Origin: Dyella sp. SG609
Lineage (GTDB): Bacteria; Pseudomonadota; Gammaproteobacteria; Xanthomonadales; Rhodanobacteraceae
Direction of reading: 5' to 3'
Assembly: GCF_012275375.1 (NCBI RefSeq)
Contig: NZ_JAAZQJ010000002.1
Location: 434,001 to 498,000 of the forward strand
Length of the DNA: 64,000 bases
Shown: positions 1-64,000 of the stretch, one piece after another
Numbering within the stretch: position 1 is the first letter of the stretch
Layout of the letters: the number at the start of each line of letters is the position of its first letter
Program-made: the position numbers and the translations under genes
Notes under the pieces: model-generated
Databases searched by the model: none
Seen by the model: the letters and a program-made list of their open reading frames with translations, nothing else
Told to the model about the DNA's origin: nothing

Positions 1-1
1 A

Positions 2-1174
2 GACGCCAACGACAGCGGGCTGGCCGCGAAGGACCCGCCGAAGCGGCGCCGCGCACTGCTGATCGTGCTGCTGGTGTTCGTGGTGCTGGGGCTGGGCTGG
101 TTCTTGCTGTGGCTGCTGGTGCTGTCCAAGCGCGAGACCACCGACAACGCCTATGTGGGCGGCAACCAGGTGGCGATCTCCGCCCAGGTGCCCGGCACCG
201 TGGTGGCGATCCTCGCCGACGACACCCAGCGCGTCGAAGCCGGCCAGGTGCTGGTGCGCCTGGACAGCACCGACGCCGACGTGCGCCTGCGCCAGGCCAG
301 CAGCGCGCTGGCCCAGGCGGTGCGCCAGGTGCGCCAGCAGACCGACTCGGCCACCAGCGCCGACGCCGCCGTGGCCGCGCGCCGGGTGGATCTGAAAAAG
401 GCCCAGGCCGACCTGCAGCGCCATCTGCCGCTGCTGGCCGAGCACGCCGAAGCGCCCGAAGTGGTGCAGCACCTGCGCGACGGCGTGGAGCAGGCGCAGA
501 CCGCGCTCGACGCCGCCGTGGCCCAGGCCAGCGCCTCGCACGCGGCCATCGAAGGCACCGAGATCGCGCAGAACCCGGCGGTCGAACAGGCGCGCGCCAA
601 CTTCCGCGCCGCCTGGGTGGCCTCGCAGCGCAATGCGATCTTCGCGCCGGTGTCCGGCTACGTCGCCCAGCGCAGCGTGCAGGTGGGCAACAGCGTGCAG
701 CCGGGCCAGCAGCTGATGACCGTGGTGCCGCTGCACGACCTGTGGATCGACGCCAACTTCAAGGAAAGCCAGCTGCGCCACATCCATATCGGCCAGAACG
801 CGCACTTCTCCGCAGACGTCTACGGCGGCAGCGTGGAATTCCACGGCAAGGTGGTCGGTCTGGGCGCGGGCACCGGCAGCGTGTTCTCGCTGCTGCCGGC
901 GCAGAACGCCACCGGCAACTGGATCAAGGTGGTGCAGCGCGTGCCGGTGCGCATCGCCATCGACAACCAGGACCTGGACAAGCATCCGCTGCGCATCGGC
1001 CTGTCCACCGAAGTGACGGTGGACATCACCGACGACCGCGGCCCCGTGCTGGCGGCCTCGCCGGTGCAGACGCCGACCGCCGAAACCAAGGTCTACGACC
1101 AGATGGCCAACCAGGCCGATGCGGAAGCCGAGAAGATCATCGGCGCCAACCTCAGCCGCGGCGCGAGCCGCTGA
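2..1174 (+). CDS. emrA: EmrA-type membrane fusion protein of a multidrug efflux system (5' end outside window)
   Basis: Periplasmic adaptor that would link the inner-membrane pump EmrB to an outer-membrane channel. The frame is open from base 2, so the true start lies upstream; the first in-frame start visible is a GTG at 65, which would cut into the membrane anchor. A basic stretch (KRRR) precedes a single hydrophobic anchor (LLIVLLVFVVLGLGWFLLW), followed by a biotinyl-lipoyl-like segment, a long Ala/Gln-rich alpha-helical hairpin and a second lipoyl half with 'IFAPVSGYVAQRSVQVGN', the usual HlyD/EmrA order. The emrB-like gene starts 13 bases downstream. The family assignment is secure; the substrate is unknown. 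Confidence 0.88.
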   Translation, partial: DANDSGLAAKDPPKRRRALLIVLLVFVVLGLGWFLLWLLVLSKRETTDNAYVGGNQVAISAQVPGTVVAILADDTQRVEAGQVLVRLDSTDADVRLRQASSALAQAVRQVRQQTDSATSADAAVAARRVDLKKAQADLQRHLPLLAEHAEAPEVVQHLRDGVEQAQTALDAAVAQASASHAAIEGTEIAQNPAVEQARANFRAAWVASQRNAIFAPVSGYVAQRSVQVGNSVQPGQQLMTVVPLHDLWIDANFKESQLRHIHIGQNAHFSADVYGGSVEFHGKVVGLGAGTGSVFSLLPAQNATGNWIKVVQRVPVRIAIDNQDLDKHPLRIGLSTEVTVDITDDRGPVLAASPVQTPTAETKVYDQMANQADAEAEKIIGANLSRGASR

Positions 1175-1187
1175 GCCCTGACCAGCC

Positions 1188-2741
1188 ATGGCCGCCACGC
1201 CAAACGACGCCGCTCCGCTGAAACCCCTGCAGGGCGGCGCGCTCGTCCTGCTGACCATCGCCGTCGCGTTCAGCACCTTCATGGAGGTGCTGGACATGAC
1301 CATCGTCAACGTCGCGGTGCCGCACATCGCCGGCAGCCTCGGCGTGAGCTCCAGCGAAGGCACCTGGACGATCAGCTCCTACGCGCTGGCCAGCGCGATC
1401 ATGCAGCCGCTCACCGGCTGGCTGGCGCGGCGCTTCGGCGAAGTGAAGACCTTTATCGCCTCGGTCGGCCTGTTCGTGGTGTTCTCGATGCTGTGCGGCC
1501 TGGCCACCAGCATGCCGATGCTGGTGATCGCGCGCCTGCTGCAGGGCGCCGGCTCCGGCCCGATGGTGGCGCTGTCGCTGACCCTGCTGCTGTCCAGCTA
1601 TCCGAAGGCCAAGCAAGGCATCGCGCTGGCGATGTGGGCGATGACCGTGGTGGTGGCGCCGATCTTCGGCCCCATCCTGGGCGGCTGGCTGACCGACAAT
1701 TTCTCCTGGCCGTGGATCTTCTACATCAACGTGCCGGTGGGCGCGCTGGCGGCGGTGATCACCTGGGCCCTGCTGCGCAAGCGCGAGACCAAGACCTTCA
1801 AGACCCCGATCGACCTGGTCGGCCTGGTGCTGCTGGTGGTGGGCGTGGGCTGCCTGCAGTTCATGCTGGACAACGGCAACGACAACGACTGGTTCTCCTC
1901 CACCCTGATCACCGTGCTGGGCATCACCGCCCTGGTCTGCATCGTGTTCCTGATCGTGTGGGAGATGCACGCCAGGCATCCGGTGGTGGACCTGTCGCTG
2001 TTCAAGCGGCGCAACTTCACCGTGGGCGTGGTCGCGCTGTCGCTGGGCATGATGGCGTTCTTCGGCATCAACGTGGTGTTCCCGCTGTGGCTGCAGACCA
2101 CGCTGGGCTACACGGCGACGTGGGCGGGCCTGGCCACCGCGCCGGTGGGCATCCTGGCGTTCCTGATGTCGCCGGTGATCGGCGCCAACATCAACCGCAT
2201 GGATTTGCGCATGGTGGTGACGGCGGCGTTCCTGATCTTCGCCGGCACCTCGTGGTGGTTTTCCACCTTCGACAGCTCCGCCTCGTTCGCCACCCTGGTG
2301 CTGCCGCGCTTCGTGATGGGCGCGGGCATCGCCTGCTTCTTCATTCCGCTCAACCAGATCTACCTGGCCGGCCTGCCGGGCGACCAGATCGCCAGCGCCT
2401 CGGGCCTGGCCAATTTCTGCCGCACCATGGGTTCGAGCGTGTCGACCGCGGTGACGGTGACGATCTGGCAGCACCGTGGCGAATTCCACCACGCCATCCT
2501 CACCGAGAACGTATCGCCGGCCCATCCGGCCGCCACGCACTATCTGCAGGGACTGGCCCAGGGCGGTCTCTCAGGCACGCGCGGGCTGGGCGTGGTCGAC
2601 CAGGTGCTGACGCGCGAAGCGCTGACCCTGGCGGTGAACGACGTGTTCTGGCTGTGCGCGCTGCTGTTCCTGGCGCTGATCCCGATGATCTGGTTCGCCA
2701 GGCCGCCGTTCGGCAGCGCGGGCGGTGCGGCAGGCCACTAG
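1188..2741 (+). CDS. emrB: EmrB/QacA-type MFS drug:H+ antiporter (DHA2, 14 TM)
   Basis: Inner-membrane proton-driven efflux pump working with the EmrA adaptor encoded just upstream. The 517-residue length fits the 14-TM DHA2 family. The N-terminal motif LDMTIVNVA (residues about 35-43) and 'LTGWLARRFGE' (motif A) are characteristic, and 'GPILGGWLTDNFSWPWIFYINVP' corresponds to the motif C region. The ATG at 1188 follows emrA by 13 bases with only a weak ribosome binding site, suggesting translational coupling. Drug specificity cannot be read from the sequence. The stop codon lies in a 13-base direct repeat (CACTAGCAGACCA) that recurs at 2758. Confidence 0.9.
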   Translation: MAATPNDAAPLKPLQGGALVLLTIAVAFSTFMEVLDMTIVNVAVPHIAGSLGVSSSEGTWTISSYALASAIMQPLTGWLARRFGEVKTFIASVGLFVVFSMLCGLATSMPMLVIARLLQGAGSGPMVALSLTLLLSSYPKAKQGIALAMWAMTVVVAPIFGPILGGWLTDNFSWPWIFYINVPVGALAAVITWALLRKRETKTFKTPIDLVGLVLLVVGVGCLQFMLDNGNDNDWFSSTLITVLGITALVCIVFLIVWEMHARHPVVDLSLFKRRNFTVGVVALSLGMMAFFGINVVFPLWLQTTLGYTATWAGLATAPVGILAFLMSPVIGANINRMDLRMVVTAAFLIFAGTSWWFSTFDSSASFATLVLPRFVMGAGIACFFIPLNQIYLAGLPGDQIASASGLANFCRTMGSSVSTAVTVTIWQHRGEFHHAILTENVSPAHPAATHYLQGLAQGGLSGTRGLGVVDQVLTREALTLAVNDVFWLCALLFLALIPMIWFARPPFGSAGGAAGH

Positions 2742-2794
2742 CAGACCATTGATTGAGCACTAGCAGACCACTGCCCGGGCAAGATCGATCCAAA

Positions 2795-2821
2795 TTTGCT
2801 GCACCGGAAAAGTGCAGCAAA
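2795..2821. promoter_or_regulatory. Perfect 10-bp inverted repeat upstream of phaR, candidate operator
   Basis: TTTGCTGCAC (2795-2804), a 7-base spacer, then GTGCAGCAAA (2812-2821), with no mismatch. It lies 53 bases before the phaR start and is not followed by a T tract, so it looks like an operator rather than an intrinsic terminator. PhaR proteins are known autoregulators that bind TGC-rich DNA; that PhaR binds here is inference. Confidence 0.5.
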
Positions 2822-2874
2822 ACCGTGCCGGGCGCGACTGGTGCGGCGCAATACGTTCTGGTAGTTTCCGCCGC

Positions 2875-3360
2875 ATGGCACAAACGATCCGCATCATCAA
2901 GAAGTATCCGAACCGTCGCTTGTACGACACGGAGATCTCCAGCTACATCACGCTGGAAGAAGTCCGTCAGCTCGTCCTCGACGGCGAAACCTTCGAAGTC
3001 CGCGACGCCAAATCCGGCGAGGACCTGACCCGCTCCGTGCTGCTGCAGATCATTTCCGAGCACGAGGAAAAGGGCCAGCCGATGCTCTCGCCGCAGCTGC
3101 TGAGCCAGATCATCCGGTTCTACGGCGATTCGCTGCAGGGCTTCATGGGTCCTTATCTGGAGCGCAGCCTGCAGGTCTTCCTCGACCAGCAGCAGCAGTT
3201 CCGCAACCAGCTCAACAGCCTGCTGGGCCAGACGCCCTGGTCGATGCTCAACGACCTCACCCAGCGCAACATGGATGCATGGAAGTCCATGCAGAGCGGC
3301 CTGCTCGACGCCGCCAGCCAGGCTTCCAACCCGGCCAAGCCCGGCCCCGGCAAGAAGTAA
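2875..3360 (+). CDS. phaR: Polyhydroxyalkanoate synthesis repressor PhaR
   Basis: DNA-binding regulator that couples phasin and PHA gene expression to polymer presence. It has 161 residues. The signature N-terminal PHB accumulation regulatory domain is clear: 'IIKKYPNRRLYDTEISSYIT' at about residues 6-25, followed by the C-terminal domain with 'LLSQIIRFYGDSLQGFMGPYLE'. The start chosen is the ATG at 2875, because homologues begin M-A-x-x-I-R-I-I-K-K-Y; the open frame extends upstream to 2812, inside the inverted repeat. The next gene is a PhaB-type reductase on the same strand, a common pairing. A strong hairpin at 3377-3403 follows. Confidence 0.93.
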   Translation: MAQTIRIIKKYPNRRLYDTEISSYITLEEVRQLVLDGETFEVRDAKSGEDLTRSVLLQIISEHEEKGQPMLSPQLLSQIIRFYGDSLQGFMGPYLERSLQVFLDQQQQFRNQLNSLLGQTPWSMLNDLTQRNMDAWKSMQSGLLDAASQASNPAKPGPGKK

Positions 3361-3376
3361 GTCACGCCCCTCTCCC

Positions 3377-3411
3377 GCGCCGGCGCCCCGCTGGCGCCGG
3401 CGCTTCTCCTT
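3377..3411 (+). terminator. Hairpin between phaR and phaB, probable terminator
   Basis: A perfect 11-bp stem (GCGCCGGCGCC, 3377-3387, with 3393-3403) and a 5-base loop CCGCT, followed by TTCTCCTT. The T tract is interrupted, so termination may be partial. Confidence 0.6.
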
Positions 3412-3469
3412 GCAACAGCCGCTGCGGCACAGCACGTGCTGCCGTGCGGCATGATCGAGTGAGCGCCAC

Positions 3470-4213
3470 ATGACTCGTATCGCCATCGTTACAGGCGGCA
3501 TCGGCGGCCTGGGCACCGAAATCTGCCGCCAGCTGGCCCTGGCCGGCCGCCAGGTGATCGCCGCCGACCTGCCCGCCCGCGCCGAACGCGTGGAGGCCTT
3601 CCAGGCCGAACTGGCCGACCTCGACGGCGCCATCCGCTTCGAGCCGGTGGACGTCAGCGACTTCGCCAGCTGCAACGAGCTGATCCAGCGCGTCGAAGCC
3701 GCCCACGGCAGCGTGGACGTGCTGGTCAACGCCGCCGGCATCACCCGCGACACCACGCTGCGCAAGATGGATCCGCAGCAATGGCACGAGCTGATGCGGG
3801 TGAACCTCGACGGCGTCTTCAACATGTGCCGCAACGTGGTCGAAGGCATGAGCGCGCGCGGCTTCGGCCGCATCGTCAACCTCAGTTCGGTGAACGGCCA
3901 GACCGGCCAGTTCGGCCAGACCAACTACGCCGCGGCCAAGGCCGGCGTGCATGGCTTCGGCATGGCGCTGGCGCGCGAGACGGCGCGCAAGGGCGTTACC
4001 GTCAATACGGTGTCGCCAGGCTATTGCGATACGCCGCTGGTGGCCAAGGTGCCGGCCGAGATCCGCGCGCAGATCATCGAAGACATCCCGGTGGGCCGGC
4101 TCGGCTCGCCCGGCGACATCGCCCGCGCGGTGTGCTTCCTCGCCGCGGACGACGCCGGCTACATCACCGGCGCCAACCTGCCGGTCAACGGCGGCTATTT
4201 CATGAGCTTCTGA
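3470..4213 (+). CDS. phaB: Acetoacetyl-CoA reductase (PhaB-type short-chain dehydrogenase)
   Basis: NADPH-dependent reduction of acetoacetyl-CoA to (R)-3-hydroxybutyryl-CoA, the monomer for polyhydroxybutyrate. It is a classical 247-residue SDR: nucleotide-binding TGGIGGLG at residues 8-15, NAAG at 87-90, Asn112, catalytic Ser140, Tyr153 and Lys157 (YAAAK). 'GFGRIVNLSSVNGQTGQFGQTNYAAAKAG' (given as positions about 131-159) is characteristic of PhaB, and the adjacent phaR supports the assignment over a generic FabG. No PHA synthase gene is visible in the window, so the polymerase must lie elsewhere. Confidence 0.85.
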   Translation: MTRIAIVTGGIGGLGTEICRQLALAGRQVIAADLPARAERVEAFQAELADLDGAIRFEPVDVSDFASCNELIQRVEAAHGSVDVLVNAAGITRDTTLRKMDPQQWHELMRVNLDGVFNMCRNVVEGMSARGFGRIVNLSSVNGQTGQFGQTNYAAAKAGVHGFGMALARETARKGVTVNTVSPGYCDTPLVAKVPAEIRAQIIEDIPVGRLGSPGDIARAVCFLAADDAGYITGANLPVNGGYFMSF

Positions 4214-4257
4214 AGCACGCCTGATAAAGTCCCGCGATCCGACCGACGGAACAGCCC

Positions 4258-5670
4258 ATGGCGTCGACGCAGCAGCCTTCCATCACCCTTATCGGCGGCG
4301 GCCTGGTGGGCGCCCTGCTCGCCCAGCAGCTGGCCCGCCGCGGTTTTCCGGTCGACGTCTACGAAAAGCGCCCCGATCCGCGCCGCGCGGGTTTCGTCGG
4401 CGGGCGCTCGATCAACCTGGCCCTGGCCGAACGCGGCCTGCAGGCGCTGCGCACCGCCGGCCTGGCCGACGACGTGCTGGCGCGCGCGGTGATGATGCGC
4501 GGCCGCATGGTGCACACCCGCGATGGCCGCTCCGGCCTGCAGCGCTACGGCGTGGACGACAGCGAGGTGATCTGGTCGGTCTCGCGCGGCGCGCTGAACA
4601 TGCTGCTGCTGGATGCGGCCGAAGCCGCCGGCGTGCGCTTCCATTTCGGGCAGTCGCTGGTGGCGGCGGATTTCGATGCGCGGCGCGTGCGCCTGGCCGA
4701 CGAACAGGGCAACGAGCGCAGCATCGACGCCGGCGTGCTGATCGGCGCCGACGGCGCCGGCTCCGCGCTGCGCGCCGCGATGCATGCGTACCGCCCGCTG
4801 GGCGAGCGCGTCGAACCGCTGGGCCACGCCTACAAGGAACTGGAGATTCCGCCCGCCGGCCAGCTGCCGGCCAGCCTGCTCGGCGACAGCGGCGGCCACG
4901 ACCAGTTCGCGCTGGAGCCGCATGCGCTGCATATCTGGCCGCGCGGCGGCTATATGTGCATCGCCCTGCCCAATACCGAGGGCAGCTTCACCGTCACTCT
5001 GTTCCTGCCGGCGCAGGGCGCGCATCCGAGCTTCGCCACGGTGGCTGATGCCGGCGCCGCGGAGGCGTTCTTCCGCGACGACTTCCCCGACCTGCTGCCC
5101 TTGATCCCCGACTTCGCCGAGGACTACGGCAGCCATCCGGTCGGCACGCTGTCCACGCTGTACCTGGACCGCTGGCATCTCGACGGCCGCGCCCTGCTGA
5201 TCGGCGACGCCGCGCACGCCATCGTGCCGTTCCACGGCCAGGGCATGAACTGCGGCTTCGAAGACACCGTGGCACTCGCCGCCCTGCTCGCCGAAGCGCC
5301 GCACGACGTGGCCGACGCCTTCGCCGAGTTCCAGCGCGTGCGCCAGCCCAATGCCAACGCGATCGCCGCGATGGCGCTGGAGAACTACATCGAGATGCGC
5401 GACTCGGTGGCCGACCCGCATTACCTGGCCAAGCGCGAACTCGGCCTGCTGCTGGCCGAGCGCGCGCCGCAGCATTTCATGGCGCGCTACCGCATGGTCA
5501 CCTTCACCCACCTGCCGTACGCCTACGCCTACGACCGCGGCCGCGCGCAGGACCAATTGCTGCAGCAATTGCTGCGCGGTTCGACCGACCCGCGCAGCGT
5601 CGACCTGGACGCCGCCGTCACCGCCCTGCAAGCCACCCTGCCGCCGCTGCCCAGCCTGCGGCATGGATGA
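4258..5670 (+). CDS. kmo: Kynurenine 3-monooxygenase
   Basis: FAD-dependent hydroxylase converting L-kynurenine to 3-hydroxykynurenine with NADPH and O2, a step of the tryptophan-to-quinolinate (de novo NAD) route. The 470-residue protein has the FAD dinucleotide fold GGGLVG (residues 13-18), the KMO hallmark GRSINLAL (49-56), and the second FAD motif LIGDAAHAIVPFHGQGMNCG (314-333). A GGA ribosome binding site precedes the ATG at 4258. The next gene overlaps its last 8 bases. A second gene of the pathway, haaO, is at 39.8 kb; kynureninase is not in the window. Confidence 0.93.
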   Translation: MASTQQPSITLIGGGLVGALLAQQLARRGFPVDVYEKRPDPRRAGFVGGRSINLALAERGLQALRTAGLADDVLARAVMMRGRMVHTRDGRSGLQRYGVDDSEVIWSVSRGALNMLLLDAAEAAGVRFHFGQSLVAADFDARRVRLADEQGNERSIDAGVLIGADGAGSALRAAMHAYRPLGERVEPLGHAYKELEIPPAGQLPASLLGDSGGHDQFALEPHALHIWPRGGYMCIALPNTEGSFTVTLFLPAQGAHPSFATVADAGAAEAFFRDDFPDLLPLIPDFAEDYGSHPVGTLSTLYLDRWHLDGRALLIGDAAHAIVPFHGQGMNCGFEDTVALAALLAEAPHDVADAFAEFQRVRQPNANAIAAMALENYIEMRDSVADPHYLAKRELGLLLAERAPQHFMARYRMVTFTHLPYAYAYDRGRAQDQLLQQLLRGSTDPRSVDLDAAVTALQATLPPLPSLRHG

Positions 5671-6106
5671 GCGGCTGCTCGCCGCCTACCTCGCCACCGA
5701 TTACCGGGTACGGCTCGCGCGCGGCGGCTGGGCCTCGATCCAGATCGGCGCGCCGCTGCCGGCGGCGCTGGCCGCGCTGACGGGTGTGCGGCCGTGGGGG
5801 TTCATCACGGCATGGAATCCCGCCTCGTCGCCGCTGCCGCGCCAGCAGAATCGCCAGGCGCAGCGGGCGTTGCTGGCTGCGCTGCGCGAACTGCCGGACA
5901 TTGCAGCAATCCTTGCCGGTATCGGTACGGGCGCGGGCTGGCGCGAAGCCAGCCTGTTCGTCAGCGGCCCCGGCGCCGCCGCGCTGGACGCGCTGGCCCA
6001 TCGCTTCGGCCAGCACGCCTACGTGCACGCCCCGGACGCACGCGCGCCAGCGCGGTTGCGCCGCATGGACAACCTTATCGACGTTTTTGGACAATCACCC
6101 GGATGA
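5663..6106 (+). CDS. DUF3293 family protein
   Basis: A 147-residue soluble protein of unknown function. The start ATG at 5663 lies inside the end of kmo (8-base overlap) and the stop is shared in an ATGA overlap with ccmA, so it sits as a coupled bridge between kmo and the ccm genes. Conserved-looking features are the N-terminal '[12 protein letters not shown]', '[12 protein letters not shown]' and the 'EASLFVSG' segment, which match my recollection of the DUF3293 family. No catalytic motif or membrane segment is evident. Its co-occurrence with kmo and ccm does not by itself indicate a role. Confidence 0.75.
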
Positions 6107-6738
6107 CCGCCCCGCCCGCCCGGCCCGCGCTCCTGCAAGCGAGGGCGCTTGCCTTCCGTCGCCAGGACGAACCCGTGTTCGGCCCGCTGGACTTCAGCGT
6201 CGGCGCCGGCGAGATCGCCCTGGTCGAAGGCGACAACGGCAGCGGCAAGACCACCTTGCTGCGCATCCTGGCCGGCCTGCTGCACGTGGACGAAGGCGAG
6301 CTGAGCTGGCGCGGCGAGCCCTGGCAGGGCGACGCGCACCTGGGCGACATCCTGTTCCTCGGCCACCACCTGGGCCTGAAGGGCGACCTCAGCCCGCGCG
6401 AGAACCTGGCCGTGGCCGCCGGCCTGTACGGCCGCCGCGACGGGCTGGCTCCCGCCGATGCGCTGCGCCAGATCGGCCTGGCCGGCTACGAGGACGAACC
6501 GGTGCGCCGCCTCTCCGCCGGCCAGAAGAAACGCGCCGCGCTGGTGCGCCTGCTGCTGCTGCCGGCCACGCTGTGGCTGCTCGACGAGCCCTACGCCAAC
6601 CTCGACCGCAGCGGCATCGAAATGGTCAACGGCCTGCTCGCGCAGCATGCCGCGCGCGGCGGCGCGGCCCTGGTCACCAGCCATGGCGCGGTGAGCTTCC
6701 TGGACGGCGCGCCGCGCCGCATCCGGATGCACGCATGA
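6103..6738 (+). CDS. ccmA: CcmA, ATP-binding subunit of the heme exporter-like ABC complex
   Basis: ATPase of the CcmABCD complex that releases holo-CcmE during cytochrome c maturation (System I). The 211-residue protein shows Walker A GDNGSGKT (43-50), the ABC signature LSAGQ (137-141) and Walker B LLDEP (159-163). The start is the ATG at 6103, in an ATGA overlap with the preceding DUF3293 gene, and its own stop overlaps the ccmB start the same way. It is the first gene of the ccmABCDEF-dsbE-ccmH-ccmI series. Confidence 0.95.
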
Positions 6739-7421
6739 GCCGCCCGCCGCTCGCCGCCGCCTGCGCCGCCGTGCTGCGCCGCGACCTGGTACTGGCCTGG
6801 CGCCGGCGCGGCGATATCGCCATGCCGGTGCTGTACGCGCTGATCGTCGCCACCCTGTTCCCGTTCGCGCTGGGCCCGGAAGAAGCGCTGCTGCAGCGGA
6901 TCGCCGGCGGCGTGGTGCTGGTCACCGTGCTGCTGGCCATGCTGCTGGCGCTGGATGCGATGTTCCGCGGCGATATCGAAGACGGCTCGCTGGAACAGCT
7001 GGTGCTCGCGCCGCAGCCGCTGGCGCTGATGCTGGGCATGAAGATCCTGGCGCACTGGATCACCACCGCCCTGCCGCTGATCGTGATCGCCCCGCTGCTG
7101 GCCGGCATGCTGCACCTGCCGGGCGCGGCGATGTCCGTGCTGCTGCTGGCGCTGCTGCTGGCCACGCCGCTGCTCAGCCTGCTCGGCGCCATCCTGGTGG
7201 CGCTGACGGCCGGCACACGGCGCTCTGGTATGCTCCTGGCGCTGATGCTGCTGCCGCTTTGCGTGCCGGTGGTCATCTTCGCCGCCGGCGCGGTTTCCGC
7301 GGCTCAACAGGGGTTGCCCTGGCTCGCTCCCGTCGCCTGGCTGGGCGCCGCGCTGGCCATGGCCCTGGTGCTCGCGCCGCTGGCCTGCGCCGCCGCCCTA
7401 CGTATCGCCCTGGATGCCTGA
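6735..7421 (+). CDS. ccmB: CcmB, membrane subunit of the cytochrome c maturation ABC complex
   Basis: Integral inner-membrane partner of CcmA. It has 228 residues and about six hydrophobic segments; the cytoplasmic '[15 protein letters not shown]' motif is typical of CcmB. The ATG at 6735 overlaps the ccmA stop (ATGA), and ccmC begins 3 bases after the stop. The membrane-rich composition and fixed gene order make the call secure. Confidence 0.94.
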
Positions 7422-7424
7422 CAC

Positions 7425-8183
7425 ATGGCCAACTGGATTCCGCTGTGGCTGCACAAGCTCGGCTCGCCGCCGATCTTCTACCGCTTCGCCGGCACCCTGC
7501 GGCCGTGGGCGCTGGCGCTGGCGCTGCTGCTGGGCATGGCCGCGCTGTACGGCGGCCTGGTGCTGGCACCGGCCGATTACCAGCAGGGCGACGCCTACCG
7601 CATCATCTTCATCCACGTGCCCAGTGCCTGGATGAGCCTCTTCATCTACGGCGTGATGGCGCTGGCCTCGTTCATCGCCCTGGTGTGGCGGATCAAGCTG
7701 GCCGAAGTGGTGGCGATGGAATCGGCGCCGATCGGCGCGGCCTTCACCTTCGTCACCCTGGTCACCGGCTCGCTGTGGGGCAAGCCGATGTGGGGCACCT
7801 GGTGGACCTGGGACGCGCGCCTGACTTCCGAGCTGGTGCTGCTGTTCCTGTACCTGGGCGTGATCGGCCTGTACCACGCCTTCGAGGATCGCCGGCAAGG
7901 CGCGCGCGCCGCGGCCTTCCTGGCCCTGATCGGCATCGTCAACGTGCCGATCGTGCATTTCTCGGTGAACTGGTGGAACACGCTGCACCAGGGTTCCACC
8001 GTGCGCATCCTCGGCCCCTCGAAGATGAGCGGCGACATGCTGTGGCCGCTGCTCACCATGATGGCCGCCACCAAGTTCTATTACATCGCCAGCCTGTTCG
8101 GCCGCGTGCGCGCCGACCTGCTGGCGCTAGAAAGCGGCAAGGACTGGGTCAGGCAGATCGCCGAAGCGGAGGCGGGCCGATGA
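7425..8183 (+). CDS. ccmC: CcmC, heme-handling membrane protein
   Basis: Binds heme on the periplasmic side and delivers it to CcmE. The 252-residue, six-TM protein carries the tryptophan-rich WGTWWTWDAR motif (123-132) and the conserved periplasmic histidines His64 (HVPSAW) and His188 (NTLHQG), matching the heme ligands known in CcmC. It lies between ccmB and ccmD, and its stop overlaps the ccmD start. Confidence 0.95.
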   Translation: MANWIPLWLHKLGSPPIFYRFAGTLRPWALALALLLGMAALYGGLVLAPADYQQGDAYRIIFIHVPSAWMSLFIYGVMALASFIALVWRIKLAEVVAMESAPIGAAFTFVTLVTGSLWGKPMWGTWWTWDARLTSELVLLFLYLGVIGLYHAFEDRRQGARAAAFLALIGIVNVPIVHFSVNWWNTLHQGSTVRILGPSKMSGDMLWPLLTMMAATKFYYIASLFGRVRADLLALESGKDWVRQIAEAEAGR

Positions 8184-8368
8184 GCCAGTTCTTCGCCATG
8201 GGCGGCTATGCCGCCTACGTGTGGCCGGCGTATGCGGTGTTCTTCATCGTGCTGATCGCCGACTTCCTGGCCCCGGGCATCCGCCGGCGCCGCCAGCTGC
8301 GCGAACTGCGCGCCCGCCTGGCGCGCCAGGGCGCGCGCCAGCAACGCAACCCGACGCCGTCGTCCTGA
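8180..8368 (+). CDS. ccmD: CcmD, small membrane subunit
   Basis: A 62-residue protein with one hydrophobic segment ([21 protein letters not shown]) followed by a strongly basic cytoplasmic tail ([16 protein letters not shown]), the normal layout for CcmD, which stabilises the CcmABC-CcmE complex. The start ATG at 8180 is in an ATGA overlap with ccmC. Sequence conservation in this family is low, so the call rests on position, length and topology. Confidence 0.9.
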
Positions 8369-8402
8369 CACCTACGCTGATTGGGCGACGCAGAGTTATT
8401 CC

Positions 8403-8885
8403 ATGAATCCCACCCCCATGAACCCCGCTCGCAAGCGCCGGCTCACCATCGTGCTCCTGGTTCTGGCCGCCGCCACCGTGGCCATCGGCCTCACGGTGTT
8501 CGCCCTGCAGCAGAACATGAACTACCTGTTCACCCCCAGCCAGGTGCAGTCGGGCGAGGCCGGCCAGTACAAGAACTTCCGCCTGGGCGGCATGGTGAAG
8601 GCTGGCTCGATCCAGCGCGCCGCCGATTCGCTCAAGGTGACCTTCACGGTGATCGACGCCACCGGCGCGATGCCGGTGGAATACAACGGCATCCTGCCCG
8701 ACCTGTTCCGCGACAATCAGTCGGTGATCGCCACCGGCCATATGGACAACGCGCGCTTCATCGCCACCGAAGTGCTGGCCAAGCACGACGAGACCTACAT
8801 GCCGAAGGAACTGAAGGACGCCATGGCCAAGGCGCACCAGGGCAAGCCCATCAACGAAGCCGCCGCGCAGGACAAGCCGCGATGA
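8403..8885 (+). CDS. ccmE: CcmE, periplasmic heme chaperone
   Basis: Heme chaperone that carries covalently bound heme to CcmF/H. It has 160 residues: an N-terminal signal anchor (about 13-35), an OB-fold domain, and the heme-attachment motif HDETYMP with His128 and Tyr132. The tail is flexible and charged. The ATG at 8403 is 34 bases after ccmD, the largest gap in this run; the stop overlaps the ccmF start (ATGA). Confidence 0.95.
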
Positions 8886-10852
8886 CGCCGGAACTGGGGC
8901 AACTGGCGCTGATTCTCGCTTTGCTGCTGGCGCTGGCGCAGGGCGTGCTGCCGCTGCTCGGCGCCTGGCGCGGCAACGGCGCGCTGATGGCGGTGGCGCG
9001 TCCCGCCGCGGCCGGCCAGGCGGTGTTCGTGGCAATGGCCTTCGGCGTGCTGAGCTGGGCCTTCCTGCATTTCGATTTCTCGGTGCGCTACGTCGCCGAC
9101 AACTCCAACCTCGCCCTGCCCTGGTATTACCGGCTGGCCGCGGTGTGGGGCGCGCACGAAGGCTCGCTGCTGCTGTGGATCTTCATCCTCAACCTGTGGA
9201 CGGTGGCGCTGGCTGCCTTCAGCCGCAAGCTGCCGGACGTCTTCGTGGCGCGCGTGCTCGGCGTGCTCGGCCTGGTCGCGGTGGGCTTTCTCGCCTTCAT
9301 CGTCTTCACCTCCAACCCGTTCGAGCGCCTGCTGCCGATGCCGCCGGATGGCGGCGACCTGAATCCGGTGCTGCAGGACCCGGGCATGACCTTCCATCCG
9401 CCCGTGCTGTACATGGGCTACGTCGGCTTCTCGGTGGCGTTCGCGTTCTCCATCGCCGCCCTGCTCGGCGGCGAACTGGAACAGGCCTGGGTGCGCTGGG
9501 CGCGGCCGTGGACGAACGTGGCCTGGGGTTTTCTTTCCGCCGGCATCGTGGCGGGCAGCTGGTGGGCCTATGCGGAGCTGGGCTGGGGCGGCTGGTGGTT
9601 CTGGGATCCGGTGGAGAACGCCAGCTTCATGCCGTGGCTGGTCGGCGCGGCGCTGATCCATGCGCAGGCGGTGACCGAGAAGCGCGGCGCCTTGCGCGCG
9701 TGGACCATCCTGCTGTCGATCTTCGCCTTCTCGCTGTCGCTGCTGGGCACCTTCCTGGTGCGCTCGGGCGTGCTTACGTCGGTGCATGCGTTTGCTTCGG
9801 ACCCGAAGCGCGGCCTGTTCATCCTGTGCTTCCTGGCCGTGGTGGTCGGCGGCTCGCTGCTGCTGTACGCGCTGCGTGCGCCGAAGGTGGCCGGCGGAAA
9901 ACCTTTTGGCGTGGTGTCGCGCGAAACGGCGATCCTGATCGGCAACCTGATGCTGACCGTGGCCGCCGCGATGGTGCTGCTGGGCACGCTGTTCCCGCTG
10001 CTGGGCGATGCGCTGAACCTGGGCAAGATTTCGGTGGGCCCGCCCTACTTCGGTTTCCTGTTCACCCTGCTGATGATCCCGATCGTGCTGCTGCTGCCGT
10101 TCGGCCCGTACCTGCGCTGGGGCGAGAAAGGCGGCCTGCCGCCGCTGAAGAACGTAGCCGTGCGCGCAGGCCTGGCCGCCGTGGCCTGCGCCATTGCCGC
10201 GGCCTTCGCCACCGGCTGGGAGCTCAAGGCGATCGCCGGTACCGCGGCGGCCGTGTGGTGCTGCGTCGGCACCCTGCTGTACGTGATCAAGCGCTGGCGC
10301 GAGATGCCGGCCGGCCGCCGCTATCCGGCCGAGATGGCCGGCATGCTGCTGGCGCATTTCGGCGTCGGCGTGTTCCTGGCCGGCGTGCTGCTGACCGAAG
10401 CGCTGAGCGTGGAGCGCGACGTGCGCATGGCGCCGGGCCAGACGCAGAGCATCGGCGGCTACGACTTCCGCTTCGACGGCGTGCACGTGGCCGACGGCCC
10501 GAACTGGCAGGGCGACCAGGGCACGGTCACCGTCATGCGCAACGGCCGCGAGATCGCGGTGATGCATCCGCAGAAGCGCACCTATACGCGCGGCCAGGTG
10601 CAGACCGAATCGGCGATCGATGCGGGCGTCACGCGCGACCTGTACGTGGCGCTGGGCGAGCCGATGGATCGCAATGATCCGGAAGGCGCCTGGGCGCTGC
10701 GCCTGTATCACAAGCCGTTCGTGCGCTGGATCTGGGCAGGCGGCCTGCTGATGATGCTGGGCGGATTCTTCAGCGCGGCGGACAAGCGCTTCCGCCTGCG
10801 CCGCGAAGCCGAGGCGGCACTCGCTGCGCCGGTGCGGGAGTCGCACGCATGA
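8882..10852 (+). CDS. ccmF: CcmF, heme lyase core subunit
   Basis: Large membrane protein that attaches heme to apocytochrome c together with CcmH/CcmI. It has 656 residues and many TM segments. The [12 protein letters not shown] motif (235-246) is the family signature of heme-handling proteins, and '[12 protein letters not shown]' (171-182) is also typical. The start is the ATG at 8882, inside the ccmE stop. Its end overlaps the dsbE start. Confidence 0.96.
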
Positions 10853-11391
10853 GCCGGCTGGTTCCGTTCTTCGGCTTCCTGCTGCTGGTGGCGCTGTTCG
10901 GGTTCGGCATCTGGTGGAATACCCGCCACGACCAGCGCGAAGTGCCCTCCCCGCTGATCAACAAGCCCGCGCCGGCGTATGCGCTGCCGAAACTGGACGA
11001 CCCGGCGCAGACGGTGACGCGCGAGGCCATGCTCGGCAAGCCTTACCTCATCAACGTGTTCGCCAGCTGGTGCGTCGCCTGCGGCGAGGAGCACCCGGTG
11101 CTGATGAGCGAAGGCCAGCGCATCGGCGTGCCGCTGGTGGGCTACAACTACAAGGACGAGCCGGACGAGGCCAAGGCCTGGCTGGCGCGCCACGGCAATC
11201 CCTACGGGCTGGTCATCGCCGACCGCGAAGGCCGCACCGCCATCGACTTCGGCGTGTACGGCGCGCCGGAAACCTTCCTGGTCGATGCCAGGGGCGTGAT
11301 CCGCTACAAGCGCATCGGGCCGCTGACGCCGGACGTGATCGAGCGCGAACTGAAGCCCGCAATCGCCGCGCTGCGCAAGGAAGCGCCATGA
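10849..11391 (+). CDS. dsbE: CcmG/DsbE, periplasmic thiol:disulfide oxidoreductase
   Basis: Membrane-anchored thioredoxin-like protein that keeps the apocytochrome CXXCH cysteines reduced. It has 180 residues, an N-terminal anchor (about 4-23) and the active-site motif WCVAC with Cys75 and Cys78. The 'GAPETFLVD' cis-Pro loop with the preceding 'FGVYG' is typical of CcmG. It is coupled by ATGA overlaps to ccmF upstream and ccmH downstream. Confidence 0.94.
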   Translation: MSRLVPFFGFLLLVALFGFGIWWNTRHDQREVPSPLINKPAPAYALPKLDDPAQTVTREAMLGKPYLINVFASWCVACGEEHPVLMSEGQRIGVPLVGYNYKDEPDEAKAWLARHGNPYGLVIADREGRTAIDFGVYGAPETFLVDARGVIRYKRIGPLTPDVIERELKPAIAALRKEAP

Positions 11392-11873
11392 GCGCCGCGC
11401 TCCGCCGTGTGCCGTTCGCTCTGGCCCTCGCGCTGGTCTTGGCGCTGTGCTGCGGCGTGCTGAGCGCGCAGGCGATCGACCCGCTGCCGTTCAAGGACCA
11501 CGCCGAGGAAACGCGCTTCCAGCACCTCACGCGCGAACTGCGCTGCCTGGTCTGCCAGAACGAAAACCTCGCCGACTCCAACGCCGACCTGGCGCGCGAC
11601 CTGCGCCACCAGGTGTTCGACCTGATGCGCCAGGGCAAGAGCGACGCCGAGATCAAGCAGTACCTGGTCGACCGCTATTCCGACTTCGTGCTGTACGACC
11701 CGCCGGTGCAGGGCAGCACGCTGCTGCTGTGGTTCGGCCCCCTGGCCATCCTGCTGGCCGGCGCCGCCGTGGTGGTGGTGACCATCCGCCGGCGCAGCCG
11801 CGCGCCGGCGCCCGCCACCGCCGGCACCGGCGCGAACGAGCGCAGCCCGACCGACGAAGGGGACGATTGGTGA
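11388..11873 (+). CDS. ccmH: CcmH, cytochrome c maturation thiol protein
   Basis: Reduces and presents apocytochrome to CcmF. The 161-residue protein has a signal peptide (about 1-28), the LRCLVCQ motif with Cys53 and Cys56, the 'SDAEIKQYLVDRYSDFVLYDPP' helix region and one C-terminal TM segment followed by a basic, Ala/Pro-rich tail. It corresponds to the N-terminal half of the E. coli CcmH fusion; the TPR half is encoded separately as the next gene. Confidence 0.94.
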   Translation: MSAALRRVPFALALALVLALCCGVLSAQAIDPLPFKDHAEETRFQHLTRELRCLVCQNENLADSNADLARDLRHQVFDLMRQGKSDAEIKQYLVDRYSDFVLYDPPVQGSTLLLWFGPLAILLAGAAVVVVTIRRRSRAPAPATAGTGANERSPTDEGDDW

Positions 11874-12913
11874 AGCCCGTTTTCTACCTGGCCGCCGCGG
11901 CGATGATCGCCGTGGCGCTCGCCCTGCTGCTGGTGCCGCTGATCCGCCAGGGGCGCCGCCAGGGCCGCCCGCGCGGCGTCTTCGTGCTGTCCCTGCTGGT
12001 GGCCTTCGCGCTGCCGCTGGGCGCCGTGGGGCTGTATCTGCTGATCGGCACGCCGGTGGCGCTGAACGGCGTGCAGAAGCAGCCCGAGGCGATGTCGATC
12101 GAGCAGGCCGTGGCCGAACTGCAGGCGCATCTGCAAGCCGAGCCGAAAGATGCCCAAGGCTGGCTGCTGCTGGCGCAGACCTACGCCAGCCTGCGCAAAT
12201 CCGCCGAAGCGCGCGATGCGTACGAGCAGGTGCTGAACCTGCAGCCGGACAACACCGCCGCGATGGTGGGCTGGGCCGAGTCGGATTCGATCGTGCGCGA
12301 GGATCACCACATCGAAGGCCGCTCGCTCGAACTGCTCGAACGCGCCGTGCAGCTGGAACCGGACAACCAGCGCGGCCTGTGGCTGCTCGGCATCAGCCAG
12401 TTCCAGCACGACCGCTATGCGGAAGCCGCGACTACGTGGCGCAAATTGCAGCCGATGCTGGAACCCGGCTCCACCGTGGCGAAGGCCGTGGCCGAACAGA
12501 TCGCCATGGCCGATACGCGCGCAGGCCATCCGCCGGCGCCGCAGGGAACGCCGGTGACGGCGGATGGCCCTGCGCTGCAAGTGCAGGTCACGCTGGCGCC
12601 CGCGCTGAAGGATCAGGTGAAAGTGGGTGAGACGCTGTTCGTCTACGCCCGCGCCGAACAAGGCCCGCCGATGCCGCTGGCGGTGGCCCGGCTGGACGCC
12701 GCCGCCCTGCCCGCCACGGTGACGCTCACCGACGCGATGGGCATGACGCCGCAGCTGAGGCTCTCTTCCGCCGCGCGCGTGTTCGTCGGCGCGCGCATCA
12801 GCCGCAGCGGCCAGGCCATCGCGCAGACCGGCGACCTGGAAGGCGATGCCGGCGTGGTCGAGGTGGCGAGCAAGGCGCCGATCAAGATCGAAATCGACAA
12901 GGTTCGCCGATGA
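11870..12913 (+). CDS. ccmI: CcmI (CycH-like), TPR protein of cytochrome c maturation
   Basis: Apocytochrome chaperone of the heme ligation complex. It starts at a GTG (11870) overlapping the ccmH stop. The 347-residue product has two N-terminal TM segments, then TPR-like repeats (AQGWLLLAQTYASLRKSAEAR; DNQRGLWLLGISQFQHDRYAEA) and a beta-rich C-terminal domain with 'LFVYARAEQGPPMPLAVAR', the usual CycH/CcmI C-terminal module. The stop overlaps the metX start (ATGA), so a sulfur-metabolism gene is coupled to the ccm run. Confidence 0.9.
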   Translation: MKPVFYLAAAAMIAVALALLLVPLIRQGRRQGRPRGVFVLSLLVAFALPLGAVGLYLLIGTPVALNGVQKQPEAMSIEQAVAELQAHLQAEPKDAQGWLLLAQTYASLRKSAEARDAYEQVLNLQPDNTAAMVGWAESDSIVREDHHIEGRSLELLERAVQLEPDNQRGLWLLGISQFQHDRYAEAATTWRKLQPMLEPGSTVAKAVAEQIAMADTRAGHPPAPQGTPVTADGPALQVQVTLAPALKDQVKVGETLFVYARAEQGPPMPLAVARLDAAALPATVTLTDAMGMTPQLRLSSAARVFVGARISRSGQAIAQTGDLEGDAGVVEVASKAPIKIEIDKVRR

Positions 12914-14013
12914 GCCAGGACGCGCGGCAGTATTTCAGTCTTCCCTCCCCCTTCCGCATGAAGCGCGGCGGCGAGCTGCACGGCGCGCGCGTGGCCTTCG
13001 AAACCTGGGGCAGGCTGAGCGCGGCGCGCGACAATGCGCTGCTGATCCTCACCGGCCTGTCGCCGAGCGCGCATGCGGCGTCGAACGAAATCGATCCCTC
13101 GCCGGGCTGGTGGGAGGCGATGATCGGGCCGGGCAAGGCGATCGATACGGACCGCTGGTTCGTGATCTGCGTGAATTCGCTGGGCAGCGACAAGGGTTCG
13201 ACCTGCCCGGCGTCGATCGATCCGGCCACGGGCGAGCCGTATCGCCTGAGTTTCCCCGAGCTGGCGCTGGAAGACGTGGCGAACGCCGCGCACGGCGCGG
13301 TGGCTTCGCTGGGCATCGAGCAGCTCGCCTGCCTGGTCGGCTGCTCGATGGGCGGCATGAGCGCGCTGGCCTACATGCTGCTGCACCCCGGCAGCGTGCG
13401 CACGCATATCAGCGTGGACACCGCGCCGCAGGCGCAGCCGTTCGCCATTGCCATCCGCTCGCTGCAGCGCGAGGCGATCCGGCTTGATCCGCAGTGGAAC
13501 AACGGCCATTACGACGACGCGCATTTCCCGGAAACGGGCATGAGCATCGCGCGCAAGCTGGGCGTGATCACCTACCGCTCGGCGATGGAATGGAACGGCC
13601 GCTTCGCGCGCATCCGCCTGGACGCGGAGCAGCGCGACGACGATCCCTTCGGCTTCGAGTTCCAGGTCGAGTCGTATCTGCAAGGCCATGCGCAGCGCTT
13701 CGTGCGCACCTTCGATCCCAACAGTTACCTGTACCTGTCGCGCGCCAGCGACTGGTTCGATATCTCCGAATACGGCGAAGGCAGCATCCAGGCGGGGCTG
13801 AAGCGCATCCGCGTGAAGCAGGCCCTGGTGATCGGCGTCAGCACCGATATTTTGTTCCCGCTGGAGCAGCAGGAGCAGATCGCCGAGGGGCTGGAGGCGG
13901 CCGGGGCCGAGGTGGAATTCGTGGCGCTGGACTCGCCCCAGGGCCACGACGCCTTCCTGGTCGACATCGAGAATTACAGCCGGGCCATCGGGGGCTTCCT
14001 GGGCCGTCTCTGA
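12910..14013 (+). CDS. metX: MetX-family acyltransferase (homoserine or serine O-succinyl/acetyltransferase)
   Basis: Alpha/beta-hydrolase-fold enzyme that acylates the hydroxyl of homoserine (methionine route) or serine (cysteine route). It has 367 residues with the nucleophile elbow GCSMGG (Ser146) and catalytic partners Asp313 (STDILFP) and His346 (SPQGHDAF). MetX-fold enzymes of the Xanthomonad lineage include serine and homoserine O-succinyltransferases (established knowledge), so the substrates cannot be fixed by eye. It is coupled to ccmI by an ATGA overlap; a cysteine dioxygenase gene follows 71 bases downstream. Confidence 0.85.
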   Translation: MSQDARQYFSLPSPFRMKRGGELHGARVAFETWGRLSAARDNALLILTGLSPSAHAASNEIDPSPGWWEAMIGPGKAIDTDRWFVICVNSLGSDKGSTCPASIDPATGEPYRLSFPELALEDVANAAHGAVASLGIEQLACLVGCSMGGMSALAYMLLHPGSVRTHISVDTAPQAQPFAIAIRSLQREAIRLDPQWNNGHYDDAHFPETGMSIARKLGVITYRSAMEWNGRFARIRLDAEQRDDDPFGFEFQVESYLQGHAQRFVRTFDPNSYLYLSRASDWFDISEYGEGSIQAGLKRIRVKQALVIGVSTDILFPLEQQEQIAEGLEAAGAEVEFVALDSPQGHDAFLVDIENYSRAIGGFLGRL

Positions 14014-14084
14014 ACGCCCTGGACGCCGCCCCGCCCCCGGGCTGGTAAGATCGGCCCTGTCGCAACGCCTTTCCCGAGAATCAC

Positions 14085-14669
14085 ATGCTTACCGTGGAAT
14101 TCCCCGGCTGTCGCAAGCTTATCGACGCCATCGACACTGCCGTCAGCAAGCCCAGCACGCACGAGATCACCGACAGCCTGCGCAACAGCCTGTGCCAGCT
14201 GATCCGCGGCCAGGAAGTGAAGCTCCCCGACTGCGTCTTCGAAACCATCGAAGGCCGCTACGCCCGCCGCGAGCTCTACCGCAGCGAAGACCACGACTAC
14301 TGCGTGGTCGCCATGACCTGGGGCCCGGGCCAGGGCACCCCCATCCACGACCATTGCGGCATGTGGTGCGTGGAAGGCGTCTGGAGCGGCGCCCTGGAAG
14401 TGGTGCAGTACGAGCGCCTGGCCGGCGAGAACGACCAGTGGCGCTTCCAGCCCGTCGGCTCGATCCAGGCCGGCCCCGGCTCCGCCGGCAGCCTGATCCC
14501 GCCGCACGAGTACCACACCATCCGCAACCCCAGCGATGACGCCGTCGCCGTAAGCCTGCACATCTATTCCGGCCCCATGACCCACTGCGCCATCTTCAAG
14601 CCCGTGGTCGGCGCCACCCAGTGCTACGAGCGCACCGACCGCCAGCTGGGTCTCGACCCGGTCCACTGA
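14085..14669 (+). CDS. Type I cysteine dioxygenase-like thiol dioxygenase
   Basis: Non-heme iron enzyme of the cupin superfamily that oxidises a thiol amino acid (cysteine) or 3-mercaptopropionate to a sulfinate. The 194-residue protein carries the first cupin motif 'TPIHDHCGMWCVEG' with His88 and His90, and the third His ligand at 144 (HEYHTIRN). The extra-motif residues that separate cysteine from mercaptopropionate use cannot be judged with confidence. A possible -10 (TAAGAT, about 14046) precedes the gene. Context beside metX fits sulfur amino-acid turnover. Confidence 0.82.
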   Translation: MLTVEFPGCRKLIDAIDTAVSKPSTHEITDSLRNSLCQLIRGQEVKLPDCVFETIEGRYARRELYRSEDHDYCVVAMTWGPGQGTPIHDHCGMWCVEGVWSGALEVVQYERLAGENDQWRFQPVGSIQAGPGSAGSLIPPHEYHTIRNPSDDAVAVSLHIYSGPMTHCAIFKPVVGATQCYERTDRQLGLDPVH

Positions 14670-14681
14670 AGCCGGCATAAT
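14653..14681 (+). promoter_or_regulatory. Candidate promoter for tRNA-Leu
   Basis: TCGACC (14653-14658), a 17-base spacer and CATAAT (14676-14681) lie 14 bases before the tRNA 5' end; the -35 is inside the end of the dioxygenase gene. Confidence 0.5.
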
Positions 14682-14695
14682 CACCCGCTTGCAAT

Positions 14696-14781
14696 GCCGG
14701 TGTGGCGGAATGGTAGACGCGGCGGACTCAAAATCCGCTTCTGGCGACAGAGTGGAGGTTCGAGTCCTCTCACCGGTACCA
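14696..14781 (+). tRNA. tRNA-Leu(CAA)
   Basis: An 86-nt class II tRNA. The acceptor stem GCCGGTG pairs with CACCGGT (one G-T pair at 1-72); the anticodon stem GCGGA/TCCGC encloses loop CTCAAAA, giving anticodon CAA. There is a long variable arm, a TTCGAGTCC T-loop and an encoded CCA end. Confidence 0.96.
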
Positions 14782-14829
14782 AGAGGATGTCCCAGGGCGT
14801 CCAGCAGAATCCAGGAAACTCAAGAAAAG

Positions 14830-14853
14830 CCCGCAAATATGCGGGTTTTTTTA
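14830..14853 (+). terminator. Intrinsic terminator after tRNA-Leu
   Basis: CCCGCA (14830-14835), loop AATA, TGCGGG (14840-14845), followed by seven T residues. Confidence 0.9.
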
Positions 14854-14971
14854 TGCCTGTCGTCCAGCCACGTCCAAGGGCGTCTCCTGGAATCTCGCCA
14901 TCTTTGGGGATGTTTTTGGGGGTATCCGGGCTGCTCAGCCTAGGCGCTGAAATGGGATTGCGAGCGGGTTT
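14854..14971. other. Non-coding stretch downstream of tRNA-Leu, possible remnant of an integration site
   Basis: No credible gene. It contains a G-rich segment TTTGGGGATGTTTTTGGGGG (about 14903-14922) resembling the GGGGGTA-rich DNA that often precedes integrase genes next to tRNAs. No integrase reading frame and no second copy of the tRNA 3' end were seen, so this remains a weak inference. Confidence 0.25.
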
Positions 14972-15382
14972 TCATGCCAGGGTCCACTTCGTACCCTTCG
15001 GGTCGGGGATGAATACCGTTGGTGTCCAGCAGTCGGTACGCAACGTGCCCACGCCAGCGCCGCACCGGCATACCTGATTGAGGCCATCGCAGCCGTCCAG
15101 GCCACAGCAGCCATTGAGGCGACTCACGTCGCTGGTGTTATGGACGGATCCATTGAGATCATCTGGGTTCAACCAGAATTGCGGCACAAACTCCAGTGCG
15201 CTTGGCGTGTCGCCGCAGGATCGTTCTATCGGCTCCCAGCTCTCGAATGCTACGCCGCAGGGGGTAAGCGGCTCGCCTTCCTTATGTTTGGCCTGGGGCG
15301 CGCCAGGCGTTCTTTCGGACACGATGGAGAGTGCGCCGGTGAGTGTTGTCTCGCAGAGCGCGCATTGCAGGGCCATTTTCAT
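14972..15382 (-). CDS. Small cysteine-rich hypothetical protein
   Basis: A 136-residue product if the ATG at 15382 is used; the frame is open to 15418, and another ATG lies two codons in. Cysteines are concentrated in an N-terminal CALC pair and a C-terminal block, GCCGLDGCDG followed by CRCG and TDCW. The spacing of CxxC-like pairs suggests zinc or disulfide binding. The ending 'FIPDPKGTKW' and the preceding 'EFVPQFWLNPDDL' look like those of a recurrent bacterial hypothetical family, but I cannot name it. There is no signal peptide. It lies in an accessory stretch after tRNA-Leu. Confidence 0.55.
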   Translation of the reverse strand: MKMALQCALCETTLTGALSIVSERTPGAPQAKHKEGEPLTPCGVAFESWEPIERSCGDTPSALEFVPQFWLNPDDLNGSVHNTSDVSRLNGCCGLDGCDGLNQVCRCGAGVGTLRTDCWTPTVFIPDPKGTKWTLA

Positions 15383-15464
15383 CGATAGCGGTCCAAATCG
15401 GGGGTCGTCAGCTGGCAACGGAGTTTGCCGTGAAGGTGCTCACAGATAGCCACCCTTGCCGGGA

Positions 15465-15715
15465 CTACTTGATCCGCCTGACATAAGCATCCACCAGCCC
15501 CAGCTGCTGGTGGCGAAAGGCTTTCGGCAAGGTGCCGACGATAGCGAAGCCCAGTTTCCTGTACAGCTCCACCGCCGGCGCATTGGTACGTGCGACCCGA
15601 GTCCGGGGTAGTTGGCGCCAAACTTGTACATGCCCAGGATGTTCGTTTCCGTCGCAGCGACAAAGGGCGAGTGCGCGCCGACTATCCCCGACTCGCCCGA
15701 ACACTCAGCCACCAA
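15465..15715 (-). pseudogene. Remnant of a GNAT-family N-acetyltransferase gene
   Basis: Two pieces of a GNAT protein are visible in different frames. The upstream piece reads 'ETNILGMYKFGANYPGLGSHV'; the downstream piece, one frame over, reads 'TNAPAVELYRKLGFAIVGTL' and continues to a stop at 15465 with 'FRHQQLGLVDAYV'. In intact members these are separated by roughly 40 residues that carry the acetyl-CoA-binding loop (R/Q-x-x-G-x-G/A). That block is missing at about 15592-15600 and the frame changes there. The N-terminus is also absent, cut off near the methyltransferase stop. No functional enzyme is expected. Confidence 0.75.
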
Positions 15716-16308
15716 TCATCGGGCCTGCCCATGCAACGACGTATCTCGCCGACTATCCAACCGGCGTCTGCGATCGCGGACCGCAAGCCGGACTCGCGCC
15801 AGTACGTCTCGACATAACGCCGCGATGATGCCGTGCTGCCGTGTGCAGACACACTCTCGCCATCGCCGTCTCTGACTGAGACGTGCAGTGGGCCGCCAAT
15901 TCGGGTTGCGCCTGCAAGCCGTCGAAGCACCGTGCCGAAATCCTCGCGCGCCACATGAATCAGGCAGGCGCAGGCCCAGATGCCGTCGTATGGCGAATCG
16001 GGACGTTGGGGGTCGGCCAGGTCGTCGGTCAATGGATCCAACGGGTCGGCCTCAAAACCATTGCGGCGAAGCAGTTCGACGAAACCGTTCGAAACATCGG
16101 TGCGGCGGACGTTGATTCCCCTCAGCTCAAGCGCAAGCGCATCGCGTCCGCCGCCGCTTCCGATCTCCAGCACTCTTCCGGAGCCACCCAGCGCGGCCAC
16201 GAACGCATCGATTTCGATCGCGACCCATGGGGGCATGGCCGCGGCCTCGGCAGCGTATTCCGCCGCGGCCATGTCATAAGACCTCACGGTATCCCGGTCG
16301 GTACTCAT
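15682..16308 (-). CDS. Class I SAM-dependent methyltransferase
   Basis: A 208-residue methyltransferase with a Rossmann-like motif I VLEIGSGGGRDAL (about residues 46-58), an acidic residue ending strand 2 (RRTDVS) and a motif near 'YDGIWACACLIHV', all typical of the UbiE/Methyltransf_11/25 type. The substrate cannot be inferred. It runs into the GNAT remnant at its 3' end and has no obvious operon partner. It lies in the accessory stretch after tRNA-Leu, so acquisition by transfer is plausible but not shown. Confidence 0.8.
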   Translation of the reverse strand: MSTDRDTVRSYDMAAAEYAAEAAAMPPWVAIEIDAFVAALGGSGRVLEIGSGGGRDALALELRGINVRRTDVSNGFVELLRRNGFEADPLDPLTDDLADPQRPDSPYDGIWACACLIHVAREDFGTVLRRLAGATRIGGPLHVSVRDGDGESVSAHGSTASSRRYVETYWRESGLRSAIADAGWIVGEIRRCMGRPDDWWLSVRASRG

Positions 16309-16421
16309 CCTCAGCTCCCATGATTAAGAGACCACGGCAGAGGAGAGACTTATCAGCTTCTCTCACGAATTTTAAGTGTCGGACTTGCGGGCGCTGAAGT
16401 GTTCACAGGCGCCGCAAACAG

Positions 16422-16450
16422 AAAGCCCCCTCTTTCGAAGGGGCTTTTTT
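16422..16450. terminator. Bidirectional-type terminator
   Basis: AAAGCCCC (16422-16429) pairs with GGGGCTTT (16440-16447), with TTT following on the plus strand and a T-rich run (TTTCTGTTT) on the minus strand. It lies 21 bases beyond the small secreted-protein gene on the minus strand. Confidence 0.75.
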
Positions 16451-16470
16451 ATTCAGAACCTGATCGACCA

Positions 16471-16665
16471 TCAGCCGCCGGGACCCGGCACGCAAATCCA
16501 GGTCCATACCCCATTCTCTTTCACCCGCACCGCCGTCCACCCTTCCGGACAGACCGGCGCATTCGCATAAGGCTGGTGTATCCCACCACCTGCCGGGACG
16601 GCGTCGCCCGCCTGCACGGCAAACACGATGGCGGCCAGCGCCAAGGCACCCAAGATCCTTTTCAT
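16471..16665 (-). CDS. Small secreted protein with signal peptide
   Basis: A 64-residue product with a cleavable-looking signal peptide (MKRILGALALAAIVFAVQA, cut after Ala19). The mature part is about 45 residues with two cysteines (ANAPVCPEGW and WTWICVPG) that could form one disulfide, and a Pro/Gly-rich end. A GAGGGGA ribosome binding site lies about 6 bases before the ATG, and a terminator follows. No family recognised; the periplasm or outside of the cell is the likely location. Confidence 0.65.
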   Translation of the reverse strand: MKRILGALALAAIVFAVQAGDAVPAGGGIHQPYANAPVCPEGWTAVRVKENGVWTWICVPGPGG

Positions 16666-16826
16666 TGGTGTCCCCTCTTGATGAGCAGCGCTGCGTGAGG
16701 CTCCTCAAACCCAGGGAGCGCTGCGGTCCCGTGGGCCAAGTGACGACGCTAGATCAAAGAGAATGATCATGCAATGCGGACGCAGCGGTAGCGGTTGGGC
16801 GATACGCGTTGCGGATTCGCCGGAAC

Positions 16827-17267
16827 TCAGGGATTCCTCAACTCCGCCACTTTCTTCACATCGATGTACTTCGTCATACCCGTCAGGCTCTTCTCGACGT
16901 CCTGATTGAGAAACAGCTCGCGCCCCGCCACCTGCCCCAGCGCCTGGAAGCCCTGCTGCATGGCCAGGTCGCCTTCGTTCTTCAGGGCCGCTTTCGCCTC
17001 GTCCTTGCAGGTCTCGGTCAGCAGGCGGCTGAACAGCTGCGCCATGCGGGCGTTGGCCTTGTCGACCTGGTCTTCGGATACCGAGCCCATGGGCGCCACC
17101 GACGGGTGCCGCGACATCGCCGCGAACATCCACTGCACGATCACCACGTGGTCGTCCATCGTGCTTTTCCCGACCAGGCATTGCGACAGCTTGTCGGTAT
17201 ACGGGCCAGCCTGCGCCACGCCGGACAGCAGCAAGCCTGCTGCCAGCAGCATCATTCGTAGTTTCAT
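16827..17267 (-). CDS. Secreted hypothetical protein (signal peptide)
   Basis: A 146-residue protein. The start ATG at 17267 is chosen because it has a strong AGGGGGA ribosome binding site and begins a signal peptide (MKLRMMLLAAGLLLSGVAQA, cut after Ala20). The mature part is helical with two cysteines (LSQCLVG, TETCKDEA) and the repeated theme 'MDDHVVIVQWMFAAMSRHP'. An upstream extension to 17426 is open but has no start signal. I do not recognise the family; a periplasmic role is inferred from the signal peptide only. Confidence 0.65.
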   Translation of the reverse strand: MKLRMMLLAAGLLLSGVAQAGPYTDKLSQCLVGKSTMDDHVVIVQWMFAAMSRHPSVAPMGSVSEDQVDKANARMAQLFSRLLTETCKDEAKAALKNEGDLAMQQGFQALGQVAGRELFLNQDVEKSLTGMTKYIDVKKVAELRNP

Positions 17268-17612
17268 AAATCCCCCTGTAAGTGCTTTCCTGCAATAAGG
17301 GCGGCGCCCTTTCCCTTCGAGTAGCGAAGCGAAACCGCCCTCTGTCTCCCACGCTATCGAGCCGGGAACCCGGCCAGACTTCGCGAATCTTGCAGAACTA
17401 CCCAAAGCGCGGCAAGGGGCGCTCATCCACTGGTTTCAGACGCGGCGCCCGCCGGCCTTTTTACCTCGGCCGCCATGACGGCACTTATCACCGCCATCCG
17501 CCGGTCAAGCTGCGCTTATCGCGGGCTGAAAAACCTTTTGAGCTACCAGACTTTTCCTAAGGACTTGCTCAGTCCCCGCCTCCAGAATTCGCCGCCCCCG
17601 GAGGAAAAGGCC
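17268..17612. other. Intergenic region with no recognised gene
   Basis: It separates divergently transcribed small genes (minus-strand secreted protein, plus-strand 70-residue protein). The reading frames here have no ribosome binding site or recognisable product. It presumably holds the two promoters, but no clear -35/-10 pair was identified. Confidence 0.4.
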
Positions 17613-17825
17613 ATGCACCCGACAGTCAATGAGCGCCCCATCCAGAGCGAGCTGAGAAACCTGGCCCTGGCCATCGGCGTGGCCATGCACCTGGACGCCG
17701 CCTTGCCCCTGCTGCCGGAGCAGCACGAAGCCGCCAAATCCCTGCGCCAGGCGCAGAAGTCGGCGATGAAGCTGGTGCGTTATCTGCGGGCCGCTTTGCC
17801 CGACAACGGCGAAAACGGCGCCTGA
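17613..17825 (+). CDS. Small hypothetical protein (70 aa)
   Basis: The ATG at 17613 has a consensus GGAGG ribosome binding site 8 bases upstream, which decides the start; upstream in-frame ATGs lack one. The product is mostly alpha-helical (RNLALAIGVAMHLDAALPLL; AAKSLRQAQKSAMKLVRYLR), without a signal peptide, membrane segment or cysteines. No family recognised. A small GC-rich hairpin (GCGCCAGC/GCTGGCGT) follows the stop. Confidence 0.55.
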   Translation: MHPTVNERPIQSELRNLALAIGVAMHLDAALPLLPEQHEAAKSLRQAQKSAMKLVRYLRAALPDNGENGA

Positions 17826-17844
17826 GCGCCAGCGCTCGCTGGCG

Positions 17845-18285
17845 TCATTCCGCGATACGCGTGGTCTGCACGTTGACCACGCGCCAGACCATTCCTTCTT
17901 TCACATAAGTGTCGGTGTAGCGGTAGTGGGTGCGGAACGGCTTGCCCTGATAGGTGCCGTGCATATCGGTGCTGCCGTTGAGCAGGGCGGTATTGCCGTA
18001 GATGCGGATGGTGAAGTCCTCGACGGTGTACGGCTCGATCACCAGGTCGGGCGAAGTGAGGTTCTGCAGGAACTGCGCCTTGTCGGCGGTGGCGCCGTCG
18101 CTGCCGATCTGGAAGAACGTGTCGGACATGTTCCTGGCGATGGCCTGCCGGTCTTTCTTGACGATCGCCGTATCCCAGGCATCGGCCTGCGCTTTCAGCC
18201 GGGCGCGAAGATCGGTGGAGTCCTTAGCGATGGCAGGCATGGAGGCCAGCAGCAGGGCAAGGCAGGCGGTTCTTAGGATCGCCAT
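17845..18285 (-). CDS. Secreted NTF2-like (SnoaL/DUF4440-type) protein
   Basis: A 146-residue protein with a signal peptide (MAILRTACLALLLASMPAIAK) from the ATG at 18285, preceded by GGGAG. The mature part has the NTF2-like pattern: helix 'LKAQADAWDTAIVKKDRQAIARNM', then strands 'DFTIRIYGNTALLNGSTDMHGTY' and 'YRYTDTYVKEGMVWRVVNVQTTRI'. DUF4440 proteins are usually small ligand-binding or cyclase-like folds with unknown partners. The frame extends upstream but without a start signal. Confidence 0.75.
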   Translation of the reverse strand: MAILRTACLALLLASMPAIAKDSTDLRARLKAQADAWDTAIVKKDRQAIARNMSDTFFQIGSDGATADKAQFLQNLTSPDLVIEPYTVEDFTIRIYGNTALLNGSTDMHGTYQGKPFRTHYRYTDTYVKEGMVWRVVNVQTTRIAE

Positions 18286-18402
18286 CGGATAGCTCCCGAG
18301 CGGAGGTTCTGAGTGAGAGGACGCCATGGCGCCGCCTTCCCCTGCCGCGCCCGCCGCTGAGCTTAGTCGATCGCGGCAGGCCCCCGCTGTTGCCGCCAAG
18401 GA

Positions 18403-18429
18403 AAAAGCCCGGCGCGAAGCCGGGCTTTT
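18403..18429 (-). terminator. Intrinsic terminator of the DUF3606 gene
   Basis: An 11-bp stem (AAAAGCCCGGC with GCCGGGCTTTT) and a 5-base loop; a T-rich run follows on the minus strand. Confidence 0.85.
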
Positions 18430-18456
18430 CGATCGGCCGGGGCGGAATGCGATGAC

Positions 18457-18633
18457 CTATTTGCCGAAGTGCTTGCGCACCGCCGCCGCCGATACGCCGA
18501 CCGCCTTCACTGCCGCCTTCAACTCCTGCTCGGTGCAGCTGAACGTCTTGCACCAGTAGCGCACTTCCCAATCCTCATGCACGTTCACCCTGGCCGCGTC
18601 CTGCGGGCCGCGCTTGCTCAGATCGTCAGACAT
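18457..18633 (-). CDS. DUF3606 domain protein (58 aa)
   Basis: A short gene, reading MSDDLSKRGPQDAARVN to ...RKHFGK and a TAG at 18457. The pattern 'RGPQDAARVNVHEDWEVRYW' followed by a Cys-containing helix-turn-helix-like part (CTEQELKAAVKAVG, AAAVRKHFGK) is the DUF3606 signature. GGAGAGA lies about 6 bases before the ATG and a terminator follows the stop. Members are usually small stress-associated proteins of unknown function; the helix-turn-helix similarity suggests but does not prove nucleic acid contact. Confidence 0.88.
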   Translation of the reverse strand: MSDDLSKRGPQDAARVNVHEDWEVRYWCKTFSCTEQELKAAVKAVGVSAAAVRKHFGK

Positions 18634-18753
18634 GGGTTCTCTCCGATCGTTGGAAGCCCTGTCGACGGCACGACGCGGATATCGCGCGTCCAGGGCCGGC
18701 CCAGTGTTCGGCGCTGGCCCTGCCCTGTCTTTAGATGAAATACGAAAATGCGC

Positions 18754-19296
18754 TCATGTGGGTTGCGTAATACCGGCACCGTACGGGTTCACTGACATCG
18801 CATCGAGCTGATGGATCGAGTCGAGCGACAACGTGGGGGTGGGATTTGCCGGCGCCTGCGAGATGCAACCGGCGGTACCGCGCTTGGCGTTGCCGTCCCT
18901 GACCGCGGCCGCCGCATCGGCGGCATAGCCGGCCGCCTCCTGCGCCGCCCCGACGGCGGCGCGGACCGCGGCATCGGTGTCGCGGCTGGGCTGCTTCGCC
19001 GCGGCTGCCACGGTCCTGGCCGCGGCGGCCTGCGCCGCGTCGGCGGCCTGCTGTGCCTGGTGGGCCAGTGCTTCGGCAGCACAGCTATTGGGTTCGGCCT
19101 TGGCCTTCATAGCCGCATTCGCGGCGTCGGCGGCTGCGGAGACCGCCTCATCCGCCGCGTCCCCCGACGCGACCTCGGCCGCCGTGCAAGGGCGGCCCTC
19201 CGAACTGGTGCACGAATTCTGCGCGGCATTCGCTGCGTGGTCGGCGGCGTTGGAAGCCGAATTTGCACCACTAGAACCGGAAACGGAACCTGCCAT
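18754..19296 (-). CDS. Alanine-rich helical hypothetical protein with four cysteines
   Basis: A 180-residue protein dominated by alanine in long AA-D/Q/E-type helices (for example AAVRAAVGAAQEAAGYAADA). Four cysteines (29, 37, 72, 144) punctuate it. The N-terminus is Gly/Ser-rich and not a signal peptide; the C-terminus is Pro/Leu-rich. An AGGAG ribosome binding site 8 bases before the ATG supports it as a real gene. Composition resembles LEA-like or coiled Ala-rich stress proteins, but no family is recognised. Codon bias alone could keep this frame open, so some doubt remains. Confidence 0.55.
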   Translation of the reverse strand: MAGSVSGSSGANSASNAADHAANAAQNSCTSSEGRPCTAAEVASGDAADEAVSAAADAANAAMKAKAEPNSCAAEALAHQAQQAADAAQAAAARTVAAAAKQPSRDTDAAVRAAVGAAQEAAGYAADAAAAVRDGNAKRGTAGCISQAPANPTPTLSLDSIHQLDAMSVNPYGAGITQPT

Positions 19297-19387
19297 GGCG
19301 ATAACTCCTATGGGGGAGCCTCACCCTAGTCAGTCTTCCTTCGGCGGGCACACTAGGACGTTCCCTAGGGACAGGCTGGGTTCGACA

Positions 19388-19420
19388 CAAAAGAAAAGCG
19401 CCCAGGTTTCCCTGAGCGCC
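19388..19420 (-). terminator. Terminator of the five-tRNA operon
   Basis: On the minus strand GCGCTCAGG/CCTGGGCGC (one G-T pair) encloses loop GAAA, followed by TTTTCTTTTGT. It lies 10 bases beyond tRNA-Lys. Confidence 0.85.
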
Positions 19421-19429
19421 TTCTTTGAT

Positions 19430-19505
<76 letters not shown>

Positions 19506-19520
19506 TGAAACTTCAAATTT

Positions 19521-19598
19521 TGGGGTGGACGATGGGACTCGAACCCACGACATCCGGAATCACAATCCGGTACTCTAACCAGCTGAGCTACGCCCACC
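19521..19598 (-). tRNA. tRNA-His(GTG)
   Basis: 78 nt including the extra 5' G(-1) opposite C73 that marks tRNA-His. The anticodon loop TTGTGAT gives GTG; CCA is encoded. Confidence 0.95.
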
Positions 19599-19615
19599 AT
19601 AACCTTGATATGTAC

Positions 19616-19692
19616 TGGCGCGCCCGACAGGAATCGAACCTGCAACCGTCGGCTTAGAAGGCCGATGCTCTATCCGGTTGAGCTACAGGCGC
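19616..19692 (-). tRNA. tRNA-Arg(TCT)
   Basis: 77 nt. Anticodon stem TCGGC/GCCGA with loop CTTCTAA (anticodon TCT, reading AGA); acceptor GCGCCTG paired with CGGGCGC (one G-T pair), discriminator G, CCA encoded. Confidence 0.95.
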
Positions 19693-19718
19693 AATGCACT
19701 CGGGTGCAGAGCAACTGC

Positions 19719-19795
19719 TGGTCGGGGCAGAGGGATTCGAACCCACGACTTCCAGCTCCCAAAGCTGGCGCTCTACCAGGCTGAGCTATACCCCG
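19719..19795 (-). tRNA. tRNA-Pro(TGG)
   Basis: 77 nt. Acceptor CGGGGTA/TGCCCCG beginning with C1, as in bacterial tRNA-Pro; anticodon loop TTTGGGA gives TGG; CCA encoded. Confidence 0.95.
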
Positions 19796-19969
19796 ATTTC
19801 GAACCCTCGACCGCTTTCGCAATGCCGAAGCTTTGAAATGCTACGGGTGACGCTTCGCCCAGTCAATCCGTATCGAAGCACACCGAACACATCTTTCGTC
19901 CGGTTCCTAGGAGCGGTGTTCTGCTCTTCGGATGCAAACCGTGATGCGAACATCACTGCCTGCCTTGTA

Positions 19970-20046
19970 TGGCGCGCCCGGAGAGATTCGAACTCCCGAC
20001 CACCAAGTTCGTAGCCTGGTACTCTATCCAACTGAGCTACGGGCGC
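19970..20046 (-). tRNA. tRNA-Arg(ACG)
   Basis: 77 nt. Anticodon loop CTACGAA gives ACG (wobble A expected to be edited to inosine); acceptor GCGCCCG/CGGGCGC; CCA encoded. First gene of the tRNA operon. Confidence 0.95.
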
Positions 20047-20110
20047 GTTGTAAAACCTTTGCCATCTTCGCTTAACCACCGGAGTGGAAAGCGCCGAAGC
20101 GAGAAGCGGA

Positions 20111-20160
20111 ATTATTCAGATTCGGACAGTGGTCGTCAATACTTTTTTCAGTTTTTTTTC
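20111..20160 (-). promoter_or_regulatory. Strong promoter with A-tract (UP-element-like) for the tRNA operon
   Basis: On the minus strand TTGACG (20139-20134), a 17-base spacer and AATAAT (20116-20111) lie 65 bases before tRNA-Arg(ACG). Immediately upstream of the -35 is GAAAAAAAACTGAAAAAAG (20160-20142), a typical UP element for stable RNA genes. The discriminator after the -10 is GC-rich. Confidence 0.85.
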
Positions 20161-20313
20161 ACCGGATGCCGAAGCATTCATATCCCGGTGCCGACGACCC
20201 GCATCGAAGCCGCGCATTCTAACGGCCGAAAACAGGATCGCCTAGAGGGAAAGCAGAATGTGTTGCTTCGTTCTGCTTCGCGTGTCGCGCGGCATCCATC
20301 GATGATGGAAACG

Positions 20314-20339
20314 ACGAGGGCGGCCATCGCCGCCCTCGT
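20314..20339 (-). terminator. Terminator of ftsH
   Basis: A perfect 11-bp stem (ACGAGGGCGGC/GCCGCCCTCGT) with a 4-base loop, 24 bases beyond the ftsH stop; the T tract is short. Confidence 0.7.
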
Positions 20340-20362
20340 TGCCATCGCCATGCCCTGCCCGC

Positions 20363-22305
<1,943 letters not shown>

Positions 22306-22309
<4 letters not shown>

Positions 22310-22956
22310 GCACGGTTCTCGCCCGGTTGAGCGCCACTGACCTTTCTTCCTGTGGCCAGCGCATAGACCTCACGCGAACGGGCGCGGGAGGCTTTGGGTT
22401 TACGCATAGTTACGCGCGAAAACTCCGTGCGCAAGCTACGCAAGTAATCGTCGAAGCCAGCTCCCTGGAATAACTTGATCAGGAACGAACCGCCCGGTTT
22501 CAGCCAATGGCGGCTGAAATCCAGCGCCAGCTCGGCCAGATCCATAGCCCGGATCTGGTCGGCCAGCGCGACACCACTCATATTGGGGGCCATGTCGGAT
22601 AGGACAAGATCGAGCTGCTGGCCCTCCAGGCGGCTCTCCAGCTCGCGCAGGACGGACTCCTCGCGGAAGTCGCCCTGCAGGAAATCCACCCCGGCGATGC
22701 CCTGCATGGGCAGGATGTCCAGGGCCACCACCTTGCCGGTGTCGCCCAGGCGCTGGCGCACCAGCTGGGACCATCCGCCCGGGGCGGCGCCCAGGTCGAC
22801 CACGCGCATGCCCGGCTTGAGCAGGCGGTCGCGCTCGATCAGTTCTTCCAGCTTATAGACGGCACGGGAGCGCACGCCCTCGGCCTGGGCTTTCTTCACA
22901 TAGACGTCATCGAAGTGTTCCCGCAGCCAGCGGGAACTGCTTTTGCTGCGGGACAT
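22306..22956 (-). CDS. rlmE: 23S rRNA 2'-O-ribose methyltransferase RlmE (FtsJ/RrmJ)
   Basis: Methylates U2552 of 23S rRNA, a late step of 50S maturation. The 216-residue protein shows the SAM motif [13 protein letters not shown] (52-64) and the K-D-K-E catalytic tetrad Lys35, Asp121, Lys161, Glu196. The start ATG at 22956 ([15 protein letters not shown]) matches homologues; the longer open frame is rejected. It is coupled to ftsH by a 4-base overlap and is divergent from yhbY. Confidence 0.95.
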
Positions 22957-23041
22957 GGGTCGGCAACGGCCACAGATAGGGGGTAACGGGGCGGCATGAT
23001 ACCCTTGTCGGTCCATTCGCCGCGAATCCGAGACTGAACGC

Positions 23042-23338
23042 ATGTCGCTCTCCCCCTCCCAGCGCCGCTATCTGCGCAGTCTGGCCCACGACCTCAAGCC
23101 GGTGATCCTGCTCGGGGCCAAGGGCGCGACCGAGGCCGTGGTCAAGGAACTGGACCTGGCCCTGACCCACCACGAACTGGTGAAGGTGAAGCTGTCCGGC
23201 GGCGACAAGGACGAGCGCCAGGAGCAGATCGACTTCCTCGCCGGCGGCACCCGCGCCGAGAACGTGCAGCAGATCGGCCATATCGTGGTGCTGTTCCGCC
23301 GCAACGAGGACGAGCCCAAGCTCGCCCTGCCGCGCTGA
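23042..23338 (+). CDS. yhbY: YhbY family RNA-binding (CRM domain) protein
   Basis: A 98-residue single CRS1/YhbY domain protein, associated with pre-50S ribosomal subunits. Helix '[22 protein letters not shown]' and the GxKG-type loop (GAKG, about 25-28) followed by '[11 protein letters not shown]' are the conserved elements. It is divergent from rlmE, a conserved arrangement that groups ribosome-assembly factors. Confidence 0.92.
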
Positions 23339-23348
23339 GCCGGCCCGC

Positions 23349-23726
23349 ATGGACCTTTCGCTCGACCGCCCCGGCGAATACCTGTACGTGCGCCGGGTCG
23401 GCGCGCGCAGCGTCACCGTCGTCGATCGCGAGTTCACCCGCAGCCTGGTGCTTTCCCCGGAAAAAGCCATCGAGAACTGGCCGGTCACCCACGCCGGCCA
23501 GCTGGATGCCGGCCACGTCGACAGCATCCTGGCGCTGGACCCCGAAGTGGTGGTGCTGGGCACCGGGGAGCGCCAGGTGTTCCCCGCCGCCGCCTTCCTG
23601 GCCGGCTTCCTGCGCAAGGGCGTGGGCGTGGAAGTGATGGACAACGCCGCCGCGGCGCGTACCTACGACCTGCTGGCCGGCGAGCGCCGCCGCGTGGTCG
23701 CGGCTTTTATCCTGCCGGAAGCCTGA
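23349..23726 (+). CDS. Mth938-like (DUF498) domain protein
   Basis: A 125-residue protein of the Mth938/NDUFAF3-like fold. Typical features are 'NWPV' near residue 43 and the stretch 'LDPEVVVLGTGERQVFP' (about 63-79), followed by 'GVGVEVMDNAAAARTYDLLAGERRRVVAAFIL'. The biochemical role in bacteria is not established; the mitochondrial relative is a complex I assembly factor. It lies 10 bases after yhbY and converges on nlpD. Confidence 0.82.
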   Translation: MDLSLDRPGEYLYVRRVGARSVTVVDREFTRSLVLSPEKAIENWPVTHAGQLDAGHVDSILALDPEVVVLGTGERQVFPAAAFLAGFLRKGVGVEVMDNAAAARTYDLLAGERRRVVAAFILPEA

Positions 23727-23736
23727 GCGCCGCCGC

Positions 23737-24747
23737 TCAGCGCGACGGCAGATAGCCCAGCGGGTCGACCGGATTGCCGTCGCGGCGGATCTGGAACTGC
23801 AGTTCGTCCCGCGTCGCGCCGGTGGAACCCATCTCGGCGATCTGCTGGCCCGCGCTGACGCGCTGGCCTTCCTTCACCAGGCGCTTGCTGTTGTGCCCGT
23901 AGGCCGACAGGAAGCTGTCGTTGTGCTTGATGATCACCAGCTCGCCATAGCCGACCAGGCCATTGCCGCTGTACACCACCACGCCATCGGCGGCGGCGCG
24001 GATCGGATCGCCGGACTTGCCCAGGATCTCGATCCCCGGAATCGCATCGCCCGACTGGTAACGCTTACCCAGTGAACCGTCCGCCGGCCAGCGCCAGTTG
24101 ATACCGGCGCTGGAGCGTGTGGCGCCTGGGGCCACAGCCTGCGGAGGAACCGGCGGTGGCGTCGCGGCAGCCGCCGCGGTGTGCGCGGTCGCCGGGGAGC
24201 CGGCCACCGGCACGACGGTGACCGCCGTCGAAGCCGGAGCAGGCACCGCCACGGGCGCCGTGGACGGTGCGGACTTGGCCGGGACCGACGCCACCGGAGC
24301 CTCGGCCGGCGTCGCCGCCGGATTGTTCTGCACGTTCTGGAAGCCGCCGCCGCTCGGGGGATTGGCCGGCACGAGCACCACCGGGTGGCTCGGCGGCTTC
24401 GGCAGCGTGGCCGCAACCGCCGCATGGCTGGCCGCCGGTGCAGCCGCTCCATTGGGCGACAGCTTCAGCGTCTGCCCCGGCCAGATCGTGTACGGCGCGG
24501 CGATGCCGTTCCACGAAGCCAGGTCGCGGAAGTCCACGCTGTTGCGGAAGGCGATCGAATACAGCGTGTCGCCCTTTACTACCTTATAAGTGCCGCCTGG
24601 CGCCGCCGCGCGTACAGCCGCCGGCGCCACCGTGCGCCCCTGCGTGCCCGCAGCCGGTTCGACCACCACCGAGCTGCGTGGCGAGACGCAGGCGGCGAGC
24701 AGCAGGGAGAGCGCGGCGGGGACGAGGTAGCGGCTGGGTCCGTTCAT
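23737..24747 (-). CDS. nlpD: NlpD-like lipoprotein with LysM and degenerate M23 domain
   Basis: Outer-membrane lipoprotein that in relatives activates periplasmic amidases during cell separation. The start ATG at 24747 gives a signal peptide with lipobox LLAAC (Cys20). A LysM domain (about 51-96, 'YKVVKGDTLYSIAFRN') is followed by a long Ala/Pro-rich linker and a C-terminal M23 domain (about 235-330). The usual zinc-binding HxH near the end is 'LQFQIR' here, so metal binding and hydrolase activity are probably lost, as in known amidase activators. rpoS, the usual neighbour, is absent; the gene converges on a Mth938-like gene. Confidence 0.9.
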   Translation of the reverse strand: MNGPSRYLVPAALSLLLAACVSPRSSVVVEPAAGTQGRTVAPAAVRAAAPGGTYKVVKGDTLYSIAFRNSVDFRDLASWNGIAAPYTIWPGQTLKLSPNGAAAPAASHAAVAATLPKPPSHPVVLVPANPPSGGGFQNVQNNPAATPAEAPVASVPAKSAPSTAPVAVPAPASTAVTVVPVAGSPATAHTAAAAATPPPVPPQAVAPGATRSSAGINWRWPADGSLGKRYQSGDAIPGIEILGKSGDPIRAAADGVVVYSGNGLVGYGELVIIKHNDSFLSAYGHNSKRLVKEGQRVSAGQQIAEMGSTGATRDELQFQIRRDGNPVDPLGYLPSR

Positions 24748-24814
24748 GCGGTGAGCATAGCGAGGCAAAGGGTGATTTTCATGCGGATGTCCTGTTTCGG
24801 ACTTCGCCCTAAGC

Positions 24815-25423
24815 TCAATGGCGCAGCACCCACCACAAGAGCAAACCGGCCAGGATTACCACCGCGGCCCAGCCGATGCGCTCGATATGCTTGTGCAGGA
24901 TGCGCTCGGCGCGTTCGCCGAAGATGCGGATCAGCAGCGCCAGCAGCCACACGCGCTTGCCGCGGCCCACCGCCATGCACACCAGGAATGGAACGATCGG
25001 CACGCCGACGATGCCGGCTGCCCAGGTGACGAACTTCATCGGCACCACCGGCTGCAGCGCGGCCAGCGCCAGCACCACCAGCAGCCCCAGCCAATGCGTG
25101 TTCATCTGCGCGCGCAGGCTTTCCACGCCCTGCTCGATCGGCGCCAGCAGGTGCAGCGCCTCCAGCACCGGATGCAGCGCCTGGAACGCCCAGTGGCCCA
25201 GCGCATAGCCGACCAGCGAGCCGAGCAGCGAGAACACGAGGCTCAAGTTGGCGTAGAAGAACGCCTTGTGCCGCTTGCCCAGCATCATCGGCGCCAGCAT
25301 CACTTCCGGCATGATCGGAAAGATGAAGGCTTCGACGAAGCTCAAGCCGCACAGGTAGTAGACCGCCCTGGGATGGCGCGCCCAGGTCAGGGCGCGTGCG
25401 TACAGCGTTCCGAACAAGCGCAT
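24815..25423 (-). CDS. YqaA/DedA family membrane protein
   Basis: A 202-residue integral membrane protein of the SNARE-associated/DedA superfamily, YqaA subgroup. The motif 'SFVEAFIFPIMPEVMLAPMMLG' (about 28-49) and 'VVPMKFVTWAAGIVGVPIVPFLVCMAVGRGKR' carry the conserved E, P, G and R residues. DedA proteins are implicated in lipid (undecaprenyl phosphate or phospholipid) translocation. It follows pcm by 26 bases on the same strand and precedes nlpD. Confidence 0.87.
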   Translation of the reverse strand: MRLFGTLYARALTWARHPRAVYYLCGLSFVEAFIFPIMPEVMLAPMMLGKRHKAFFYANLSLVFSLLGSLVGYALGHWAFQALHPVLEALHLLAPIEQGVESLRAQMNTHWLGLLVVLALAALQPVVPMKFVTWAAGIVGVPIVPFLVCMAVGRGKRVWLLALLIRIFGERAERILHKHIERIGWAAVVILAGLLLWWVLRH

Positions 25424-25449
25424 CTAGCGTCCTTCAAGCGAGGGCAGCA

Positions 25450-26130
25450 TCAGCCGATGCCGCCGAGCAGCGGCACGAAGCTCACCGGTCCGAGTTCTTC
25501 CTGCACGAAGTCGCCCTGCCCGTCGCCGCGCATGCGGATCAAGGTCTGATGGCTGGGCGAACCCACCGGCGCCACCAGCACGCCGGTCGGGCTGAGCTGG
25601 TCGAGCAGCTGGGTGGGAATGGTGTCGCCGGCGGCGGTGAGGATGATGGCGTCGAACGGCGCCTCGTCCGGCCAGCCGAGCTTGCCGTCGTCGTGGCGCG
25701 AGCGCAGGTTGGCCAGGCCCAGCTGGCGGAAGCGCCGGCGCGCCTGGCGCAGCAGTTCCTCGATGCGCTCCACCGTGTACAGCTGCGGCACCAGCGCGGC
25801 CAGCACCACCGCCTGGTAGCCGGAGCCGGTGCCGATCTCCAGCACCTTCTGCGGCGTGCCGAATTCCAGCAGCGCCTCGGTCATGCGCGCCACCACCCAG
25901 GGCTGGGAGATGGTCTGGCCATGGCCGATCGGCAGCGCGGTGTTCTCGTAGGCGCGCGAGTGCAGCGCCTGGTCGATGAAGTGATGGCGCGGCAGGTTGC
26001 GGATCACCTCGATCACGCGCGCATCCTTGATGCCGTCTTCCTTCAGCTTGGACGCCAGCCGGTCGCGGGCGCGCTGCGAAGTCATGCCTTCGCCTTTGAG
26101 CGCGGACGGCGGCAGCGGGTGCACGTTCAT
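25450..26130 (-). CDS. pcm: Protein-L-isoaspartate O-methyltransferase
   Basis: SAM-dependent repair enzyme for isoaspartyl residues in aged proteins. It has 226 residues from the ATG at 26130; a second possible start (ATG 26085, MTSQRARDR) aligns with the E. coli start. Signature elements are '[21 protein letters not shown]' and motif [12 protein letters not shown]. The 26130 start sits 2 bases after the surE stop, so surE-pcm are probably co-translated. Confidence 0.93.
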
Positions 26131-26132
26131 GG

Positions 26133-26924
26133 TCACGCCACCTTCGCTCCGCTGCCGGCGCCCATGCGGTCGCTGAGCGCGGTCATCCAGCTGCTCACCT
26201 TCTCCAGCGCCTGGAAGCGCGTGAGGTCGACGTGGATCGGCGTGACCGAGACGTAGCCGCGGCGCACCGCGTCGAAATCGGTGCCGGGGCCGGCGTCGTC
26301 CACGTCGCCGGCCGGGCCGATCCACCAGATCGGCTTGCCGCGCGGGTCGGTCTGCCGGATGCACGGCGCGGAACGGTGGCGCTTGCCCAGGCGGGTGACT
26401 TCGAAGCCGTGGATCTGTTCCCACGGCAGGTCGGGCACGTTGACGTTGAGGATGGTGTCGGCCGGCAGCGGGTCCACCAGCAGGCGTTCCATCAGCATCA
26501 GCACGGCGCGCGCGGCACAGTCGTAGTGCTCGCCGTGGTGGTCCTTGCTCACCAGCGAGACGGCGATCGCCGGCAGGCCGAGGAAACGGCCTTCCATCGC
26601 GGCGGAGACCGTGCCGGAATAGATCACGTCGTCGCCGAGATTGGCCGAGTTGTTGATGCCGGACACCACGATGTCGGGCTCGTCGTCGAGCAGGCCGGCC
26701 AGCGCCAGGTGCACGCAGTCGGTCGGCGTGCCCGCCACGCGGTAATAGCCGTTGTCCATCCGCAGCACGCGGATCGGCGCGTCGAGGGTGAGTGAATTGC
26801 TGGCGCCGGAGCGGTCCCGGTCGGGAGCCACCACGGTGACCTGGCCGACCGCGCCGAGGCGTTCGGCCAGCACGCGGATGCCGGGAGCATCCACACCGTC
26901 GTCGTTGCTTACGAGAACTCGCAT
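26133..26924 (-). CDS. surE: 5'/3'-nucleotidase SurE
   Basis: Survival protein, a metal-dependent nucleoside monophosphatase. The 263-residue protein begins [15 protein letters not shown], where the two Asp (9, 10) bind metal, followed by '[16 protein letters not shown]' and '[13 protein letters not shown]' and '[20 protein letters not shown]'. An alternative ATG lies two codons earlier (26930). It is the first gene of the surE-pcm-yqaA-nlpD series, divergent from the Smr-domain gene. Confidence 0.95.
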
Positions 26925-27066
26925 TGTCATCCGTTCGAAAAACCCAGGAGCCGGCGCGTTCCCCGGCACGCCAGCGATACGCGGAAGTCTACCCGAGCGG
27001 GCCAGGGGTTTCATCGCCGACGATGTCACGTCCCGGTTGCACCGTGTCCTGGTCTACGATGTCGCG

Positions 27067-27609
27067 ATGAAACGCCGCCCGCCCACCGTGAACGACGACG
27101 ACGCGCGCCTGTTCCGCGAGGCGATCGGCGAAGTCCGCCGTCTCGACCCCGCCGAGCCGGCACCGGCCGCGCCCCGTCCCGAGCCGCGCGCGCACATGCT
27201 GGAAGCGGACGAAGCCGCGGTGCCGGGCGAATTGCTCGACATGGCCTTCGATCCCGGTCTCATGGAGGTCGGCGAGGAGCTCAGCTACCTGCGCGACGGC
27301 TATCCGCCGAAACTGCTGCGCCAGCTCAAGCGCGGCCAGTTCAGCGTGCAGGACGACATCGACCTGCACCAGATGAATGCCGCGGCGGCCACCGCGACCA
27401 TCGCCGACTTCCTCGCCGAGGCGCACGAGCGCGGCTTCCGCTGCGTGCGCATCGTGCATGGCAAGGGCCTGCGCTCGAAAAGCGCCGGGCCGGTGCTGAA
27501 GGTGCTGACGGACCGCCTCCTGCGGCGGCGGGACGACGTGATCGCGTTTGCTTCGGCACGGCCGATGCAGGGCGGCACGGGTGCCGTGGTCGTATTGCTG
27601 AAGGACTGA
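27067..27609 (+). CDS. Smr/MutS2 C-terminal domain protein (SmrA/B-like)
   Basis: A 180-residue cytoplasmic protein. The N-terminal part is acidic and proline-rich; the C-terminal Smr domain has DIDLHQMNAAAATATI (about 97-112) and the HGKG motif (about 132-135), the two hallmarks of Smr nucleases. SmrB-type proteins cleave mRNA between collided ribosomes in E. coli; whether this one does is not evident from sequence. The start ATG at 27067 is chosen over longer forms because homologues start MKRRPP. It ends 4 bases before a palindromic repeat. Confidence 0.88.
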   Translation: MKRRPPTVNDDDARLFREAIGEVRRLDPAEPAPAAPRPEPRAHMLEADEAAVPGELLDMAFDPGLMEVGEELSYLRDGYPPKLLRQLKRGQFSVQDDIDLHQMNAAAATATIADFLAEAHERGFRCVRIVHGKGLRSKSAGPVLKVLTDRLLRRRDDVIAFASARPMQGGTGAVVVLLKD

Positions 27610-27612
27610 ACT

Positions 27613-27770
27613 CTTCTCCCCTCCGGGGAGAAGATGCCGGCAGGCAGATGAGGGGTCGCTCTAGCGACAGTTTGTCTACGAAGTGAAGAAAAGCTCTTAG
27701 GCTTTCCCGACCTTCCGCTCACCGCTCCGCCCGGCCCCTCACCCCAGCCCTCTCCCCGGAGGGGAGAGGG
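27613..27770. repeat. Palindromic repeat B (CTCTCCCC hairpin pair), copy 1
   Basis: A MITE-like unit of about 158 bp. The left hairpin is CTTCTCCCC/GGGGAGAAG (27613-27633) and the right hairpin CCCTCTCCCC/GGGGAGAGGG (27748-27770), each with a 3-base loop. Flanking segments are also related in inverted orientation (GATGAGGGG versus CCCCTCACC). It fills the junction between convergent genes, 4 bases after the Smr stop and 2 bases before the truD stop. Related copies at 48523-48758 and 57327-57349. Confidence 0.85.
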
Positions 27771-27772
27771 GG

Positions 27773-28780
27773 TTAGGTTGTGGCGAGTTCGCGCACTACT
27801 ACGGTGGCATACGCACCGGCCGGCAAGCCGAACGTCAGTTCCAGCGCATCCTCGCCCAGCCACTGCCAGCGCAGCTGATCGGGAATGAGCCGCAGCGGGC
27901 GGCGTTCCTGGTCCATCCGCGCGGCCACCAGCCCCGCGACGAGATCCGCATTCGCCGCGGCCATCGCACTTTCCAGTTCAGCCAATTCACCGCCCGCCGG
28001 CGTCTCGCCCTGCCCCCACAGCGGCCCGGACGGATGGATGTCGCCGCGCGCCAGCCGCTCGGCCAGCACGCCGTCGAACGGCTCCGGCCCGAACCACGAA
28101 CGGCTGCCGGCCAGCGACCACAGCTCGCCGTCCAGCGGCTTATCCCAGGCATCGCGCTCCACGCGCGCGGCCAGCACTTCGTTGAACAGGTGCGAGCGCG
28201 CGGCGGACAGCAGGAACTGGCGCTTGTCGCGGTCCACCCGGCGCCCGGCGAACATCGCGCGCGCCTGCTCCACATTGCCGCCGCCGCGGCCGAAGCGCTG
28301 CTCGCCGAAATAATTCGGCACGCCGCGCGCGGCGATGCGCTCCAGCACTTCCTCCGCACGCGCGCGGTCGCCCTGCACCTGGCGCAGCACCAGCACGAAG
28401 CGGTTGCCGCGCAGCGCGCCGCGCTTGAGCTTGCGCTTGTGCCGCGCGGCCGACAGCACCTGCACGTCCGCATGCGGAAACGCCGACCAGTCCGGATCGG
28501 GCTTGCCGGCCAGCTGCACCGAGAAGGCCTGGCGCGTGACCGCGTGACGGTCCTTCAGGCCCGCATAGCCCACGGCCACCTGCGGCACGCCCGCGTAGTT
28601 CGCCAGCTCGCGCGCCACCCAGTCGGTAGTGGCGCCGCGCTTTTCCACCAGCAGCAGCGCGTGCTCGCCTTCGCCGTCGGCTTCGTAGCCGAGGATCTCC
28701 TCCACGCGGAAATCCTCGGGCGTGCTGCGCAACTGGGCGCTCAGCGGCGGGGTGCCATGGGCGTAGGGAAGATCGCTCAT
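27773..28780 (-). CDS. truD: tRNA pseudouridine(13) synthase TruD
   Basis: Makes pseudouridine 13 in tRNA-Glu. It has 335 residues with the catalytic motif GLKDRHA (Asp77), 'RSTPEDFRVEEI' near the N-terminus and 'NYFGEQRFGRGGGN' in the middle, all TruD signatures. It follows mgtE by 28 bases in the ispD-ispF-mgtE-truD series. The C-terminal stop is adjacent to repeat B. Confidence 0.95.
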   Translation of the reverse strand: MSDLPYAHGTPPLSAQLRSTPEDFRVEEILGYEADGEGEHALLLVEKRGATTDWVARELANYAGVPQVAVGYAGLKDRHAVTRQAFSVQLAGKPDPDWSAFPHADVQVLSAARHKRKLKRGALRGNRFVLVLRQVQGDRARAEEVLERIAARGVPNYFGEQRFGRGGGNVEQARAMFAGRRVDRDKRQFLLSAARSHLFNEVLAARVERDAWDKPLDGELWSLAGSRSWFGPEPFDGVLAERLARGDIHPSGPLWGQGETPAGGELAELESAMAAANADLVAGLVAARMDQERRPLRLIPDQLRWQWLGEDALELTFGLPAGAYATVVVRELATT

Positions 28781-28808
28781 CGAATGGATACCGAAAAAAG
28801 AAAACGCG

Positions 28809-30251
28809 TCAGACCAGGAACACCGTGGCCAGCCCGAGGAAAATAAAAAAGCCGCCGCTGTCGGTCATCGCCGTGATCAGCACGCTCGAACCCAGTGCCG
28901 GATCGCGCCCGCGGCGCGCCATCAGCATAGGGATGCCCACGCCGCAGAACGCCGCCAGCAGCAGGTTGAGCGTCATCGCCGCGGTCATCACCAGGCCCAG
29001 CGCCAGATGCCCGTACAGCGCCCACGCCACCAGGCCGATCACGCCGCCCCAGACCAGGCCGTTGGCCAGCGCCACGCCCATCTCCTTGCGCCATAGCCGC
29101 TTGGCGCTGGCGGGCGTGATCTGGTCCAGCGCCAGCGCGCGCACGATCATGGTGATGGTCTGGTTGCCGGAATTGCCGCCGATGCCGGCCACGATCGGCA
29201 TCAGGGTGGCCAGCGCCACCAGCTTCTGGATCGAACCTTCGAACAGGCCGATCACGCGCGAGGCGATGAATGCCGTGACCAGGTTGATCGCCAGCCAGGT
29301 CCAGCGGTTGCGCACCGATTTCCACACCGAGGCGAAGATGTCTTCTTCCTCGCGCAGGCCGCCGCGGCTCAGCGCCTCGCTCTCGCCTTCCTCGCGGATC
29401 ACGTCGACCATGGCGTCGATGGTGATGCGGCCGATCAGGTGGCTGTTGTCGTCCACCACCGGCGCGGTGACCAGGTCGTAGCGCTCGAAGGCCTGCGCGG
29501 TTTCGTAGGCGTCGTCGGCCGGGTGGAAGGTGTTGACGTCCGGCGCCATCACCTCGCTCACCATTTTTTCCGGCGAATTGACCAGCAGCCAGTGGATCGG
29601 CAGCACGCCGGTGAGCAGGTTGTCGTGGTTCACCACGAACAGCTTGTCGGTCTGCGCGGGCAGCTCGTCGAAGCGGCGCAGATAGCGCAGCACCGTTTCC
29701 AGGCTGACGTCCTCGCGGATGGTGACCATCTCGAAGTCCATCAGCGCGCCGACCTGGTCGTCGGCCCAGGACAGCGCCGACTGCAGCTGCTCGCGCTGCT
29801 GCGCGTCGAGGCTGGCCATCAGCTCGGGCAGCACTTCGGTGGGCAGGTCTTCCACCAGGTCTGCCAGCTCGTCCGCTTCCAGCGGCTCGACCGCGGCGAG
29901 GATCTCGCGCTGGTCCATGTCGGCGATCAGCGATTCGCGGACGGCGTCGGAGACTTCGAGCAGGATCTCGCCGTCGCGGTCGGCCTTCACCAGCTGCCAG
30001 ACGGCAAGGCGGTCTTCCAGCGGGAGGGCTTCGAGGACGTAGGCGATGTCGGCCGGATGCAGGACGTCGAGCTGGCGCTGCAGTTCCGACAGGTGCTGGC
30101 GGTGCAGCAGGTTGTCGACCAGCTCCTGGTGCGGACCGTGCTGCGCGTGCGCCACCTGCTCCACCAGCTTGTGCCGGCGCAGCAGTTCGTTGATGCGCTC
30201 CAGCTGCTCGTGCAGCCGGCCGGCGGAGCCGCGGGCCTCGGCCTCGCTCAC
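28809..30251 (-). CDS. mgtE: MgtE family magnesium transporter
   Basis: Mg2+-gated channel/transporter. The start is a GTG at 30251 overlapping the ispF stop (GTGA); the longer open frame upstream is the ispF antiphase and is rejected. The 480-residue protein has an N-terminal superhelical domain ([21 protein letters not shown]), tandem CBS domains ([35 protein letters not shown]), and five C-terminal TMs with the selectivity motif '[14 protein letters not shown]'. Insertion in an isoprenoid gene series is unusual but common for housekeeping operons of this group. Confidence 0.95.
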
Positions 30252-30724
30252 GCCAGCACCAGCAGCGCGCAGGCCTGCGCGGCGATGCCCTCGCCGCGGC
30301 CCGTGAAGCCGAGCTTCTCGGTGGTAGTGGCCTTGATGCTCACGCGGTCGACCTCGCAATGCAGGTCTTCGGCCAGCAGCTCGCGCATGGCCTGCGCGTG
30401 CGGGCCGACCTTGGGCGCTTCGCAGATCACCGTCACGTCGACGTTGCCGATCGCGTAGCCGCGCTCGCGCATGAGCGTGTAGGCGTGGCGCAGGAACAGC
30501 CGGCTCTCGGCGCCGCGCCAGCGCTCCTGCGAAGGCGGGAAATGCCGGCCGATATCGCCCAGCGCCAGCGCGCCGAAGATGGCGTCGCACAGCGCGTGGA
30601 TCACCACGTCGCCATCGGAATGCGCCACCACGCCGCGGCTGTGCGGCACGCGCACGCCGCCGAGCATCACATGGTCGCCGTCGCCGAAGGCGTGCACGTC
30701 GAAGCCCTGGCCGATCCGCATCAT
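30248..30724 (-). CDS. ispF: 2-C-methyl-D-erythritol 2,4-cyclodiphosphate synthase
   Basis: Fifth enzyme of the MEP isoprenoid pathway. It has 158 residues with metal ligands Asp9, His11 and His43 (numbered from the first Met) and the '[23 protein letters not shown]' signature region. Two adjacent ATGs are possible starts (30724, 30721). It lies 10 bases after ispD, forming the usual ispDF pair, and overlaps mgtE. Confidence 0.96.
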
Positions 30725-30734
30725 GCGCGCGCCC

Positions 30735-31424
30735 TCACGCCGTCCTGTCCAGAAGAAACTCGGCCAGCGCGAAATCGGCGGCCGTGGTCACCTTGATATT
30801 GTCCTCGGCGCCTTCGACGAGCAACGGGGCATGGCCCGCGCGCTCCATCGCCATCGCCTCGTCGCTGGGCTTGAAGCCGCCCGCCGCCGCCGCGCGCAGG
30901 GCCACGGCCAGTTCGGCGCGGCGGAACAGCTGCGGAGTGAAGGCGCGCCAGCGTTCCTCGCGCGGCTCGGTCGCCACGCTGCGGTGCGCGGCGTCGGCAC
31001 GCTTGAGCGTGTCGCGCAGCGGCGCGCCGAGCAGGCCGCCGCCGGCCGGCACAGCCAGCTCGATCAGCCGGGCGATGTCGGCCGCGCGCACGCAGGGGCG
31101 CGCGGCGTCGTGCACCAGCACGAAATCGTCGGGTTTCACTTCGGCCGGCAAGGCATCCAGGCCGGCCAGCACCGAATCGCAGCGCTCGGCGCCGCCGAGC
31201 GTGGTCAGCACCGGCTTGCCGCCGATGCGCCCCAGGCCGGGCCAGCGGTCGTCGCCCGCGCCCAGCACCACCATCACGCCGGCAATGCGCGGATGCGTGG
31301 CCAGCCGCGCCAGCGTGTGTTCGATCAGCGGCCGGCCGGCGAGCGGCAGGTACTGCTTGGGAATGTCGCCACCGACCCGGGCGCCGCGCCCGGCGGCCGG
31401 CACCACGCACCACAGGGAAGCCAT
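30735..31424 (-). CDS. ispD: 2-C-methyl-D-erythritol 4-phosphate cytidylyltransferase
   Basis: Third enzyme of the MEP pathway, making CDP-methylerythritol. It has 229 residues; the CTP-binding loop '[20 protein letters not shown]' (7-26), '[10 protein letters not shown]' and '[19 protein letters not shown]' are typical. It begins one base after the ftsB stop, a conserved ftsB-ispD-ispF arrangement. Confidence 0.96.
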
Positions 31425-31425
31425 G

Positions 31426-31755
31426 TCAGTGTCCGCCGCTGCTGGCGGCGGGCGCCGGTGCCGCGCTGGCGGCGGCGCCCGGCTGCTCGACCACCTGGTA
31501 GAAGGTCTCGCCCGGCTTGATCAGGCCCAGTTCGCCGCGCGCGCGCGCCTCGACCGCCTGTTCGCCGTGCTTGAGATCGTCCACGTCCGCGCCCAGCGCC
31601 TGGTTGCGCTGGAGCAGGCGCTGGTTGTCCTCGGTCTGCTTCTTCACCGCGGCGCGCAGGGTTTCCACCTCGTGCACGCCGCCGTTGCCGGTCCACAGTT
31701 TCACCTGCAGACCGATCAGCACGAGCAGCAGGATGAGGGCGATCCAGCGCAGCAT
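31426..31755 (-). CDS. ftsB: Cell division protein FtsB
   Basis: Bitopic component of the FtsQLB divisome complex. It has 109 residues: one TM (about 3-19), then a coiled coil (VETLRAAVKKQTEDNQRLLQRN) and the conserved 'ARGELGLIKPGETFY' motif. The tail is Ala/Pro-rich. It follows eno by 19 bases, as in many gammaproteobacteria. Confidence 0.94.
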   Translation of the reverse strand: MLRWIALILLLVLIGLQVKLWTGNGGVHEVETLRAAVKKQTEDNQRLLQRNQALGADVDDLKHGEQAVEARARGELGLIKPGETFYQVVEQPGAAASAAPAPAASSGGH

Positions 31756-31774
31756 GGCCGTGGACTTCGCTCCC

Positions 31775-37615
<5,841 letters not shown>

Positions 37616-37699
37616 CGCGCAAACTGGCTTGACCTCCTTGGCCGGCCACCCCATTCTCCCGCGGCTTTCCCCGCTTAACTTCCGGCAGAACCCCCGAGC

Positions 37700-39589
37700 A
37701 TGAGCAGTCGCTACAACGCCGCCGACATTGAAGTCCTCTCCGGCCTTGACCCGGTCAAGCGCCGGCCGGGCATGTACACCGACACCAGCCGCCCGAACCA
37801 CCTGGCGCAGGAAGTCATCGACAACTCGGTGGACGAGGCCCTGGCCGGCCACGCCAGCGCGATCGAGGTGATCGTCTACACCGACGGCTCGGTGCAGGTC
37901 AGCGACGACGGCCGCGGCATGCCGGTGGACATCCATCCGGAGGAAGGCATTCCCGGCGTGGAGCTGATCCTCACGCGCCTGCATGCGGGCGGCAAGTTCT
38001 CCGGCAAGAACTACAACTTCTCCGGCGGTCTGCACGGCGTGGGCGTATCGGTGGTGAATGCGCTGTCCAGCCGGGTGGAAGTGACCATCCGCCGCGACGG
38101 CAACGAATACCGCATGGCCTTCGAGCACGGCGACCGCGCCAGTGCACTGGAAGTGATCGGCAGCGTGCCGAAGAAGAAGACCGGCACCACCGTGCACTTC
38201 TGGCCCGACCCGAAGTACTTCGATTCGCCGAAGATCCTGCTCTCCAAGCTCAAGCACCTGCTGCGTGCCAAGGCCGTGCTGTGCGCGGGCCTCAACGTCA
38301 AGCTCACCGACGAGGCCAGCGGCGAAGTGGTGTCCTGGCACTACGAGGACGGCCTGCGCGACTACCTGCGCGGCGAGCTGGAAGGCGCCGAGACGCTGCC
38401 GGCCGAGCTGTTCGTGCATCACGTGCAGCGCGACACCGAAGGCCTGGACGTGGCCCTGGCCTGGCTGCCGGAAGGCGAGCTGGTACAGGAGAGCTACGTC
38501 AACCTGATTCCCACCGCGCAGGGCGGCACCCATGTGAACGGCCTGCGCAGCGGCCTGACCAATGCGGTGCGCGAGTTCTGCGACATCCGCAACCTGCTGC
38601 CGCGCGGCGTGAAGCTGGCGCCGGAAGACGTGTGGGAACGCTTGTCCTTCGTGCTGTCTGCCAAGCTGCAGGATCCTCAGTTCGCCGGCCAGACCAAGGA
38701 GCGCCTCTCTTCGCGCAACGCCGCCGCCCTGGTGGAAGGCGTGGTGCACGACGCCTTCAGCCTGTGGCTGAACCAGAACGTGGAGCTGGGCGAGCGCATC
38801 GCGCAACTGGCGATCGAGCGCGCCAGCGCGCGCCTGAAAGCCTCCAAGCAAGTCATCCGCAAGAAGATCACGCAGGGCCCCGCCCTGCCCGGCAAGCTGG
38901 CCGACTGCAGCGCCACGGACCTGAGCCGCACGGAGCTGTTCCTGGTCGAAGGCGACTCCGCCGGCGGCAGCGCCAAGCAGGCGCGCGACAAGGATTTCCA
39001 GGCGATCCTGCCGCTGCGCGGCAAGATCCTCAACACCTGGGAAGTGGAATCCGGCTCGGTGCTGGGCTCGGAGGAAGTGCACAACCTGGCCGTGGCGATC
39101 GGCTGCGACCCGGGCAAGGACGACCTGAGCGGCCTGCGCTACGGCAAGGTGATCATCCTGGCCGACGCCGACTCCGACGGCCTGCACATCGCCACCCTGC
39201 TCAGCGCGCTGTTCCTGCGCCACTTCCCCGCCCTGGTGCGCGAGGGCCACGTGTTCGTGGCGATGCCGCCGCTGTTCCGCGTGGACGTGGGCAAGCAGGT
39301 GTTCTACTGCCTGGACGAGAACGAGAAGGCCGCGATGCTCCAGCGCATCGAGCGCGAGAAGATGAAGGGCCAGGTCAGCACCACCCGCTTCAAGGGCCTG
39401 GGCGAGATGAACCCCGGACAGTTGCGCGAGTCGACCATCCACCCGGATACGCGCCGGCTGGTGCAGCTGACCGTGGAGGATGGCGAGGGGACGGCGAAGC
39501 TGATGGATATGCTGCTGGCGAAGAAGCGGGCCAGCGATCGCAAGGCTTGGCTGGAAGAGAAAGGCGACCTCGCCACGCTTGAGGTGTAA
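37700..39589 (+). CDS. parE: DNA topoisomerase IV subunit B
   Basis: ATPase subunit of the decatenating type II topoisomerase. It has 629 residues with the GHKL ATP site ('EVIDNSVDEALAGHA', 'DDGRGMPVD', 'GLHGVGVSVVNALS'), the TOPRIM motifs 'ELFLVEGDSAGGSAKQARD' and 'ILADADSDGLHIATLL', and a C-terminal 'RFKGLGEMNPGQLRESTI'. The length and the 'DADSDGLHI' form indicate ParE rather than the longer GyrB. No parC in the window. A palindromic repeat follows. Confidence 0.94.
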   Translation: MSSRYNAADIEVLSGLDPVKRRPGMYTDTSRPNHLAQEVIDNSVDEALAGHASAIEVIVYTDGSVQVSDDGRGMPVDIHPEEGIPGVELILTRLHAGGKFSGKNYNFSGGLHGVGVSVVNALSSRVEVTIRRDGNEYRMAFEHGDRASALEVIGSVPKKKTGTTVHFWPDPKYFDSPKILLSKLKHLLRAKAVLCAGLNVKLTDEASGEVVSWHYEDGLRDYLRGELEGAETLPAELFVHHVQRDTEGLDVALAWLPEGELVQESYVNLIPTAQGGTHVNGLRSGLTNAVREFCDIRNLLPRGVKLAPEDVWERLSFVLSAKLQDPQFAGQTKERLSSRNAAALVEGVVHDAFSLWLNQNVELGERIAQLAIERASARLKASKQVIRKKITQGPALPGKLADCSATDLSRTELFLVEGDSAGGSAKQARDKDFQAILPLRGKILNTWEVESGSVLGSEEVHNLAVAIGCDPGKDDLSGLRYGKVIILADADSDGLHIATLLSALFLRHFPALVREGHVFVAMPPLFRVDVGKQVFYCLDENEKAAMLQRIEREKMKGQVSTTRFKGLGEMNPGQLRESTIHPDTRRLVQLTVEDGEGTAKLMDMLLAKKRASDRKAWLEEKGDLATLEV

Positions 39590-39617
39590 GCCTTACCCTC
39601 AACGCACTGCACTCGCG

Positions 39618-39760
39618 ACACCGTCATCCCGGCGCAGGCCGGGATCCAGTAACGTTGCCGTTTGGTTGTCGCGAGAAGCTCAAAGACCGCAGCTGGTGAT
39701 GCTCAGGCTTGCATGCAGCGCCCGGTTACTGGATCCCGGCCTGCGCCGGGATGACGGTGT
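39618..39760. repeat. MITE-like element D with 36-bp perfect terminal inverted repeats
   Basis: The terminal repeat starting ACACCGTCATCCCGGCGCAG occupies 39618-39653 and its exact reverse complement 39725-39760, around a 71-bp core without coding capacity. Each terminal repeat contains its own hairpin (ATCCCGGC/GCCGGGAT). The same hairpin sequence, with slight variants, caps the ends of the larger repeats at 48.18, 49.07 and 57.66 kb. It lies between parE and haaO. Confidence 0.9.
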
Positions 39761-39805
39761 AAGAAACGGTGCTAACTTAGCCGGACTTCATCCGAGCCTT
39801 CCACC

Positions 39806-40327
39806 ATGGCCCTGACGCCACCGCTGGACCTGCAACGCTGGATCGACGAACACCGCCACCTGCTCAAGCCGCCGGTGGGCAACAAGTGCATCGTCGACGG
39901 CGACTTCATCGTGATGATCGTCGGCGGCCCGAACGCGCGCACCGACTACCACTACGACGAAGGCCCGGAATTCTTCTACCAGCTCGAAGGCGAGATGGTG
40001 CTGAAGGTGCAGGACGACGGCGCCGCGCGCGACATCCCGATCCGCGCCGGCCAGATGTTCTACCTGCCGCCGCGCGTGCCGCATTCGCCGCAGCGCATGC
40101 CCGACTCGATCGGCCTGGTGATCGAGCGCCGCCGGCTGGCGGACGAGAAGGACGGCCTGCTGTGGTTCTGCCCGCAGTGCAACCACAAGCTGTTCGAGGA
40201 ATATTTCGCGCTGGAAAGCATCGAGCGCGATTTCCCGCCGGTGTTCGAGCGCTTCTACCGTTCGCTCGAAGCGCGCACCTGCACGCAGTGCGGCACCGTG
40301 CATCCCGCGCCGGCCCAATATGCGTAG
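39806..40327 (+). CDS. haaO: 3-hydroxyanthranilate 3,4-dioxygenase
   Basis: Opens 3-hydroxyanthranilate to the quinolinate precursor. It is a 173-residue bacterial-type cupin with iron ligands His49, Glu55 and His93 and the second rubredoxin-like metal site of two CxxC pairs (Cys122/125 and Cys159/162). It completes, with kmo at 4.3 kb, two of the steps from kynurenine to NAD. Its TAG stop is contributed by the inverted repeat that begins at 40324. It follows element D and converges on the NUDIX gene. Confidence 0.94.
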
Positions 40328-40396
40328 GTTGGGGTGACAACCCCAACACAAGGGCGCGGCCGGCGTAACGATGTTGGGGTTGTCACCCCAACCTGC
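40324..40396. repeat. Palindromic repeat C (GTAGGTTGGGG), copy 1, supplying two stop codons
   Basis: Terminal repeats of 25 bases (40324-40348 and 40372-40396, one mismatch) around a 23-base centre. The left end provides the TAG of haaO (40325-40327); the right end provides the TGA of the convergent NUDIX gene (40383-40385) and its last codons. Related elements are at 48599-48694 and 62226-62317. Confidence 0.9.
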
Positions 40397-40946
40397 CGAG
40401 CCATTTCTTAGCCATGCGCCGCAGCGATTCGTCCGCGGCAGCATCGCCCGCGATCTCCGCCACCGGCTTCCACGCCAGCGCCAGCGATTCCTCGCTCACC
40501 GCGAACGCCTCGCTGCCGCCGGCGCGCACCACGTAGCGCACGTCGTAATGCCAGTGGCCCGGCTCGCCGGCGCGCTCGGGAATCCAGTGGCAGTCCAGGT
40601 CGAACGGCAGCGGTTCCACCGCCAGCTGGGTCAGGCCGGATTCTTCCTCCGCCTCGCGCAGCGCCACGCCGGCCAGATCGGGGTCGCCGTCGGCGTGCCC
40701 GCCCAGCTGCAGCCAGCGGCCGAGCTTGCGGTGATGGGTGAGCAGTACCCGCGCGCCGTCCGCGCTGACCAGCCAGGCCGAGCCGGTGAAATGCCCCACC
40801 GCATGGGTGCGCTCGAATACCGTCGGCGCCGAGCGCAGGAATTCGCCGAAGCGGGCGGCGACTTCGCCCTCGTCCGGATGGGCCTGCGCGTAGCCGTTCA
40901 AATGCGCGGAAAAAGCCTGGCGGTGATCGTGCATGACTTGCGACAC
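40383..40946 (-). CDS. NUDIX hydrolase
   Basis: A 187-residue pyrophosphohydrolase-family protein. The Nudix box is visible as GGHADGDPDLAGVALREAEEESGL (given here as positions about 82-105), with catalytic Glu in REAEEE. The N-terminal 'HAVGHFTGSAWLV' strand and 'WLQLGGH' fit small DUF-type Nudix proteins. The substrate is unknown. The last three residues (Arg-Leu-Gly) and the stop come from repeat C. It is divergent from the first APC permease. Confidence 0.88.
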   Translation of the reverse strand: MSQVMHDHRQAFSAHLNGYAQAHPDEGEVAARFGEFLRSAPTVFERTHAVGHFTGSAWLVSADGARVLLTHHRKLGRWLQLGGHADGDPDLAGVALREAEEESGLTQLAVEPLPFDLDCHWIPERAGEPGHWHYDVRYVVRAGGSEAFAVSEESLALAWKPVAEIAGDAAADESLRRMAKKWLGRLG

Positions 40947-41143
40947 ATAGGAATAGGATGAACCTGCGATTGTAGCTGCGGCGCGACTTGTACCCCTCCC
41001 ATGGCTCGGCTAAGGTTCGGTGCTTCCGCGCCGAGCGCAACCAGCTCGTGGCGTCGAAATCCTTTGCCGGACAAGCCCGTAGGGCCAGTCATTCGGTAGT
41101 CGTCCGAAAAATTACAAGCAGCCATTCCCGGAGGGGGGAACCC

Positions 41144-42622
41144 ATGCTGAAAAACCTGTTTGCGACGACGCAGATCTCGCCTGCGTCCGCCGATCTGCCG
41201 GAGGGCGGCGCGCACGGCGAGGCCACCCTCAAGCGCGCGCTCACCGCGCGGCACCTGGTCCTGCTGGGCATCGGCGCGATCATCGGCGCGGGCATCTTCG
41301 TCATCACCGGACAGGCCGCGGCCCAGCATGCCGGCCCCGCGATCGTGCTCAGCTTCGTGTTCGCCGGCATCGCCTGCGCCCTCGCCGCGCTCTGCTACGC
41401 CGAGTTCGCGGCGATGCTGCCGGTGTCCGGCAGTGCTTACTCCTATTCCTACGCCACGCTGGGCGAATACGTCGCCTGGTTCGTCGGCTGGAGCCTGGTG
41501 CTGGAATACCTGTTCACCGTGGCCACGGTGGCGGCGGGCTGGTCGGGCTATTTCAACAAGCTGCTGGCCCTGATCAGCGGCTGGATCGGCCAGGACGTGA
41601 GCCTGCCGCAGACCCTGGCCGCGGCGCCGTTCACGGTGGTCGACGGACATATCCAGGCCACCGGCATGTTCATCAACCTGCCGGCGGTGGCGATCATCGC
41701 CGCCATCACCGGCCTGTGCTACGTGGGCATCACCCAGTCGGCCTTCGTCAACTCGATCATCGTGGCGATCAAGGTCACCGTGATCCTGCTGTTCATCGCC
41801 TTCGCCACCAAGTACATCAACCCGGACAACTGGCATCCCTTCATCCCGGCCTCCGAAGGCGCGTCCAAGTACGGCTGGGCCGGCGTGGGCCGCGCGGCCG
41901 CCATCGTGTTCTTCTCCTATATCGGCTTCGACGCGGTCTCCACCGCGGCCGGCGAGGCGAAGAACCCGCAGCGCGACATGCCGATCGGCATCATCGGCTC
42001 GCTGATCCTGTGCACCATCCTGTACATCATCGTCGCCGGCATCCTCACCGGCATCGCCGACTTCCGCCTGCTCGGCACGCCCGAGCCGGTGTCCACCGCG
42101 CTGGACAACTACCCGAGCCTGCACTGGCTGCAGATCATCGTGGTGATCGGCGCGGTCACGGGCCTGAGCTCGGTGATGCTGGTGATGCTGATGGGCCAGC
42201 CGCGCATCTTCTATTCGATGGCGCGCGACGGCCTGATCCCGGCGGTGTTCGGCCGCATCCACCAGAAGTTCCGCACGCCGCACGTCGGCACCGTGGTGGT
42301 CGGCGTGCTCGCCGCCGCGCTGGGCGGCCTGTTCAACATCGGCGTGCTGGGCGAGATGGTGGCGATGGGCACCCTGCTGGCCTTCGCCACCGTGTGCGTG
42401 GGCGTGCTGGTGCTGCGCTATACCCGCCCGGAACTGCCGCGCGCCTTCCGCGTACCGGTGCCGTGGATCGTCTGCCCGCTCGGCGCGCTGGCCTGCATGG
42501 CGCTGTTCCTGCAGTCCTTCCTGGAGCACTGGCGCTGGATGCTGGCCTGGATCGCGATCGGCCAGGCGATCTACTTCCTCTACGGCTATTCGCACAGCAA
42601 GCTGCGCAAGCCGGCCGCCTGA
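41144..42622 (+). CDS. APC family amino acid permease (paralogue 1)
   Basis: A 492-residue, about 12-TM amino acid/polyamine transporter. The TM1 motif 'GIGAIIGAGIFVITG', 'SGSAYSYSYATLGE' and 'YIGFDAVSTAAGEAKNPQRDMP' are characteristic of the cationic amino acid transporter-like (CAT/YfnA) branch of APC permeases. A strong GGAGGGGGG ribosome binding site precedes the ATG at 41144; the upstream extension of the frame is rejected. The neighbouring gene is a paralogue. The substrate is not defined. Confidence 0.9.
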   Translation: MLKNLFATTQISPASADLPEGGAHGEATLKRALTARHLVLLGIGAIIGAGIFVITGQAAAQHAGPAIVLSFVFAGIACALAALCYAEFAAMLPVSGSAYSYSYATLGEYVAWFVGWSLVLEYLFTVATVAAGWSGYFNKLLALISGWIGQDVSLPQTLAAAPFTVVDGHIQATGMFINLPAVAIIAAITGLCYVGITQSAFVNSIIVAIKVTVILLFIAFATKYINPDNWHPFIPASEGASKYGWAGVGRAAAIVFFSYIGFDAVSTAAGEAKNPQRDMPIGIIGSLILCTILYIIVAGILTGIADFRLLGTPEPVSTALDNYPSLHWLQIIVVIGAVTGLSSVMLVMLMGQPRIFYSMARDGLIPAVFGRIHQKFRTPHVGTVVVGVLAAALGGLFNIGVLGEMVAMGTLLAFATVCVGVLVLRYTRPELPRAFRVPVPWIVCPLGALACMALFLQSFLEHWRWMLAWIAIGQAIYFLYGYSHSKLRKPAA

Positions 42623-42637
42623 TCCATCCCGCCTCCG

Positions 42638-42667
42638 AGGGCCGGCTCCGCGCCGGCCTTCTCTTTT
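42638..42667 (+). terminator. Terminator between the two permease genes
   Basis: GGCCGGC/GCCGGCC with loop TCCGC (42640-42658), then TTCTCTTTT. The T tract runs directly into TATAGT (42667-42672), a plausible -10 of the second permease gene. Confidence 0.8.
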
Positions 42668-42709
42668 ATAGTCGGCCCGATCCGACACCCGCATCACCCA
42701 GGTCCACGC

Positions 42710-44152
42710 ATGCTCAAGCAGCTTCTCGCCCGCAAGACCGATTTCTCCGACGCCGACGACTGCCACGGCGGGCCGGCCCTGCGCCGCACCCTGGGCAAAT
42801 GGGGCATTACCGCCCTGGGCATCGGCGCGGTGATCGGCACCGGCATCTTCGTGGTGACCGGACAGGCGGCAGCGGAGCATGCGGGCCCGGCGGTGCTGAT
42901 CTCGTTCATGCTGGCGGCGATCTGCAGCGGCTTCACCGCGCTGTGCTATGCGGAATTCGCCACGCTGATCCCGATCTCCGGCAGTTCGTATTCCTACGCC
43001 TACGCCACCCTAGGCGAACTGGTGGCCTGGTTCATCGGCTGGAACATGGTGCTGGAGTACGGCATCTCCGCCTCCGCGGTGGCGGCGAGCTGGACCGGCT
43101 ATTTCACCAGCCTGCTCGACCACGTCGGCATCCACCTGCCGGTGGCGCTGACCGAGGCGCCGCTGGCGTTCAAGGACGGGCACCTGGTGTCCACCGGGCA
43201 TCTGCTCAACCTGCCGGCGGTGGCGATCGTGCTGGCGCTGACCTGGCTGTGCTACGTCGGCATCCGCGAATCCTCGGGCCTGAACGTGCTGATGGTGGCG
43301 CTGAAGGTCGGCCTGATCATCGTGGTGGTGGTGGCCGGCTACCGCTATATCGATCCGGCCAACTGGCATCCCTTCATTCCCGCCGAGCAGGAGCCGGGCA
43401 AGTACGGCTGGTCCGGCATCATGCGCGGCGCGGCGATGGTGTTCTTCGCCTACATCGGCTTCGAAGCCACCTCCACCGCCGCGCAGGAATGCAAGAACCC
43501 GCAGAAGGACCTGCCGTTCGGCACCCTGGTCTCGCTGGTGATCTGCACCGTGCTGTACCTGGCCATGGCGGCGGTGCTCACCGGCCTCATTCCGTATACC
43601 GAACTGGGCACCAGCGAGCCGGTGGTCACCGCGATCCGCAACCATCCGGAACTGGGCTGGCTGCGCCTGGTGGTGGAGATCGGCGCGATGATCGGCCTGT
43701 CCTCGGTGATCCTGGTGATGATCATCGCGCAGCCGCGCATCTTCATGATCATGTCGCGCGACGGCCTGCTGCCGCCGGTGTTCAACCGCATCCATCCCAA
43801 GCACCGCACGCCGCATCTCAATACGGTGATCACCGGGGTGGGCATCGCCATCCTGGCCGCGGTGTTCCCGCTGGACCTGCTGGCCGACCTCACCTCGATG
43901 GGCACCCTGATCGCCTTCGTGGCCGTCTGCGCCGGCGTGCTGATCCTGCGCTACACCTCGCCGGAACTGCCGCGCCTGTTCCGCGTGCCGGCGGCCTGGT
44001 TCGTCTGCACCGCCGGCGTGCTCAGCTGCCTGGCCCTGCTGTACTTCATGGCCTGGTTCAACTGGTTGCTGATGATCGCGTGGACGGTGATCGGCCTGTG
44101 CATCTACTTCGGCTACGGCCGGCGCCACAGCCGCCTGCGCCGCGCCTCCTGA
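42710..44152 (+). CDS. APC family amino acid permease (paralogue 2)
   Basis: A 480-residue paralogue of the preceding gene, with the same motifs (GIGAVIGTGIFVVTGQAAAEHAG at about 30-52, 'SGSSYSYAYATLGE', 'YIGFEATSTAAQECKNPQKDLP'). The two likely arose by tandem duplication and then diverged, since central loops differ. It has its own possible -10 (TATAGT, 42667-42672) after the intervening terminator, suggesting independent expression. Confidence 0.9.
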   Translation: MLKQLLARKTDFSDADDCHGGPALRRTLGKWGITALGIGAVIGTGIFVVTGQAAAEHAGPAVLISFMLAAICSGFTALCYAEFATLIPISGSSYSYAYATLGELVAWFIGWNMVLEYGISASAVAASWTGYFTSLLDHVGIHLPVALTEAPLAFKDGHLVSTGHLLNLPAVAIVLALTWLCYVGIRESSGLNVLMVALKVGLIIVVVVAGYRYIDPANWHPFIPAEQEPGKYGWSGIMRGAAMVFFAYIGFEATSTAAQECKNPQKDLPFGTLVSLVICTVLYLAMAAVLTGLIPYTELGTSEPVVTAIRNHPELGWLRLVVEIGAMIGLSSVILVMIIAQPRIFMIMSRDGLLPPVFNRIHPKHRTPHLNTVITGVGIAILAAVFPLDLLADLTSMGTLIAFVAVCAGVLILRYTSPELPRLFRVPAAWFVCTAGVLSCLALLYFMAWFNWLLMIAWTVIGLCIYFGYGRRHSRLRRAS

Positions 44153-44300
44153 GGCGATCTCCGCCGAACGCCCGCCAATGGCGGGCTACGGCGCCAAAGA
44201 TCAGCGTATGGTGCTCAACTGAACAGAACTGCCGCGAAATGCGCAATCGACGCGGATTTTTGATGCTCAGTCACGAATAACGCCATAAGCTATTGTTTTT

Positions 44301-44322
44301 TCTCGTTTTAACGAGACTTTTT
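44301..44322 (+). terminator. Terminator-like hairpin downstream of the permease
   Basis: TCTCGTT/AACGAGA with a 2-base loop, followed by CTTTTT, in an AT-rich patch that contrasts with the surrounding GC-rich DNA. It could instead be part of the promoter of the RNA candidate that follows. Confidence 0.55.
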
Positions 44323-44340
44323 CGGGAAAAATTTTTCGCC

Positions 44341-44548
44341 CGGATGCCCCAAACGGCGGTTTGGGGAGTAACATCTGCCGTCCGTGGGTAGATCACTTGG
44401 CAGTGGGCCCCGGATTGCCGCCCGGCGCGTCAGGCGGGTCAGCTCCTCGGCCTGACGCGTCCGGGTTGCATCTTCTCTCCGGCTCGATCTCCGATCGCCG
44501 ATGGATGCCTCCAGACACTCTCTTCAAACGCGCTACGGCGCGTTTTTT
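44341..44548 (+). ncRNA. Candidate structured small RNA
   Basis: A gene-free 208-bp segment with successive hairpins ending in an intrinsic terminator. Hairpin 1 is CCCCAAAC/GTTTGGGG (44347-44366). Hairpin 2 is 15 bp with one bulge, CCCGGCGCGTCAGGC paired with GCCTGACGCGTCCGGG (44421-44465), with a 14-base apical loop that includes AGCTCCTC, potentially complementary to ribosome binding sites. The terminator is AAACGCGC/GCGCGTTT plus T residues (44526-44548). No plus-strand gene lies between it and the upstream terminator. It resembles no RNA family I know; expression is unproven. Confidence 0.5.
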
Positions 44549-44560
44549 CATGTCCGCCGC

Positions 44561-44592
44561 GCAAAGAAAAAGGCCGGCACCAGGGCCGGCCT
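44561..44592 (-). terminator. Terminator of the HiPIP gene
   Basis: AGGCCGGC (44571-44578) pairs with GCCGGCCT (44585-44592); the minus strand continues with TTTTCTTTGC (44570-44561). It lies 21 bases beyond the HiPIP stop. Confidence 0.85.
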
Positions 44593-44613
44593 CTTTATGC
44601 ATGCCGCGATCGC

Positions 44614-44943
44614 TCAGGCTTTCTTGGAATGCGACACGCACCAGCCCTTCGCATTCACCGACTTGCCCGGGAACAGCTGGCAGGGGCCGTAGCCCGAAGC
44701 GCCGCCGGAATAGAACTGGCAATTGGCGCACACGTCGCCGGCCTTGTGCTTGGCGTCCTTGGTGGTGCCCGCGTCCTCGACGTAGCCCAGCGCCTTGGCG
44801 GTCGGATCGTCCGGGCTCACATGCGGCAGGTCGGCGGCGCGCGCCACGCGCGGCAGCGTGCCGATCACCGCGGCGACGGCGACGGTGCCGCCGGCGATCT
44901 TCAGGAACTGGCGGCGGGACTCGAGTGTTTTGTCGTTCGACAT
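44614..44943 (-). CDS. High-potential iron-sulfur protein (HiPIP), Tat-exported
   Basis: Periplasmic 4Fe-4S electron carrier. The 109-residue precursor has a twin-arginine signal (SRRQFLK, residues 9-15) and cleavage after 'ARA' (Ala37). The four cluster cysteines are Cys72, Cys75, Cys88 and Cys102 with the usual CxxC...C...C spacing. GGAGG lies about 12 bases before the ATG. Possible partners are cytochrome bc1 and terminal oxidases (family knowledge). The gene stands alone, divergent from mtnB. Confidence 0.94.
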
Positions 44944-45081
44944 TGGGGACAACCTCCGTCTTGGGGACATGGCGCCGCGCCGGGCGGCGAATCGGCGGCC
45001 ATGGTACGCCCGGCCTGCACAACACCATGAGAATGGCTCGCATTCGGCGCCGCGGCTGTCAAAAGGGCGTGCGGACCGGCG

Positions 45082-45090
45082 TGCTATAGT
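45082..45090 (+). promoter_or_regulatory. Extended -10 promoter for mtnB-mtnD
   Basis: TGCTATAGT (45082-45090): an extended -10 (TGN) with TATAGT, 28 bases before the mtnB start. No good -35 is seen at 16-18 bases. Confidence 0.55.
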
Positions 45091-45118
45091 CCCCTGCCAT
45101 TTGGACGTCCATATCGCA

Positions 45119-45766
45119 ATGAGCCAGGTCCTTCCCTCCTCCATCGCGCCGGAACTGTTCGCCGAACGCGCCGACGCCATCGCCGACGCCGCGCGCGAAC
45201 TCGCGCTCGCCGGCTGGACGCCGGCCACCAGCAGCAACTTCTCCATGCGCATCGACGCGGAGCACGCGGCCATCACCATCTCCGGCCGCGACAAGGGCAA
45301 GCTCGGCCGCGCCGACATCATGCTGATCGACATGCACGGCAAGGCCGTCGGCACCGCCGCGCGCCCCAGTGCGGAAACCGAACTGCATACGCAGATCTAC
45401 CGCCGCCTGCCGCCGATGAACGTGGTGCTGCACACCCACTCGCGCACGCAAAGCGTGGCCTCGCGCCTGTTCGCGAACGAGGGCGTGGTGCGGCTGCAGG
45501 GCTGGGAGCTGCAGAAGGCCATCGCCGGCGAGACCACCCACGACGCCGTGCTGGACATCCCGGTGTTCCCCAACACCCAGCACATGCCCGAGCTGGTGGC
45601 CCAGGTCGATGCCTGGCTCGACAGCGGCAAGCCGCTGCACGCCTACTTGATCAACGGCCACGGCATCTACACCTGGGGCAGGGACATGGCGGAAACCCGC
45701 CGCCACCTGGAAGCCCTGGAATTCCTGCTGGGCTGCGAACTCGATCTGAGGAGATTGTCCGCATGA
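45119..45766 (+). CDS. mtnB: Methylthioribulose-1-phosphate dehydratase
   Basis: Third enzyme of the methionine salvage cycle (class II aldolase fold, zinc). It has 215 residues with Zn-binding His105 and His107 (LHTHS), 'SSNFSMRI' and 'GRDKGKLG' motifs. The start ATG at 45119 is set by homologue length. It overlaps mtnD by 4 bases (ATGA), and the whole mtnB-D-C set lies together. The isomerase gene (mtnA) is not in the window. Confidence 0.93.
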
Positions 45767-46332
45767 GCCGCCTGCGCATTTTCGACGACCAGCGCCCCGA
45801 CGCGCCGCTCGCCGTCCACACCGAACACGCCGATATCGCGCGCGAGCTGGGCCGGGTGGGCGTGCGCTTCGAGCAGTGGGAAGCCGGCCAGCCGATCGCC
45901 CCCGGCGCCAGCCAGGACGAAGTGATCGCCGCCTACCGCGCCGACATCGACCGCCTGATGCACACCGAGGGCTACCAGGCCGTCGACGTCATCAGCCTGA
46001 AGCCCGACCATCCGGACCGCGCCGCGCTGCGCCAGAAGTTCCTGAGCGAGCACACCCACAGCGAGGACGAAGTGCGCTTCTTCGTCGCCGGCGCCGGCCA
46101 GTTCACCCTGCACATCGACGGCAAGGTCTACGACGTGCTGTGCGAACAGGGCGACCTGATCGGCGTGCCCGACGGCACCCGCCACTGGTTCGACATGAGC
46201 GAGGCGCCCTACTTCGTGGCGATCCGCCTGTTCACCAACAAGGAAGGCTGGGTCGCCAACTTCACCGGCGAGGACATCGCCCAGCGCTTCCCGCGCATGC
46301 TGCCGCACGCCTCGGGGAAGGCGGCCGCCTGA
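45763..46332 (+). CDS. mtnD: Acireductone dioxygenase
   Basis: Cupin dioxygenase of methionine salvage; Fe2+ yields ketomethylthiobutyrate and formate, Ni2+ the off-pathway product. It has 189 residues with metal ligands His97, His99, Glu103 (EHTHSEDE) and His141 (TRHWFD). It is coupled to mtnB; a GAGGAGA ribosome binding site sits at the mtnB end. The next gene mtnC follows after 93 bases. Confidence 0.95.
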
Positions 46333-46425
46333 ACCGCTCCGCGCCCCGGCGGCGCGGCTAAGCTTGCCACTCCGGGCCCGGCTGCACGGGCCCGCGTTTC
46401 CGTCATCGCTTCCACGGCTATCCGC

Positions 46426-47112
46426 ATGACCGTCATCCGCGCCATCGTCACCGACATCGAAGGCACCACCAGCTCGATCAGCTTCGTCAAGGACGTGCTG
46501 TTCCCCTATGCGCGCAAGCGCCTGCCGGCCTACGTGGAAACCCACGTCGACACGCCCGAGGTGCAGCACTGGCTGCACGAGGCGGCCAAAGAAGCCGGCC
46601 TGGTCGAGGCCAGCCGCCAGGAGATCATCGAGCTGCTGCTGCGCTGGATCGACGAGGACCGCAAGTCCACCGCGCTGAAGGCGCTGCAGGGCATGATCTG
46701 GAAGGACGGCTACGCCAGCGGCGAATACCGCTCGCACATGTATCCGGAAGTGGCCGCCCGCCTGCGCGAATGGCGCGGCGAAGGCCTGCGCCTGTACGTG
46801 TATTCCTCCGGCTCGGTGGCCGCGCAGAAGCTGCTGTTCGGCTACAGCGAAGCCGGCGACCTCACCCCGCTGTTCGCCGGCTATTTCGATACCGAGACCG
46901 GCCCCAAGCGCGAGCAGGCTTCCTACGCGAAGATCGCCGAGGCGATCGGCGAGCTGCCGGAGCACCTGCTGTTCCTGTCGGACATCGTGGAGGAACTGGA
47001 CGCCGCCAAGGCCGCCGGCTTCCACACCGCCTGGCTGCTGCGCCCGCCGCTCGCGGTGCCGGCCGCGCCGCGCCACCCCGCCTATACCGATTTCGACGCC
47101 ATCCAGCCCTGA
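46426..47112 (+). CDS. mtnC: Enolase-phosphatase E1
   Basis: Bifunctional HAD-family enzyme of methionine salvage that enolises and dephosphorylates diketomethylthiopentyl-1-phosphate. It has 228 residues with the HAD motif I DIEGT (Asp10, Glu12), '[17 protein letters not shown]' and '[13 protein letters not shown]'. It ends 16 bases before the C13 peptidase gene, so the two may share a transcript. Confidence 0.95.
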
Positions 47113-47128
47113 GTTCGCGTCTGCCGCC

Positions 47129-48160
47129 ATGCGCATTGCCCTGACCGCCCTGCTCGCCTTCGCCGCCGGCGTGCTGCTCACCTTGCTGGTGCACCGCGCC
47201 GCGCCCGCGCTGGCGGCGCATCACGATGCCCTGCCGGTTGCCGCGGCAACAGTCGCCAAGGCCGCGCCTGCCGTGGCCAGCTCCGCCGAGCTGCCCGCCC
47301 CCGCCGCGGAAGACGAAGCCGACCGCTGGCCGGAAAAAGGCTCGACGCCGGAGCAGGTCGCCTATGCCCAGCCGCGCATGCTGCGCGAGGCCATCGCCAA
47401 GCTGGGGCCGCGCGTGGCCGGCACGCCGAATCTTTATCTGGTGGCCTTTGCCGGCGACGGCGGCGAGGACGTGTTCCACAACGAAGTGGAATACGCCGGC
47501 AAGCTGTTCGCCGACCGCTTCGGCGCCACCGTGCATCCGCTGCTGCTGGCCAACAGCCCCGACACGCTGGAAACCCGCCCGCTGGCCACCTGGAGCAACC
47601 TCGAAAGCGCGCTCGATGCGCTGTCGGGCGTGATGAACAAGAACGAGGACATCCTCGTGCTCTATCTCACCTCGCACGGCGATCCGGACCACAACCTGCT
47701 GGTCGACATGGACCCGCTGCCGCTGGACCAGATCGGCGCGCCGGACCTGGCCGGCATCCTGGCCAAGCATCCGTTCAAGTGGAAAGTGGTGGTGGTGAAC
47801 GCCTGCTACTCCGGCGGTTTCGTGCCGCCGCTGAAGGGCCCCGGCACACTGGTGCTGACCGCCGCGCGCGCCGACCGCAGTTCGTTCGGTTGCGGCAGCG
47901 ATTCGGACATCACGTATTTCGGTCGTGCGTGGCTGGTGGATGCGATGAATCGCACGGCGGATTTTATTGCCGGGTTCCAGCAGGCGAAGGGGGAGATCGC
48001 GCAGTGGGAGACGCGCGATCACCTGACGCCGTCGGAGCCGCAGATCGACGTGGGCGCCGGTATTGCGGACCAGCTTGCGCGCTGGCGCGGGCATGTGAAG
48101 CCTGGGGCGGCGGTGGCGTTTGAGCCATCGCATGGGGATGTGCCGCCTGCGGCGCGGTAG
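47129..48160 (+). CDS. Peptidase C13 (legumain-like) family protein
   Basis: Membrane-anchored or secreted cysteine peptidase homologue of the caspase/legumain clan CD. The 343-residue protein has an N-terminal hydrophobic anchor (about 3-21) and Ala/Pro-rich linker, then the C13 domain with catalytic His183 (YLTSHGDPDHN) and Cys226 (VVVNACYSGGF). Bacterial C13 proteins of this type are common in Xanthomonads but largely uncharacterised. The location after mtnC may reflect only operon position. It is followed by a large repeat. Confidence 0.87.
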   Translation: MRIALTALLAFAAGVLLTLLVHRAAPALAAHHDALPVAAATVAKAAPAVASSAELPAPAAEDEADRWPEKGSTPEQVAYAQPRMLREAIAKLGPRVAGTPNLYLVAFAGDGGEDVFHNEVEYAGKLFADRFGATVHPLLLANSPDTLETRPLATWSNLESALDALSGVMNKNEDILVLYLTSHGDPDHNLLVDMDPLPLDQIGAPDLAGILAKHPFKWKVVVVNACYSGGFVPPLKGPGTLVLTAARADRSSFGCGSDSDITYFGRAWLVDAMNRTADFIAGFQQAKGEIAQWETRDHLTPSEPQIDVGAGIADQLARWRGHVKPGAAVAFEPSHGDVPPAAR

Positions 48161-48522
48161 CTCGCCCTTCTTGCTCGTCATCCCGGCGCAGGCCGGGATC
48201 CAGTAACGGTATCGTTTGATTTTCGCGGTGACGCGATTTGGCCGCTTATGCAGCGGGCATTTCGGACGCCTGCCGGCGCCCGAGTCACTTTCTCTTTGCT
48301 GGCTCAAAGAGAAAGTAACCAAAGAGAAATAGCCTTAGAGCAAAGGCTCGCGACGCGACTAGAAGGAGCAGTGGACGGCTGCGGTAACCTGATTAACCTG
48401 GGTCTACACGAAACATCAGTGCGTTTACGTAACGGCTGCTTCAACGTGCCGTGGCCGAGAGGATGTTCAAGAACTGAGGCCAGCTTTTGAGCTGCCTGTT
48501 ACCTCAACCTCCCAGTACGAAT

Positions 48523-48758
48523 CCTTCTCCCTCCGGGAGAAGGTGGCGGCAACCGGATGAGGGTTCGGGCGGAGCGCAGCGTTACACCCCGCGACGCTGG
48601 CGTAGGTTGGGGTGAGCGTAGCGAACCCCAACGTGGCGAAGCGCGTGAAGGTGCGGGTGTTGGGGTTCGCCTGCGGCTCACCCCAACCTACGCCGGCAAG
48701 ATTTGGCCTTGCGCTCCGCCCGGCCCCTCACCCTGCCCTCTCCCCGGAGGGGAGAGGG
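48523..48758. repeat. Palindromic repeat B, copy 2, split by repeat C
   Basis: Left hairpin CCTTCTCCC/GGGAGAAGG (48523-48543), right hairpin CCCTCTCCCC/GGGGAGAGGG (48736-48758), with matching flanks (GGGCGGAGCG versus CGCTCCGCCC). The interior is interrupted by repeat C at 48599-48694. Confidence 0.85.
48599..48694. repeat. Palindromic repeat C, copy 2, at the centre of the nest
   Basis: GGCGTAGGTTGGGGTGAGC (48599-48617) pairs with its exact complement at 48676-48694; internal arms GAACCCCAAC and GTTGGGGTTC extend the similarity. The centre is about 25 bases. Confidence 0.85.
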
Positions 48759-49116
48759 ATGAAAGCGTGAGGTAGGCAGGAACGAAGAACCAAAGCCAGC
48801 CTCAGTTCTTGAACATCCTCTCGGCAACGGCACGTTGAAGCACCCGCTACGTAAACGCACTGTCGTTTCGTGTAGACCCAGGTTAATCAGGTTACCGCAG
48901 CCGCCCACTGCTCCTTCTAGTCGCGTCGCGAGCAGTGGCTCTTAGGCCATTTCTCTTTGGTTACTTTCTCTTTGGGCCAGCAAAGAGAAAGTGACCCGGG
49001 CGCCGGCAGGCGCACGGAATGCCCGCTGCATAAGCGGCCAAATCGCGACAACCACACCTAGTCGCTACTGGATCCCGGCCTACGCCGGGATGACGAGCAA
49101 GGACTCCACCAACCCC

Positions 49117-49749
49117 TTAGTGGCGCTGGCTATGCCGCGCCTCCAGCACACGGCACACCTCACGCATGCCGAGGCCACGCGCGCGCAGCACCACCATCAA
49201 GTGGAACACCAGATCAGCGGCCTCGCCGAGCAACGCCTCATCATCCTGCGCCACCGCAGCGAGAGCGGTCTCCACCCCCTCCTCACCCACCTTCTGCGCC
49301 ATACGGCGAATACCACCCTCAAACAGACGCGTGGTGTAGCTGCCCTCCGGGCGCTCAGCGTGGCGCCGCTCCACCAACCGGTCGAGCACGGCCAGAAAGC
49401 CCAACGGCGGCGCCACCCCCACCTGCTCGCCGAAGCAGCTCGACGTGCCGAGATGGCAAGTCGGTCCCTGCGGTTCCGCCTGCACCAGCAGCGTGTCTGC
49501 GTCGCAATCCACGCGCAGCGACTTCAACGCCAGCACGTGTCCCGAGCTCTGGCCCTTGGTCCACAAACGCTGCTTGCTGCGGCTGAAGAACGTGACCTGG
49601 CCGGAATCCCGCGTCTTCGCCAAAGCCTCGGCATTCATATAGCCGAGCATCAGCACCTCGCCGGTCAGCCAGTGCTGCACCACCGCGGGCAGCAGGCCGT
49701 CGCCCTTGCTCCAGTCCAGTCGCGCGAAGTCGGTGTTGAAGTCGGTCAT
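49117..49749 (-). CDS. hisI: Bifunctional phosphoribosyl-AMP cyclohydrolase / phosphoribosyl-ATP pyrophosphatase
   Basis: Second and third steps of histidine synthesis in one chain (HisIE). It has 210 residues: an N-terminal HisI domain with metal-binding 'RVDCDADTLL' and 'TCHLGTSSCF', and a C-terminal HisE domain (from about 120) with 'QKVGEEGVETALAA' and 'LGEAADLVFHLMVVL'. It is last in the operon, 12 bases after hisF, and ends close to the large repeat. Confidence 0.95.
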   Translation of the reverse strand: MTDFNTDFARLDWSKGDGLLPAVVQHWLTGEVLMLGYMNAEALAKTRDSGQVTFFSRSKQRLWTKGQSSGHVLALKSLRVDCDADTLLVQAEPQGPTCHLGTSSCFGEQVGVAPPLGFLAVLDRLVERRHAERPEGSYTTRLFEGGIRRMAQKVGEEGVETALAAVAQDDEALLGEAADLVFHLMVVLRARGLGMREVCRVLEARHSQRH

Positions 49750-49761
49750 GGTCGATTCCGG

Positions 49762-50532
49762 TCAGAGACGTGTCGCAATGCCCGCGCCACGCAGGTAGTG
49801 CTTGAGCGCGGGAATGGCGATCGTGCCGCTGTGGAACACGCTGGCCGCCAATGCGCCGTCCACGTCGGCCACCGCGAACGCATCGCGGAAATGCTCCGGC
49901 GCACCCGCGCCGCCGGAGGCCACCAGCGGCACGCGGCACAACCTGCGTGCGGCGTGCAGCTGCTCCAGGTCGTAGCCTTCGCGCACGCCGTCGCTGCCCA
50001 TGCAATTGAGCACGATCTCACCGGCGCCCAGGTGCTGGGCCTCCTCGATCCAGTCCAGCGTGCGCCGCGCCAGGGCCTGGGTCTTGCCCGGGTCGCCGGT
50101 GTACTGGCGCACGCGCCATTCGCCGTCGGCGTCGCGCAGGCTGTCAACGCCGACCACCACGCATTGCACACCGAATGCATCGGCCAGTTCGCCGATCAGC
50201 GCGGGCCGTTCCAGCGCGGGCGAGTTGACCGAGATCTTGTCGGCGCCGGCGTGCAGCACGGTGCGCGCTTCTTCCACGCTGCGGATGCCGCCGGCCACGC
50301 AGAACGGGATGTCGATCTCGCGCGCCACGCGCTCGACCCAGCCGCGGTCCACGCTGCGCCCTTCCGGGCTGGCGGTGATGTCGTAGAACACCAGTTCGTC
50401 GGCGCCTTCGTCGCGGTAGCGCATGGCCAGCTCGACGATCTCGCCCATCACCACGTGGTCGCGGAAGCGCACGCCCTTGACCACCTTGCCGTCGCGCACG
50501 TCCAGGCAGGGAATGATGCGGCGGCTCAGCAT
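49762..50532 (-). CDS. hisF: Imidazole glycerol phosphate synthase cyclase subunit
   Basis: Uses ammonia from HisH to make IGP and AICAR. It is a 256-residue (beta/alpha)8 barrel with catalytic Asp11 ([10 protein letters not shown]) and the matching Asp in '[14 protein letters not shown]'. It overlaps hisA by 7 bases. Confidence 0.97.
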
Positions 50533-51254
50533 GCCAATGCCTCCTCGATGGTGAAGCGGCCTTCCAGCAGGGCGCGGCCCAGGATCACGCCCTGCGCGCC
50601 CGCGTCACGCGCCGCCACGATGTCTTCTATGGAGCGCACGCCGCCGGAAGCCTGCACGGCCAGCGCCGGCACGCTGCGCGCGAGCTCGCGGTAAAGCTCC
50701 AGGTTGAACCCGGCCAGCATGCCGTCGCGGTCGATGTCGGTGCACAGCAGCTGCTGGGCGCCGCGCTCGGCGTACCAGGGTGCCAGTTCGTCCAGCGAGC
50801 GGGCTTCCAGTTCGGTCCAGCCGGCGCTGGGCAGGGCCCAGCGCCCGTCGATGCGGCGCGTGTCCAGCGCGATGGTGAACCGCTCCGCGCCGTACTCGTG
50901 CAGCCAGCCGCCGACCCGTTCGGGCTCGCGGATGGCCACGCTGCCGAGCACCACGCGCGCCACGCCGGCATCGAACAGGCGGCGCAGATCGTCCTCGCCG
51001 CGCACGCCGCCGCCGGCCTGCACGTGCATGCCGTCGCGGGCGATCGCCTCGATCACGCGCAGGTTGTCCAGGCTGCCGGAACGGGCCCCGTCCAGGTCCA
51101 CCACATGCAGCCACATGGCGCCCGCGCCGGCGTAGCGCAGGGCCAGCGCGCGCGGCTCGAACTCATAGGTGGTCTGCTGGGCGTAGTCGCCCTGGCGCAG
51201 GCGCACCACGCGGCCGGCGCGCAGATCGATGGCGGGGATGACGGTAAAGCTCAT
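50526..51254 (-). CDS. hisA: Phosphoribosylformimino-5-aminoimidazole carboxamide ribotide isomerase
   Basis: Fourth-step isomerase of histidine synthesis. It is a 242-residue barrel from the ATG at 51254, with catalytic Asp8 ([10 protein letters not shown]) and the '[13 protein letters not shown]' loop. It overlaps hisH (ATGA-type) and hisF. The longer frame upstream is a shadow of hisH and is rejected. Confidence 0.97.
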
Positions 51255-51853
51255 AGTTCGAGGAAGTTCTGCAGGAGCCTGGCGCCGACGGCGGCGGAAC
51301 GCTCGGGGTGGAATTGCATGCCGTGGAAATTGCCGCGCGCGACGACGGCCGAGAACGCACCGCCGAAATCGGCGCTGGCCAGCGTGTGCTCGCCCGGCGG
51401 CAAGGCGTAGCTGTGCACGAAGTAGGCCCAGCCTTCGTGCCCCGGTCCGTTCCCGAGCCCGGCCACCAGCGGATGCCCGCGCTCGACGCGCAGCTTGTTC
51501 CAGCCCATGTGCGGCACGCGCAGCTCCGGCGTGTCGGCGAAACGGCGCGCCGCGCCGGGGATCACGCCCAGGCACTCGGTATCGCCTTCTTCCGAGCGCT
51601 CGAACAGCAATTGCATCCCCAGGCACACGCCCAGCACCGGCTGGGTGAGCGAGCGCATCAGCTCCACCAGCCCCAGCTCGCGCAGGCGCGCCATGCCGGG
51701 GCCGGCGGCGCCGACGCCGGGCAGGATCACCTTGTCGGCGGCGCGGATCGCCTGCGCATCGGCGGTGAGCGCCGCATCCGCGCCCAGCCGCTGCAGGGCG
51801 TAGCGCACCGAGCCGATATTGGTGCCGCCCGCATCGACCAGCACCACGGCCAT
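51251..51853 (-). CDS. hisH: Imidazole glycerol phosphate synthase glutaminase subunit
   Basis: Class I glutamine amidotransferase partner of HisF. It has 200 residues with nucleophile Cys77 (GVCLGMQ), 'LPGVGAAGPGM' and C-terminal 'GMQFHPERS' containing His and Glu of the triad. The ATG at 51853 shares a base with the hisB stop (TAATG). Confidence 0.96.
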   Translation of the reverse strand: MAVVLVDAGGTNIGSVRYALQRLGADAALTADAQAIRAADKVILPGVGAAGPGMARLRELGLVELMRSLTQPVLGVCLGMQLLFERSEEGDTECLGVIPGAARRFADTPELRVPHMGWNKLRVERGHPLVAGLGNGPGHEGWAYFVHSYALPPGEHTLASADFGGAFSAVVARGNFHGMQFHPERSAAVGARLLQNFLEL

Positions 51854-52917
51854 TACAGCGCTCCCTTGGTGCTGGGCAGCTCGCTGCCCTCGCGGCGGAT
51901 GGCGTCGCGCAGGGCGCGCGCCACCGCCTTGAAGCAGGCCTCGACCATGTGGTGCGCGTTCTCGCCGTAGACGCTCAGGTGCAGGTTCGCGCCCAGGGTC
52001 TCGCACAGCGAGCGGAAGAAATGCGGCACCAGCTCGGTCGGCACCTCGCCCACGCGTTCGCGCGGGAAATTGCCGTCGAACACGAAGTACGGGCGGCCCG
52101 AAAGATCCAGCGCCGCGCTGGCTTCCGATTCGTCCATCGGCAGCACGAAGCCGTAGCGGCCGATGCCACGCTTGTCGCCCAGCGCCTGCCGCAACGCCTG
52201 CCCCAGGGCCAATGCGCAGTCCTCGATGGTGTGGTGCTCGTCGATATGCGTGTCGCCGTCGCACTCAAGTTCCAGCGCGAAGCCGCCGTGCTTGCCGATC
52301 TGCTCCAGCATGTGGTCGAAGAAGCCCAAGCCGGTGCGGGCCTTGGGCTCGGCCACGCGGTCCAGGTCCACGCTTACCGTGATGCGGGTTTCCTTGGTGT
52401 TGCGCACGACCGTGGCGGTGCGCGGCGCATCCAGCAGCTGGTGCGCGATCTCTTCCCACGACTGGCCCTTGGGCCCGACCAGGAAGCCGCGCACGCCCAT
52501 GTTGGCGGCGAACTGCAGGTCGGTCTGGCGGTCGCCCACCATGGCCGAGAGGCCGCGGCTCCAGCTGTCGTCGGCCAGGTAATGGCGCAGCATGCCGACA
52601 CCGGGCTTGCGCGTGTCCAGCCCGTCGCGCGGGAAGCTGCGGTCGATCAGCACTTCGCGGAAGCGGATGCCCTGCGAGGACAGGATGCGCATCAGCAGCT
52701 CGTGCGGGCCGGTGAAATGCGCCTCGGGGAAGCTGTCGGTGCCCAGGCCGTCCTGGTTGGTGACCATCACCAGCTCGTAGCCGGCGGCCACGCAGCGCTG
52801 CAGCGCGGCGATCACGCCGGGCAGCAGGGCGAGTTTCTCGTAGCTGTCGATCTGTTCGTCGGCCGGTTCCTCGATCAGGCAGCCGTCGCGGTCGACGAAA
52901 AGCATCTTGCGGCTCAT
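51853..52917 (-). CDS. hisB: Bifunctional histidinol-phosphatase / imidazoleglycerol-phosphate dehydratase
   Basis: The 354-residue fusion typical of gammaproteobacteria. The N-terminal HAD phosphatase has DxD at residues 9-11 (VDRDGCL); the C-terminal dehydratase starts about residue 170 with '[16 protein letters not shown]', '[14 protein letters not shown]' and '[14 protein letters not shown]' (Mn-binding His clusters). It is coupled to hisC and hisH. Confidence 0.97.
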
Positions 52918-53975
52918 ACGCGTCCTCCATTCAGCACTTCGAGCACACGCGTATTCTCCGCCGGAGTACCCAGGGTAATGCGCAAGGCATCGGCAAGATT
53001 CGGATAACGCCGTACGTCGCGGACCACGATCCCGGCCGCGAACAGGCGCTGATAGGCGCCGCCGGCATCGTCGAAGCGCACGGCAAGGAAATTCGCCTGC
53101 GAAGGCAGCACCTCGCGCACGCCCGGCACGGCGGCCAGCGCGGCGGCCATGCGGCTGCGCTCTTCACGCACGATGCGGATATGTCCGGCCGCTTCCGCCT
53201 GGCCCGGCACCGACAGGCCGTCCAGCGCCGCCGTCACGCAAGGCAGCGGCAGCGGATACGGCGGAATGATCCGACGCAACAGGGCGATCACCTCGGCATT
53301 TGCCAGCAGCGTACCGACGCGCGCGCCGGCCAGCGCCCAGGCCTTGGACAAGGTGCGCAGCACGGCGAGGTTGTCGTAAGTGTCGATCAGCTCCGCCACG
53401 CTGCCGCCATCGGCGAATTCGACATAGGCCTCGTCCACCACCAGCAGCGCGCGGCCGGCCAGCTCGCGCGCCAGGCGCTCGATGGTGGCGCGCGGCACCG
53501 GCTGTCCGGTGGGATTGTTCGGCGTGCAGACGAAGACCAGCTTCACCGCCGGCGTGATGGCGGCCAGCAGAGCGTCGGCATCCACCGTGAAATCGGCGGC
53601 GAGCGGCACCTCCACGATGCCCGCGTCCTGGATGCGCGCGCACACCGAGTACATGCCGAAGGTCGGCGGCTGGATCGCGATGGCGTCGCGCCCCGCGCGG
53701 CAGAACGCGCGCACCAGCAGGTCGATCGCCTCGTCGCTGCCGCGGCCGACCAGCAGTTGCTCCTCGCGCACGCCGTAGAGCTGGGCCAGCGCCTGCAGCA
53801 GCGCGGCCGGCTGCGGATCGGGATAGCGGTTGCAGCCCTGCCCCGCCGCGCCCGCCGGCGCCCAGGCCGATTCGTTCGCATTGAGCAGGATGGCGCCGCC
53901 GCTGGCTTCCATGCGCGCTGAGGAATACGGCTGCATGGCGCGGATCTCCGGACGCGCCAGATCGAGCACGCTCAT
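52914..53975 (-). CDS. hisC: Histidinol-phosphate aminotransferase
   Basis: PLP enzyme forming histidinol phosphate. It has 353 residues with '[10 protein letters not shown]', 'NRYPDPQP', '[12 protein letters not shown]' and the PLP-lysine motif '[15 protein letters not shown]'. It starts at ATG 53975, overlapping the hisD stop (ATGA), and its stop overlaps hisB. Confidence 0.96.
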
Positions 53976-55279
53976 GCCTTCGCCTCCAGCGCGGCCAGGC
54001 GCAGCGTCACCGCGCGGCGGTGCGCTTCCAGTTGCTCGGCGGCGGCCAGGGTCGCGGTGCAGGGGCCGATCGCGCGCAGGCCGTCGGCGCTCAGTTCCTG
54101 CACGGTGATCTGCTTCTGGAAACTGGCCACCGACACGCCGCTGTAGCTGCGCGCATAGCCGTAGGTGGGCAGCACGTGGTTGCTGCCGCTGCAGTAGTCG
54201 CCCACCGATTCCGGCGTCCAGGCGCCGAGGAAGATCGAGCCGGCGCTGTCGATGCCGTCCAGCAGCGCGCGCGGCGCGGCCACCTGCAGGATCAGGTGCT
54301 CCGGCGCGTAGCGGTTGCTTACCGCCACCGCCTGTTCCAGCGAATCGACCAGGATCAGGCGGCTCTGCGCCAGCGCCTGCGTCGCGATGTCCGCCCGCGG
54401 CAAGGCCGCGCACTGGTTGTCGACTTCCACCGCCACGCGGTCCAGCAGCGCATCGGAGGGACTGAGCAGGATCACCTGCGAGTCGGGGCCATGCTCCGCC
54501 TGCGACAGCAGGTCGGCGGCGACGAATTCCGGATCGGCCTGGCCGTCGGCGATCACCAGCACTTCCGAAGGACCGGCCGGCATATCGATCGCGGCGCCGT
54601 CCGGGTCGCCGGATACTTGCAGCTTGGCCTCGGTGACCCAGGCATTGCCGGGGCCGAACAGCTTGTCGCAGCGCGGCACGGTTTCCGTGCCATAGGCCAT
54701 GGCGGCGATCGCCTGCGCGCCGCCCAGCTTGAACACGCGGTGCACGCCGGTGACGCGCGCGGCATACAGCACCGCCTCGTCGCAGCGGCCGTCCGCGCGC
54801 GCGGGCGAGCACAGCACGATCTCGCGGCAGCCGGCGATGCCCGCCGGCACGCCGAGCATCAGCGCGGTCGACGGCAGCGGCGCGCTGCCGGCCGGCACGT
54901 ACAGGCCGACTTTGGCGATCGGACGCAGCACGCGTTCGACGCGCACGCCCGGGGCGGTGTCCACGGCGACGGGTCGCGGCGCAGACTCGCGATGGAAGGC
55001 CGCGATGCGCGCGGCGGCTTCTTCGATGGCGGCCTTGAGCTCCGGTGCGAGCGCCGCTTCGGCGGCGGCGAATTCCTCCGCTGTCACCTCGATCGCCTCG
55101 ATCGCGCAGCGGTCGTACTTCGCGCTCAGCTCGCGCAAGGCGGCATCGCCTTCGGCGCGCACCTTGGCGACGATCGCCTCGACGCCGCGGCGCAGTTCCT
55201 CCGCGCGCGACTGCGCGGGACGGGCCAGTGCCTGCACCTGCGCCGCGGGATCGAGCGCATTCCAGTCCAGTCGTTTCAT
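53972..55279 (-). CDS. hisD: Histidinol dehydrogenase
   Basis: Zn- and NAD-dependent last enzyme of the pathway. It has 435 residues; '[18 protein letters not shown]', '[13 protein letters not shown]', '[15 protein letters not shown]', '[15 protein letters not shown]' and 'AEHGPDSQ' are conserved. It starts at ATG 55279, overlapping the hisG stop. Confidence 0.96.
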
Positions 55280-56169
55280 GCCAGCATCTTCTCCACCGGC
55301 AGCACGAACATCTCGCGCGCGCCGGCCTTCTTGATCTCTTCCAGCTGCCGCCAGCTCACCTCGCCCGCGCACAGCGCCTGCAGCATCAGCTGGTCCGGCT
55401 GCCCCGCCACCGGCAGCAGGGTCGGCTGCGGGCCGCCCGGCAGCAGGCGGGTCACCGCGTCCAGGTGCTGGCGCGAGGTCTGCAGCAGCAGCAGGCGCGA
55501 CTCGCGCACCTGCATCACGCCGTCGAGGCGCTTAAGCAGCAGCTCGATCATGTCGCCGCGCTCGTCGGTGGGCAGCACCTTGGGGCCGGCCAGCACCGCC
55601 TCGCTTTCCAGCAGCACGTCGGCCTCGCGCAGCTGGTTGGCGACCAGGGTGCCGCCGCTCTGCACCAGATCGCAGATCAGGTCGGCCGTGCCCAGCCGCG
55701 GCGCGATCTCGACCGAACCGGCCAGGGTCACCACGCCGGCGTCGACGCCGCTGCGGCGCAGCCAGTCGCGCAGCAGTCCCGGATACGAGGTGGCGATGCG
55801 CAGCCCGGCCAGCTGCGGCGGCTGCTCGTAGTTCATCTCTTGCGGCACCGCGATCGACAGCCGGCAGCGGCCGAAGCCGAGCGGCCGCCATTCGGCCAGC
55901 GGTTCGGTCTCGCGCCCGTCGGTAAGCGAGTACTCGCTGAGCACGTTGCGGCCGACGATGCCGAGGTCGCACACGCCCTGGGCGATCAGCCCCGGGATGT
56001 CGTCGTCGCGGACCAGCAGCAGGTCGACCGGCTCGCCTTCGCCGAACAGGAACAGCTTGTCGCGGCTCTGGCGGAAGCTGAGGCCGCAGCGGTTGAGCAG
56101 GTCCAGCGCCGGCTCGGTCAGCCGGCCGGATTTCTGCATGGCGATACGCAGGCGGTCACGCGGTTTCAT
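55276..56169 (-). CDS. hisG: ATP phosphoribosyltransferase, long form
   Basis: First, feedback-regulated step of histidine synthesis. The 297 residues match the long hexameric HisG with a C-terminal ACT-like regulatory domain, so no HisZ is needed. 'IAMQKSGRL', '[10 protein letters not shown]' and '[13 protein letters not shown]' are typical. The ATG at 56169 overlaps the stop of the upstream regulator gene (ATGA). Confidence 0.96.
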
Positions 56170-56498
56170 GCACGCCCCTTCTTCGCCGCCCGGCGGCGCG
56201 ACGCACGGGCCGCGGCGGCGAGATAGCCGCCATTGCCCTGGTTGAGGAAGCGCGCCACGCGCCCGATGGTGGTGATGCTCACCGCCGTGCGCTCGTGGAT
56301 CTCCCGGTACGGCACCTCGTCCAGCAGATACGGCACCACCCGCCAGCGATCCACCAGCACTTCCAGCTCGGCCGGCGTGCACAGGTCGCGCAGGAAGGCG
56401 CTCATCTCCTCGGTGTTCTTCAACGACAGCAAGGCCTCGCTCAGACTGAGCTCGGCGGACTCGGCAGGCAGTTCGGGATCCAGCGATCGACGCTTCAT
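56166..56498 (-). CDS. TrpR-family (YerC/YecD) repressor heading the his operon
   Basis: A 110-residue helical protein of the Trp repressor superfamily. The helix-turn-helix is 'PYREIHERTAVSITTIGRVARFLNQGNGGY' (positions about 63-92), with the TrpR-like 'IGRVARFLNQGNGGY' recognition region, and 'LRDLCTPAELEVLVDRWRVV' as the dimer core. It is the first gene of the his operon, coupled to hisG by an ATGA overlap, and a palindrome ends 2 bases before its start. The obvious inference is a histidine-linked regulator of this operon; the corepressor is unknown. Confidence 0.88.
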   Translation of the reverse strand: MKRRSLDPELPAESAELSLSEALLSLKNTEEMSAFLRDLCTPAELEVLVDRWRVVPYLLDEVPYREIHERTAVSITTIGRVARFLNQGNGGYLAAAARASRRRAAKKGRA

Positions 56499-56500
56499 AA

Positions 56501-56520
56501 TGTACTAACGCGTTAATACA
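56501..56520. promoter_or_regulatory. 20-bp palindromic operator-like site at the his operon start
   Basis: TGTACTAACGCGTTAATACA is a palindrome broken by one base pair. Its outer half-sites GTACTA and TARTAC recall the GTACTA of the E. coli trp operator. It lies between the likely transcription start and the YerC-like ATG, where a bound repressor would block initiation. Binding by the adjacent TrpR-like protein is inference. Confidence 0.7.
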
Positions 56521-56529
56521 GTGGAGCAG

Positions 56530-56558
56530 ACTATAACCCGCTTGTGCGCTTGCAGCAA
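56530..56558 (-). promoter_or_regulatory. Promoter of the his operon
   Basis: On the minus strand TTGCTG (56558-56553), a 17-base spacer and TATAGT (56535-56530). The start would fall near 56523, giving a leader of only about 25 bases that contains the palindrome and no histidine-rich leader peptide or attenuator. Confidence 0.7.
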
Positions 56559-56662
56559 GCCCGCTACCCGGGGCTTATTGCCCACCCGGACCGCCACACC
56601 CGCAACGACCGCTTCACCCGCCCAAGGCCTACAATCCGCGACTTTCCGCCCCAACGCGCCCC

Positions 56663-57277
56663 ATGACCGACACGCGCCCCGTCGCCCCGACCGCCCATCT
56701 CCTCCTGCTCACCACCACCGTCTTCGCCCTGGTCTGCGGCGCCGCCCAGTTCTGGCGGCACGACCTCGACCCCATCGCCATCCCCCTCAGCTTCTATCTC
56801 ACCGGTCCCGGCGGCGCCTACGTGCGCCTGGCGTATTACCTGATCTCGGCCGGCCTGCTGGGCTTTGCCTTGGGCGGATACCGCGCAACATCGCCACCAC
56901 TGCGCAGCCGCCTGGCCTCGACGCTGTTCGCAGGCGCCGGCCTGGCCCTGCCCGTCGTCGCACTCACCGAGCTATTCCTCGGCTCACCGTACGAACAACC
57001 GGCACGCCTGATTCACGGCCTCGCCGCGCAGGCCACGTTTCTGTGGCTGAGTTTCGGGATGCTGCTGTTGAATGCACGCTGGCGACGCGATGCCCTGCTG
57101 CGCACAGGCAGCACGGCGGGATGGATCGTGGCGTGGCTCGCGACCGTGGTGCTGTGGTCCCACGTATTCCTGCGCGACCTGCCGCATGGGCTGATGCAGA
57201 AGCTGACGATCGGCTTGATTCTGGTGTGGCTCGCATGGGCGGCGCGGCATATGCGGCGCGCGGCTGGCGTCAGATAA
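56663..57277 (+). CDS. DUF998-like integral membrane protein
   Basis: A 204-residue protein with about six TM segments (first 'AHLLLLTTTVFALVCGAAQFW'), 'DPIAIPLSFYLTGPGGAYVRLAYYLISAGLLGFALGGYR' (positions about 36-74) and a C-terminal basic end. The layout resembles DUF998 proteins, whose role is unknown. It is divergent from the his operon and followed by repeat A copy 3. No ribosome binding site is obvious. Confidence 0.7.
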   Translation: MTDTRPVAPTAHLLLLTTTVFALVCGAAQFWRHDLDPIAIPLSFYLTGPGGAYVRLAYYLISAGLLGFALGGYRATSPPLRSRLASTLFAGAGLALPVVALTELFLGSPYEQPARLIHGLAAQATFLWLSFGMLLLNARWRRDALLRTGSTAGWIVAWLATVVLWSHVFLRDLPHGLMQKLTIGLILVWLAWAARHMRRAAGVR

Positions 57278-57310
57278 AGGGCTTTGGCTCGATGCGTGTT
57301 GCCGCAAGCC

Positions 57311-57690
57311 TTGGCCCCTCACCCTGCCCTCTCCCCGGAGGGGAGAGGGGTGATGTCGTGAGGCAGGCAGGAACGAAAAGCAAAAGCTGGCCCCGGTCGC
57401 TGAACGTCCTCTCGGCAACGGCACGTTGAAGCACCCGCTACGTAAACGCACTGTGGTTTCGTGTAGACCCAGGTTAATCAGACTACCGCAGCCGCCCACT
57501 GCTCCTTCTAGTCGCGTCGCGAGCCTTTGCTCTAAGGCTATTTCTCTTTGGTTACTTTCTCTTTGAGCCAGCAAAGAGAAAGTGACCCGGGCGCCGGCAG
57601 GCGCACGGAATGCCCGCTGCATAAGCGGCCAAGTCGCGACAACCTCACCTAGTCGCTACTGGATCCCGGCCGACGCCGGGATGACGAGTA
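57311..57690. repeat. Repeat A, copy 3
   Basis: About 380 bp, collinear with and closely matching the right arm of the large nest (about 48722-49104), including the CTCTCCCC hairpin (57327-57349), the TTTCTCTTTG/CAAAGAGAAA hairpin and the terminal ATCCCGGC-type hairpin. It separates the DUF998 gene from the convergent hutH-like gene. Confidence 0.9.
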
Positions 57691-57718
57691 GGGAGGCCTA
57701 CGCCAGGACGACGAGCAT

Positions 57719-59620
57719 TCAGCCGACAGCGCGCCGCTGCACCAGCTCGCACACCGTGCGCACATCCCCATCCATCGCGCGATCACGCGACATAAACCCA
57801 ATGTGCCCACGCAACACATCGTGCGCCTTGCGCACCGCCTCCCCCGCGTGGAAATCCCCCACCCCGGCCAAGGCCGAGGTCAACTGCTGCACCTCCGCAG
57901 CAAACTGCGCGTAATGCGCATGATCCTCCCGCGGCGCATTCGCCACCTTGGCCGCCAGCGCCCTCCAGTCGCCACGCGCCGCCAACCGCCGCGCGGCATT
58001 CAACATCGCCTGGCGCAAATCCAGCGCCTGCGCCGCCGTATACAACTCCAACGCAATCACATGGCTGAGATCATCCAGCATCTCCAGCACATGCCGCGCC
58101 TCATTGGCGCCCATGGAGACATGATCCTCGGCATTGGCACTCGTCGGCACCGAGTAGACGCTGGCCGGATGCGCCCGCGTCGCCAGATCGTTGACCAGCG
58201 CCGCCGCCGTGTACTGCACGATCATGAAGCCCGAGTCGGTACCGTCCTCGTTGCCGGTAAGAAACGCCGGCAGCCCGTCGTTGGTCGCCGGATCCACCAG
58301 CTTGTTGAGCCGGCGCTCGGAAATCGAAGCCAGCACCGGAATCGCGGCCTTGACGTAGCTCATCGCCAGCGCCAGCGGCATCCCATGGAAATGGCCCGCC
58401 GAAATCACCTGCTCCTCGATGAACTGCGCACCCTCCGCGTCCGGGAAGATCAGCGGATTGTCGGTCACCGCATTGAGCTCGATATCGATCACGCGGCAGG
58501 CCTGCGCCCAGGCATCGCGCACCGCGCCATGCACCTGCGGCATGCAGCGCAGGCAATAGGCGTCCTGCGGCTGGTGCTTCTTGCCGCCCTTGAACGGCAG
58601 GAAGCGGCTGTAGAAGGCCTCGCGGCCGTGGCGCTGATTGGCCGGCACCCAGTCCCAGCCGATGTCGAAGCTGAGCGCCTGGTCTTCCGGCGCCGTCCAC
58701 GCATCGGAAGCCCACTGCTTGAAGCGCGGCACCAGGTGGTAAGGAATATCCACCAGCGTGCTTTCGGTCAGCAGCTCGCGCACGTGCCCGGCGGCTTCCA
58801 CCTGGCCGGGATGCGGGCGCAGCGCGTGCACTTCCGGGCGCAGCGCGCCGCTGCGGCCGGCGAAGGCGTCCAGCGTCATGGCGGCGGCCAGGTCCGCGGT
58901 GTCCAGCAGGTATTCCAGCGTGTCCAGCGCCAGCGCGGCGGTGGCCAGCATCTGCGCGGTGCCGTTGTTCAGCGCCAGGCCTTCCTTGAAGGACAGGCGG
59001 ATCGGCACCAGGCCCGCGCGCTCCAGCGCTTCGGCGCCAGGCAGGCGCTCACCCTGGTAGAACGCTTCGCCGCCGCCGAGCAGCACGATGGCCAGGTGCG
59101 ACAGCGGGGCGAGATCGCCGCTGGCGCCGACCGAGCCCTTCTCCGGCACCACCGGCACCACGCCGCTGTTGAGCAGCGCGGCCAGCGCGCGCAGGGTTTC
59201 CACGCGGATGCCCGAATGGCCGCGCATCAAGGTATTGATGCGGATCACCAGCATGGCGCGCACCACGTCCTCGGCGAACGGCTTGCCCACGCACACGGCA
59301 TGGGTGGTGATGAGGTTGTGCTGCAGTTCTTCCAGCAGCGTGCCTTCCGGCTTTTCAGGGTGGCCGCCGGGCAGCTCATCGCGCAGGCGATGCGCGCCCA
59401 GCAGCTTGTCCGCGTTGCTGCCGAAACCGGTGGTGACGCCGTAGGTCGGCTCGCCGCAGCTCACCTTGTCGGCGAGGAAATCCGCGGCGCGCTGCACGCG
59501 CGCCAGCTGCGCCTCGTCCAGCACCACCGGCACGCGCTCGCGCGCGGCGGCAACCAGTTGCGCGCGAGTGAGGCTGCTGCCATCGAGTCGGATCTGCTCA
59601 CGCTCATGGATATGGCTCAT
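57719..59620 (-). CDS. HutH-like aromatic amino acid ammonia-lyase, long form
   Basis: MIO-dependent lyase (histidine, tyrosine or phenylalanine ammonia-lyase family). The MIO tripeptide is Ala166-Ser167-Gly168 within GSVGASGDLAPLSH; Tyr60 (EPTYGVTTGFGSNAD) is the active-site base. At 633 residues it is about 120 longer than typical HutH, with an extra segment near 286-350 (containing 'FDIGWDWVPANQRHGREAFY') and a longer C-terminus. The specificity pair is Thr106-His107, closer to the Ser-His of histidine lyases than to Tyr/Phe lyases, while the Glu usually specific for histidine is Asp478. No other hut genes are adjacent, so the substrate is open. Confidence 0.85.
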   Translation of the reverse strand: MSHIHEREQIRLDGSSLTRAQLVAAARERVPVVLDEAQLARVQRAADFLADKVSCGEPTYGVTTGFGSNADKLLGAHRLRDELPGGHPEKPEGTLLEELQHNLITTHAVCVGKPFAEDVVRAMLVIRINTLMRGHSGIRVETLRALAALLNSGVVPVVPEKGSVGASGDLAPLSHLAIVLLGGGEAFYQGERLPGAEALERAGLVPIRLSFKEGLALNNGTAQMLATAALALDTLEYLLDTADLAAAMTLDAFAGRSGALRPEVHALRPHPGQVEAAGHVRELLTESTLVDIPYHLVPRFKQWASDAWTAPEDQALSFDIGWDWVPANQRHGREAFYSRFLPFKGGKKHQPQDAYCLRCMPQVHGAVRDAWAQACRVIDIELNAVTDNPLIFPDAEGAQFIEEQVISAGHFHGMPLALAMSYVKAAIPVLASISERRLNKLVDPATNDGLPAFLTGNEDGTDSGFMIVQYTAAALVNDLATRAHPASVYSVPTSANAEDHVSMGANEARHVLEMLDDLSHVIALELYTAAQALDLRQAMLNAARRLAARGDWRALAAKVANAPREDHAHYAQFAAEVQQLTSALAGVGDFHAGEAVRKAHDVLRGHIGFMSRDRAMDGDVRTVCELVQRRAVG

Positions 59621-59718
59621 AGGTGTGCTCCGCGCCGGTGGGCGCTGGTCTCATGGGGAATGGGGATGCGGCAAGAGGAACCGCGCGGACGCCATCGGCG
59701 ACGGCGTCCGCGCCGGGA

Positions 59719-61092
59719 TCACGGCGCGATCTCGGCCTGCGCCAGCTCGACGCGCAGCGTCTTGATCAGTTCCGCGCGGGCGACTTCGAACTGGTCCTCG
59801 CGGCGCATGTCCTTCACCGTGACCACGCCCTTGGCCAGTTCGTCCTCGCCCAGCACCAGCACGAAGCGGATGCCCGCGCGGTCGGCGTACTTGAACTGCC
59901 TGGCCAGCTTGCCGCCTTCCAGCACCACCTCGGTGGCGATGCCGGCGCCGCGCAGTTCGCTGGCCACGGCCAGGTAGTCGGCCATGCGCGACTCGTCCAT
60001 CTGCGTGACCAGCACGTCCACCGTGCTGCGCGCGGTGCTGACCAGGCCGGCTTCGCGCAGCTGCCAGTACAGGCGGGTCAGGCCGATGGAGATGCCCACG
60101 CCCGGCAGGCGCGACTTGGTGTACTGGCCGGCGAGGTTCTCGTAGCGGCCGCCGGAGCAGATCGAGCCGATCTGCGGGTAGTCGTTGAGCGTGGTCTCGT
60201 AGACGGTGCCGGTGTAGTAGTCCAGGCCGCGCGCGATCGACAGGTTCAGCGCGAAATGCGATTCCGGCACGCCGAAGTCGCGGATCAGGCCCAGCACTTC
60301 CTTCAGCTCCGCACGGCCCTGCTCCATCGACTCCGGACCCGCGCCGAGCGCGTCGAGCTGCTCGAACGCCTCGCGCACCGAGCTGGAACGCACCTGCACG
60401 AAGGCGAGGATCTTCTCGGCCACGTCGGCGGCCAGGCCGAAGCTTGCGCCGGTGAGCGTCTCGCGCACGTAGTCGGCGCCGCGCTTGTCCAGCTTGTCCA
60501 CTTCGCGCAGCACCAGGGTCTGCTGCTCGGCGTCGCTCACGCCCAGGCTCTCGAAGAAGCCGCGCATCAGCTTGCGGTTGTTGAGCTGGATGGTGAACGC
60601 GCCGATGTTCAGCTCGCGGAATACGCTGTAGATGACCGCCGGCAGCTCGGCGTCGTAGCGCACCGACAGGCCGTCCTTGCCGATCACGTCGATGTCGCAC
60701 TGGTAGAACTCGCGGAAGCGGCCGCGCTGGGCACGCTCGCCGCGGTACACGCGCTGCATCTGGTAGCGGCGGAACGGGAAGCTCAGGTCGTGCTCGTGCT
60801 CGGCCACGTAGCGGGCCAGCGGCACGGTGAGGTCGAAGCGCAGGGCAAGCTCGGGCTTCTCGCCCTGCTCCAGCGACCCGGTGGACTGCACGAAATACAC
60901 CTGGCGCTCGGTCTCGCCACCGGTCTTGGTCAGCAGCACCTCGGAGAACTCCATCACCGGCGTTTCCACCGGCAGGAAACCGAAGCGCTCGTAGTTGCGG
61001 CGGATCGTGTCGAGCATGCGCTGGAACGCGATCTGGTCGAGCGGCAGCAGCTCGAGTACACCGGGCATGGTGCGGGCCGGGGTAAGCGCCAT
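59719..61092 (-). CDS. hisS: Histidyl-tRNA synthetase
   Basis: Class II aminoacyl-tRNA synthetase. It has 457 residues with motif 2 '[24 protein letters not shown]' (positions about 109-132), the histidine-binding '[13 protein letters not shown]' and motif 3 '[15 protein letters not shown]'. The ATG at 61092 is chosen by homology; the longer frame has no start signal. It is separated from the ammonia-lyase gene by 98 bases and is divergent from tRNA-Pro. Confidence 0.95.
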
Positions 61093-61219
61093 GAAATCCT
61101 CTGCTTCGAAAGGGAAACGCTGCCGGCGCCATGGCGCGCGGCGGTAGCCGCATAGGTTAGCAGAAGGCCTGCGCGGCCCTTCGCCGGGCGCGGCGCGGAA
61201 TCGGAATGTTCCGGACCTG

Positions 61220-61248
61220 TTGCGAAGTCCGCCGAGGGTCATTAAGAT
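61220..61248 (+). promoter_or_regulatory. Promoter of tRNA-Pro(CGG)
   Basis: TTGCGA (61220-61225), 17-base spacer, TAAGAT (61243-61248), ending 12 bases before the tRNA. Confidence 0.65.
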
Positions 61249-61260
61249 ACGCGGCTCCCA

Positions 61261-61337
61261 CGGGGTGTAGCTCAGCCTGGTAGAGCGCTACGTTCGGGAC
61301 GTAGAAGTCGCATGTTCGAATCATGTCACCCCGACCA
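61261..61337 (+). tRNA. tRNA-Pro(CGG)
   Basis: 77 nt. Acceptor CGGGGTG/CACCCCG beginning with C1, anticodon loop TTCGGGA (anticodon CGG), T-loop TTCGAAT, CCA encoded. Confidence 0.95.
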
Positions 61338-61348
61338 ATTCGATGATC

Positions 61349-61372
61349 AAGCCGGCCCAGCGCCGGCTTTTT
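61349..61372 (+). terminator. Terminator of tRNA-Pro
   Basis: AAGCCGGC/GCCGGCTT with loop CCAGC, then TTT. Confidence 0.85.
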
Positions 61373-61406
61373 CATGTCCGCGCTTCGCCGCGGCAACGCA
61401 GGCAGC

Positions 61407-62216
61407 TCAGTCGAGCAGCGCCAGTTCGGCCAGCCGGTCCATTTCCTCGGCGTCGAAGCCCGCTTCCAGCCGCGCCTGCCGGTTGAACGGTCCGCGCGGC
61501 GTGCGGCCCATGTAGCCGCGCAGCAGATCCAGGAAGGCCTGGCGCGGCTCCAGCCCGTCGCGTTCGCAGCAGTGGCGGAACCAGCGCGTGCCGGCGGCGA
61601 CGTGCGCCACTTCCTCGCGCAGGATCACTTCCAGGATCGCGATGGTGCGCTCGTCGCCCGCGCCGCGCAGGCGCTCGATGATGCCGGGCGTCACGTCCAG
61701 CCCGCGCGCTTCCAGCACGCGCGGCACCAGGGCCATGCGCGCGGTGTCGTGATGCGCGGTCTTCTCGGCCATTTCCCACAGGCCGTTGTGCGCGTCGAAA
61801 TCGCCGTAGGCGTGGCCCAGTTCCGCCAGGCGCTCGCTGAGCATGTCGAAGTGGCGCGCCTCGTCGTGGGCGCAGCTGGCCCAGTCGCGGTAGTAGGCGC
61901 CGGGCTTGCCGCGGAAGCGGTAGACCGCGTCCCAGGCCAGGTTGATCGCGTTGAATTCGATATGCGCCACGGCATGCACCAGCGCCGCGCGGCCTTCGGA
62001 GCTGCCGAGGCCGCGGCTGGGCACCTTGCTGGCGTGGACCAGCAGCGGGCGTTCGGGGCGGCCGGGCGCGCCGATGGGTTCGGGCGCCGGCGAGGCCGGA
62101 TCCGGCTGCAGTTCGCCGGCCAGCAAGGCGTTCCAGGCCGCGTGCGTCAGGCGCACTTTCTCCGCCGGATCGGTGGCGTCGAGGCAGCGCTTCGCGGCTT
62201 GGTACAGGTCGTTCAT
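61407..62216 (-). CDS. DUF455 family ferritin-like protein
   Basis: A 269-residue helical protein of the ferritin-like DUF455 family. The likely diiron ligands are in 'HIEFNAINLAWDAVYRF', 'CAHDEARHF' and 'EVILREEVAHVAAG'. Function is not established; a hydroxylase or oxidase activity would fit the fold. The C-terminus 'FNRQARLEAGFDAEEMDRL' is conserved in the family. It is preceded by repeat C copy 3. Confidence 0.87.
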   Translation of the reverse strand: MNDLYQAAKRCLDATDPAEKVRLTHAAWNALLAGELQPDPASPAPEPIGAPGRPERPLLVHASKVPSRGLGSSEGRAALVHAVAHIEFNAINLAWDAVYRFRGKPGAYYRDWASCAHDEARHFDMLSERLAELGHAYGDFDAHNGLWEMAEKTAHHDTARMALVPRVLEARGLDVTPGIIERLRGAGDERTIAILEVILREEVAHVAAGTRWFRHCCERDGLEPRQAFLDLLRGYMGRTPRGPFNRQARLEAGFDAEEMDRLAELALLD

Positions 62217-62225
62217 GACGCAAGT

Positions 62226-62317
62226 GTAGGTTGGGGTGAGCCGCAGGCGAACCCCAACATCGCGATGCGCACGGCGGTGGCGGTGTCGGGGTTCGCCTGC
62301 GGCTCACCCCGACCTGC
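62226..62317. repeat. Palindromic repeat C, copy 3
   Basis: 34-base terminal repeats (62226-62259 and 62284-62317, three mismatches) beginning GTAGGTTGGGGTGAGC, with a 24-base centre. It separates purF from the DUF455 gene, both on the minus strand. Confidence 0.88.
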
Positions 62318-62334
62318 CCGTTGCGGCAGGGTGC

Positions 62335-63810
<1,476 letters not shown>

Positions 63811-63832
63811 GGTTGTGATGCCTGTAAGTGCT

Positions 63833-64000
63833 TTAAGGATTCGTTGTCTGGCGCGGGGCGGCTTCCACTGCCTTGGGGTCGCGCGCGGCGCTCATGGCGG
63901 CCGGGTCGCGCGGTACCGCGGCGTCCGCGCCGGGCGCGCGCGCTGCGCTGCGGGCCGGTGCGGGCGCCAGGCCCTGCAGTGCCGCCGGCAGGCCTTGCAG
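63833..64000 (-). CDS. 3' end of a gene upstream of purF, probably cvpA
   Basis: 55 codons of an open frame, running off the window and ending at TAA 63833. The visible tail is Ala/Pro-rich ([16 protein letters not shown] to PRQTTNP) with no domain signal. CvpA is the usual gene in this position, and Xanthomonad CvpA proteins have such tails, so the call rests on context. A SPOR-domain or other protein is possible. Confidence 0.5.

Follow-up and report, generated by a model that had tools for sequence, protein, structure and literature searches.

A conserved operator for a predicted HisR repressor at the head of the histidine operon in Dyella

Results

Organization of the hisR–his locus

The 64-kb window, the whole stretch of DNA from a soil Dyella that was analysed, contains a complete his operon on its minus strand, headed by a gene for a regulator. 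Starting from the upstream end, hisR (56166–56498) encodes a TrpR-related repressor of the HisR (YerC/YecD) family, 110 residues long, and is followed by hisG (55276–56169), hisD (53972–55279), hisC (52914–53975), the bifunctional hisB (51853–52917), hisH (51251–51853), hisA (50526–51254), hisF (49762–50532) and hisIE (49117–49749). The TGA of hisR is overlapped by the ATG of hisG (ATGA), with a Shine–Dalgarno-like AAGGGG upstream of the hisG start. In front of hisR, the minus strand reads, 5′ to 3′, TTGCTG, 17 bases, TATAGT, nine bases, the 20-bp palindrome TGTATTAACGCGTTAGTACA, TT and the ATG of hisR. This is the arrangement that an earlier note on this DNA had described, a promoter followed by a 20-bp palindrome and then by a TrpR-superfamily gene leading a complete his operon, and all of its parts are found on that strand.

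The surroundings of the operon hold several further features. A DUF998 gene (56663–57277) is divergent, with its start approximately 165 bp from that of hisR, which in principle is near enough for the operator to affect the DUF998 gene too. The operon is adjoined by a hutH-like aromatic amino acid lyase gene (57719–59620, 633 residues), whose product has an insert at approximately residues 291–350 that is covered in 24 of the 25 genomes searched within the family and skipped by several genomes at greater distance. A dispersed 300-nt repeat flanks the operon on both sides, with direct copies at 48722–49021 and 57313–57612 (92%); inverted copies occur as well, and 48229–48489 is among the repeat coordinates. 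A short hairpin repeat near purF (62228–62315), with 36-nt arms that are 92% complementary, has a copy at 48621–48691, and the repeat gives a sub-threshold Rfam match to an animal microRNA that is surely noise.

Identity of the HisR protein

The product of hisR matches PF01371 at 81.8 bits, which bears out the placement of the gene in the TrpR superfamily by the earlier note, and it is the sole match to that model in the Dyella genome. Its own family is TIGR02531 (YerC/YecD), with a score of 57.4 bits against a curated cut-off of 42.2, as opposed to TIGR01321 (TrpR), where its 31.1 bits fall short of the cut-off of 67.25; an identity as TrpR was rejected on these scores. The nearest solved chains (3frw, 3g1c and 3kor) are of the HisR type, with TrpR chains far behind at E values of about 0.35. 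By its family matches, the protein is HisR, related to TrpR within the superfamily but separate from it. Among named hisR genes, the closest belongs to D. marensis (99%). A hisR 84% identical to the Dyella gene, accompanied by the operator, lies on a contig titled Candidatus Eremiobacteraeota (L162), which probably comes from Xanthomonadales and was mis-binned or mislabelled.

Promoter and predicted transcription start

The −35 element TTGCTG (56553–56558, minus strand) is a weak match with three of six consensus bases, and the −10 element TATAGT lies at 56530–56535. A consensus-based scanner found no promoters, the hisR promoter falling under its threshold, so the promoter call rests on conservation of position. 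That conservation is moderate. Among the 45 aligned loci in which the operator occupies −22 to −3 relative to the hisR ATG, TTGC at −60 to −57 carries 0.54–0.99 bits per base, and a −10 element with at least four of six matches is found at −37 in 28. The σ70-like promoter of the earlier note stands, its hexamers being where that note had put them, with the reservation that its −35 element is weak and the scanner is blank.

The predicted transcription start is an A at 56522 (minus strand), 24 nt before the ATG, which we infer from its conservation at 1.65 bits in the same 45 loci. With this start, the operator would span +3 to +22, and the predicted 5′ UTR of 24 nt would consist almost entirely of operator. 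A Shine–Dalgarno-like 4-mer precedes hisR in none of these 45 loci and in 4 of 92 hisR loci overall. As hisR is without such a sequence and hisG has one, the output of repressor would be expected to stay low relative to that of the enzymes.

Conservation of the operator

The predicted HisR operator (56501–56520, minus strand) pairs at nine of its ten palindromic positions. An equally good palindrome arose in 25 of 5,000 mononucleotide shuffles of the 250-bp region, which makes the palindrome alone modest evidence. The HisR-type pattern TGTANTAN6TANTACA, allowing up to two mismatches, occurs at one place in the window, against an expectation of 0.04, and the Dyella operator fits all 12 specified bases of this proteobacterial form. 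Elsewhere in the genome (5.1 Mb), nothing matches the exact 20-mer with three mismatches or fewer. The trp operator, with the consensus TGTAcTnGTnnACnAgTACA, has similar outer half-sites, a likeness that the earlier note had pointed out.

We then looked for the palindrome in relatives, a check proposed in the earlier note. Of 99 genomes of the order (the Dyella genome included), 92 have a hisR match, three of the matches containing an in-frame stop (G078, G079 and G094). In 91 of the 92 loci, hisG follows on the same strand at a distance of up to 1,500 nt, L082 being the exception. Start sites of divergent hisR loci were extrapolated. An operator with at least 9 of the 12 specified bases lies within 250 bp upstream in 91 of 92 loci, with 11 or 12 bases in 80, although the pattern was modelled on a published consensus and conservation of the fixed bases is thus partly built in. 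The remaining locus (L093) has a 12/12 site overlapping the assumed start, so that all 92 loci have a site by hisR. A palindrome not conserved in relatives, which the earlier note had named as a refutation, is therefore not what was found. At the same threshold of 9 of 12, the reversed pattern and shuffled sequence each gave a site in 3 of 92 loci. Positions left free by the pattern are conserved as well: A8 in 80 of the 92 loci, C9 in 72, G10 in 85, C11 in 88, G12 in 58 and T13 in 68. In 73 loci, no other 20-bp palindrome of the region is better than the operator. In 45 loci the operator occupies precisely positions −22 to −3 relative to the ATG, ending two bases before the start codon, and in other loci it begins 23 to 194 bp ahead of the assumed start. 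A chance palindrome was rejected on the basis of this conservation, the reversed and shuffled controls and the single match in the window.

Two further samples agree. Named hisR loci, mostly from Dyella and Rhodanobacter, have the operator within 300 bp in 80 of 80 cases, a tally made without a control on loci kept from 85, some of them from the same genomes as the 99. Outside the order but within the class, 13 of 14 loci with hisR matches over the cut-off have an operator with at least 10 of 12 bases (reversed pattern, 1 of 14), and hisG was detected downstream of hisR in 12; the exception, L233, scores 9 of 12 against 10 for its reversed-pattern control. Four class genomes with matches below the cut-off (L241–L244), which may be TrpR, were excluded from the 14.

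Two genomes of the family of the Dyella window are without hisR. G031 has no match for hisR, hisG or hisD and is possibly a histidine auxotroph or an assembly gap; in G041, hisG is absent too and hisD is truncated where the contig ends. Neither genome, then, shows loss of hisR alone.

Half-sites recur at 8-bp steps

Half-site matches were scored at outward shifts of 1–18 bp from the operator's own halves. Across the 92 his operators, the best match on either side comes at a shift of exactly 8 bp, with scores of 5.29 and 5.27 of 8, and other shifts reach at most 4.08 of 8; on one side, the peak partly reflects a TTA formed with the start codon. Dimers of TrpR sit in tandem on DNA, 8 bp apart, and the stepped half-sites fit a similar side-by-side arrangement of HisR dimers. 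These repeats are new as far as we have seen.

Leader peptides where hisR is missing

The earlier note had seen no His-rich leader peptide or attenuator here. The classical his attenuator, a His-rich leader with a terminator before the first his gene, was likewise not found upstream of hisR in our analysis: the predicted 5′ UTR is 24 nt long, and neither positions 49000–62500 of the window nor locus L002 has a match to the Rfam His_leader model (RF00514). No leader frame with HHH occurs in any of the 92 hisR loci (350 bp each); a looser His motif appears in one, within a 54-residue frame that is unlike a leader. An attenuator role for the region was rejected on these grounds.

In one family of the order, all five sampled genomes are without hisR and have a divergent hisG. 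There, a leader peptide with a His run precedes hisG in four of the five loci (HHH in three, HRHHRH in one), and the fifth (L098; genome G076) has none in the 320 bp examined. His_leader matches in three loci of this family score below the gathering cut-off. Across the class, the model passed its cut-off in 1 of 321 genomes. One genome, G121, combines hisR with a weak leader match (E = 7 × 10−4), but the stretch read there contains no peptide with HHH. The attenuator and HisR would control the same operon in different members of the order, and within the order the contrast between leaders in four of five hisR-less loci and HHH frames in 0 of 92 hisR loci supports the suggestion of the earlier note that a TrpR relative represses histidine synthesis in place of attenuation. 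A dedicated repressor in most of the order, as opposed to a classical attenuator in most loci of the hisR-less family, would amount to a natural swap of mechanisms.

A predicted autoregulatory circuit

The position of the operator and the gene order suggest, with high confidence, a circuit in which histidine-bound HisR represses the hisR–his promoter. HisR with histidine would block RNA polymerase at this shared promoter and would hence repress both its own gene and the pathway; when histidine drops, HisR would leave the operator. The proposal of histidine as corepressor draws on a homologue from Ruminococcus gnavus (Firmicutes), for which histidine promotes DNA binding according to the main text of Ashniev et al. 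2022 (PMC9413887), where this protein belongs to a lineage with a different operator consensus.

The superfamily membership of the protein and the trp-like outer half-sites of its operator would also suit a tryptophan repressor that sits in the his operon by chance and cross-regulates it in response to tryptophan. This reading is very improbable: the protein fails the TrpR model and passes that of HisR, the strict site pattern matches twice in the genome, at the his promoter and between gyrB and a TPR-protein gene, and two of nine tryptophan-contacting residues are kept in one HisR compared in the main text of PMC9413887. Somewhat less improbable, though still unlikely, is a HisR that senses another ligand, such as an intermediate of the histidine pathway, with the operator logic unchanged. 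The evidence for histidine does come from one distant Firmicutes homologue, but it was histidine that promoted binding there, and the operon context is histidine synthesis. Equally hard to credit as the tryptophan repressor is the idea that the main role of the palindrome is to control hisR translation by forming a hairpin in the short 5′ UTR of the mRNA. The palindrome would be transcribed from the predicted start and ends two bases before the ATG in nearly half of the loci, as such a hairpin might; however, shuffled versions of the predicted leader fold better than the leader itself (z = +1.9), a result on which an RNA-structure role was rejected, the site stands at variable distances from the assumed start in other loci, and a site of this form also occurs near gyrB, where no start codon adjoins it.

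We regard the arrangement described in the earlier note as real and its interpretation as supported, but the circuit of histidine-responsive repression by HisR had already been predicted by Ashniev et al. 2022 (PMC9413887). The main text of that study predicts HisR for Xanthomonadales, with the operator motif TGTAnTArnnnnyTnTTACA, and reports that hisR leads the his genes in most Proteobacteria with HisR. In the literature searched, this was the single paper clearly devoted to the subject, and no experiment on the HisR prediction in Proteobacteria turned up; PMC12589107, in the part available, names the HisR family once, in a genome list, and 'HisR' is absent from PMC5343134. The conservation found here independently backs the published prediction of a dedicated repressor for the his operon of the order. 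As for the known relative, E. coli TrpR is of the same superfamily, has similar outer half-sites and represses its own gene (PMC5343134, available part), whereas it differs from HisR in family model, operon and probable ligand. The 8-bp-stepped half-sites and the site near gyrB described below are found in the Dyella analysis, as opposed to the HisR regulon in the main text of PMC9413887, where neither was seen: 'gyrB' and 'tonB' have no occurrences there, and 'tandem' has two, on other matters.

A second HisR-type site between gyrB and a TPR-protein gene

The Dyella genome has a second HisR-type site outside the window, in the gap between gyrB and a TPR-protein gene (G000:C8:128001–128020), with 9 of the 12 specified bases. 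Similar sites emerged from two pattern searches. A first pattern, drawn from his sites alone and run over 41 genomes at up to two mismatches, matched at 14 positions other than his promoters (the reversed pattern had 6 matches); of the 12 that were read, leaving out two in G068, seven lie between gyrB and the TPR-protein gene. A second pattern, devised after the gyrB sites had been seen and covering both kinds, gave 66 places in 57 family genomes at zero mismatches (reversed pattern, 20 places); his promoters account for 50 of the 66 and other locations for 16. Eleven of these 16 are in the gyrB–TPR gap, that of the Dyella genome included; the remaining five, away from gyrB, look like chance given the reversed-pattern count.

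Among the 30 TPR loci closest to the query, taken from 97 genomes with a match, a site with at least 9 of 12 bases lies in the gap in 17 loci (reversed pattern, 1 of 30) and one with at least 10 in 11 (reversed pattern, none); 13 loci have no site. The palindrome is conserved in L185–L191 and L197–L211. For 15 of the 17 loci, the distance from the gyrB stop to the site is 49–95 nt, and in L220 it is 242 nt, the gyrB stop of L217 not having been located; the TPR-protein gene usually lies some 230–320 bp beyond the site. In an alignment of 14 gaps, the site forms an island well upstream of a conserved stretch that precedes the TPR-protein gene, and no common promoter was seen beside it by eye. 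On one side of the site, the half-site match reaches 5.18 of 8 at a shift of 8 bp, with other shifts at 3.88 or less (n = 17); on the opposite side, the peak hardly rises above the rest (4.29 versus 4.18; n = 17).

As the only PF01371 protein found in the genome, HisR is the natural candidate to bind this site. We consider it an even chance that Dyella and related genera have here a second conserved HisR operator, one that might couple histidine supply to the TPR–tonB genes or act as a decoy or a distal site. In the single locus inspected for it, a tonB-like gene comes after the TPR gene. The site may be new, as far as we have seen, and suggests that HisR may not be a purely local regulator.
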